Shown: in pieces, positions 1-36,229 of the stretch | Numbering within the stretch: position 1 is the first letter of the stretch | Layout of the letters: every line of letters begins with the position of its first letter | Origin: a virus | Length of the DNA stretch: 36,229 bases | Reading direction: 5' to 3' (one strand) | Virus record (IMG/VR): IMGVR_UViG_3300045994_000199 | Span: 1-36,229 of that record | Program-made: the position numbers and the translations under genes | Notes under the pieces: model-generated | What the model saw: the letters and a program-made list of their open reading frames with translations, nothing else | Told to the model about the DNA's origin: nothing | Database searches by the model: none

Positions 1-69
1 CTCATCGCGAGATTTTTTCCTTCCAACAGATTATTTTGCCATAATTAATCAATAAACAATCAATTCTCA

Positions 70-97
70 TTGACATAATCAATAAGTAGTGTATTAT
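70..97 (+). promoter_or_regulatory. Sigma70-like promoter before the packaging genes
   Basis: A consensus -35 box TTGACA (70-75) is followed by a 16-base spacer and a -10 box TATTAT (92-97), five of six consensus bases. The expected start point is about 104-105, at the ATG of the HNH gene, so that message would be leaderless or nearly so. It would also serve the terminase genes downstream. Inferred from sequence only. Confidence 0.6.
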
Positions 98-104
98 TGC
101 ATTC

Positions 105-407
105 ATGGAACCGCTGAAATCAATAATATCAAAAGTTAAACAAATTGACCTTCGTCGGGGCGAACCTGTTGCTGCTGCACGTATAACTGGTTGGAAATTA
201 ACAAAAATTCGCGAACGGATAATCTTGAGGGATGGTGCAGCCTGCCGGAAATGTGGCAAGATGGTTGGAAGGTTGGAAGTTGATCATATAGTCCCCTTAC
301 ATTTGGGAGGCATCGAGGATTCTGATGCGAACCGCCAACTCCTATGTACAGATTGCCATCGCGCGAAAACAGAACTTGAGGGTAAGGCTCGCAATATTCT
401 TTATTAA
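105..407 (+). CDS. HNH endonuclease next to terminase
   Basis: This 100-residue protein carries a complete HNH nuclease domain. Cys47 and Cys50 (CRKC) and Cys81 and Cys84 (CTDC) form the likely zinc knuckle, and Asp60-His61, His66, Asn76 and His85 form the beta-beta-alpha metal finger. HNH proteins directly upstream of the terminase genes are common in HK97-like phages, where they assist terminase-dependent genome cleavage and packaging; that role is inferred here from position. The gene lies 11 bases ahead of the small terminase. No Shine-Dalgarno sequence precedes ATG 105, and the promoter at 70-97 would begin transcription at about the start codon, so either the message is leaderless or translation starts further in. 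The N-terminal 45 residues are basic and may contact DNA. Confidence 0.85.
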   Translation: MEPLKSIISKVKQIDLRRGEPVAAARITGWKLTKIRERIILRDGAACRKCGKMVGRLEVDHIVPLHLGGIEDSDANRQLLCTDCHRAKTELEGKARNILY

Positions 408-418
408 AGAGATGTAAT

Positions 419-895
419 ATGGCTAAGGGTGGATATCGTGCTGGGGCTGGTCGTCCGAAGGGGACCAAAGAAACAAAGCCGCGCAGAAATAAAGTGGTTC
501 GTCAAATTGATGATGAAAATATCAAGCGGATGCTGGCGTTAGGTCTTGAAGCCAAGACAACCCTATACCAAGAATTCATTGATAGAGTAAAAAAGGGTGA
601 AACGCTATCTATTGTTGAAAAAAGGATGATGGAGGGGATTGGCAAGGCATTAGTTGATGAGCTGGATGCTAACCGGATGAAGGCCGAACCGGAAAACCTC
701 GGTGCTGATGAATTCCTAAAGGGTGTATGGAACAATCCGATGGTAGATATTTCCCTGAGGATTAGGGCTGCGGAGGTAGTGTTCCGTTCTACTGCTGACA
801 CTAAGGGGAAGAAGGAAATTAAAGAGGACCGCGCCAAGAGCGCTGGGCTTGGTAAATTTTCCCCAGGACGTGCGCCATTAATTATGGTGAAGTAG
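419..895 (+). CDS. terS: Terminase small subunit
   Basis: This 158-residue protein opens with a glycine-rich basic segment (residues 4-16, GGYRAGAGRPKGT), typical of small terminases and related DNA-binding phage proteins. The remainder is largely helical and charged. Small terminases assemble as rings that recognise the packaging site and regulate the large subunit's ATPase. Position supports the call: its stop codon (893-895) is followed directly by the large terminase ATG at 896. The start at 419 gives the usual family length. The assignment rests on the N-terminal motif, size and synteny; no catalytic signature exists in this family. Confidence 0.75.
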   Translation: MAKGGYRAGAGRPKGTKETKPRRNKVVRQIDDENIKRMLALGLEAKTTLYQEFIDRVKKGETLSIVEKRMMEGIGKALVDELDANRMKAEPENLGADEFLKGVWNNPMVDISLRIRAAEVVFRSTADTKGKKEIKEDRAKSAGLGKFSPGRAPLIMVK

Positions 896-2614
896 ATGGA
901 GTATTCAACAGGTTGTCTTGACTGGGAGCGTCGTATCGTGGCAGGGGAGTCCTTAATCACATTCCCCCCGTTGTTTCCAGCAGAGGCTGCTCATGGGTTG
1001 GCTATTTTCAAAGAACTTCGCCTGAGAGATGTTCCCGGTTGCCCTACTTATGGCCAAGTAGGTCGCAAATGGCAATTTGATTTTGTATCGTCTATCTTTG
1101 GTTCGTGTGACCCTGTTACAAATCGTCGTCTAATTAGAGAATTCTTCCTTTGTGTTGCCAAAAAGAATGATAAGTCGGGGAGTGCAGCGGGAATTATGAT
1201 GACCGCACTATTGGAAAATGTAAGGGAAGCCGCTGAATTTCTTATCATCGCCCCAACAATTGAAGTGGCTAATAATTCATTTTTCCCTGCTCGCAACATG
1301 ATTAAGTCTGACCCAGAACTTGCCGATCTGCTTAAACCTCAAGATCATATTCGGCAGATTACTCACATGGTTACAGGTGCCACATTAAAAGTAGTAGCTG
1401 CTGATAGCGATACAGTAAGTGGAATCAAGGGTACTGGTGTATTGATCGAGGAGCTTTGGGCTTTTGGCAAGAAGCCACAAGCTGCGAACATGCTTATTGA
1501 GGCAACTGGTGGATTGGCAGCAAGGACAGAGGGGTTTGTAATCTATCTTACTACCCATGCAGATGAAGCTCCTGCTGGGGTGTTTAGGGATAAGCTAACC
1601 TATGCCAGAGAAGTGCGTGACGGTAAAATAGAGAATAACCAATTCCTCCCTATTCTTTACGAGTTTCCCGGCGATATGATTAAAGAAAAGAGGTATTTGG
1701 ATAAGAAATATTTTTATATCAGTAATCCAAATTTGGGGGCCTCGGTTGATGAAGAGTTTATAATAACAAAACTAAAACAGGCACAAGATACCAACGAGGA
1801 AGAAGTCCAGAAGTTTATCGCCAAGCACCTCAACGTCGAGATGGGTCTATCGCTCAAATCTGCAAGGTGGGCGGGTGCTGACTTCTGGGAGGATGCTGGT
1901 GGCGATGTAACCTTAGACTCCATCCTCGAACGGTGCGAGGTGGTTGAGATAGGCATCGACGGCGGCGGGTTGGACGATTTATTAGGATTGGCAGTTTTAG
2001 GCCGGGAATCGGGTAACGGTAATTGGCTGCTCTGGATACACGCATGGTGCCACAAGATAGCATTGGAACGCCGGAAGTCCGAAGCACCCAAGTACCGCGA
2101 TTTCGAGAAGGATGGCGACTTATTCATTATGGAGATGACCGAGGAAGGCATCAAGGAAGTCGGTGATATTGTAAGAAAGGTTGAGGCATCTGGATTGCTT
2201 GATAGAATTGGTGTTGACCCATCTGGCATTGGGCTGATTGCTGATGAACTGGAAGCCGGGGATGAGCAAGGCAACGGAAAAATAGAACATGACCGCATAG
2301 TAGGAATCCCCCAAGGCTGGCGGCTAAATGGTGCTATTAAGACAATGGAAGTCAAGGTAGCGGGCAAGAGTATCATCCACGGGAATCAGAAACTAATGGC
2401 ATGGTGCGTGGGGAATGCGAGGGTTGAACCACGGGGGAATGCTATATCAATCACCAAGCAAGCAAGTGGAACTGGCAAGATAGACCCGGTTATGGCTTCG
2501 CTGAACACGGTGGCTTTGATGGCTATGGGGCCTGAGTCGAAGAATAGTAGATCCCAATTTACCGGCCAATCTGAAGCAGAAATGTTAGCAGGAATGGCGA
2601 TAGGAAGGATGTAA
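896..2614 (+). CDS. terL: Terminase large subunit (Terminase_1 type)
   Basis: This 572-residue protein is the DNA-packaging motor and headful or cos nuclease. The ATPase part shows a degenerate Walker A (residues 88-94, AKKNDKS), a Walker B with acidic pair Glu185-Glu186 in VLIEELWAF, and a coupling motif LTTHAD (218-223). The C-terminal RNase H-like nuclease shows Asp355 in IGIDGGG, Asp441 in IGVDPSG and Asp530 in KIDPVMAS, the expected metal-binding acids. Length matches full members of the family. It begins directly after the small terminase stop without an obvious Shine-Dalgarno sequence, so translational coupling is likely. The motor docks on the portal encoded 1.2 kb downstream. Confidence 0.95.
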   Translation: MEYSTGCLDWERRIVAGESLITFPPLFPAEAAHGLAIFKELRLRDVPGCPTYGQVGRKWQFDFVSSIFGSCDPVTNRRLIREFFLCVAKKNDKSGSAAGIMMTALLENVREAAEFLIIAPTIEVANNSFFPARNMIKSDPELADLLKPQDHIRQITHMVTGATLKVVAADSDTVSGIKGTGVLIEELWAFGKKPQAANMLIEATGGLAARTEGFVIYLTTHADEAPAGVFRDKLTYAREVRDGKIENNQFLPILYEFPGDMIKEKRYLDKKYFYISNPNLGASVDEEFIITKLKQAQDTNEEEVQKFIAKHLNVEMGLSLKSARWAGADFWEDAGGDVTLDSILERCEVVEIGIDGGGLDDLLGLAVLGRESGNGNWLLWIHAWCHKIALERRKSEAPKYRDFEKDGDLFIMEMTEEGIKEVGDIVRKVEASGLLDRIGVDPSGIGLIADELEAGDEQGNGKIEHDRIVGIPQGWRLNGAIKTMEVKVAGKSIIHGNQKLMAWCVGNARVEPRGNAISITKQASGTGKIDPVMASLNTVALMAMGPESKNSRSQFTGQSEAEMLAGMAIGRM

Positions 2615-2630
2615 GGCAACAATTTAACCA

Positions 2631-2650
2631 AAAATTTAACCAAAAAGGAG
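2631..2650 (+). repeat. Duplicated gene leader, copy 1
   Basis: Twenty bases ending in the Shine-Dalgarno AAGGAG are identical to 6057-6076 in front of the capsid gene. In this copy the ATTTAACCAAAAA part is also present in tandem (from about 2621). A shorter version of the ribosome-site end recurs before 7465. It may be a shared translation enhancer or a trace of recombination at gene borders. Confidence 0.7.
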
Positions 2651-2658
2651 AATAAATC

Positions 2659-2913
2659 ATGGGAGAAGCAACGCGACGTAACAATTTAAGCCAGTTTCCG
2701 AACCAGCATCATGCACCGCAACCTCAGCAGATTCAAGTTGACCTGAAAGACGCCACGCCGAAATTATGCTCATGTGGATGTGCTATTTTTCAACTGGGGA
2801 TTATGTGCTACACTATTTCAGCTATCATCTCACCTACCGGGCAAGAACTATTGGCACAACAGCCCGTTATTGTGTGTATGGAGTGTAAAAAGGTGATGGA
2901 AATAGGGAAATAA
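2659..2913 (+). CDS. Small cysteine-rich phage protein
   Basis: This 84-residue protein of unknown function starts at an ATG 8 bases after a strong AAGGAG. Its first 30 residues are rich in Gln, His and Pro and probably disordered. The second half carries CSCGC (about residues 37-41), a later Cys, and CMEC near the end, which together could bind a zinc ion. The pattern resembles small phage proteins found between terminase and portal, but I cannot name a family. Its leader shares 20 bases with the capsid gene leader, suggesting similar late, strong translation. No membrane segment or enzymatic motif is visible. Confidence 0.65.
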   Translation: MGEATRRNNLSQFPNQHHAPQPQQIQVDLKDATPKLCSCGCAIFQLGIMCYTISAIISPTGQELLAQQPVIVCMECKKVMEIGK

Positions 2914-2923
2914 GGGAGGTATT

Positions 2924-3238
2924 ATGCACTGGTTGAAAGAATTGTACACCTTAATTACTGATAAACCAATATCGGAAAAAGAGATAGGTGAAATCATTAG
3001 TAAGGTGATAGAAGAATATAAAAAACGACCACGAGTATTTTGTAAAGACTGTATCAATATCTGTAAACCAGCAGGTGCACCGTATGAACCTCATCCTGAA
3101 TCAATTTGCTTAACTGGTGGCACTATAAATTACATAACTGGCGAAACTGAACATTGGCTGTGTAAATATCAAAATAGTGAAGGATTATGTCAATACTATA
3201 CTGTTAAAAATAACAATGATTACCCAAAAGGAGAGTAA
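2924..3238 (+). CDS. Cysteine-rich hypothetical protein
   Basis: This 104-residue protein has an ATG preceded by GGGAGG. The N-terminal third is helical and charged. The C-terminal two thirds contain CKDC and further cysteines (ICK, ICLTGG, WLCKY, LCQYY), with a spacing that suggests a small zinc-binding fold with an ITGE turn. Comparable cysteine-patterned proteins of unknown function occur in many environmental phages. It stands in a run of three small genes between terminase and portal whose intergenic gaps are only a few bases. No function can be assigned. Confidence 0.65.
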   Translation: MHWLKELYTLITDKPISEKEIGEIISKVIEEYKKRPRVFCKDCINICKPAGAPYEPHPESICLTGGTINYITGETEHWLCKYQNSEGLCQYYTVKNNNDYPKGE

Positions 3239-3240
3239 AA

Positions 3241-3429
3241 GTGAATCAATGGCTTTGTAACAAAGATTTTGAAAATCAAGAAAGGTTATATGGAAAATCA
3301 TTTGAAATTAAATTGATTCAGAATTTATTTGACATTCCGTGCTTAGTTTGTGGAAAACATGCAGATTGCTTAGTGTCTGGTATTCCAGAATTATTAGGTA
3401 AACCGTTAATTTATGAAAAAGGAGAGTAA
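3241..3429 (+). CDS. Small hypothetical protein, GTG start
   Basis: This 62-residue ORF begins at GTG 3241, 8 bases after AAAGGAGAG. It contains CLVC at about residues 34-37 and a further nearby cysteine, a possible metal knuckle, and otherwise shows no recognised motif. It is AT-rich like the preceding gene. Its last codons contain the Shine-Dalgarno sequence of the next gene, so the two are likely translationally coupled. The GTG start is chosen because of the strong upstream ribosome site and the two-base gap to the previous stop. Confidence 0.55.
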   Translation: MNQWLCNKDFENQERLYGKSFEIKLIQNLFDIPCLVCGKHADCLVSGIPELLGKPLIYEKGE

Positions 3430-3430
3430 A

Positions 3431-3709
3431 ATGGCATTAAAATCACCAGCAATACCAGTATTATCACCACCTAATCCAGAAATTGTACCTGTTACTGATC
3501 CTCCTGTGGCCGACCTCCCCACCAAGAACCTGCTTCGTGTATCCGAGGCCGCGCAATATTTTGGAGTTCACGAACGTACCATTCGCCTTTGGATTGAGCA
3601 TGGGCATTTAATCGCGGAAGGCCCAAAGTTTAGTACAGTATTTATCAGTCGAGAGAGTATTAAGAATTTTAGGTTAATGAAACGGAGGGTGGTGGACGAT
3701 ATTGCATAA
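3431..3709 (+). CDS. MerR/excisionase-like helix-turn-helix protein
   Basis: This 92-residue protein has a proline-rich N-terminus (to about residue 33) followed by a winged helix-turn-helix of the MerR/HTH_17 type: LLRVSEAAQYFGVHERTIRL, then WIEHGHLIAEGP. Such domains occur in excisionases, Cox-type regulators and phage transcription factors. The frame stays open upstream to 3413, but ATG 3431 follows an AAAGGAGAG ribosome site and is preferred. It sits between the terminase and portal genes, an unusual place for an excisionase, so a DNA-binding role in packaging or late transcription is equally possible. The proline-rich arm is atypical for excisionases. Confidence 0.7.
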   Translation: MALKSPAIPVLSPPNPEIVPVTDPPVADLPTKNLLRVSEAAQYFGVHERTIRLWIEHGHLIAEGPKFSTVFISRESIKNFRLMKRRVVDDIA

Positions 3710-3791
3710 TTATATCAAATTTAGCAACATTTAGCCAACTATCTAATATGTTTACAATTTTAACCTTGTAATTTTATCCTTTTTACCTTTA

Positions 3792-3839
3792 CAATCAAGC
3801 CACTATTTATGCACCCCTATGTCAAAGGTGGCTTAATTG
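3792..3839 (+). promoter_or_regulatory. Hairpin covering portal ribosome site and start codon
   Basis: The arm 3792-3803 pairs with 3828-3839 in 11 of 12 positions (one C/A mismatch), around a 24-base loop. The 3' arm includes part of the Shine-Dalgarno AAAGGTGG (3824-3831) and the TTG start (3837-3839). Folding would hide the portal start, which suggests translational control. The rest of the gap from 3710 is AT-rich and shows nothing else clear. Confidence 0.45.
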
Positions 3840-5153
3840 CAACTATTTCCCACATTCTCCAAGCTAAAATCTCTATTATCGCGTGATATTTTTAACCTTT
3901 CGTTATCAGATGCGAAAAGTTGGAACCCTTTACTTTGGAATTTAGCCGGTTCGCAATCAGTATCTGGTGAGTCAGTAACCGAATCCTCTGCACTTACTTA
4001 CTCGGCTGTGTATGACGCTGTTGGCCAAATATCCGCTACCATATCCACCTTACCACTTCATTTACTCCGGTCTGACAAGAACAAGACCATCCAAGCAGAA
4101 GAAAAACGCCTATACCGTGTCATGCACAGTGAATTCAACAAGTATATGACCGCACAGATAGGCCGTGAAGTGCTCGCAGTTCATGCCCTAACTTGGGGCA
4201 ATGCCTATGCCGAAAAGGTTTACAACGGCTATGGCGAAATAGTTGAACTATGGCCGATTACCCCCAATCGTGTTCGCATGGACATGAAGGATGGTGAGTT
4301 AATCTACTATGTTCGAGTTGGTAGTGAAGATATCCCGCTGTCCCGTGCTCAAGTTCTCCATATTCCCGGTTTAGGATTCGATGGATTTCAAGGCTACTCA
4401 GTAATCTCGATGGCACGTAAATCCATCGGGCTTGGCATGGCATTAGAAACATTTGGTGCTATGTATTTCGGCAATGGCACCCATCCTGGAACGATAGTTT
4501 CACACCCTTTAAAACTTGACCCCATTACCAAATCAAATCTTCAGAATACTCTCACACAAGCCTATTCGGGGCTTGGTCAATCACACCGGCTTATGTTGCT
4601 TGAAGAGGGGATGAAGATAGAAAATATAAGTGTGCATCCTAATGACTCTCAGTTTCTTGAAAGCAAAACATGGCAAGTATCTGATATAGCAAGATGGTTC
4701 CATATACCAGTCCATAAGTTAAAAAATCTTGAACGTGCGACTAATAACAATATCGAATCTGAACAGGCATCTTACTACATCGATTGTATATTGCCTTGGT
4801 TGATTAGGATGGAACAATGCTTTGATATGCAGCTTTTGTCCGAACCTGAAAAGTGGAAGCAGAAACTCTATTTTAGGCATAATGTAGATGGATTACTTCG
4901 TGCCAATACTACCGACCGTGCTAATTACTACAAAATCATGAGTGGAATTGGTGGGTTAACGATAAATGACATTAGAAACAAGGAGGGCTTCGATCCTTTC
5001 CTTGACCCTTACGCCGACGAACCATTTATAGCAATTAACAATATGATTCCATTAAGTAAAGTAGATGAATGGTTGGCTAATCAAGCTAAATCAGCACAGC
5101 CATCTCCATCTTCCCCATCCGCATCAAATGCACCAAAGGAGGCGATCCCATGA
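3837..5153 (+). CDS. Portal protein (HK97 gp3 / phage_portal type)
   Basis: This 438-residue protein forms the dodecameric ring at the capsid vertex through which DNA is packaged and released. Typical features are an N-terminal SALTYSAVYDAVGQISATIS segment, LPLHL, a conserved core around WGNAYAEK and LWPITPNRVRM, a VLHIPGLGFDGFQGYSVI segment, and a C-terminal region rich in Pro, Ser and Ala. An in-frame TAA lies directly before codon 3837, so the first possible start is TTG 3837, preceded by AAAGGTGG at good spacing. The rare start and the hairpin over it suggest low or controlled expression, as expected for a protein needed in only 12 copies. Its stop overlaps the protease ATG (ATGA at 5150). 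Confidence 0.92.
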   Translation: MQLFPTFSKLKSLLSRDIFNLSLSDAKSWNPLLWNLAGSQSVSGESVTESSALTYSAVYDAVGQISATISTLPLHLLRSDKNKTIQAEEKRLYRVMHSEFNKYMTAQIGREVLAVHALTWGNAYAEKVYNGYGEIVELWPITPNRVRMDMKDGELIYYVRVGSEDIPLSRAQVLHIPGLGFDGFQGYSVISMARKSIGLGMALETFGAMYFGNGTHPGTIVSHPLKLDPITKSNLQNTLTQAYSGLGQSHRLMLLEEGMKIENISVHPNDSQFLESKTWQVSDIARWFHIPVHKLKNLERATNNNIESEQASYYIDCILPWLIRMEQCFDMQLLSEPEKWKQKLYFRHNVDGLLRANTTDRANYYKIMSGIGGLTINDIRNKEGFDPFLDPYADEPFIAINNMIPLSKVDEWLANQAKSAQPSPSSPSASNAPKEAIP

Positions 5154-6058
5154 AAAAGTGGTTTAATATCGTGAATAAATCCGATGTAAGTGAAATCTGG
5201 ATATACGAACAAATTGGTGAGGATTTCTGGTCTGGAGGTGGGATTACTGCTAAGTCATTCCAAAAGGAGTTGGCAGCCATCAAATCACCGCAGATCGACC
5301 TCCATATCAATAGTCCGGGCGGAGAAGTGTTCGATGGGATCACGATCTATAATTTGATCAAGCAGCACCCGGCCAATGTCACCACCTATATCGACGGTTT
5401 AGCTGCTTCAATCGCCTCCGTAATCGCTATGGCAGGCAATGAAATCTATATGGCCGAGAACGCTCTCATGATGATTCACAACCCTTGGGGCATGGCAATG
5501 GGTGATTCTGAAGAAATGCGAAAGACTGCCGATGTCCTTGATAAAGTTTGCGATTCCATTTGTCTTACCTACATGGACAAGACCAAGAAGAAAAAAGAAG
5601 AAATAATGCCGATGATGAGCGTAGAAACCTGGATGTCGGCAGAGGAAGCAATGGATATGGGATTTATTGATGATATGACCGATTCAATGGATCTTGCGGC
5701 ATGTGCCAAATTTATCCCCATTATGTCCAAGGCTAAATTCAAAAACATACCAGAAACATTAAAAGAACACAAACCAGTACCTACCGCTACCGACTTAGAG
5801 CGTGTCCTCCGCGATGCTGGATGCAGCAATAAGCAGGCGAAGGTGGTGTTGTCTAAGGGATTTGCAGAGGCTTTTCGTGATGTTGATCCAATTGCACCCC
5901 CTGAAACAATTCTACCTACAGAAGAGCTTCCTCGTGAGGTCGAAGTTCCTGTGCTCGTAGCAGCAGTTGAGAAAGTAGTTGAACCTGTACCTAAGAAAAA
6001 GGACCGGATTGCTGACCTATTATGTAGAGCAGAAAGGTTAGCGCCAACAACAACTTAA
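5150..6058 (+). CDS. ClpP-like prohead protease
   Basis: This 302-residue serine protease matures the prohead by cutting scaffold and capsid delta domains. The ClpP/S14 fold is clear: NSPGGEVFDG (54-63), nucleophile Ser87 in GLAASIAS, and catalytic His110 in MMIHNPWG. A C-terminal extension (about 195-302) contains DLERVLRDAGCSNKQAK, a motif common at the end of phage prohead proteases, then a proline- and glutamate-rich tail that may act as scaffold. Its start overlaps the portal stop (ATGA) and it is followed by the capsid gene, the standard order. The third catalytic residue is not certain by eye. Confidence 0.93.
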   Translation: MKKWFNIVNKSDVSEIWIYEQIGEDFWSGGGITAKSFQKELAAIKSPQIDLHINSPGGEVFDGITIYNLIKQHPANVTTYIDGLAASIASVIAMAGNEIYMAENALMMIHNPWGMAMGDSEEMRKTADVLDKVCDSICLTYMDKTKKKKEEIMPMMSVETWMSAEEAMDMGFIDDMTDSMDLAACAKFIPIMSKAKFKNIPETLKEHKPVPTATDLERVLRDAGCSNKQAKVVLSKGFAEAFRDVDPIAPPETILPTEELPREVEVPVLVAAVEKVVEPVPKKKDRIADLLCRAERLAPTTT

Positions 6059-6076
6059 AATTTAACCAAAAAGGAG
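6057..6076 (+). repeat. Duplicated gene leader, copy 2
   Basis: These 20 bases ahead of the capsid ATG are identical to 2631-2650 and end in the Shine-Dalgarno AAGGAG. Confidence 0.7.
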
Positions 6077-6084
6077 TAATAGTC

Positions 6085-7395
6085 ATGAAAACCGTACCCC
6101 AGTATAAAGAAGACATTAAATCTTTGATGAAGAAAGCAGCGGATATGGACGCACAGGCCGTAACCGAAAACCGTGATCCTAACGAAAGCGAAATCACGCT
6201 TAAGAATGAAATATTCGACACCGTTGATGAGTTGAACAAGACTGTTAAAACTCTCGAACGGCAGGAAAGAGTGGCAACCTCATTAGAAGCCTCCGTTGGC
6301 AGTACTACTATGCTTCGTACCACTACCACTGAACCTTCCAACCATGATAAGAAAAACAAGTTTCAGTCCCTTGGTCAGCAGATGGTGGCGGTAGTCAATG
6401 CCGGTCGGCCTGGTGGTGGAGTTGACCCCCGTTTGTACAACGCCGCTGCATCCGGACTTAGTGAAACTGTACAGTCAGATGGCGGATTCCTTGTTCAGCA
6501 AGATTTCGTAAATGATCTGCTTCAGGGCATGATAACTAAGGCGGTTCTTGCTCCTAAGTGTCGCCAGCAACCCATTTCCGCTAACGCCAACTCCATTAAG
6601 ATTAACGGTGTGGATGAAACTTCCCGTGCAACCGGTTCCAGACAGGGTGGGATTCAGGCTTATTGGGCGGATGAAGCCGAAGAGAAAACCAAGTCCAAGC
6701 CGAAGTTCCGTAAAATCGAACTGAATCTCCATAAGTTAATCGGCCTTTGCTATGCTACTGATGAACTGTTAGCCGATGCCGCTGCTTTGGAAGGATTTAT
6801 CCGAGCCGCATTCCCCGCTGAATTTGCATTTGTGGTTGATGATGCAATTCTCCGTGGTACAGGTGCAGGCCAACCGATGGGGATTTTGAACGCTGGTTGC
6901 TTAGTTACAGTTGCTAAAGAAGGTGGACAGGGTGCGGATACAATAGTGGCAGAAAATGTCATTAATATGTCCAGCCGCATATTCGCCAGTTCGTACCTCA
7001 ATGCTAACTGGTACGTTAACCAAATGTGCTTGCCGCAAATGTATAAAATGAGTCTGGCTGTAGGTTTGGGTGGACAATTGATTTATATGCCTGCCGGTGG
7101 TATTTCTGGTGCACCTTATGGTACTTTGCTTGGTCGTCCGGTTATTCCGATTGAGCAAGCAAGTGCTTTGGGTGATGTGGGAGATATAATGCTTGCGAAT
7201 CTTGATGGGTACATCTTGGCACAGAAAGGTGGCATCCAGGCAGACGTAAGTATCCATGTTCGTTTCGTTTTCGATGAATCTACGTTCCGGTTTGTGTATC
7301 GTGTCGATGGACAACCGGTGCGTGCTACTCCGTTAACTCCCTATAAGGGAAGCGCGGCAACTCAAAGCGATTTCGTCGTTTTGGCCGCCCGTTAA
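6085..7395 (+). CDS. Major capsid protein (HK97 gp5 family)
   Basis: This 436-residue protein builds the icosahedral shell. Residues 1-68 are helical, charged and predicted coiled coil, matching the delta domain that serves as internal scaffold and is removed by the protease; a Thr-rich linker follows. The core begins near residue 100, with SDGGFLVQQDF (131-141), a family hallmark, then GAGQPMGIL and LLGRPVIPIEQ typical of the A-domain and spine of HK97 folds. The cleavage site probably lies between residues 70 and 115 (inference). Its ATG is 8 bases after a strong AAGGAG in the duplicated leader, consistent with very high expression. Confidence 0.95.
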   Translation: MKTVPQYKEDIKSLMKKAADMDAQAVTENRDPNESEITLKNEIFDTVDELNKTVKTLERQERVATSLEASVGSTTMLRTTTTEPSNHDKKNKFQSLGQQMVAVVNAGRPGGGVDPRLYNAAASGLSETVQSDGGFLVQQDFVNDLLQGMITKAVLAPKCRQQPISANANSIKINGVDETSRATGSRQGGIQAYWADEAEEKTKSKPKFRKIELNLHKLIGLCYATDELLADAAALEGFIRAAFPAEFAFVVDDAILRGTGAGQPMGILNAGCLVTVAKEGGQGADTIVAENVINMSSRIFASSYLNANWYVNQMCLPQMYKMSLAVGLGGQLIYMPAGGISGAPYGTLLGRPVIPIEQASALGDVGDIMLANLDGYILAQKGGIQADVSIHVRFVFDESTFRFVYRVDGQPVRATPLTPYKGSAATQSDFVVLAAR

Positions 7396-7419
7396 TAGTT
7401 TATTTAGTCTCATAACCGG

Positions 7420-7436
7420 GGGGGGTGATCCTCCCC
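7420..7436 (+). other. GC hairpin after the capsid gene
   Basis: GGGGGG pairs with CTCCCC (one G-U) around a TGATC loop. There is no T tract after it, so it is more likely an mRNA-stabilising or partial stop structure than a full terminator. Confidence 0.35.
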
Positions 7437-7464
7437 ATAACAAGAACAAAAAAGGAGAATTATC

Positions 7465-7962
7465 ATGAAAGTTAAACTCGAAGATGTTCATTTCATTCCC
7501 AATGTTTACACCCCGATTGACATTGACACCTTGCAGGGTGCCAAAGCCCCGCTGGTTGTCCTGATGAGGAGTTTCGATCAGGCAATGGTTATCATTAATT
7601 GGGGCGTTCCGAAAGCTGCTGCGGTTGTTACCATTGAGTCGTGTGACGATGTGGTTCCTACCACTGCAACGGCGATCATGTTCCCGTATTATCGCTATGA
7701 AACCAGCTCTATCTTGGCGAATGGCGATGTGCATGGCGCGCGTACCTGGACGACCTCGGCTTCTGCGGGATTGATTCCGGTTGCAACCACAACCCCTGCT
7801 TGCTACATAATCGAAATCAAAGCGGCTATGTTGCTTGCCAATCATATCGGATTCCGGGTTTGTGTTGCTGATCCCGGTGCTGCTTCTGTTGGTTGTGTGA
7901 GCGTACTGTTGTCCGGTGGCCGGTTCCAGGATGCTAACCTGACCTCGATGGCGGTTATCTAA
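7465..7962 (+). CDS. Probable virion decoration protein
   Basis: This 165-residue protein follows the capsid gene and has a strong ribosome site (AAAAAAGGAG, 7 bases before ATG). It has no enzymatic motif and looks all-beta: alternating hydrophobic strands, VTIESCDD, then YIIEIKAAML and VSVLLSGGRFQD. Proteins with this general pattern and position occur in many HK97-like phages as abundant structural proteins coating or accompanying the capsid. That role is inferred from synteny and expression signals. I cannot assign a named family. Confidence 0.6.
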   Translation: MKVKLEDVHFIPNVYTPIDIDTLQGAKAPLVVLMRSFDQAMVIINWGVPKAAAVVTIESCDDVVPTTATAIMFPYYRYETSSILANGDVHGARTWTTSASAGLIPVATTTPACYIIEIKAAMLLANHIGFRVCVADPGAASVGCVSVLLSGGRFQDANLTSMAVI

Positions 7963-8021
7963 CCTTTAATATCATAGGGGAGTGCTTGTGACCGGCTCCC
8001 CGATTACGAAAGGAGTTCAAA

Positions 8022-8186
8022 ATGCTTAAAGAAGAGATAGAACAAGTTCGGCAGATTGTAAAAGAGGAAATCGCAGCGGCTATGGAGACAATTAAACCCA
8101 CGGCTAAAGTAAAAATTGAAACCCCTGAACCGGCAGTTGAGGAAGTCCATGCCGAAGCCCCTAAAAAGGGGATGAAGGAGAAATAA
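8022..8186 (+). CDS. Small coiled-coil protein
   Basis: This 54-residue ORF starts at ATG 8022 after AAAGGAG (spacing 7). The first 24 residues (MLKEEIEQVRQIVKEEIAAA and on) form an amphipathic, highly charged helix likely to oligomerise. The remainder is Pro-, Glu- and Lys-rich and probably disordered. It ends 3 bases before the next start and its last codons supply that gene's AAGGAG. It may be a small adaptor or scaffold between the capsid and decoration proteins; the function is unknown. Confidence 0.55.
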   Translation: MLKEEIEQVRQIVKEEIAAAMETIKPTAKVKIETPEPAVEEVHAEAPKKGMKEK

Positions 8187-8189
8187 ACC

Positions 8190-8693
8190 ATGAATTACTC
8201 ACCATCCACCATGCAAGTTGCAGGAGATATCATCCGTGGTCTTAAAACGGAAACCGCCGTATTCGCCAATGCTACCTATGTTGTGATCTCCCAGAAATCA
8301 CTATTTACTGTGTCGGGCCTGATTCGGCTTTTGTACCTCGGCATTGAAGCCATCACCGTATGGTCTGCGGATGCGACTACTATTAAATTTGGCTACGACC
8401 CCAGTGTTCCGGCTACTGGCGCAGTTGACATTTGTGCTGCTTCAGGTGCCTTGACTTCACTAGCTGTAGGAAAGCGAGTGGCAGTTCTTGGCGATGCATT
8501 GGCTACTGGTGCACTGGAAGCTGCTTCCCCTGGCATATCCCTCTTAACTAATCCAGTTGATATTGGTACTGCCAATGGGCTAGGCGTATTATACATCACC
8601 GGTGCTGCGGCTGCTCAGACAAGCGGAACTTCAAAAGTAACATGCTTGTGGGTGCCATTGTCAGACGGAGCCTACGTGGAGTCGCTGATTTAA
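8190..8693 (+). CDS. Putative virion structural protein
   Basis: This 167-residue protein has an ATG 6 bases after AAGGAG. The sequence is rich in Ala, Gly, Thr, Ser and Val with short strands (SLFTVSGLIRLLYLGI, TIKFGYDPS, TSKVTCLWVPLS), suggesting a compact beta sandwich. It lacks signal peptide, membrane helices and catalytic motifs. Its place between the capsid gene and a terminator-like hairpin suggests a minor capsid or head-surface protein. The final segment GAYVESLI may be an exposed tail. I do not recognise a named family. Confidence 0.6.
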   Translation: MNYSPSTMQVAGDIIRGLKTETAVFANATYVVISQKSLFTVSGLIRLLYLGIEAITVWSADATTIKFGYDPSVPATGAVDICAASGALTSLAVGKRVAVLGDALATGALEAASPGISLLTNPVDIGTANGLGVLYITGAAAAQTSGTSKVTCLWVPLSDGAYVESLI

Positions 8694-8710
8694 TTAACCT
8701 AACCCCTTCC

Positions 8711-8756
8711 AGGCGGGTGTCCGTTTTCCCTCCCCTTCGCGGCCCCGCCTTTTCTT
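8711..8756 (+). terminator. Terminator-like hairpin after the head gene block
   Basis: AGGCGGG (8711-8717) pairs perfectly with CCCGCCT (8744-8750) and is followed by TTTCTT. The 26-base loop is large for an intrinsic terminator, so efficiency is uncertain, but the position at the end of a gene block fits. Confidence 0.5.
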
Positions 8757-8769
8757 AGAGGACTGAATT

Positions 8770-9579
8770 ATGATAAGCAATATTAATCCATCACGATACC
8801 GGGTATCAAATAATTATCATTGGCTTGGTCAACCGGCGACTGCTGCAAATACTATTCCGGCATCGGCGGGCGTGGCGGTGTCAACCTCAGTAATTATGAG
8901 AGTCTATTTGCAAAACATTTCAGCCGGAACCGTGTCTATGTGTGTTGCTGGTTTATTCCCCGATTCCGCATGGACAGCAGGTCAATGGGTAGCGGTAGGA
9001 ACAACATTAACCGACGATACTACAGATGCTCAGGATGCAGGCACAAACGACTTCCCAATCAATACTACAACAATAAACGATGGTCATATAATCGGGTGTA
9101 CATATCCCTTCGGATTAGTTTCCTACGACATCACCACGGCTACCATTGGTGCGGCATTAGAAGGAATCATCGAATATTGGAATGGAGCGTGGATAGCTAT
9201 TTCCGCTGCTCAAATGCTTGTTGATATCCCCCGTGCTGCTGGTGTTCAGTGGGCATTGGGTGAATTAATCATCATGTTCAATCCTCCAATTGACTGGGCG
9301 GTAGGCGGGACAGGCACAGGAGTCAGCCAGACAAAATACAATTTACGTTATTCCTCAAGTGCAGCAGGGACTACAGCAGGACTTGCCAGACGTGTTTATG
9401 TTGGTATTCCACTTACTTCATGGAGAGGGATTACCACCTTATCTGAAGCACCTGTTCGTGAATACATGCCAAGTGGTCTTTCTATCCCCGATGGTGTGGT
9501 CAGGATTGGATGTGCTGCGAATTTAGCGGTGGGAACTGTCTCTACCGTTGTCGCATCTGAACTTGAGATTGTTTATTAA
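8770..9579 (+). CDS. Putative virion surface protein
   Basis: This 269-residue protein begins at ATG 8770 after AGAGGA. It is all-beta in appearance and rich in Thr, Ala, Gly and Ile, with isolated aromatic residues and no long helices. Segments such as VIMRVYLQNISAGTVS and LGELIIMFNPPID look like strands of a jelly-roll or carbohydrate-binding-like fold. It follows a terminator-like hairpin and precedes the lysis-type genes, so it may be expressed separately. A role as a head fibre or surface protein is inferred only from composition and context. No family is recognised. Confidence 0.55.
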   Translation: MISNINPSRYRVSNNYHWLGQPATAANTIPASAGVAVSTSVIMRVYLQNISAGTVSMCVAGLFPDSAWTAGQWVAVGTTLTDDTTDAQDAGTNDFPINTTTINDGHIIGCTYPFGLVSYDITTATIGAALEGIIEYWNGAWIAISAAQMLVDIPRAAGVQWALGELIIMFNPPIDWAVGGTGTGVSQTKYNLRYSSSAAGTTAGLARRVYVGIPLTSWRGITTLSEAPVREYMPSGLSIPDGVVRIGCAANLAVGTVSTVVASELEIVY

Positions 9580-9673
9580 ATTAAACTGATTAGGGTGATA
9601 ACCGGCACCATGAACTCAGGTGGGACGATACAATGATTTGAGTTAGGCCAATTAAATTGAGGAGGATTGCCAG

Positions 9674-10243
9674 ATGAGCGAGATACCCTGTGAACTCGTC
9701 ATAAAACATGAAGGCGTGTTAGGAATGATGGCTTCAGATGTTAGCCATATCCGGAAGAAGGTGGATAATGGATTATCTACAGAACTTAGCAAGGTATCGG
9801 GGGAATTGTACTCTGTTGAAAAAGCACTTGCTGATTTTATTGCCGCAACGGGCGTGAAAGATGAGAAAGAAAATACGGAACGTGTTTCTCGGCAAGCTAA
9901 GAACGATGCCGAGAATTGGTTTACACGGATAGTAACAGGAAGTGTAACCAAGATAATAGGGTACATTGTCATCTTCATTATTGCCAATTCATTTGTTAAT
10001 GGTGGAGTAGGATTATATTTAAAAGAGAGATATTCCCAGGAGACTGCTGGACAGCAACGGGGAATTATGCAGAAAACCACAGATATTCAATCTTTGTTGA
10101 GTGGTTATCATACACATGCGTTGGCTGATGGAAGAACTTTATTTCATACAGGTGATCCAAAGACTCCTGCTTATATATTCAATCCACTAATAAATTTATG
10201 GGAGAAGGCTCCTACAATGAGAACAGAGGATGGCAAGAGGTGA
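9674..10243 (+). CDS. Single-span membrane protein, lysis-region candidate
   Basis: This 189-residue protein starts at ATG 9674 after GAGGAGG. The N-terminal half (about 1-85) is polar and heptad-like. One hydrophobic helix follows (about 95-116, IIGYIVIFIIANSF). The C-terminal 70 residues are soluble and end in a Pro/Lys-rich tail. Being just upstream of the endolysin suggests involvement in lysis, for example a holin or pinholin-like partner, but one membrane span with large soluble parts is unusual for holins. It could equally be a membrane-anchored exclusion protein. The gap 9580-9673 holds no other gene. Confidence 0.55.
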   Translation: MSEIPCELVIKHEGVLGMMASDVSHIRKKVDNGLSTELSKVSGELYSVEKALADFIAATGVKDEKENTERVSRQAKNDAENWFTRIVTGSVTKIIGYIVIFIIANSFVNGGVGLYLKERYSQETAGQQRGIMQKTTDIQSLLSGYHTHALADGRTLFHTGDPKTPAYIFNPLINLWEKAPTMRTEDGKR

Positions 10244-10300
10244 AGTAATGATTACCCTTTTTACCATATGGGAAAAAAGGTCGGGGACGAGGTGAAGTAA

Positions 10301-10744
10301 ATGGATCTTAAAGAAATGATCCGCCGTCACGAGGGAAAACGGCTGAAACCGTACCTTTGCCCTGCGGGGAAACAGACAGTGGGATACGGGTACAACTTCG
10401 ATGACAATACCCTGCCGCCCGAAATCCTCTCATTCATGCACCTTTATGGGCGGATAACCGAGGAGATGGCAGAGGAACTGCTTGATCGGTCTATTGAGTC
10501 TGCAACGTGGCAGTGCCGCGACCTGTACCCCGGTTTCGACGGGTACCCAGAGGCGCGGCGGTTTGCTCTCGTGGATTTTGTCCTGAACATTGGGGCAGGT
10601 GGTGCCAGGAAGTTTAAGAAGATGCTGTCGGCCATTAAAGAGGGGAACTGGCAGAAGGCGGCTGACAAGATGGCTGACTCTCTCTGGTTTCGACAAGTTG
10701 GTGAACGTGGTTCCGAAATTGTGGGGATGGTGAGGGTAGGATAA
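10301..10744 (+). CDS. Endolysin, T4-type lysozyme (GH24)
   Basis: This 147-residue protein hydrolyses the beta-1,4 bond between N-acetylmuramic acid and N-acetylglucosamine in peptidoglycan at the end of infection. The catalytic triad falls at T4 numbering: Glu11 (RRHEGKRL), Cys20 (YLCPAG) where T4 has Asp20, and Thr26 (QTVGYGY). Cys in the second position is a known E-C-T variant. No signal or signal-anchor segment precedes the domain, so export needs a holin. A helical C-terminal lobe with SLWFRQVGERGSEIVGMVR completes the family length. The start after GAGGTGAAGTAA is supported by spacing and by Glu11 alignment. Confidence 0.92.
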   Translation: MDLKEMIRRHEGKRLKPYLCPAGKQTVGYGYNFDDNTLPPEILSFMHLYGRITEEMAEELLDRSIESATWQCRDLYPGFDGYPEARRFALVDFVLNIGAGGARKFKKMLSAIKEGNWQKAADKMADSLWFRQVGERGSEIVGMVRVG

Positions 10745-10755
10745 GGAGGTGTGCT

Positions 10756-10947
10756 ATGAAGAAGTGGCTATCAAATAATAAGGGAATTAGCGCAATCGGT
10801 TTGATCCTCGTTGTCGTTCTGTTGGTCATGCTCTTTGGTTCTTATCCTGGATACAGTTATTCTCATAACTGGGGATACGCTCCTTTTGGCGGCTTTGGCC
10901 TGATTTTGGTTATCCTTGTGGTGCTTTTGCTTGTTGGAGCGATATAG
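10756..10947 (+). CDS. DUF3309-like two-helix membrane protein, candidate holin
   Basis: This 63-residue protein has two hydrophobic helices, about 10-30 (ISAIGLILVVVLLVMLFG) and 43-63 (GFGLILVILVVLLLVGAI), joined by a Tyr/Trp/Gly-rich linker with HNWGYAPFGGFG. The linker and second helix match the pattern of DUF3309 proteins, small membrane proteins of unknown function best known from proteobacteria. The gene follows the endolysin by 11 bases with a perfect AAGGAGGT ribosome site. Size, topology and position would suit a class II holin, but the DUF3309 resemblance may mean a host-derived membrane protein instead. Confidence 0.65.
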   Translation: MKKWLSNNKGISAIGLILVVVLLVMLFGSYPGYSYSHNWGYAPFGGFGLILVILVVLLLVGAI

Positions 10948-10955
10948 GGGGGAAT

Positions 10956-11177
10956 ATGAAGCGATTACTTTTAATAGTTCTGCTGCTTACCGGATGCGCC
11001 ACGGCCACCTTTGAAAAGAAGCCAGACGGCACTGTGACGGTATCCTACACCCGATTCCTGACGACCTCTACGGAGCTTACCGCGTCCGTAGGTGATGCGA
11101 AAGTTACGAGCAAGGGGCAGGGGATCGATGCGGTGACGTTATCCAACATACTCACGGCGGCAGGGGCGGGGAAATGA
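10956..11177 (+). CDS. Small lipoprotein, possible spanin-type partner
   Basis: This 73-residue protein has a classic lipoprotein signal peptide: MKR, then a hydrophobic stretch, then the lipobox LLTGC with modified Cys14. The mature part (about 60 residues) is polar with GTVTVSYTRFL, and no membrane helix follows. It begins 9 bases after the DUF3309-like gene, after AGGGGGG. Outer-membrane lipoproteins beside endolysins are often o-spanins (Rz1-like), but these are usually proline-rich and paired with an i-spanin, and neither is evident here. The role is therefore open. Its stop overlaps the next start (ATGA at 11174). Confidence 0.6.
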   Translation: MKRLLLIVLLLTGCATATFEKKPDGTVTVSYTRFLTTSTELTASVGDAKVTSKGQGIDAVTLSNILTAAGAGK

Positions 11178-11341
11178 CACGAAGGGCGCGAACAAGGAAA
11201 AACACAGTCTTGTCTAAAGATGATGACTTTGTTGATGTTAATGCAGGTAGACACGAAATCCAAGCATTGAATATGCAGTTACGCAAGGCAAATTGGAATC
11301 TTTACCTTCTCGAAAGAGGATTGATTCCCTCTAAATATTAA
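11174..11341 (+). CDS. Small basic hypothetical protein
   Basis: This 55-residue ORF overlaps the lipoprotein stop by four bases (ATGA), a sign of translational coupling. The first ten residues are strongly basic (MTRRARTRKN), the middle is acidic (KDDDFVDV), and the last 25 form a likely amphipathic helix ending LLERGLIPSKY. No motif identifies a function. Confidence 0.5.
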   Translation: MTRRARTRKNTVLSKDDDFVDVNAGRHEIQALNMQLRKANWNLYLLERGLIPSKY

Positions 11342-11357
11342 GGGCAGGAGCCACGAA

Positions 11358-11987
11358 ATGACTCGAATCCTTTCAGAATTTGAAACCCGTCACCTGGACA
11401 ATGACAGATTTGTTCAAATGACGGCGCCGTTCCGCTTCGAGAGTGACGAGCTGGCGAAAGCTGGATTGAAAGCAAGGGTAACTATCCCCGCAGGCTTTGT
11501 GATGGATGGCGAATCAGTTCCGATAGTCAGGGGAAGGAATGTCAGGGGTGGGGCGGTTCATGATTATCTTTCCTGCTATGATTCTGATCCTGTCTGTCTC
11601 ACTCAATCCCTCGCCGCCAATGTGTACCTAGAAATCAATGCTTACTGCGACGATATCGACGCCGGGAGGAGTTATTACGCTCATGCAAAGGACTTCACCC
11701 GCCGATGGGCAAAGTGGTCTGTGGTTTATGTCTGGCCTGGGTTCTTCCATAAGCGGTCTGTTAAGGCAACCTGCAAGGAACTATACGGATTTGATGGGGA
11801 TAGGTACGTTACCGTTGAGAAGCTGGATGCGGCAATCGTCCAGAGCGAACAGGCTACGGATGCAATCAAAGATGTACCGGCAGGGGTAGAAGGTAAGCCG
11901 GAAATGGTTGAGGCAAGCCAGAAGGTCACCAGTGACCTCAGGGATACCAAGGCGGGCGTGATCGAGAAGGCGGGGGATAAGAAATGA
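11358..11987 (+). CDS. DUF1353 family phage protein
   Basis: This 209-residue protein has a DUF1353-type core in about residues 1-110: RFVQMTAPFRFES, then TIPAGFVMDGESVPI, GGAVHDYLSCY and later AANVYLEINAYCDD. DUF1353 proteins are common in tailed phages, often near lysis or tail genes, and their role is not established. The conserved His-Asp of the VHDYL segment is present. A further region to about 140 contains aromatic residues (VVYVWPGFFHK), and the last 70 residues are charged, Ala/Lys/Asp-rich and probably extended. The ATG is about 9 bases after GGGCAGGAG. Its stop overlaps the start of a tiny basic ORF. Confidence 0.75.
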   Translation: MTRILSEFETRHLDNDRFVQMTAPFRFESDELAKAGLKARVTIPAGFVMDGESVPIVRGRNVRGGAVHDYLSCYDSDPVCLTQSLAANVYLEINAYCDDIDAGRSYYAHAKDFTRRWAKWSVVYVWPGFFHKRSVKATCKELYGFDGDRYVTVEKLDAAIVQSEQATDAIKDVPAGVEGKPEMVEASQKVTSDLRDTKAGVIEKAGDKK

Positions 11988-12064
11988 AAACAGGTAGGGT
12001 CAACCAAATCGCAAATGATAAGAAATTAAAGAAGCAGAAGGCTAAAGGTAAGAAGAAAAAGTAA
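11984..12064 (+). CDS. Tiny lysine-rich peptide
   Basis: This 26-residue ORF overlaps the DUF1353 stop (ATGA). Its C-terminal half is almost all Lys with Gln, Ala and Gly (KKLKKQKAKGKKKK), so it would bind nucleic acid or acidic surfaces if made. Overlapping stop-start organisation matches other coupled genes here, but the length is short enough for chance. Confidence 0.35.
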   Translation: MKTGRVNQIANDKKLKKQKAKGKKKK

Positions 12065-12080
12065 GATTAAATTTACGGAT

Positions 12081-12266
12081 ACCCGCCCACCTCTCTCGGA
12101 ACATTTAATGCCGCGCCAGGAGGCAAATAAAGATGATGTGCAAATGGCGGGTTCTTAAAATAAATAGATGAAAAATCTATAAGAATAGTGTAGATGTAAG
12201 GTGAAAAGAGACTGTAGTGGCGGCGGACGCCAAAGGCGGCATGACGCGCCGACACGTAAGGAACGT
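12081..12266 (+). ncRNA. Possible structured RNA or long 5' leader
   Basis: The 250-base gap between 12064 and 12321 holds no convincing gene but is unusually rich in GC-rich complementary segments. Local hairpins, each with a 5-base loop: 12164-12180 (6 bp), 12218-12232 (TGGCG/CGCCA), 12254-12266 (ACGT/ACGT). Longer pairings: 12081-12087 with 12146-12152, and 12108-12114 with 12236-12242, 7 bp each; these two cross, so both could form only as a pseudoknot. No known riboswitch or ribozyme class was recognised. It may be a leader of the structural gene downstream or a free RNA. Confidence 0.35.
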
Positions 12267-12320
12267 AAGTAATGGAAACTTCAACTATAACCAACAAGAA
12301 GTAATTAACGGAGGTGTATG

Positions 12321-12830
12321 ATGCCAAGAACTAAAAAAGTAGAAAGTGCCCATCCCACAGTGAGTGTCGGAATGCATGGAATGTTCAGGATAAACATTGT
12401 AGAAGATGGGGAAGTTGTGGGAGATAGTGGGTACAAGCATAACCTGATTACCTCGATGGGCATAACTGAATATATGACCTATGTATTCGCATCTTCAGCA
12501 GGGTCGCAGGTAATCAATTTGGCGGCATTGGGGTCAGCCTCATTAGTCGCATCTAATGCTACGATCCTCCCCGGCTCGCTTGCCACTACATTGCATAAGA
12601 CGGTATCTAAAACCTACATTACTCGTGCAGCGTCAACCGATGGGGATACAGCTCGATATTTGGCGACTTGGGTGTCTGGAACATCCACTGCACTCATTTC
12701 CAATGTTGGATTGTACGGTGTTGCGACTGACCATATATTCTGCGGCGGGACTTATGCGTCAAGTTCAATTGCGAGTAACCAAGCGGTCAACCTGACGTAT
12801 GACGTAATTTTTTTAGCGTCAACTTCTTAA
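12321..12830 (+). CDS. Putative tail-associated structural protein
   Basis: This protein of about 169 residues shows no enzymatic motif. It contains GMFRINIVEDGEVVGDSGYK then HNLITSMGITEYM, a layout (short beta strand, G-x-HN turn, then a helix) seen in phage minor structural proteins, followed by Ser/Thr/Ala-rich beta strands to the end. Two ATGs are adjacent (12318 and 12321); the second is better spaced from GGAGG (12310-12314). Its long structured leader and a perfect inverted repeat downstream suggest a separate expression unit. A neck, fibre or surface role is inferred only. Confidence 0.55.
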   Translation: MPRTKKVESAHPTVSVGMHGMFRINIVEDGEVVGDSGYKHNLITSMGITEYMTYVFASSAGSQVINLAALGSASLVASNATILPGSLATTLHKTVSKTYITRAASTDGDTARYLATWVSGTSTALISNVGLYGVATDHIFCGGTYASSSIASNQAVNLTYDVIFLASTS

Positions 12831-12835
12831 TAATT

Positions 12836-12860
12836 TCAAGTAGTTATAAATACTACTTGA
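12836..12860 (+). repeat. Perfect 9-bp inverted repeat
   Basis: TCAAGTAGT and ACTACTTGA flank the loop TATAAAT, just after the 12830 stop and before the HNH gene. It is not followed by a T run, so it could be an operator, an inefficient terminator or a nuclease target-like palindrome. Confidence 0.55.
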
Positions 12861-12913
12861 CTTTGTTGCATTATAGAGATAGACTTTCTGAAAATAATTT
12901 AGGAGGTCTATAT

Positions 12914-13456
12914 ATGGTAACAACAGTTAAAAAAGTGATAGATGGCAAACAGGTAGCAAAATTGTATGAAACAATGTCAATGACAGCGGTTGCACATGAA
13001 TTGAGAATAAATAGGAATTCTATTCCGGCAATTTTGCGAAAGAATGGGATTCGTATTAGACCAAGAAAAGAGTGGGTTGGCGAATTAGCAAGCCATTGGC
13101 AAGGGGGACAATGTAAGGGAGGAGGCGGAGGAAATTATACTATGCTTCAACGTCCTAATCATCCCTATGCAAGCAATCATGGTTATGTTATGGAACATCG
13201 TCTTGTGATGGAAGAAAAATTAGGACGATATTTGGAACCAAAAGAAATTGTTCATCACATCAATGGTGATCCAAAAGACAATCGTATAGAGAACCTTGAA
13301 GTGATTTCTCGTTCCTTACATGTCCACAACCACTTTGCTAAGGGCAAGAATGTTATGAGATTAGAAGAAGAAAATAGAGTTTTAAAAGAATCTGTACATT
13401 CATTTGAAGCGCGGATACAAAAACTTGAATTAGAAGTTAGCCAATTAAACCATTAA
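12914..13456 (+). CDS. Free-standing HNH homing endonuclease
   Basis: This 180-residue protein starts at ATG 12914 after TAGGAGG; an upstream in-frame start at 12857 has no ribosome site. Residues 12-48 resemble a small helix-turn-helix (QVAKLYE, AVAHELRINRNSIPAILRKN). A glycine-rich linker follows, then the HNH core typical of phage homing nucleases: RPNHPYASNHGYVMEHRLVM, EKLGRYL, IVHHINGDPKDNRIENL, and HVHNH. The tail from about 145 is a coiled coil. Such genes insert between phage genes and spread by cutting unmodified relatives. The nearest flanking genes look intact, so no intron is implied. It is more AT-rich than its neighbours, consistent with transfer. Confidence 0.88.
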   Translation: MVTTVKKVIDGKQVAKLYETMSMTAVAHELRINRNSIPAILRKNGIRIRPRKEWVGELASHWQGGQCKGGGGGNYTMLQRPNHPYASNHGYVMEHRLVMEEKLGRYLEPKEIVHHINGDPKDNRIENLEVISRSLHVHNHFAKGKNVMRLEEENRVLKESVHSFEARIQKLELEVSQLNH

Positions 13457-13469
13457 AGAAAGGGAGTTT

Positions 13470-13694
13470 ATGACATCAGAGCAATGGTTAGACAAGATTA
13501 GACAGGCCGAAGGTGAGGATGCGGAGATAATCATTGGTATCCACAAGAATGATAATATCGACCTGTCTGTTCATTGTAAAATTGAAACGATGGTTGAGTT
13601 TGTCAAAGAGATGGGTGCTATGGTTAAGGATGCTCAACCAGATCCCCTTTACTCTGGACAGCGGCCAGCATTGGTAGAAGGGCGGTCGAACTAA
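13470..13694 (+). CDS. Small acidic hypothetical protein
   Basis: This 74-residue protein starts at ATG 13470 after AAAGGGAG. The first 55 residues alternate charged helix and strands (QWLDKIRQAEGEDAEIIIGI, then HCKIETMVEFVKEM), and the end is Pro/Gly/Ser-rich. No motif is recognised. Its last base overlaps the first base of the methyltransferase start at 13694, implying coupled translation. Confidence 0.55.
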   Translation: MTSEQWLDKIRQAEGEDAEIIIGIHKNDNIDLSVHCKIETMVEFVKEMGAMVKDAQPDPLYSGQRPALVEGRSN

Positions 13695-14815
13695 TGGCGG
13701 TTAAGAAATTAAAGTCCGGAATCCTGCTTGACGTTGGCGCACGAGACAGGAAGGAATCAAACTTCACTGGGATTGATTATCGTCATCGCGAGGGAGTGGA
13801 CATAGTTCATGACCTCGAATCCTTCCCATATCCCTTTGCCGACGATTCTTGTTTGACGATCAAGGCCGCCCATGTTATCGAGCATATCAAGCCGTGGCTA
13901 ACCTTTGACTGGTTTAATGAGATGTGGAGACTACTTACTCCCGGTGGTCAGTTAGTAGTATCCGCTCCTTTTGCCAATAGCCAGGGGTTTTTTAGCGATC
14001 CCACCCATATCACCTACATCAACGAGGCGACCTTTCAGCACCTTGATCCTACCTACCCCATGTATAAGCAGTATGAACCTAAACCATGGAAGATTGAATA
14101 TGCTTCATGGCAGTGGGGTGGGAACATAGAGGCGATATTACGGAAACGAGACATCACAGTAATTGTTAATATCGACTTGGCACAAAAGGCAATGCTGATC
14201 GGTGCATTGCAGAAACCTGTAGAGTTATCCGCCTTCATTGAGTTCATCCGAGGGCTTGAATTAAAAACAGTTGTTGAAATAGGAACGGCTCGTGGTGGGG
14301 TGTTTTATGTTCTTTGCCAGTTAGCTTCTGCCGCCGCTAAATTACTTAGCATTGACCTTCCTGGTGGTGAGTTTGGTGGGGGGTATATGATTGAGGATCA
14401 AAAAAGGTTCCGATCATTTGCAAAAGGGAAACAGAAGCTTTATTTTTTAAGATTTGATTCCCACAAGCTATCTACTTTGAATCGTGTTAAACAGGATTTG
14501 AATGGGGATAAAATAGACCTCCTCTTTATAGACGGTGATCACACTTATGAAGGCGTAAAGGCTGATTTCGACATGTATTCACCTTTAGTTCGTAATGGTG
14601 GTCTGATTGCCTTCCATGACATTTGTTTTCATCCTGCTCATCCAACTTGCAAAGTAGACCAGTTATGGGCTGAACTCAAATCTCAATACGAACACTGGGA
14701 GTTCATTGATCCACGGGATATCAGTTGGGGCGGAATTGGCGTGATTAGAAAGAAATTAGACACTCCCCCTAAAGCAAAAGGGTTGACAATTGCTCGTGGG
14801 AAGGGTGGTGCCTAA
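13694..14815 (+). CDS. Two-domain SAM-dependent methyltransferase
   Basis: This 373-residue protein joins two class I methyltransferase-like domains. Domain 1 (about 8-150) has LLDVGARDRK as a weak SAM-binding motif I, IVHDLESFPYPFADDS, HVIEHI and a WRLLTPGGQLVVSAP motif, as in Methyltransf_11. Domain 2 (about 172-365) has VVEIGTARGG (193-202), LLFIDGDHTYEG and GGLIAFHDI, as in Methyltransf_24 and cephalosporin hydroxylase-like proteins, which often modify sugars. It overlaps the adjacent glycosyltransferase by one base (14815). Together they probably modify a glycan, either on the virion or on the host surface. The substrate cannot be told from sequence. Confidence 0.8.
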   Translation: MAVKKLKSGILLDVGARDRKESNFTGIDYRHREGVDIVHDLESFPYPFADDSCLTIKAAHVIEHIKPWLTFDWFNEMWRLLTPGGQLVVSAPFANSQGFFSDPTHITYINEATFQHLDPTYPMYKQYEPKPWKIEYASWQWGGNIEAILRKRDITVIVNIDLAQKAMLIGALQKPVELSAFIEFIRGLELKTVVEIGTARGGVFYVLCQLASAAAKLLSIDLPGGEFGGGYMIEDQKRFRSFAKGKQKLYFLRFDSHKLSTLNRVKQDLNGDKIDLLFIDGDHTYEGVKADFDMYSPLVRNGGLIAFHDICFHPAHPTCKVDQLWAELKSQYEHWEFIDPRDISWGGIGVIRKKLDTPPKAKGLTIARGKGGA

Positions 14816-15621
14816 TGAAACTCCTAAAGCGTAATTCAACGATAGTCAATGCCCAGGTTAAATATGGCAAGAGACTTTTAATCTCCGTTCCTCTTACCGG
14901 TCTTGTTCGTGCTGAATGGATGCTCTCACGCTATGGTCAAGGTATCCCTACAAACTGGTCTCAGGTAGAAATAATCCAGTGGATGGATCAGTATTCTCCA
15001 ATGGGATTCCTTGTTGCTGATGCCCGGAATTCAGCAGTTGATGCATTTATTAAAGGGGACTTCGAATGGCTCCTGTTCCTCGATCACGATGTAATTCTTC
15101 CTTATGATACCTTTAGCCGTCTTAATACTTGGATGATGAAGGGGACAGTACCCGTTCTTGGTGGGTTATACTTCACTAAAGGTGTTCCAGCAGAGCCCCT
15201 AATGTACCGTGAATATGGATCATCCTACTTCATGGACTGGAAGATGGGAGACTTGGTTTGGTTACAGGCAATGGGGCTTGGTTGCAACCTTATCCATCGT
15301 TCGATTCTTGAGGTGATTTACAAGGATTCTGAAGAATATAAGATGGGAACGCAAACAGTCCGGCGGATATTCGAGACTCCCAGCCGGACCTATTATGATT
15401 CCGAAAAGAATGAGTGGAAAACCGAAGGCGGGACAGAGGATATCTTTTTCTATAATCGCTTGAAGAAAGAGAAGATTTACGAACGTGCTGGGTGGCCGGA
15501 TATCCAGAAAAAGAAGTGGTCGGTACTCTGTGACACTAATATCTTCTGCCGTCACATTGCGATGGATGGTCAACAATACCCGATTGCCGGTGAAGAATTG
15601 CAGTACGCGAAGGTGAAATAA
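14815..15621 (+). CDS. GT-A glycosyltransferase-like protein
   Basis: This 268-residue protein looks like a family 2-type (GT-A) nucleotide-sugar transferase. The N-terminal Rossmann-like half carries LLISVPLTG (21-29), LVADARNSAVDAF, and the DxD-type motif LLFLDHDV with Asp90 and Asp92, which would bind the metal and sugar nucleotide. The C-terminal half shows GGLYFTKG, GLGCNLIHRSI (an acceptor-side motif common in phage versions) and GTEDIFFYNRL with a likely acidic base. It overlaps the double methyltransferase and abuts a tail-fibre-like gene with a zero-base gap. A role in decorating virion proteins or host surface glycans is inferred. No membrane segments are visible. Confidence 0.78.
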   Translation: MKLLKRNSTIVNAQVKYGKRLLISVPLTGLVRAEWMLSRYGQGIPTNWSQVEIIQWMDQYSPMGFLVADARNSAVDAFIKGDFEWLLFLDHDVILPYDTFSRLNTWMMKGTVPVLGGLYFTKGVPAEPLMYREYGSSYFMDWKMGDLVWLQAMGLGCNLIHRSILEVIYKDSEEYKMGTQTVRRIFETPSRTYYDSEKNEWKTEGGTEDIFFYNRLKKEKIYERAGWPDIQKKKWSVLCDTNIFCRHIAMDGQQYPIAGEELQYAKVK

Positions 15622-16083
15622 ATGGCTGATCAAAAAATAAGTCAATTAACTGAAGATACCGCTCTCGTTTCGACTAATATGTTAGTTGAAGTTGATGCTG
15701 GGGGCGCAAACAAGAAGGTGTCCGTAGCTAGTCTCAGTAAAGCATTGGCGCTATCCAAATCCTTTGTAATTACTTCTCCAACCGCTACGGCAGATAGTCC
15801 TTTATGGCGTGCGCCTGTAAATTTAACAATTACCGCTATTCATGTTTTGTGTATAGGTGGAATTTCTATTACAGGTCAGATGTATGAATATGATTCCAAT
15901 GGTTTAAACGGTGCTGTTGTGGACGGTTCTGATATTGTTGGTGCAGCAGATACTAATACAAATGATGATGGTGCATTATCGAACGCCAGTATAGCGGCTG
16001 GCAATTACATAGGCTGGAAGACGACAAGCGTAGATGGAACCATAACACGGGCGATTATTACCTTTGAGTATGTAGTAGCTTAA
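15622..16083 (+). CDS. Tail-fibre-like structural protein
   Basis: This 153-residue protein begins with MADQKISQLTEDTALVST then NMLVEVDAGGANKKV, the small repeated attachment motif (KISQL ... D.L.EV..G...KKV) found at the N-terminus of many phage tail fibres and receptor-binding proteins. The remaining 110 residues are Thr/Ser/Ala/Gly-rich beta strands, likely a short trimeric head domain. At this size it is a short fibre or a head-bound spike rather than a long fibre. It follows the glycosyltransferase directly, with no gap. Confidence 0.68.
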   Translation: MADQKISQLTEDTALVSTNMLVEVDAGGANKKVSVASLSKALALSKSFVITSPTATADSPLWRAPVNLTITAIHVLCIGGISITGQMYEYDSNGLNGAVVDGSDIVGAADTNTNDDGALSNASIAAGNYIGWKTTSVDGTITRAIITFEYVVA

Positions 16084-16196
16084 TTTGATGGTAATTTTAT
16101 TCGCTTTTTATCTAGTGTTTTTTGGGTTCAGTAAAAAGAAAGTGCCAAAATCTTAAAGAATGGTTATCAACAAGCAATTATTCGAGAGATAAAATT

Positions 16197-16796
16197 ATGA
16201 CATTACCAGCAATTGATTCTTTTATTGGAGACGAGAATCCTTTAAACACAAATTGGGTTACTAATCCTTTCCCATCAGATCCACTAAAAAAATTATCAGG
16301 AGTAGTAAGAAATTCTTTGGGAGTTAATGGTGAATGTGGTGCGTATTGGGGGTTAGATGTATTTGAGAACAATCAATATAGCAAAATAAAAATTACTGCA
16401 CAAAATAGTGAGACGGAATGGAGTCATAAGCTAATTGTCAGACAGTCTGCGTCAGAAAAAACTTGTTATCTGGGTGGATGTGATGATGGAACCACTTTTT
16501 TAATTCAGAAATTTATTACCGGGACACAAACTACTATTGGAAGTACTTCCGGACTTACTGCGGTAGTTGGTGATATTTGGGAATTACGAGTTGTAGGAAC
16601 TAATCTCACATTGCTTCAAAATGGTATATTACGAGTGACAGCAGTTGATAGTGACATTACATCTGGTAGCGCAGGGTTCGCCATTTATTACCTGAATTCT
16701 ACAGCCGATGACTGGGAAGGTGGCAACATTCCTTCTAATGTATTTGGGTTTGTAGATGATGTTACTACGGGTGACATATTTGGGATGGTAGGATAA
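16197..16796 (+). CDS. Concanavalin-like virion protein
   Basis: This 199-residue protein starts at ATG 16197 (GAGAG ribosome site); the frame is open back to 16122, but that start lacks a ribosome site. The sequence resembles laminin G/concanavalin A-like lectin domains common in phage minor structural proteins: LPAIDSFIGDENPLNTNW, then GAYWGLDVFENNQYSKIKI, LIVRQSA, DIWELRVVGTNLTLLQNG and SAGFAIYYLN. Such domains bind sugars, so adsorption or glycan recognition is plausible. Its stop overlaps the next start by one base at 16796. Confidence 0.65.
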   Translation: MTLPAIDSFIGDENPLNTNWVTNPFPSDPLKKLSGVVRNSLGVNGECGAYWGLDVFENNQYSKIKITAQNSETEWSHKLIVRQSASEKTCYLGGCDDGTTFLIQKFITGTQTTIGSTSGLTAVVGDIWELRVVGTNLTLLQNGILRVTAVDSDITSGSAGFAIYYLNSTADDWEGGNIPSNVFGFVDDVTTGDIFGMVG

Positions 16797-17131
16797 TGGG
16801 TACTTGCGCCAAATGTGGGATATGTTGCAGATTTTTAACCTTACCAGTTTCAAGTTTTGCTTATGATATAAAGCACATTGCGGTTCGGGGTGGCCGGATG
16901 ATAGGGCAGACAGTGTTTTTTAATCATCCTTGTAAGGAATTAGCTGAAGATGGGAAATGTAAGATATATGAGAGTAGACCACGTTTCTGTAAGTCAGGAT
17001 ACGAGACCCATTATGCCGAATTAAAAGAACTAGGCTGTAAGTACCAAGAGGACATCCCAATAGCAATTGATGATGGTGTGTTAAGGATTCATGTAGCCGA
17101 AAAAGTTGGATCACGAGAACGGATGATGTGA
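16796..17131 (+). CDS. CxxCxxCC (YkgJ-like) metal-binding protein
   Basis: This 111-residue protein has the CxxCxxCC signature at its start: Cys4, Cys7, Cys10 and Cys11 (MGTCAKCGICCRF), then HPCKEL, GKCKIYESRPRFCKSG and GCKY. It matches the YkgJ/UPF0153 family, thought to chelate Fe-S or zinc; the family function is poorly known. It is found mostly in cellular genomes and occasionally in phages. The one-base overlap with the lectin-like gene and the one-base gap before the repeat protein put it within a tail-gene operon. It may act as a maturase or cofactor protein; this is speculation. Confidence 0.75.
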   Translation: MGTCAKCGICCRFLTLPVSSFAYDIKHIAVRGGRMIGQTVFFNHPCKELAEDGKCKIYESRPRFCKSGYETHYAELKELGCKYQEDIPIAIDDGVLRIHVAEKVGSRERMM

Positions 17132-17132
17132 A

Positions 17133-19799
17133 ATGACGACAGCACGAGCAGTAGCAAAATCAGAGAAAGCAACCATTCAAGACATTAAAACCGTCATTCT
17201 TAATGTCTTGAATGTGGCAGATAATGAGACTATTACGAATCAAGATATTGTTACCTTGATTTTAGATAAACTTAACATTGCTAATAATGATGAGTTTGCC
17301 ACTATTCAGGAAATAATTACCATATCCCTACAGTCAATCATTACAGACATCCCCCTTTCCCGATTAGATTCAGCAACAGTCCAAGACATAGTTTCCATAA
17401 TCATTGACGCTATGAAGGCTAACAACATTGATGCTGCTACTATTAGTGATGTCAGTTCGATCGTCCTTGATACTCTTAACGCACAAATCGCAAGCACGGT
17501 AACAACGCGGGATGTTATCACCCTAATCTTAGATCAACTTAATTCATCTGGTACTGAAAACTTTACCATCCAAGATGTGGCTACCTTACTTTTCGATATT
17601 CTTGTAACATCAAATCAAGATATCGCGACAATTCGGGATATGGCAACTTTGTTTTTCAATATTATTAACCAATCCAATCTTGACCAAGCAACCTTGTCTG
17701 AAACAGCAACTCTATCTTTAATCTCTTCTATTGTTGACATTTATATAAATTCTAGTGTTGTGGGCGGAAAGTTGTTGATGGAAGACGGCTTTTCTTTATT
17801 AACCGAAGATGGTGACACTTTTGTACAGGAAAGCACTGCGGGAGTTTCGCCTGAAAAAACAACAATCAAAGAAATCTTCATATTGATTCTTGATGTACTT
17901 TGTTCGGCTCAGGTTGATAAAACTACTGTTCAAGACATCTTGACAGTAATGTTCGATACACTAATTACAGCCAATGCGGATACAGCAACCATTCGTGAAA
18001 CATTGACTATCATTCTTGACATTCTCAATGTTTCTAACCAAGACATAGCAACTACTCAAGACATTTTGGCTGTAATTCTTGATAAATTAAATGTGTCGGC
18101 GGCAGATAATGCTACAGTTAGTGATACCTTTATTGCAATCCTCGATAAATTAAATGTCAGCAATGTAGACAATGCTACTACCCGGGACATTTTCAGCCTG
18201 ATCCTTGATACATTAAACGTATCAAGCATAGATAGTGCTACCGTTAGCGACGTTCTTTCCCTTATTTTAGATAAACTCATAATTGTTGGCATAGACAGGT
18301 TAACTACCCAGGACACCCTATTTATTATTCTTGATGTTCTTAATGCCAACAATATAGAAGTGGCCACAGCTAAGGATATTCTGGCAATTGAATTAGAAAT
18401 ATTTCTTGTAGATTTTAACCTTTCGTTATCAGATCGCGCAACTATCAAAGATGTAATTAGTATTATTTTAGATGCCTTTGTCCCCTTATTAGTAGATAAA
18501 GCCACACTTCGGGATATAGCATTGGTAATGTTTGACCAGTTCGTAATAGCTTCCGTTGACACAGCAACAATTAAAGATACCTTCAGCGTGATGTTTGATG
18601 TTCTGGTAAGTAGTAGGTCAGAGTCTTTAACCTTGCGAGATATTCTTTCCCTCCAATTGGATATTTATAATATTTCTAATACAGAGCAAATCACTATTCG
18701 AGACACGCTTGCCATAATGCTTGATACTTTGAATTTATCAGCTTTAGATAGTTCAACGATTCAAGACATAGCTAGTTTAATGCTTGACCAATACAATGTT
18801 TCTTTAATAGACCGCACAACTTTTGCTGATATACTCACCATAGCAATTTTATATGGTGGATTTGAATTAAGCAATATTGATAAAGCCACGATTACCGACT
18901 TTGTTACTATTATGGTTGATTTAATTGTCAAACATCAATCAGAAATGACAACAACTGCGGATGCCGCAATTATTCAATATGAACAACTAATCCAGTCAAT
19001 ATCTGAAAGCACCTCATTGGCCGAACGATTATCTATAATATTTGATGCCTATAATGCAATTAAGTCAGATTATGCAACTGTGTCTGATTCCTTCTCTGCA
19101 ATGTTAAATTTGTTCAATATCTCGTATTCCGATTCCGCTACGGTTGGGGATTCATTTGCTATTAGTTCATCGTGGAGGAGTTCTGAATTACTTTTACATG
19201 AACTATCTACACTTAAAGATTCAATTGCCGTAATGTTAGATTTATTCAATACCTTCATATCAGAATCTTCAACTATTTCCGATACCTTTACTATTTCAAT
19301 TCCATTTGGAAGCTATGGAGTTTTCAAGCAGGAATTGTCCACCATCCAAGATTCAATCACAATAATGATGGACGTTATAAACAAATCTCAATCTGAATCA
19401 TTAACCATTTCCGATATTCCCACGATTCAGCAGGACGTTTATCTAATCAATCGAGTCGAAACTTTATTAACCTACGACCAGTTTTCAGTTCTTTTTGACC
19501 GGTTCAATTCTATCCAATCCGATATCAACACTGTAACTGATCAATTTTTATTGTTAGTCATTGATATGTTTGGCACATTGAGCAATGTTGATCTTACATC
19601 TATTCGCGACACATTCTACATCACACGCACGTACCCGGAGATACGATCAGCCGATCAAGCGACATCACCATTCAATTCAAAAGTAATATTTGCAACAACT
19701 AAAAATAGTAATATAATAAGTCCATCAACAACATCCGGGTTATCATCGCCGGAACGGGTAAAAGACATATCTGCCGGTTCGCGGATAACGGGAGCATAA
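17133..19799 (+). CDS. Long 21-residue-repeat fibre-like protein
   Basis: This 888-residue protein consists of about 36 tandem copies of a 21-residue unit, with consensus (A/S)T(I/V).D....ILD.LN.S..D. Units 12-17 keep the exact 21-residue period; later units drift and some have 2-4 extra residues. About residues 206-242 break the array with a non-repeat patch that includes LLMEDGFSLLTEDGDTF. The final 54 residues are non-repetitive. The period equals three heptads, but the Ser/Thr-Asp pattern also suits a beta-solenoid, so the fold is open. Position before the connector genes suggests a virion fibre or whisker. No cleavage or enzyme motif is present. Confidence 0.75.
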   Translation: MTTARAVAKSEKATIQDIKTVILNVLNVADNETITNQDIVTLILDKLNIANNDEFATIQEIITISLQSIITDIPLSRLDSATVQDIVSIIIDAMKANNIDAATISDVSSIVLDTLNAQIASTVTTRDVITLILDQLNSSGTENFTIQDVATLLFDILVTSNQDIATIRDMATLFFNIINQSNLDQATLSETATLSLISSIVDIYINSSVVGGKLLMEDGFSLLTEDGDTFVQESTAGVSPEKTTIKEIFILILDVLCSAQVDKTTVQDILTVMFDTLITANADTATIRETLTIILDILNVSNQDIATTQDILAVILDKLNVSAADNATVSDTFIAILDKLNVSNVDNATTRDIFSLILDTLNVSSIDSATVSDVLSLILDKLIIVGIDRLTTQDTLFIILDVLNANNIEVATAKDILAIELEIFLVDFNLSLSDRATIKDVISIILDAFVPLLVDKATLRDIALVMFDQFVIASVDTATIKDTFSVMFDVLVSSRSESLTLRDILSLQLDIYNISNTEQITIRDTLAIMLDTLNLSALDSSTIQDIASLMLDQYNVSLIDRTTFADILTIAILYGGFELSNIDKATITDFVTIMVDLIVKHQSEMTTTADAAIIQYEQLIQSISESTSLAERLSIIFDAYNAIKSDYATVSDSFSAMLNLFNISYSDSATVGDSFAISSSWRSSELLLHELSTLKDSIAVMLDLFNTFISESSTISDTFTISIPFGSYGVFKQELSTIQDSITIMMDVINKSQSESLTISDIPTIQQDVYLINRVETLLTYDQFSVLFDRFNSIQSDINTVTDQFLLLVIDMFGTLSNVDLTSIRDTFYITRTYPEIRSADQATSPFNSKVIFATTKNSNIISPSTTSGLSSPERVKDISAGSRITGA
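17169..19634 (+). repeat. Coding repeat array, about 36 units of 63 bases
   Basis: Tandem 63-base coding repeats underlie the 21-residue units. DNA identity between units is modest, so the array is old or selected at protein level. It is interrupted at about 17748-17858. Repeat unit 18 is 25 residues instead of 21 and holds a 22-base segment (18413-18434) identical to the portal gene. Confidence 0.8.
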
Positions 19800-19802
19800 A
19801 TT

Positions 19803-21092
19803 ATGTCAACTCAATTTTCGTCCAAGCAGCCCTCCGAAGCCTATGCGATTAGTTTTGATTTCACTCTGCCGTTAGGCACTGAAAACATAGCATCGGCAAT
19901 CATAACCGCAATAGATCAAACTACCGGTCTTGATGTTTCCACAACAATTCTGGAGGTCGGCAACCAAACTTTTTCAACTAAGATTGTATATGGATGGGTG
20001 CAGAATGGTACAAGTGGCCGGAATTATTTATTAACCTGCACGATTATCGGTGATGGCACTCCTGCTTCGACTTATGAATTAGATGGAATCTTGTCGGTTC
20101 TTGAGATCCCCAGTTCGGTATCATCTTCAGGTGGGGGGACAAGATGTGTTACCGAACCTACCTTAGAACCCGTGACAATTGCAGAACTTCGCACAGCATT
20201 AGGTATAGATTCAGGCACGATGGCGACGGATTCGACCCTATACACCTCTATTGCATCCGGATCTCATGGGGTCGTGACTGCATACACCCTCTTAGGGACA
20301 GCGGTGAATGTCTTAGGTCGTGCAGCAGTCGTCTATCTGACCCCGGTGAATAACGGAGCTAGCGGGACGGTGGATGTCAAGATTCAGGAAGCCGATGTTC
20401 TTGCCGGGCCCTATACCGATTGGGCGACAGGGGCGTTTACGCAGGTAACGGAATTAAACGATACGGTCATTCAGGAGAAAACCTATACCGGCACTAAGCA
20501 ATATATCCGAACTGTAGCCAAAACACTCGTAGCATCATGTGATTTCGGAACTTCAATCATGGTCTGGGAACCGAATGTCTCCGAAGATACCAACCTTATC
20601 GAATTGATTGCAGCGGGTAGACTATCAGTTGAAAACGATACTTCTAAGCGTATCATGCAGCAGGTTTGGGATTATTGCCCAAAGAAATGGCCTTCTGGAA
20701 ATAGGATTAAATTACCATGGGGAAATCTTGTCAGCGTGACATCCGTGACGTGGATAGATTCAGCCGGAACAGTTACAACCCTTGTTGAAAATACCGATTA
20801 TGTTGTAGTGATAAATGGGACTCAATGCGGATTTGTCGGACTTCTGTACGGCGGTTCGTGGCCAAGTGGAGAACTTTATCCTCATAATCCGATTACAATT
20901 CGATATGTTTGTGGTTGGGCTACGGCGGCGGAAGTCCCTGTAAGTTTCAAAAGAGCAATTAAATGTCACTGTGCGGATAATTTTACCGATAAGGGCGACA
21001 AGACTACAGGTCAGACGGTTATTAAAAGTGATACTTACGGACGTTTCGTGAACCAGTGTGGTAAGCTGAATGATATGGACTTTGACTTTTAG
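19803..21092 (+). CDS. Fused head-tail connector (gp6-like) with extra domains
   Basis: This 429-residue protein appears to combine three modules that are usually separate. Residues 1-103 form a beta domain (QPSEAYAISFDFTLPLGTE, LTCTIIGDGTP) like small phage fibre-tail or adaptor proteins. Residues 118-136 (TEPTLEPVTIAELRTALGI) and 257-429 (EPNVSEDTNLIELIAAGRLS and later FPSG/WPSG loops, YVCGW) are a gp6-like connector that forms a 12-mer ring under the portal. Between them, about 137-256 is an inserted beta domain (VYLTPVNN, VDVKIQEAD, YIRTVAK) that resembles stand-alone decoration-type proteins. The next genes are the stopper and tail terminator, as expected. Confidence 0.82.
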   Translation: MSTQFSSKQPSEAYAISFDFTLPLGTENIASAIITAIDQTTGLDVSTTILEVGNQTFSTKIVYGWVQNGTSGRNYLLTCTIIGDGTPASTYELDGILSVLEIPSSVSSSGGGTRCVTEPTLEPVTIAELRTALGIDSGTMATDSTLYTSIASGSHGVVTAYTLLGTAVNVLGRAAVVYLTPVNNGASGTVDVKIQEADVLAGPYTDWATGAFTQVTELNDTVIQEKTYTGTKQYIRTVAKTLVASCDFGTSIMVWEPNVSEDTNLIELIAAGRLSVENDTSKRIMQQVWDYCPKKWPSGNRIKLPWGNLVSVTSVTWIDSAGTVTTLVENTDYVVVINGTQCGFVGLLYGGSWPSGELYPHNPITIRYVCGWATAAEVPVSFKRAIKCHCADNFTDKGDKTTGQTVIKSDTYGRFVNQCGKLNDMDFDF

Positions 21093-21102
21093 GAATTGAA
21101 TC

Positions 21103-21417
21103 ATGCGCTTAGGTGACTTAAATCGTAACTTGATATTCCAAGCTCCCACGAAAGATGCTAACGGAGTGGTTGGATGGCAGACCATCTTCACTGCTAAGGG
21201 CGCGTGGTGGCCATTAACATCCGTTGAGCGTATCCAAGCCCTCGCATTAGGTGGCACCATCACCGGCAAGGTTCGTATCCGTTACCGGCCTGTGAGAATA
21301 TTGGTAACGTGGCGCATATTGGTGAATGGAGTTACGGTACTAAACATAGCTGCACCCCCTATCAATTTAAGTGGTAAGAATGAGTGGATGGAAATCCAGA
21401 TTCGTGAGGTAGCATAA
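21103..21417 (+). CDS. Head-tail adaptor / stopper protein (gp16-like)
   Basis: This 104-residue protein opens with MRLGDLNRNLIFQAPTKDAN, then GVVGWQTIFTAKGAWW, a hallmark of the phage head-tail joining (SPP1 gp16-like) family, and contains VRIRYRPV and the final MEIQIREVA. The family forms a ring below the connector that closes the head. Order (connector, stopper, tail terminator) and size match the family. It overlaps the next gene by one base at 21417. Confidence 0.85.
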   Translation: MRLGDLNRNLIFQAPTKDANGVVGWQTIFTAKGAWWPLTSVERIQALALGGTITGKVRIRYRPVRILVTWRILVNGVTVLNIAAPPINLSGKNEWMEIQIREVA

Positions 21418-21830
21418 TGCAAATCCTCTTCTCAGCAATCGACGCTAAACTCCTTGATTCCAATATATATAACGACTGTGGTGGAAGAGTTTACCGAGAT
21501 ACCGCCGACACTGCCGACATGCCATACTTAGTCTACTCAATAGTTTCCGGTGTGCCTGATAACGTATTCCAGAAAACCGGCGAGTCTGTCTTAATCCAGT
21601 TCGACCTATTCTCCGCAATGACATCGGGTAGAGTGGAAATCACCACAATGTATACTGATTTAACTACCTTACTTGACGATTGTGTGCTAACCATCACCGG
21701 CAAGAATTGTGTTCAGTTTCAGCGCCAAAATCTTGTTACAATGGTTGAGGATAATTCATCGTTGCAAGATGGAAGTTCGCTACTTTTTCACTGGGTAATT
21801 GATTACGAAATCGTCTATCAAACCGCATAA
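21417..21830 (+). CDS. Tail terminator / tail completion protein (DUF3168 type)
   Basis: This 137-residue protein shows the tail-completion (DUF3168, gp17-like) pattern: IDAKLLDSNIYNDCGGRVYR, then DMPYLVYSIVSGVP, SVLIQFDLFS and a final LLFHWVIDYEIVYQ strand. These proteins cap the tail tube at the head end and join it to the connector. It directly follows the stopper. In related phages a gp10-like gene often precedes this one; here that gene lies about 6.4 kb further on. Confidence 0.78.
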   Translation: MQILFSAIDAKLLDSNIYNDCGGRVYRDTADTADMPYLVYSIVSGVPDNVFQKTGESVLIQFDLFSAMTSGRVEITTMYTDLTTLLDDCVLTITGKNCVQFQRQNLVTMVEDNSSLQDGSSLLFHWVIDYEIVYQTA

Positions 21831-21847
21831 GAAAGGAATTGCAATAA

Positions 21848-22258
21848 GTGAATAAAAATCAAACAGACTTATTTGGATCAAAAGTAACGGATGATTGGGC
21901 AACCCCTGAATGGTTGTATCGTCAGCTTGATTCTGAATTTCATTTTGATCTTGATCCCTGCCCTTTGAAATCAATGGTGAACGGACTTGACATGGAATGG
22001 CGGGGCAATGTTTTTGTCAATCCACCTTATTCACAAGTTAAAAAATGGCTTGTAAAGGCACATGAGGAATTAAAGAAAGAGGCAAAAACGATTGTCTTCT
22101 TGGTTTTTGTAAATACTGATACGGCATGGTTCCATGATTATGTTTATGGAAAGGCGGAAATTAGGTTCTTGCGAGGAAGGGTGAAATTTGTTGGTTTCTC
22201 AAAGAATGGTTCAATGAGACCATCGATGGTGTGTATCTTTAGAAGGGAAGGGACGTAA
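21848..22258 (+). CDS. dam: Phage Dam-type DNA N6-adenine methyltransferase
   Basis: This 136-residue protein starts at GTG 21848 after AAAGGAA. It belongs to the phage Dam (DNA N-6-adenine methyltransferase) family: WATPEWLYRQLDSEFHFDLD then PCP (36-39), the catalytic NPPY (58-61), and KTIVFLVFVNTDTAWF, with FLRGRVKF. It would methylate adenine, probably in GATC, protecting phage DNA from restriction. No restriction enzyme is nearby, so it is an orphan enzyme. It sits between the tail terminator and a group of small ORFs. Confidence 0.88.
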   Translation: MNKNQTDLFGSKVTDDWATPEWLYRQLDSEFHFDLDPCPLKSMVNGLDMEWRGNVFVNPPYSQVKKWLVKAHEELKKEAKTIVFLVFVNTDTAWFHDYVYGKAEIRFLRGRVKFVGFSKNGSMRPSMVCIFRREGT

Positions 22259-22259
22259 G

Positions 22260-22367
22260 ATGCTTGAAATAACTGTAAGCGAATTCATAGGCGATTTGAT
22301 TATGGTGTTTTTTGTCGGGCTGACGATAGGACAAGGAATAGCATTCCATTTTGCTGGTAAAAAATAA
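22260..22367 (+). CDS. Tiny single-span membrane peptide
   Basis: This 35-residue ORF starts at ATG 22260, 1 base after the Dam stop, after AAGGGA. The middle (about 12-30) is hydrophobic (LIMVFFVGLTIGQGIAF), and the end is basic (GKK), as in a small inner-membrane peptide. Its stop coincides with the left arm of the inverted repeat at 22366-22379. Function is unknown. Confidence 0.45.
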   Translation: MLEITVSEFIGDLIMVFFVGLTIGQGIAFHFAGKK

Positions 22368-22407
22368 ATAGGCAGGCAGGCCATAGACAGAAAGGCAGGT
22401 AGAGACA

Positions 22408-22590
22408 ATGCACCATCCAGTTCAAATAGAAAATAGTGATTCCAACTTTCTCTACTGGAAGACACAATTTGGCAAAAAAATCTATTTGAACGAAGATAGT
22501 CTCAATAGAAAAGAAGAGAGGCAGAAAAATGATAATCAAATTTTCGCATGGAGTAACAAAAGAAACAGAACGGTGGGAAGTTTTTGGTGA
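22408..22590 (+). CDS. Doubtful small ORF
   Basis: A 60-residue ORF without recognised motif, with a weak ribosome site (AGGTAGAG). Its last 62 bases overlap the better-supported ORF at 22529 in another frame. It fills an otherwise empty 160-base gap, so it is listed with low confidence. Confidence 0.25.
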   Translation: MHHPVQIENSDSNFLYWKTQFGKKIYLNEDSLNRKEERQKNDNQIFAWSNKRNRTVGSFW

Positions 22591-22819
22591 TGTAGATAGG
22601 TACAGTGTGAATGCGCGTTTTTGTTCAAAGATGGTAGATGCGGTTACGGAATTTGGTGTCGTTTCCCTAAGATCGGTGTTAGATTTCACCGAGGCAGCGA
22701 ACCAGAACCAAATATGGGAGCTTTCGTTATTCAGGGGTGATAAAAAGCCAATAGATATTATGGCTCATTCGCCAATTTTTATCTTGAACAATGAAGGACG
22801 GACGGTAGATAAGATTTAA
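22529..22819 (+). CDS. Hypothetical protein
   Basis: This 96-residue protein starts at ATG 22529 after GAGAGG. It shows strands and helices typical of a small soluble domain (MIIKFSHGVTKETERWEVFG and so on, then VVSLRSVLDFTEAANQNQIW). No family is recognised. It lies wholly inside the inverted-repeat-bounded segment, which may have been acquired as a unit. Confidence 0.5.
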   Translation: MIIKFSHGVTKETERWEVFGDVDRYSVNARFCSKMVDAVTEFGVVSLRSVLDFTEAANQNQIWELSLFRGDKKPIDIMAHSPIFILNNEGRTVDKI

Positions 22820-22861
22820 CAAGGCACTGCCTGCCTATTTTAATTTAAGAAAGGAATGTTT

Positions 22862-23044
22862 ATGAGTGCAAGGATTTACGCTGATGATTTAGAAGAGGAT
22901 TTAAGAGCGGGTGGCAAGTGGCCCCCTCCGGGCTGGAATGGGAAACACATGGTGCTATCACGCCCCTTGTGGCATTTAATTCCAAGGCTATTTGGATTTA
23001 CTAAATATTACGGCCACGAGTGGCGACGGATAGGAGAGGAATAG
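22862..23044 (+). CDS. Small basic hypothetical protein
   Basis: This 60-residue protein starts at ATG 22862, 6 bases after AAAGGA; the in-frame ATG at 22856 is too close to the ribosome site. It has an acidic start (DDLEEDL), a proline-rich centre (GGKWPPPGWNGKH) and an aromatic, basic C-terminal half. No motif identifies a function. The next gene begins one base after its stop. Confidence 0.5.
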   Translation: MSARIYADDLEEDLRAGGKWPPPGWNGKHMVLSRPLWHLIPRLFGFTKYYGHEWRRIGEE

Positions 23045-23045
23045 A

Positions 23046-23234
23046 ATGGAGAAGAAATTAAATGACATCACCCGCAAAGAATGGATAGCCTACCGGTGGA
23101 TTGAAATCCCCCCGACAATGGACGACAACGACGACGAGAGAATGTTCCGGTCGGCTGGGAAAAGGACACCTGATGAAATGATGTTGGCTATAGAAGAGTG
23201 GGATATTGCAGCGGAGGTGCTTTCTGGTGTATAG
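23046..23234 (+). CDS. Small acidic hypothetical protein
   Basis: This 62-residue protein starts at ATG 23046 after GGAGAGG. It contains a conserved-looking ITRKEWIAYRWIEI segment and an acidic loop DDNDDE, then RTPDEMMLAIEEWDIAAEVL as a helix. No family is recognised. Its end overlaps the HNH nuclease start at GTG 23227 by 8 bases, and it carries that gene's GGAGGT ribosome site. Confidence 0.5.
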   Translation: MEKKLNDITRKEWIAYRWIEIPPTMDDNDDERMFRSAGKRTPDEMMLAIEEWDIAAEVLSGV

Positions 23235-23820
23235 TGCTGCTACGATAGCGAAGCGGTTGGAATATGGTAGAAAACATTACCATGAACATAAAGCAGAGGC
23301 TGCTGTTAGGGCTAAGGCATATCGTGCAGCAACCAGAGAACAACGATTAGCTCAAGAGAAAAAGTTTCGCGATGCTAATAAAGAAAAAAGAGCAGCGTAC
23401 AGCAAGGAGTATAATCAGTCACATAAAGAAGAAATAAAGAAGACCGCAATAATCTATCGGCTAACACACAAAGAAGAAATATCAGCATGGGAAAAGGAAT
23501 ATTGGCAGACTGAACAAGGCAAATCTGTGATGAGGAATAAAAATTACAAGAGAAAATCTGCGAAGTTTGGCGTGGGATATGAACAATTTAATCCTATTGA
23601 TGTTTTTAAACGAGATGGATATAGGTGCCAAATTTGTAAGAAGAAAACGAGACCTGATTTCAAAAATGTTAATCATATGTTATATCCAAATCTTGACCAT
23701 ATAATATCATTAAGTAATGGTGGAGAACATTCTATGCGAAATACGCGGTGCTTATGCCATCAGTGCAATATAATAAAAAGCAATAATGACAGCCATGCTC
23801 AATTAAGATTATTCGGCTGA
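23227..23820 (+). CDS. HNH homing endonuclease with helical repeat arm
   Basis: This 197-residue protein starts at GTG 23227, 8 bases after GGAGGT (23213-23218); a TTG at 23206 in frame has no ribosome site. Residues 10-110 are highly charged helical repeats (KHYHEHKAEAAVRAKAYRAA, KFRDANKEKRAAYSKEYNQS, HKEEI units), as in many phage HNH nucleases, and likely bind DNA. The HNH core is Cys134-x2-Cys137, Asp157-His158, His168, then Cys177-x2-Cys180. It is AT-rich and overlaps the previous gene by 8 bases, fitting insertion. It is the second free-standing homing nuclease in the window. Confidence 0.85.
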   Translation: MYSAATIAKRLEYGRKHYHEHKAEAAVRAKAYRAATREQRLAQEKKFRDANKEKRAAYSKEYNQSHKEEIKKTAIIYRLTHKEEISAWEKEYWQTEQGKSVMRNKNYKRKSAKFGVGYEQFNPIDVFKRDGYRCQICKKKTRPDFKNVNHMLYPNLDHIISLSNGGEHSMRNTRCLCHQCNIIKSNNDSHAQLRLFG

Positions 23821-23850
23821 ACCTGAACCAAAGAAAGGAGCTATCCAATA

Positions 23851-24543
23851 ATGGAAGAAGAAGTTAAAACCAAAATCAAGATTGCCGATCTTAAACCGAA
23901 CCCGACTAAGCAGGTTATCCCCACTATTGAAGAAATCCAGCAATTTGTAATCTCCCACGGCACTGAGGATTTCAACACCTTCGGTCAGATGGAAGGTTCG
24001 TTCGTAGGTGGAAACTTTTGCCAGCAGGTTATAGACGAAATAGGTCCCTGTATCCATTACCTTCTATCCAATAATGTGCAGATAAATTCCTACCTTGAAG
24101 TAGGCGCGGCAGCTGGTGGAACCACGTTCTTATTCAATCACTATTTCCACCCCAAAACCATTATAATCGTAGACAATAACTCCCATCCTCAATGTTTCCA
24201 TCGTGGTAGAATATTACGCGAAATTGACACTATTGAAATCATAGACGATTCGCAATCCGAGAACGCGGTGCGCCGTGCCAAGAAATATGCACCTTTTGAT
24301 CTTGTCATTCTTGATGCTGTGCATACCTACATGGAGACAATGATGGATATTGTACACTTCGCGCCCATGATTGCCCCCGGTGGATACCTCTTCCTCCATG
24401 ATTCAGTGTGGAATGGCGGCGAGGTTGAGAGGGTAGTAAGGGAGATGAAGACTCACGCGGATTACAAGTTTATCAATGAGTGGATATCGCCAACCAATGT
24501 GACTAATCCTTGTGGCATAGCCCTCTTCCAACGGAGTAAGTGA
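23851..24543 (+). CDS. SAM-dependent methyltransferase (Methyltransf_24 type)
   Basis: This 230-residue protein has a class I methyltransferase core: YLEVGAAAGGTTFLF (81-95, motif I), IIIVDNNSH (motif II), DLVILDAVHTYMETMMDI (acidic loop) and GGYLFLHDSVW. It resembles domain 2 of the protein at 13694 and sugar O-methyltransferase-like families, suggesting two copies of the same chemistry. The N-terminal 30 residues are basic and may be flexible. It overlaps the DNA methyltransferase start by one base (TGATG at 24541). It probably acts on a glycan or protein, not DNA. Confidence 0.75.
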   Translation: MEEEVKTKIKIADLKPNPTKQVIPTIEEIQQFVISHGTEDFNTFGQMEGSFVGGNFCQQVIDEIGPCIHYLLSNNVQINSYLEVGAAAGGTTFLFNHYFHPKTIIIVDNNSHPQCFHRGRILREIDTIEIIDDSQSENAVRRAKKYAPFDLVILDAVHTYMETMMDIVHFAPMIAPGGYLFLHDSVWNGGEVERVVREMKTHADYKFINEWISPTNVTNPCGIALFQRSK

Positions 24544-25334
24544 TGCTGTACGAAGGTGATTGCTTAACCATAATGCCGACTTTGCCCGATAAGTCCATTG
24601 ACCTGACGGTGACATCTCCGCCCTATGACAATCTGCGAACCTATAACGGCAATTCTACCTTTGATTTTGAGGGGATAGCTAAAGAACTTTACAGGGTTAC
24701 GAAAGACGGCGGTGTGGTGGTCTGGGTAGTAGGCGATGCCACAATCAACGGGAGCGAAACGGGGACATCATTCAAACAGGCACTTTACTTCAAGGAGTTT
24801 GGTTTTAACCTTCACGATACGATGATTTTTGAAAAAGATTCTTTCCAGAAGCCTAATCATAACCGATATTGGTCGTGTTTTGAATATATGTTTGTGTTGA
24901 GTAAAGGAAAACCAAAAACGGCATATATGATAAGTGACCGGGCAAACTCTCAAGGAGGGAAAACAGTATCAAGCAAAACGGTCAGAAACGCGGACGGGAG
25001 CACATCGAAAAGGAATCCCGTGGTGATAGCGGCTTTCGGGAAGCGTAAAAATATATGGGCATATAGCACCGGATACGGAAAAGGAACGACGTGCAAGGAG
25101 GCTTATCAGCATCCGGCCATGTTCCCTGAACGACTCGCCACCGACCACATTCTTTCATGGAGCAACGCAGGCGACACGGTTCTTGACCCTTTCGCGGGTA
25201 GCGGCACAACCGGTGTGGCCTGTCTAAACACGAATAGAAAATACATCCTGATTGAAAAGGATGCCACCTATTGCGACATAATCAGAAAACGAATTGAATG
25301 TCACATGCCCTTATTACAGGCAATTAACGAGTAA
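24543..25334 (+). CDS. DNA N4-cytosine/N6-adenine methyltransferase (beta class)
   Basis: This 263-residue protein is a DNA aminomethyltransferase of the N6_N4_Mtase family. Motif IV is TSPPYDN (24-30), the SPPY form typical of N4-cytosine and some N6-adenine enzymes, and motif I is DPFAGSGTTG (215-224), so the order IV-then-I defines the beta class. Serine in SPPY favours cytosine N4 but does not prove it. No cognate restriction enzyme is present. With the Dam-like gene, the phage has two DNA methyltransferases, probably for evading host restriction. ATG 24543 (TGATG overlap) is preferred to the GTG one codon before. Confidence 0.9.
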   Translation: MLYEGDCLTIMPTLPDKSIDLTVTSPPYDNLRTYNGNSTFDFEGIAKELYRVTKDGGVVVWVVGDATINGSETGTSFKQALYFKEFGFNLHDTMIFEKDSFQKPNHNRYWSCFEYMFVLSKGKPKTAYMISDRANSQGGKTVSSKTVRNADGSTSKRNPVVIAAFGKRKNIWAYSTGYGKGTTCKEAYQHPAMFPERLATDHILSWSNAGDTVLDPFAGSGTTGVACLNTNRKYILIEKDATYCDIIRKRIECHMPLLQAINE

Positions 25335-25346
25335 GAAAGGAAACAC

Positions 25347-26693
25347 ATGCACCAAATACACCTTATCATCCCATTCAGTCGCCCCGAGAACAAGGATAAA
25401 CTCATTGAGGCTTACCGGCCAATGGGGGTAATCCTGCATCCGATTATGTTTGAGGATGAACTGGTTGATTTTAGCAATGAAGACTTTATTTATCCTGTTG
25501 CCATCCCCGGCAAGGCTTCTGATTGTAAGGTAATGATGCCGGGATGCTTCAAGCGTAATAAGTTCATTAATAATTATCGTATCATTGACGACGACTACTA
25601 TGTAACAGTTGATGATGATGATATGTACGAACCGAATGTCATGGACGAGATCCGCAAGATGGATGACGACATTGTAATTATTAGCATGAAGCGCGGCCAC
25701 CGGATACCAAAGGGGGTAAAGCCACCACGAGATTACCCCACCGATACATTATTTGCTGATCCTAAGAATGTAGAATTAGGTAGCATCTCCGCCCAACAGT
25801 CATTTGTGAAAGGTATACTATTCAAACGGCACCTCCACAATGAAAACTCTCATTGCTGGGACGGGGAGTTAGCGGTAGATTATAAAGACGCTCGCGAGAA
25901 GATAGTTTACCGCCCTGACCTCTATGCCTTATTCAATTATTACGAACCAGAACGATGGGATCACAATCATCCAAAAGTAGTATTTGGTTGCATGATTAAC
26001 AATCCCCAAAGGTTTTCAATGGTACTCCGCCAATCTCAGATCAATAGTCCTCTAATGTTTATCCAGAATCCTGAATCGGCTACCAAAGGGTTAAACATAC
26101 TATTAGATAAGGCCGAATTGGAAAGTGCCGATATCTGCGTGCTGGTACATCAGGATATGTATTTTCGATCTGGTTGGGTAGACCAGCTACGTTATCAAAT
26201 CAAAATGTTACCAGAGTCCTGGGTTGTTGCGGGAGTTATAGGTAAAGATGCAAGTGGTTTGGTCTGTGGCAAATTTCACGACATGCGAATCCCAGACTAT
26301 TTCAATACCTCCGATATCCATTCCTTTCCCCACGAAGCTTGTTGTTTTGACGAGGCAGTGATAATCGTCAATATGAAGAAGGGATTTAGGTTCGATGAAT
26401 CATTAACTGGATTTGACCTTTATGGTACACTTTGTTGCTTGCAGGCATGGGAAGCTAACCAAACATCGTGGGTAATTGATTGTTTTTGTGAACATTATTG
26501 TATGAGACCGTTTACGTGGAGTCCATCAGAACAATTTTGTGCTAATTACAAGATACTTCATGACCGATTTAGCGCAAAATGGAAATTAGATTCCACCGCA
26601 TTAGGCTTATCCCCCGATGCTGAGGAACGGTTAGAACAGATACGAGAATTTATGACTTCAGCAGCACCATTTGACGAGGAACAAGTAACATGA
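25347..26693 (+). CDS. Two-domain glycosyltransferase-like protein
   Basis: This 448-residue protein seems to join two GT-A-like domains. Domain 1 (about 1-205) starts IHLIIPFSRPENKDKLI and has Asp89-Asp92 in YYVTVDDDDMY as the metal-binding DxD. Domain 2 (about 210-440) has VVFGCMINNPQRF, then ADICVLVHQDMYFRSGW (261-277) with His268-Asp270 as the likely acidic motif, and later FDLYGTLCCLQAW. It begins 12 bases after the DNA methyltransferase and overlaps a small ORF by four bases. A role in glycan assembly on the virion or the host is likely; DNA glucosylation is less likely because no base-modification genes are present. Confidence 0.75.
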   Translation: MHQIHLIIPFSRPENKDKLIEAYRPMGVILHPIMFEDELVDFSNEDFIYPVAIPGKASDCKVMMPGCFKRNKFINNYRIIDDDYYVTVDDDDMYEPNVMDEIRKMDDDIVIISMKRGHRIPKGVKPPRDYPTDTLFADPKNVELGSISAQQSFVKGILFKRHLHNENSHCWDGELAVDYKDAREKIVYRPDLYALFNYYEPERWDHNHPKVVFGCMINNPQRFSMVLRQSQINSPLMFIQNPESATKGLNILLDKAELESADICVLVHQDMYFRSGWVDQLRYQIKMLPESWVVAGVIGKDASGLVCGKFHDMRIPDYFNTSDIHSFPHEACCFDEAVIIVNMKKGFRFDESLTGFDLYGTLCCLQAWEANQTSWVIDCFCEHYCMRPFTWSPSEQFCANYKILHDRFSAKWKLDSTALGLSPDAEERLEQIREFMTSAAPFDEEQVT

Positions 26694-26782
26694 GTGATGA
26701 CGCAAAAGAATTATTGCAAATATTTGTACGATGTGTGAAAATGTTTGTAAAATTACTTGAAGATTTTTTAGAAAAAAAGTAA
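26690..26782 (+). CDS. Tiny amphipathic peptide
   Basis: This 30-residue ORF overlaps the glycosyltransferase stop by four bases (ATGA). It is amphipathic with hydrophobic phenylalanines and a lysine-rich end (LLEDFLEKK), suggesting a membrane-associated or helical peptide. It ends 65 bases before a strong terminator. It may be real by the coupled start, but it is too short to be sure. Confidence 0.4.
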   Translation: MSDDAKELLQIFVRCVKMFVKLLEDFLEKK

Positions 26783-26846
26783 GATAGCAATCAAATACTC
26801 AGGCTATCCCTCGAAAGACGCATAGTCTGATAGTCAGCCGCGCACA

Positions 26847-26891
26847 TGCCCCGCTGAAATTGGTAATAATTCAATTTCCGGGGCATTTTTT
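26847..26891 (+). terminator. Strong intrinsic terminator
   Basis: TGCCCCG (26847-26853) pairs with CGGGGCA (26879-26885), a two-base bulge follows, then GAAATTG pairs with CAATTTC around a 9-base loop; T-rich sequence (TTTTTTATT) follows the stem. It separates the accessory block from the tail genes. Confidence 0.85.
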
Positions 26892-26922
26892 ATTGTCCTC
26901 GGTAAACAAGGAGGATTTCAAA

Positions 26923-27351
26923 ATGAAAATTTCAGGAGTTAATGGAAAAGTTATGTATGGTAGCACGGTGGTAGCCAATATGGTGTCGTGGTCAATGAGT
27001 GGATTTAGTCTACCAGTAACTTCGGCACCCACCGCGTTTGGCGACACGGGAACTAAAGTTTATGAAGTGGCGGAGTTAGGCGAAGCAGGGACGATGGAGT
27101 TCAATGGCAACTATGATCCTACCGATACCACGGGACAGCTTGCTCTTTCTACTCTTTGCCAGGCAGGTACGCACCTGACCAATCTCTACCTCTATGCCAA
27201 TACCTCGACGTTCTGGCGGGTAGCATCTGGTGGGTACATCATCGTTACCAAGGCTAACGCTGTCACCCTTCCCCGGAATAACTTCGGCACCATTTCCTTC
27301 AGCGGACAGGTGTCCAGTCAGGCAATGGAGCAGGTTGGCACGGGAACGTAG
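26923..27351 (+). CDS. Major tail (tube) protein
   Basis: This 142-residue protein has the expected tail-tube features: MKISGVNGKVMYGSTVVANM, FGDTGTKVYEVAELGEAG, then a middle beta domain and a final NNFGTISFSGQVSS strand, with conserved small Gly/Thr residues. ATG 26923 is preceded by AAGGAGG at ideal spacing; an upstream in-frame start (26860) would place the N-terminus inside the terminator. It is followed by the chaperones and tape measure, as in siphoviruses. The clear terminator before it and a hairpin after it suggest its own high-level transcript. Confidence 0.8.
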   Translation: MKISGVNGKVMYGSTVVANMVSWSMSGFSLPVTSAPTAFGDTGTKVYEVAELGEAGTMEFNGNYDPTDTTGQLALSTLCQAGTHLTNLYLYANTSTFWRVASGGYIIVTKANAVTLPRNNFGTISFSGQVSSQAMEQVGTGT

Positions 27352-27372
27352 TAGTAATAGTACCTTAACTCG

Positions 27373-27400
27373 GGAGACCATGTAATTGTGCATGGTCTCC
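27373..27400 (+). terminator. Hairpin after the tail tube gene
   Basis: GGAGACCATG (27373-27382) pairs perfectly with CATGGTCTCC (27391-27400) around an 8-base loop and is followed by only TTTA. It may be a partial terminator or protect the tail tube mRNA, raising its amount over downstream genes. Confidence 0.6.
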
Positions 27401-27441
27401 TTTAGTGGGCTTGATTGCCAGAAAGAACAGATGGGTGAGTT

Positions 27442-27912
27442 ATGTTCATTGATCTTGATGCCACACAGGGTGAATGGTTTCCTTTTCAGAATTCCAAAAT
27501 AGACCCCTTAACCGGGGAGCCGGTGTTTGATGATCCTGATACAGATGGTAGGGTTCAGATTCGATCTATGACACCGTTTTTCGAGGTTCGGATAGCCAAA
27601 CGTAAGCGCCAGGCTGAACACGTTATGAACCCCAAAACTCGGCAGATGGAAAGGATATCTTTCTACGCTGAATTGTCAGTTGAGGAATCCAGGGCCGAAC
27701 GTGACGATGCCTTTGATTTCGCTATCACCGGTATTGAGGGGATCAAAGATTCCAAGACTGGAAAGATTATTATTTGCACTCGCGAGAATAAGTTGGCTTT
27801 AATGAAGGTTCCGGTATTCGACAGGTTCTTTGCCCGGTGCCAGCAGCTTCTTTCGAGTTCCGGGGTTAAGGAGCAAGTTGAAAAAAACTCTGTGAGTGGT
27901 GCAGTTATATAG
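27442..27912 (+). CDS. Tail assembly chaperone, upstream part (gpG-like)
   Basis: This 156-residue protein lies between the tail tube and tape measure genes, where siphoviruses encode the tail assembly chaperone that wraps the tape measure before tube polymerisation. It begins MFIDLDATQGEWFPFQN and has an alpha/beta charged core (FFEVRIAKRKRQAEH, YAELSVEESRAERDDAF). The start is ATG 27442, with a weak ribosome site (GGGTGAG). Near its 3' end it carries A AAA AAC in frame at 27882-27888, after which a -1 shift opens the next ORF. The normal product would be the short form. Confidence 0.72.
   Translation: MFIDLDATQGEWFPFQNSKIDPLTGEPVFDDPDTDGRVQIRSMTPFFEVRIAKRKRQAEHVMNPKTRQMERISFYAELSVEESRAERDDAFDFAITGIEGIKDSKTGKIIICTRENKLALMKVPVFDRFFARCQQLLSSSGVKEQVEKNSVSGAVI
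27882..27888 (+). promoter_or_regulatory. Slippery heptamer for -1 frameshift
   Basis: A AAA AAC with AAA and AAC as zero-frame codons, the X XXY YYZ form used by ribosomal -1 slippage. The -1 frame is open from 27888 to 28262 without a stop. A GC hairpin (GTGGGG with CCCC near 27914-27942) lies downstream, though farther than the usual 5-9 bases. Confidence 0.65.
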
Positions 27913-28262
27913 TCGTGGGGGGCAATAACCCCTACTGTCCCACTCAATGCACGGCAATGTTTGCAGCCCGTAACCCGCCGCAAGAGGCGATATGTGATAC
28001 CTGTACCGACGAACGCAAGCGGGCTCGGGTAGGGTTGTTACAGGAGAATGAGGTTGCAGCTAAGATATTCCTGATGACCCGTAGCCAGTGCGAAGTTCGT
28101 TGGGATGGTGAAAAGGATGTTGAAATCGACCTCCACCATCCATCACTCTGGAAAGCGATTAAGAAGTTTCCGGGGGGGATTCAGGATGAGTGGGGAACAT
28201 TCAACCGGGTACTCAGAGCATGGCACACTTCACAACAGTTGAAGAGGGATAGCGAGGGTTAA
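27888..28262 (+). CDS. Tail assembly chaperone, frameshift extension (gpT-like)
   Basis: Read in the -1 frame after 27888 this adds 124 residues, giving a 273-residue fusion. The extension opens LCEWCSYIVVGGNNPYCPTQ, then CTAMFAARN and ICDTCTDERK: three Cys pairs that look like a zinc-binding unit, and all three are kept only if the frame runs through the slip site. The GTG at 27915 in this frame has no ribosome site, so independent start is unlikely. This is the typical layout of G/T-type chaperones. The ORF ends 2 bases before the gp10-like gene. Confidence 0.68.
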   Translation, partial: LCEWCSYIVVGGNNPYCPTQCTAMFAARNPPQEAICDTCTDERKRARVGLLQENEVAAKIFLMTRSQCEVRWDGEKDVEIDLHHPSLWKAIKKFPGGIQDEWGTFNRVLRAWHTSQQLKRDSEG

Positions 28263-28264
28263 CG

Positions 28265-29761
28265 ATGGCACGGGTAGTTGGCCTGAAAATTAAAGAAGTC
28301 TTCCAGAACATAGCCGACCTTGCTATCATTGGTGCGAATAAGGTTATGGCCGATGTCGCCGCCGATGCTTATAGGCGATGCCCCACTAAAAAAGATGTAG
28401 CAATTGGCACTACTTATCGAGGCTATGGGACCGTAATGCGAGATGTTATGTTCACTCCCAAAACTGGTAGAGGTCGTGGGAAGCATGTCAACTTTATCGC
28501 AAAAACAGAGATGGGCCGTACTGCTGGAAGTCTACGAGATACTATTCGTAAGGTTGAGAAGAACGACCGGCCAGGGAATATTCGAGTTTATGCAGGATCG
28601 GCGACGCGATTTTACGCTTGTATTTATGGGCCAGGGACAACAATCAAGACATCCTGTGGATTCAAGGCAATAAGTTCAATAAAAGAAGGTGATCTTGTAA
28701 TTGGACAAGACGGGATGCCACACGAAGTTCTCTTGAAAAGTTCATTTCCTGCGAAGCAAAAACCGAACCTTGTTCGACTAACTGTGGAGTGGCGATCAGA
28801 TAGAAAACACACTTTAACTGTAACTGATGACCATAAAATATTAACCATAAAAGACGGTGTTTCATTTTGGGTAAAAGCTGGTGAATTACAAGAAGGCGAT
28901 TATGTATTTTGTCCTAAAAAGATTTCGCCTGATAAGGGGAAAGGGAAGAAAAGAGTTTGTGTTAATTGCCAAAAAGAGTTTACTCGGCAAGATAGCCAAG
29001 GGAAGAAATATTGCTCCGTGCAATGCAGGGATGAATATTGGGTGAAAGGAAATAATCCCCATATTGGCTCAAAAAGAACGGATTCAACAAGGCAGCTAAT
29101 GCATGAAGTAACGACAGCAAGGATGGTAGCAAGACCTGAAACACATCCCAACAGAATCATGTCTCAACGTGGGTTCCAAACGAGTTCCGAAAAGCAGGTT
29201 GAGGAATGGATTGGATTAACTGGCTTGCAATATGAACGTCAATTTAAGGTCGGCAATCATTTTGCAGACTTCGCTATTCCAGAAAAGAAAATGCTTATTG
29301 AGGCCGATGGTGCATTCTGGCATTCAAATCAGGCAATAGATATTGAGAGGGATAAAGAAATCATTAACCTTCTTCCGGGGTGGGATATCGTTCATATTCA
29401 TTTTACAGACAGGCGATTCAGTAAATCCATTAATCCGTCCCCGATTCCTGGTGTGCGTTATATGCAATGCAATAATTCAATGAATAGTTTTGTTGATATG
29501 ACCTATTTTGAGGCCAGAAAGATTGTGAAAAAAGAGATTGTTGATGCCAGCGAAAGCGACATAAGCCTATATGATCTTTCTATAAAAGATGTTCATTCTT
29601 TCATTGCAAGCGGTATTGTTGTGTCAAATTCTTTTGTTGAGTTCGGAACTTCTCATTCAAAGAAGCAACCATTCATGAGGCCAGCTTTTTTGGCAATCAA
29701 AGGTACTGCCCAGGCGCGGATCGAAGAAGAGATGCTTAAAGAACCTGAGATGAAGAGGTAG
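28265..29761 (+). CDS. HK97 gp10-like head-tail protein split by an intein
   Basis: The 498-residue precursor is a gp10-like protein (residues 1-118 and 456-498) interrupted by a 337-residue intein. The N-extein ends IRVYAGSATRFYA and the C-extein begins SFVEFGTSHSKKQPFMRPAF, which together match the VEFGT and PFMRPAF core of the HK97 gp10 family; splicing would yield a 161-residue protein, normal for the family. gp10-like proteins act in head-tail joining or tail completion. Here the gene lies between the chaperones and the tape measure, not next to the stopper gene, an unusual place. The start ATG 28265 is one codon after the chaperone stop. Confidence 0.88.
   Translation: MARVVGLKIKEVFQNIADLAIIGANKVMADVAADAYRRCPTKKDVAIGTTYRGYGTVMRDVMFTPKTGRGRGKHVNFIAKTEMGRTAGSLRDTIRKVEKNDRPGNIRVYAGSATRFYACIYGPGTTIKTSCGFKAISSIKEGDLVIGQDGMPHEVLLKSSFPAKQKPNLVRLTVEWRSDRKHTLTVTDDHKILTIKDGVSFWVKAGELQEGDYVFCPKKISPDKGKGKKRVCVNCQKEFTRQDSQGKKYCSVQCRDEYWVKGNNPHIGSKRTDSTRQLMHEVTTARMVARPETHPNRIMSQRGFQTSSEKQVEEWIGLTGLQYERQFKVGNHFADFAIPEKKMLIEADGAFWHSNQAIDIERDKEIINLLPGWDIVHIHFTDRRFSKSINPSPIPGVRYMQCNNSMNSFVDMTYFEARKIVKKEIVDASESDISLYDLSIKDVHSFIASGIVVSNSFVEFGTSHSKKQPFMRPAFLAIKGTAQARIEEEMLKEPEMKR
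28619..29629 (+). mobile_element. Intein with Vsr-like homing endonuclease
   Basis: Intein residues 1-337: Cys1 starts the N-block (CIYGPGTTIKTSCGFKAISS then IKEGDLVIG); the B-block shows TVTDDH (H72); the C-terminal part has YDLSIKDVHSFIASGIVVSN followed by Ser+1 of the extein. The usual penultimate His is Ser336 here. Between the splicing halves are a CxxC-x14-CxxxC zinc-finger-like motif (C114, C117, C132, C136) and a nuclease-like stretch (about 189-265): SSEKQVEEW, FADFAIPEKK, LIEADGAFWH, matching the EDxHD/Vsr-type PD-(D/E)XK pattern (E191, D217, E228, D230, H235). Confidence 0.88.
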
Positions 29762-29765
29762 CAAA

Positions 29766-32700
29766 ATGGCTGTAGCCTCAATTTTTACGGAACTTGACAT
29801 CGACCTCAGTAAATTCAAATCCAAGCAAGAAACCATTCTCAAGGATATTGAATTAATCGGTTCTAAGGCTGATAAAGCTCTACAGTACAGTTTTCAGAAA
29901 CTTGGTGTCACTGCTGACCAGACCTACCAAATGATGGCTAACTTAGCTATCAAGGCTTACGAGAAAATATCTGCCTCTGCCAATGCCTCTGCTGCTGAAC
30001 AATATCGTGCTCAAGCCTCAATGGTTGCCAAAATTAATGCACTTAATCAACAAATGGCTGCATCCCCCGGATTATCTATGTTGGGTATCCGTTCGACAGA
30101 ACAGCTTAACCAAGAACGGCTTGCTATCATGGAAGTCTATAAGATGGAAAGAGCTGCGGCTGCGGGCAATGCTCGTGATATTGAAGCCATTGAAGTAGCT
30201 ACAACTGCTAAACTAACCGCTTTGGATAACGAGTACATGGCGGTAAAAATAGCCAATGATGCGAAGGCGGTTGCTTCTGCCAAGAATGCTGCAAATGAAA
30301 TAATAGCCGCACAGGAAAAGATACGGGCACAAGGCTTAATGCAACTTGAAGCTTCTGCAATGCGTGCTAAAGAAACCAAAACCCTCCAAGAGGCTCAAGC
30401 CCAAGGTATAATGACCGAAATGGAATGGCAGAAGAAGATGGAAGCCACCAAATCGGAAGCATGGGCTGAAAATGCCAAGCGTACCAGAGAACAAGGTTTG
30501 ATGCAGATTCAGGCTACCAAGGATGATGTTGAACGTACCAAGAAGGCGACATCGGACAAGATTGCAGCTACCAATGAACATTATAACACCCTCGGCATGA
30601 AATCCGCCGCTGATGTCAAGCAACGCATATCCGATGTCCAGAATGCCGCCACCGCACAGCAAGCCATAGTCGGCAAAAGCTCGGATGACTGGGTTAGAAT
30701 CGAACGCGCCAAGAATGAGAAATTGAAGGAATTGAACAGGGAGATGACCGGCCAGCATGAGATGTCGATGGCATCGATGACTCGTGCGGTGCTGAGATTC
30801 TATGCGGCGTATTATGTTATATCTACTGTTGTTGGAGTAGTTGGCAGAGCGTTCATGTCTGGGGTAGAAACCATTGATAAAATGCAATTATCTGCTGTGA
30901 CTGTTGCTGCAACAATAACAAATTTGCAAGGTACTACTGGCAATATAGCAGAGAATTATAAGAATAACCTTGGCTACGCAAAAGCCCTTGTTCCTGTTTT
31001 AATGCAAATAGATGCCGCTTCGTTGATGAACCTTGAACAGGTCAACAATATGAATAATGCCCTTGCGATGCATGGCGTTATTCTTGATGGTAGCAATAAG
31101 AAACAGGTGGTAGCTGCAACCGCTCTTTCTAATGCAATTGCTATGTACACTGCTGGTCAAAGCAAAGAGCAACAATCATCGCAAGAAACTAATGCGTTAT
31201 TGGATGGTACAGTATCCACTCGGAACAAAATTGCCAAAATGGTTGACACACAAATTAGGCGGCAAGGTGATTATAAGGATGGGCTTGCTGGGTTGAATAT
31301 TGAAGCTGCAAAGCATAACGATTGGTTGGAAAGGATAAGCCCATACTTGGTTGGTATTGCGGCTGCTTCTGGTGATATTCAAAAAACATGGGAAGCTACA
31401 AGTTCTTCACTTAAAACAACATGGATGATTTTACAAACAGAAATATTTGCTGATTTCTATAAGGGGTTAGTTACCAGTGGGCAGGAATTAGTTGGATGGG
31501 CAAGGGAAAATGCACCATTGATAGGTGTGTATTTTAGAGCATCTATAAGTGCTATTGCTGATGCTATTGGAGCAGTGTGGGGTGTTCTCAAAGGATTTGG
31601 CCCACTGCTAAAAGATATTCCACCGTTGGTCAGTGCTATTGCTTACGGATGGGGCGGAGTCCTTGCTGTTTTAAAACCTATTGGCGAATTTTTAGGTAAT
31701 TCAATTTCTCTTACTTATAATCTTTTGAAAATGATTGGCAATGCTACCCTCGCAATCGGCGCATTTGCAACTGGGAATACAAGTGTTGCGAAAACGGCAT
31801 GGGAAGAGGCTAAGAAGAATTTCTCCGAAGTAGAAAAATTAAGCATAGCGAATAGAAAGATTCTTGTTGATGGGATTGCTGATGCGATAGTTGGATATGA
31901 TAAACAATATCAGGCGGCAAAGAAAGCGGCTGGATCAGGTTATGTTCCCGGAGTATCTCCTGGAAAAGGCGACGAGGCAGCACTTAAAAAAGCTGAGGAT
32001 ATCCAAAAGCAAATCACCGAAATCATTCGCAAGAACCAGTTAGAACGTGAAAAAATTGGCAAGTCTGTCTATGAGCAAGATTTATTAACTATTGAATCCG
32101 AGAAACAAGCACATATTACTGCTGGATGGTCAGTTTCTCAAGCAGAGAAAGCAGCTATACCAGAACGACAAACGGCAGTAGCTAAATTCAATGAATGGAA
32201 TAAGCAAGAAGAAAATAAAGCTACCATTGCAAATTACGATGCACAAAAGAAAAAATGGGATGAGATTGGGAAATTAGCCGTTGCTACGAACAAGAAGGAG
32301 TTCGAGGAACAGAAAAAATCATTTGAAGCTTATCAACGTATGATGGATGCGAATGAAGACTTAGCACTTTCCGACCACCAACGTGCGATGAATCGTATCA
32401 ATGCTAAGGCTAAGGCCGAACAAGCCCTCATTGACTTACAAGTATTGAGTGGTAAGATATCTCCCGCACAAGCTGAATTAGATAAGACAAAGATTGCGGG
32501 TATCACCGGCCAGCAGACCGCAGAGGAATTAGCTAAGGATGCTTCTGATGTAGCTAAACAGTACGCTAATCTTACCAAGTACGCAGATACCTATTATACC
32601 AAAAAAATGGATTTGATTGAAAAAACTCGTCAGATGGAAATTGGTGCACTGATGGACGTTGGCGCTGCTAATGCTAAGGCTGCACAAGAACAATTAAAAC

Positions 32701-35231
32701 TCATTGGAGAAGTCTGGGATCTCAAACATAAAGAACAGAATGATGTAATTGCGGGTACAGGCAAAGTTCTCGATGCCGCGATGACCATGTATGATACGGA
32801 CTCCTCTGAATACAAGAGATTGGCTGATTTAAAGAAAGGCATTCTAATCGCTGAAATGGCGATGGAAGCAGCCAAGAATGTGGCTTTACTTGCCAACATG
32901 ATAGCCCAAAATGCTGCATACGGGGCGGCAATGGCCAAGAAGGTGGCCTCCTTGGAATTGACTGCGGCAGAGGCGATTTTAACTCAAGGAGAGGGGGAAC
33001 CATACACAGCTTTTGCACGTATAGCTGCAATGATGGCTATTGTTGCGGGTGTATTGGGCGCAGTTGGTGTAGCTGGCGGATTTGGTAGTAGCAGTTCAGC
33101 AGGTTCAACAGCAAACACGGAAACATATACCGGAACCAGCACCGTTCTTGGTGCGTCGGATCAGACCGGGAGTGAGTCTATATCAAGATCCTATGAACTC
33201 CTTAAAGATACCTACGATATGGAGGACACAAAACTAACTGGAATATACAATGAGATGAAAGACCTGAACACAAATATCACAGGATTAGTAACAGGGATTG
33301 TGAAAATGGGTTTGACAACTTTTGGGGCAGCGGCTGAAACGAACTTAGAAGGTTCTGCGGCTAAATTTTTTGATGATAATTTTGTTAGTGATGCAGCCAC
33401 TCAGATATTTGGTAATACAATCGCAAAAATAGTTGATCCTGTGTTTTCCTATTTATCGGATTTATCAATGAGTGGCTTTGGTTCAATCGCTAATTGGTTT
33501 GCTGGTGGTGATTCAACAACAACATCAACTGGTTCTGGAATCTCGTTTGGTGCAGGAAAGGCTGGTTCGCAGACTTTTAGCGGATACCGAGACATGAAAA
33601 CAGAAACAGATAAAGGTTGGCTTTTTGGTGGAGGAACAGACACAACAACATGGCAAGAGGGAATAGCCTTATCTGCTGAAGTAAATAAATTATTGACTAA
33701 AGTTTTTACAGGCATGGGCGATACCCTTGTTTCTTTAGCTGGAGAATTAGGAACAAGTACAACAGATGCCTTGAATTATACTTTTGAGGCTGCTACATTA
33801 AGCCTTCAAGGAATGACAACAGACGAAATGAATACGGCTATTAGTGAATACTTCTCTAATTTGGCAGATACCGCCGTTGAGGCTCTTTTTGGGGATATAT
33901 TAAGTCAATATCAAGAACTGGATGAAGGTCTGCTTGAAACAGCCGTCAGAATTGTATCAGATAAAAATGCTATTTTGAACGCTCTAGATATGACAAATCA
34001 AGCTTTTTCGGGAACTACTGTTGAATTGATAGCCTTCAGCGAAAGTCTTATTACGCTTGCGGGCGATCTTGATACCCTTACAACTGCTGTTTCGAGTTAC
34101 TACGATAAATTTTTCTCGGATGGGGAAAAATATACTTACTTGTTAAGTAGCCTGACCGATGTTTTTGCCAGCATGGATGTGACCATGCCAGCTACACGAG
34201 AGGCATATAAAGCGCTGGTGGAAAGTCTGGATTTAACAACTGAAGCAGGACAAAGTACCTATGTTTCAATGATGCTTCTTGCGGATACAGCCGATTCTTT
34301 TTATACCATGCTCGACGACATGGTTTCCGCAATATCGGATGCAAAAGATTCTATGGAATTAGAAGGTTTGACATATGCAGAATCGCAAGCGACTACGGCA
34401 TACCTTGCTCTGAAAACTGTTTTGGCCGAAGCTAAACTGGGAAACTTTACCAATGTCAGCGACCTGGATTTATCCACCATCGCATCAAATGCAAGCTCAA
34501 CCTCTGGATTTGCCACCCGGGAAGAGTATCAAGCGAACTATTGGAAAACCTACAATTCCCTTACCCAGCTAGAAGACCTCGTTGGCGGCACTACTACAAC
34601 CGAAGAGAAATCACTTGTTGTTCAAACTTCATCATTATCGGTTTTGCAGGAGATTGCCGCGAATACTTCTACTACCACAGCTACTACTACTTCTGCTACT
34701 ACGGCAGCAACTATTGCTTCTGATACAGCAGCGGCAGCGGCGACAACCATATCAGACACAGCAGCAACAACTTCAACAGTGGCAACAAGTAAGGTATCTG
34801 AATCATGGACAGTTGCGGCTTTGACAGAACTTTATTACAAAGTTTTTTATCCTAATGGGTTTCCTCTTGGAACATTACTTCCTAATAGCGATACAATGAT
34901 AGAATCTCTAAGGGTTCAAGGGTACGCTTCTGGTGGCGATTTTTCGGGTGGATGGCGGGTAGTAGGAGAACAAGGGCCTGAACTTGAATACACGCAACCA
35001 AGTACTATAATAAGCAATTCTGGTAGCAAGGCATTTCTTGATAACAGCGATATGGTCGCGGCCATTAATGACCTAAAAGAAGAACTAAAAACTATTGGAT
35101 ATGCCGTATCCAAGAATACCCTGAAAGCCACAAAAATATTCGACCGCTGGGATCAAGACGGATTGCCACCTGATAGGGCTGGCATCGTCTCAAAGTGGGA
35201 TACCGAAGGGCTTCCTGCGACGAGGGCATAA
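29766..35231 (+). CDS. Tape measure protein
   Basis: This 1821-residue protein sets tail length; at about 0.15 nm per residue it implies a tail of roughly 270 nm (estimate). It starts MAVASIFTELDIDLSKFKSK and has long coiled coils (about 1-330 and 740-1060), hydrophobic segments at about 340-360 and 1087-1105 that could cross the host membrane at ejection, a Ser/Gly-rich part (about 1105-1200), a Thr/Ala low-complexity stretch (about 1633-1677), and the C-terminal motif ASGGDFSGGWRVVGEQGPEL at about 1720-1740 typical of tape measures. No lysozyme domain is visible. The stop overlaps the next start (TAATG at 35229). Confidence 0.92.
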   Translation: MAVASIFTELDIDLSKFKSKQETILKDIELIGSKADKALQYSFQKLGVTADQTYQMMANLAIKAYEKISASANASAAEQYRAQASMVAKINALNQQMAASPGLSMLGIRSTEQLNQERLAIMEVYKMERAAAAGNARDIEAIEVATTAKLTALDNEYMAVKIANDAKAVASAKNAANEIIAAQEKIRAQGLMQLEASAMRAKETKTLQEAQAQGIMTEMEWQKKMEATKSEAWAENAKRTREQGLMQIQATKDDVERTKKATSDKIAATNEHYNTLGMKSAADVKQRISDVQNAATAQQAIVGKSSDDWVRIERAKNEKLKELNREMTGQHEMSMASMTRAVLRFYAAYYVISTVVGVVGRAFMSGVETIDKMQLSAVTVAATITNLQGTTGNIAENYKNNLGYAKALVPVLMQIDAASLMNLEQVNNMNNALAMHGVILDGSNKKQVVAATALSNAIAMYTAGQSKEQQSSQETNALLDGTVSTRNKIAKMVDTQIRRQGDYKDGLAGLNIEAAKHNDWLERISPYLVGIAAASGDIQKTWEATSSSLKTTWMILQTEIFADFYKGLVTSGQELVGWARENAPLIGVYFRASISAIADAIGAVWGVLKGFGPLLKDIPPLVSAIAYGWGGVLAVLKPIGEFLGNSISLTYNLLKMIGNATLAIGAFATGNTSVAKTAWEEAKKNFSEVEKLSIANRKILVDGIADAIVGYDKQYQAAKKAAGSGYVPGVSPGKGDEAALKKAEDIQKQITEIIRKNQLEREKIGKSVYEQDLLTIESEKQAHITAGWSVSQAEKAAIPERQTAVAKFNEWNKQEENKATIANYDAQKKKWDEIGKLAVATNKKEFEEQKKSFEAYQRMMDANEDLALSDHQRAMNRINAKAKAEQALIDLQVLSGKISPAQAELDKTKIAGITGQQTAEELAKDASDVAKQYANLTKYADTYYTKKMDLIEKTRQMEIGALMDVGAANAKAAQEQLKLIGEVWDLKHKEQNDVIAGTGKVLDAAMTMYDTDSSEYKRLADLKKGILIAEMAMEAAKNVALLANMIAQNAAYGAAMAKKVASLELTAAEAILTQGEGEPYTAFARIAAMMAIVAGVLGAVGVAGGFGSSSSAGSTANTETYTGTSTVLGASDQTGSESISRSYELLKDTYDMEDTKLTGIYNEMKDLNTNITGLVTGIVKMGLTTFGAAAETNLEGSAAKFFDDNFVSDAATQIFGNTIAKIVDPVFSYLSDLSMSGFGSIANWFAGGDSTTTSTGSGISFGAGKAGSQTFSGYRDMKTETDKGWLFGGGTDTTTWQEGIALSAEVNKLLTKVFTGMGDTLVSLAGELGTSTTDALNYTFEAATLSLQGMTTDEMNTAISEYFSNLADTAVEALFGDILSQYQELDEGLLETAVRIVSDKNAILNALDMTNQAFSGTTVELIAFSESLITLAGDLDTLTTAVSSYYDKFFSDGEKYTYLLSSLTDVFASMDVTMPATREAYKALVESLDLTTEAGQSTYVSMMLLADTADSFYTMLDDMVSAISDAKDSMELEGLTYAESQATTAYLALKTVLAEAKLGNFTNVSDLDLSTIASNASSTSGFATREEYQANYWKTYNSLTQLEDLVGGTTTTEEKSLVVQTSSLSVLQEIAANTSTTTATTTSATTAATIASDTAAAAATTISDTAATTSTVATSKVSESWTVAALTELYYKVFYPNGFPLGTLLPNSDTMIESLRVQGYASGGDFSGGWRVVGEQGPELEYTQPSTIISNSGSKAFLDNSDMVAAINDLKEELKTIGYAVSKNTLKATKIFDRWDQDGLPPDRAGIVSKWDTEGLPATRA

Positions 35232-36139
35232 TGGAGATAATACCTCCCATAACCGTAACAGACGCTATATTTTACTCCTCGTCGATTTCAGAGCCATCGG
35301 GTTTTGATATTGCACAAGACCACTATCAGGGCGAATGGTCAGCAGGGACAAATTATGCCGTGGATGACATGGTCATGGTTGTCGCCGACCATAGGCTTTA
35401 TGTTTCGTTGATAACCCCGAATGAAGGTTTTACTCCTGGGGGAACAGGCAATGATGCTTATTGGTTAATCTTCGGCGCGACGGAGGCATGGCTCCCTTTT
35501 GATAAACAAGTTACCGGGCAGGCTGAGGCAGTAGGGGGCGCCGACATTGTTTACCGGTTTACTCCCGGAATGTCAATCGACAGCGTGGTACTGCTAAACA
35601 TTGAAGCTGAGTCAGTAATGGTTGAAAGGCGACACGGAACGTTTGCCGGGGATGTTGCCGATGAAACGTGGAATGCAGACACGTATGATGAGGTCAACGA
35701 ACTATATGTTTCGGATATTGTCAAGACTGATTTTGGCGCTGACAATAATCCTTATTTTACTATCACGATACGCAATCACTTAACTGCCGCTAAGGTAGGA
35801 GAAATTGTCATAGGGAACAAGGAATCTATAGGAGACACGCTTTATACACCAACCATAGGCATTATTGATTATTCAGTAAAAGAAATTGATTCTTTTGGAA
35901 ATTATACTATTACCGAAAGGGCCTATTCCAAACGATTAACTTGTACTACCAGAGTTCAGAATACCGCACTTGACCTGACATATAATATTCTTGCTGGTCG
36001 TAGAGCCTTGCCGACGGTTTGGGTAGGTTCAGTGGATTATCCCTCTATGATAGTGTATGGATTTTATAAAGATTTTTCGATTGTTCTTTCTTACAAGACA
36101 ATCAGCATATGTGAATTGGAAATTGAGGGATTGGTTTAA
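35231..36139 (+). CDS. Tail tip protein with carbohydrate-binding-like module
   Basis: This 302-residue protein starts at ATG 35231 (TAATG overlap with the tape measure stop); the frame is open upstream to 35195, within the tape measure, so the later start is preferred. Residues 31-80 contain HYQGEWSAGTNYAVDDMVMV, then LYVSL and GFTPGGTGNDAYW, like a CBM5/12-type chitin-binding module. The rest is beta-rich (SIDSVVLLNIEAES, LDLTYNILAGRRALPTVWVG). It is placed where siphoviruses encode distal tail or baseplate proteins, so glycan binding or tip assembly is likely. Confidence 0.65.
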   Translation: MEIIPPITVTDAIFYSSSISEPSGFDIAQDHYQGEWSAGTNYAVDDMVMVVADHRLYVSLITPNEGFTPGGTGNDAYWLIFGATEAWLPFDKQVTGQAEAVGGADIVYRFTPGMSIDSVVLLNIEAESVMVERRHGTFAGDVADETWNADTYDEVNELYVSDIVKTDFGADNNPYFTITIRNHLTAAKVGEIVIGNKESIGDTLYTPTIGIIDYSVKEIDSFGNYTITERAYSKRLTCTTRVQNTALDLTYNILAGRRALPTVWVGSVDYPSMIVYGFYKDFSIVLSYKTISICELEIEGLV

Positions 36140-36229
36140 TGCAAATAATCGCACCTTCATATATCACTGATTCCAACCTTGTTTCTTGCGATATTTCCGC
36201 AATAAGTGATGAATATCCGGAATGGGATG
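36139..36229 (+). CDS. Start of a further tail protein, cut by the window edge
   Basis: ATG 36139 overlaps the previous stop (TAATG). Thirty complete codons are visible (MQIIAPSYITDSNLVSCDIS and on to EYPEWD) and the frame stays open to the end. It is probably a tail tip or fibre gene, but too little is present to name it. Confidence 0.6.
   Translation, partial: MQIIAPSYITDSNLVSCDISAISDEYPEWD

Follow-up and report, generated by a model that had tools for sequence, protein, structure and literature searches.

A putative homing intein with a Vsr/EDxHD-type nuclease in the Neck1/tail-completion gene of uncultured phages

In the tail operon of an uncultured phage, one gene encodes a small virion joining protein whose conserved core is split by a long insert. 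What is this insert, and what would it do in a virion-assembly gene? The window, which is the whole stretch of DNA that was analysed (36,229 bases), contains a plus-strand reading frame at 28265–29761 that is open over 498 codons with no internal stop (498 aa). The insert occupies residues 119–455 of this frame (28619–29629, plus strand, 337 aa). Its first codon is TGT (Cys), its last two codons are TCA-AAT (Ser-Asn), and the +1 codon is TCT (Ser). The flanking N-extein (28265–28618, plus strand) corresponds to residues 1–118 of a gp10-like/Neck1 protein and ends in RFYA. The C-extein (29630–29761, plus strand, including the stop codon) starts with SFVEFGT, continues through PFMRPAF, and carries matches to TIGR01725 and phrog_5. 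An earlier note had proposed an intein of 337 residues at 28619–29629 in an HK97 gp10-like protein, and its coordinates and length are exact to the base.

The genes of the window follow an HK97-type order of HNH, terminase large subunit, portal, protease, major capsid, adaptor, head closure, and tail terminator. These are followed by a methyltransferase/HNH block, the major tail protein, chaperone-like genes, the gp10-like gene, the tape measure gene (29766–35231, plus strand; phrog_24709 and phrog_7740), and distal tail genes. The usual, though not defining, position of gp10 is between head closure and tail terminator. In the window these two genes adjoin (21103–21417 and 21417–21830). The cultured phages Evi and Dubu have a gp10/Neck1-like gene between them. 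Inside the tail operon, the region 21830–26860 contains methyltransferase-type genes at 21848 (a 136-aa DNA methyltransferase, possibly truncated), 23851, and 24540. Free-standing HNH endonuclease genes are present at 105–407 and 23206–23820, one of them near the terminase gene.

The identity of the interrupted protein emerges when the insert is removed. The precursor scores 26.5 bits against the HK97-gp10 model TIGR01725 (cut-off 30.8), with a match in the C-extein region only. The joined exteins score 43.2 bits and the match spans the junction, which bears out the proposed gp10-like host. The N-extein by itself matches zero NCBIfam models. The joined exteins also match phrog_5 ‘tail completion or Neck1’ (2e-12), and judging from these matches the protein is best called Neck1/tail-completion, a refinement of ‘gp10-like’. 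In tblastn searches, the joined 161 aa align through the junction in annotated Ne1 neck proteins with individually weak matches (E 0.01–0.1). Their alignment to PDB chain 9mu2_P (E 0.016) likewise spans the junction. In the AlphaFold model of the precursor the exteins are not resolved and have low confidence. The window exteins share the ...YAxxVEFGT...PFMRPA core with HK97 gp10/Neck1 proteins (TIGR01725, phrog_5, PDB 9mu2_P). The window gene differs from them in being interrupted by an intein and in lying directly before the tape measure gene.

The insert (28619–29629, plus strand; Cys1 to Ser336-Asn337, +1 Ser) is identified as an intein by domain models, by predicted structure, and by its same-site relatives. 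The Pfam Intein_splicing model matches the precursor with an E-value of 1.1e-8 and 35.4 bits, just under the curated cut-off of 35.8, and matches the intein alone over that cut-off, with 37.0 bits. The NCBIfam intein_Cterm model scores above its cut-off. The AlphaFold model of the intein, for which the alignment input included nine relatives, has a mean pLDDT of 80 and about 90 across the Hint parts. Foldseek aligns this model with structures of hedgehog, gp41-1, and PI-SceI and with those of other inteins (E about 1e-5). The Hint fold that the earlier note proposed to look for is thus predicted. The N-terminal Hint part (intein residues 1–101, 28619–28921, plus strand) contains block A Cys1 and block B Thr69-x-x-His72, which are invariant in the alignments and kept in a natural mini-intein, L097. 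The C-terminal Hint part (29435–29629, plus strand), matched by intein_Cterm and supported by the alignments, contains block F Asp319 and His326 and block G Ser336-Asn337.

These features are those of a class 1 intein. The Hint fold is predicted for the window intein. Cys1, T69xxH72, N337, and +1 Ser recur throughout the 14 alleles (L032 has Cys at +1), and the insertion is in frame in a conserved gene that has intein-free alleles in L058, other contigs, and cultured phages. The usual, not obligatory, penultimate His of class 1 is replaced by Ser in 14 of 14 alleles, which is no bar to membership. Class 3 is excluded, since Cys1 is present and block F has Asp, with no WCT-motif Cys at block F position 4. 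The family profile search gives gp41-1 inteins as the best match, and these cyanophage-type inteins (PDB 6qaz, 6riz) are also among the best fold matches to the window Hint domain. The C-terminus of gp41-1 is His-Asn, whereas that of the window intein is Ser-Asn. The gp41-1 intein is a split intein that is not known to carry a nuclease. Phage class 1 inteins with homing endonucleases, such as the mycobacteriophage TerL, portal, and RDF inteins (PMC5050341), share with the window intein Cys1, the TxxH block B, the Asp/His block F, the terminal Asn, +1 Ser/Cys, an internal endonuclease, a sporadic same-site distribution, and a variable penultimate residue. The window family differs from them in its Neck1/tail-completion extein, which is outside that survey's protein groups, in its EDxHD/Vsr-type nuclease, and in a lineage-fixed penultimate Ser.

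Relatives of the intein are present at the same site in other phages. An IMG/VR pattern search for the codons of N-[S/T/C]-[F/Y]-VE-[F/Y]-GT recovered L020, in which a homologous intein interrupts a gp10-like protein at the identical site. Profile searches added L021, L026, L027, L029, L030, L032, L035, L089, L090, L093, L095, and L097. With near-duplicates set aside (L023–L025 are near-identical to L026, L090 equals L091, and L020 is on the same contig as L022), 14 distinct alleles including the window are complete at both splice junctions. The 13 further alleles comprise 12 with the nuclease and one mini-intein. Two more members of the same-site family, L036 and L038, are incomplete. The viral scans used short peptide patterns, so the number of alleles is undercounted. 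In all 14, the host protein is gp10-like, and the intein interrupts it immediately N-terminal to the (V/L/I)EFGT-type core or the EHGH/EEGG equivalent of that core. The features recur in independent relatives, which excludes chance.

In 90 of 91 pairwise comparisons the inteins are more similar to each other than the exteins are, with median identities of 45 and 23%, a gap that could partly reflect faster extein evolution besides transfer. The GC content of the intein is below that of both exteins in every allele (14/14); that of the window intein is low, yet no outlier within its own contig. Resolution is poor in the tree built from the 14 inteins. Used as a single-protein query against viral contigs, the precursor found no relative. 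For the phage of the window itself, the searches revealed no close intein-free relative, and the downstream tail gene alignment is too diverged to serve as a search query. Five intein or precursor queries found no full-length same-site allele in 50,697 phage records, and one query found none in plasmids. Pattern matches L017–L019 and L098 are chance ORFs and were rejected. A match in Microcystis phage Mvi-JY20 at first resembled a same-site allele and was likewise discarded. It is a mini-intein in DNA polymerase A (L002, 2012–5377; family A), annotated merely as a hypothetical protein. In L039, L040, and L041, from uncultured phages, a helicase-like protein contains an intein that is longer and of a different kind.

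Empty and nuclease-less alleles of the site are also present. The joined exteins of the relative L026 retrieve 13 loci (L055–L067, some of them near copies) with uninterrupted homologs that are 63–80% identical. The L058 product is intein-free and 80% identical to that of the carrier L026. The junctions read HPL|AHLFEFGT in L058 and HPL|SHLFEFGT in L062, against HPL|C...SN|SHLFEFGT in L026. L026 and L058 are syntenic around the gene, with DNA identity of 71–93%. Cultured-phage gp10/Neck1 homologs are also intein-free. Homologs without the 337-residue segment, for which the earlier note had proposed a search, are thus found in L058, in the other loci of L055–L067, and in cultured phages; the empty-site comparison concerns the relative L026 and its neighbourhood. 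At the same site, L097 (2136–3197) contains a natural 169-aa mini-intein in which the zinc ribbon-nuclease module, residues 102–272 of the window intein, is absent as a block. Together, the empty, full, and nuclease-less alleles represent stages of a homing cycle.

The module that L097 lacks is the putative homing endonuclease (intein residues about 102–272, 28922–29434, plus strand). It starts with a zinc ribbon, Cys114-x2-Cys117...Cys132-x3-Cys136 (28958–29026, plus strand; C232, C235, C250, and C254 of the reading frame), which corresponds to the four-cysteine zinc-finger-like motif noted earlier and is conserved in all nuclease-bearing relatives. L026 (10076–11194) has a second copy of the zinc ribbon, a duplication also present in its close copies L023–L025. 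The nuclease core (29189–29407, plus strand) contains E191, D217, E228, D230, H235, D241, R244, and D245. In Pfam, the precursor matches DUF559 (E 1.5e-7), with Vsr (0.0013) as weaker support. The family profile matches PDB 3r3p ‘Mobile intron protein’ (E 1.3e-4), which we take to be I-Bth0305I, the enzyme that typifies the EDxHD family. Foldseek of the same intein model finds the Vsr endonucleases 1cw0 and 1vsr at E about 1e-3. The proposal of a Vsr/EDxHD-type nuclease, not LAGLIDADG, agrees with all of these matches. The model of the Vsr mismatch-repair endonuclease itself, TIGR00632, scores 21.2 bits, far from its cut-off of 97.85, and this assignment was rejected. The four zinc-ribbon cysteines and the eight nuclease residues are invariant in a 10-row alignment, and the nuclease residues are retained in all 13 nuclease-bearing rows. 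Named catalytic roles for the core residues are probable assignments made from sequence. Like EDxHD homing endonucleases such as I-Bth0305I (PMC3943268), the window nuclease has the core, the conserved acidic/His positions, and a phage setting; it differs in being located inside a contiguous intein and in being joined to a zinc ribbon.

Is the nuclease still a cutting enzyme? An intein whose nuclease no longer cuts, and which is kept by splicing alone, would be compatible with the existence of the nuclease-less L097 and with a window allele that has no close relative for a selection test of its own, cleavage being predicted from sequence. The window copy, however, retains every conserved nuclease and zinc residue. 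Among pairs of relatives with finite dS (L029/L030, dS 1.1; L093/L095, dS 0.6; L089/L095, dS 1.7), dN/dS is 0.06–0.08 for the nuclease and 0.03–0.10 for the Hint domain. By these ratios, the nuclease is under purifying selection in the testable relatives, and loss of cutting in the window intein is unlikely.

Free-standing relatives of the zinc ribbon-nuclease module, or of the nuclease only, are present in Acinetobacter, Vibrio, Thermus, Rhizobium, and Campylobacter phages and are often annotated as homing or HNH endonucleases. Scans of bacterial and archaeal genomes yielded only L042, a free-standing zinc ribbon-nuclease protein in a bacterial MAG, and L043, a nuclease fragment. Dassa and colleagues reportedly described this nuclease family in 2009 as stand-alone genes located between the halves of split inteins and within introns. 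The simplest explanation would be that a free-standing zinc ribbon-nuclease gene moved into a Hint domain.

The penultimate residue of the intein is Ser336, as the earlier note had seen, where inteins usually have His (PMC4031507). That note took the Ser as a possible sign of slow or conditional splicing that would couple tail assembly to splicing. An intein of this kind, in which Ser slows or triggers splicing and so times tail completion, would fit the Ser itself and the variation of phage inteins at the penultimate position, which affects precursor build-up (PMC5050341). Against this, the Ser is present in 14 of 14 alleles, including the one without a nuclease, and the block F His is present every time. 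A search for canonical penultimate-His inteins at the gp10 site yielded L099 (4717–5946, minus strand), a same-site gp10 intein of 298 aa whose nuclease is of the HNH type (PF01844, 19.0 bits, slightly short of the cut-off) and is accompanied by a zinc ribbon. L099 has the reciprocal pair, a penultimate His and a block F Asn. The swap is one case only and not a pattern, and its direction is the one expected if both positions share a helper role in Asn cyclization. L099 also combines a different nuclease with a related Hint domain at an identical landing site.

Known inteins argue in the same direction. An upstream block F His can substitute for the penultimate His, and the mycobacteriophage RDF intein splices completely with its native penultimate Gly, while mutation to His slows splicing (PMC5050341). 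The Npu DnaE split intein (PDB 2keq, 4qfq) shares the YD...DHxF...SN arrangement with the window intein. Its C-terminus in the PDB sequences is ...DHNFALKNGFIASN, with a penultimate Ser and a block F His, and its splicing half-life is 1 min or less (PMC4031507). Npu DnaE is split, is without a nuclease, and has a DNA polymerase extein, unlike the window intein. Because this intein has Ser with the block F His and is very fast, Ser is no sign of slow splicing. The expectation of slow or conditional splicing is not supported by these observations or by the alleles above, and such an intein is distinctly improbable; by analogy, prompt splicing of the window intein is more likely. As for coupling, tail assembly would depend on splicing as a trivial consequence of the interruption, while regulation by splicing is unsupported here.

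A Hint relative that cleaves without ligation, such as a bacterial intein-like (BIL) domain or a PT-HINT domain, is very improbable. PT-HINT and Hint_2 Pfam matches are present too, and hedgehog and BIL structures are among the Foldseek matches. The terminal Asn and the +1 Ser/Cys are nevertheless found in 14 of 14 alleles, a homing-type nuclease is embedded, and empty alleles exist at the identical position. The complete C-extein carries on the conserved gp10 core, and the VEFGT core would be broken if the exteins were left unligated. The gene lies in a phage tail operon, which is not the toxin or secreted context of PT-HINT domains. Several phages carry the segment at one position, as might also be seen if it were a normal structural domain belonging to a longer protein of the gp10 type, but that reading is refuted for practical purposes by the intein-free homologs close to a carrier (L058, 80% identical) and by a Hint-nuclease composition with no known structural role in necks.

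The segment is very probably a mobile class 1 intein in a Neck1/tail-completion precursor, predicted to excise itself to leave a 161-aa protein and to home by means of its embedded Vsr/EDxHD nuclease. The intein would be translated within the precursor and would fold as a Hint domain. Excision would proceed by attack of Cys1, transfer to the +1 Ser, and cyclization of Asn337, and ligation of the exteins would give the 161-aa working neck protein. Since the penultimate residue is Ser, block F His326 presumably fills the usual role of the penultimate His. The insert splits the conserved core, so the unspliced precursor is unlikely to function as a neck protein. The zinc ribbon and nuclease of the freed intein may cut intein-free gp10 genes in co-infecting phages, with the conserved codons around YA|(S)x(V/L)EFGT as the probable target. 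Repair of the break would then copy the intein into the empty gp10 allele, as the empty, full, and nuclease-less alleles suggest. The presence of the element in very different phages would be explained if it targets the codons that are most conserved in an assembly gene.

Most reports of phage inteins concern proteins that handle DNA. In a mycobacteriophage survey, all intein-containing proteins were classed as nucleic-acid binding (PMC5050341), and we agree with the earlier note that a small virion joining protein is an unusual extein. Two further candidates for inteins in virion genes are a ‘hedgehog/hint domain protein’ of Vibrio phage 1.265.O (L079, 1724–3817), which has a weak Mu F match, and an intein/Hint-type sequence in a MuF-like minor capsid protein of Gordonia phage Nordenberg (L080, 1631–4738). 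Both are large proteins whose genes adjoin portal genes. Precedents exist for inteins in general, for unusual penultimate residues in phage inteins, and for EDxHD homing enzymes. No earlier report of an intein in gp10/Neck1, or of the same-site family, was found in the full-text literature, which included few subscription papers, and an earlier listing is possible. What appears new is an EDxHD-armed intein family at a virion-assembly site. The same element is present at the exact site in at least 12 other diverse uncultured phages, and the site therefore looks like an unreported landing site.

Natural stages of the homing cycle are represented in the family by alleles that are empty, full, or nuclease-less and by a rival occupant with an HNH nuclease; L097 provides a ready-made mini-intein. 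It is also a natural experiment in intein chemistry, in which Ser with a block F His (14 alleles) can be set against His with a block F Asn (one allele). As a tentative possibility, the family may be a long-lived, Neck1-dedicated intein lineage in which the helper role in Asn cyclization has moved to the block F His. In unrelated phages, rival inteins armed with EDxHD or HNH nucleases would then contend for the VEFGT codons, and the nuclease would also serve to attack the assembly genes of competing phages. The recurrent neck-protein site means that morphogenesis genes, too, are colonized by homing inteins, at codons that are conserved across very different phages.
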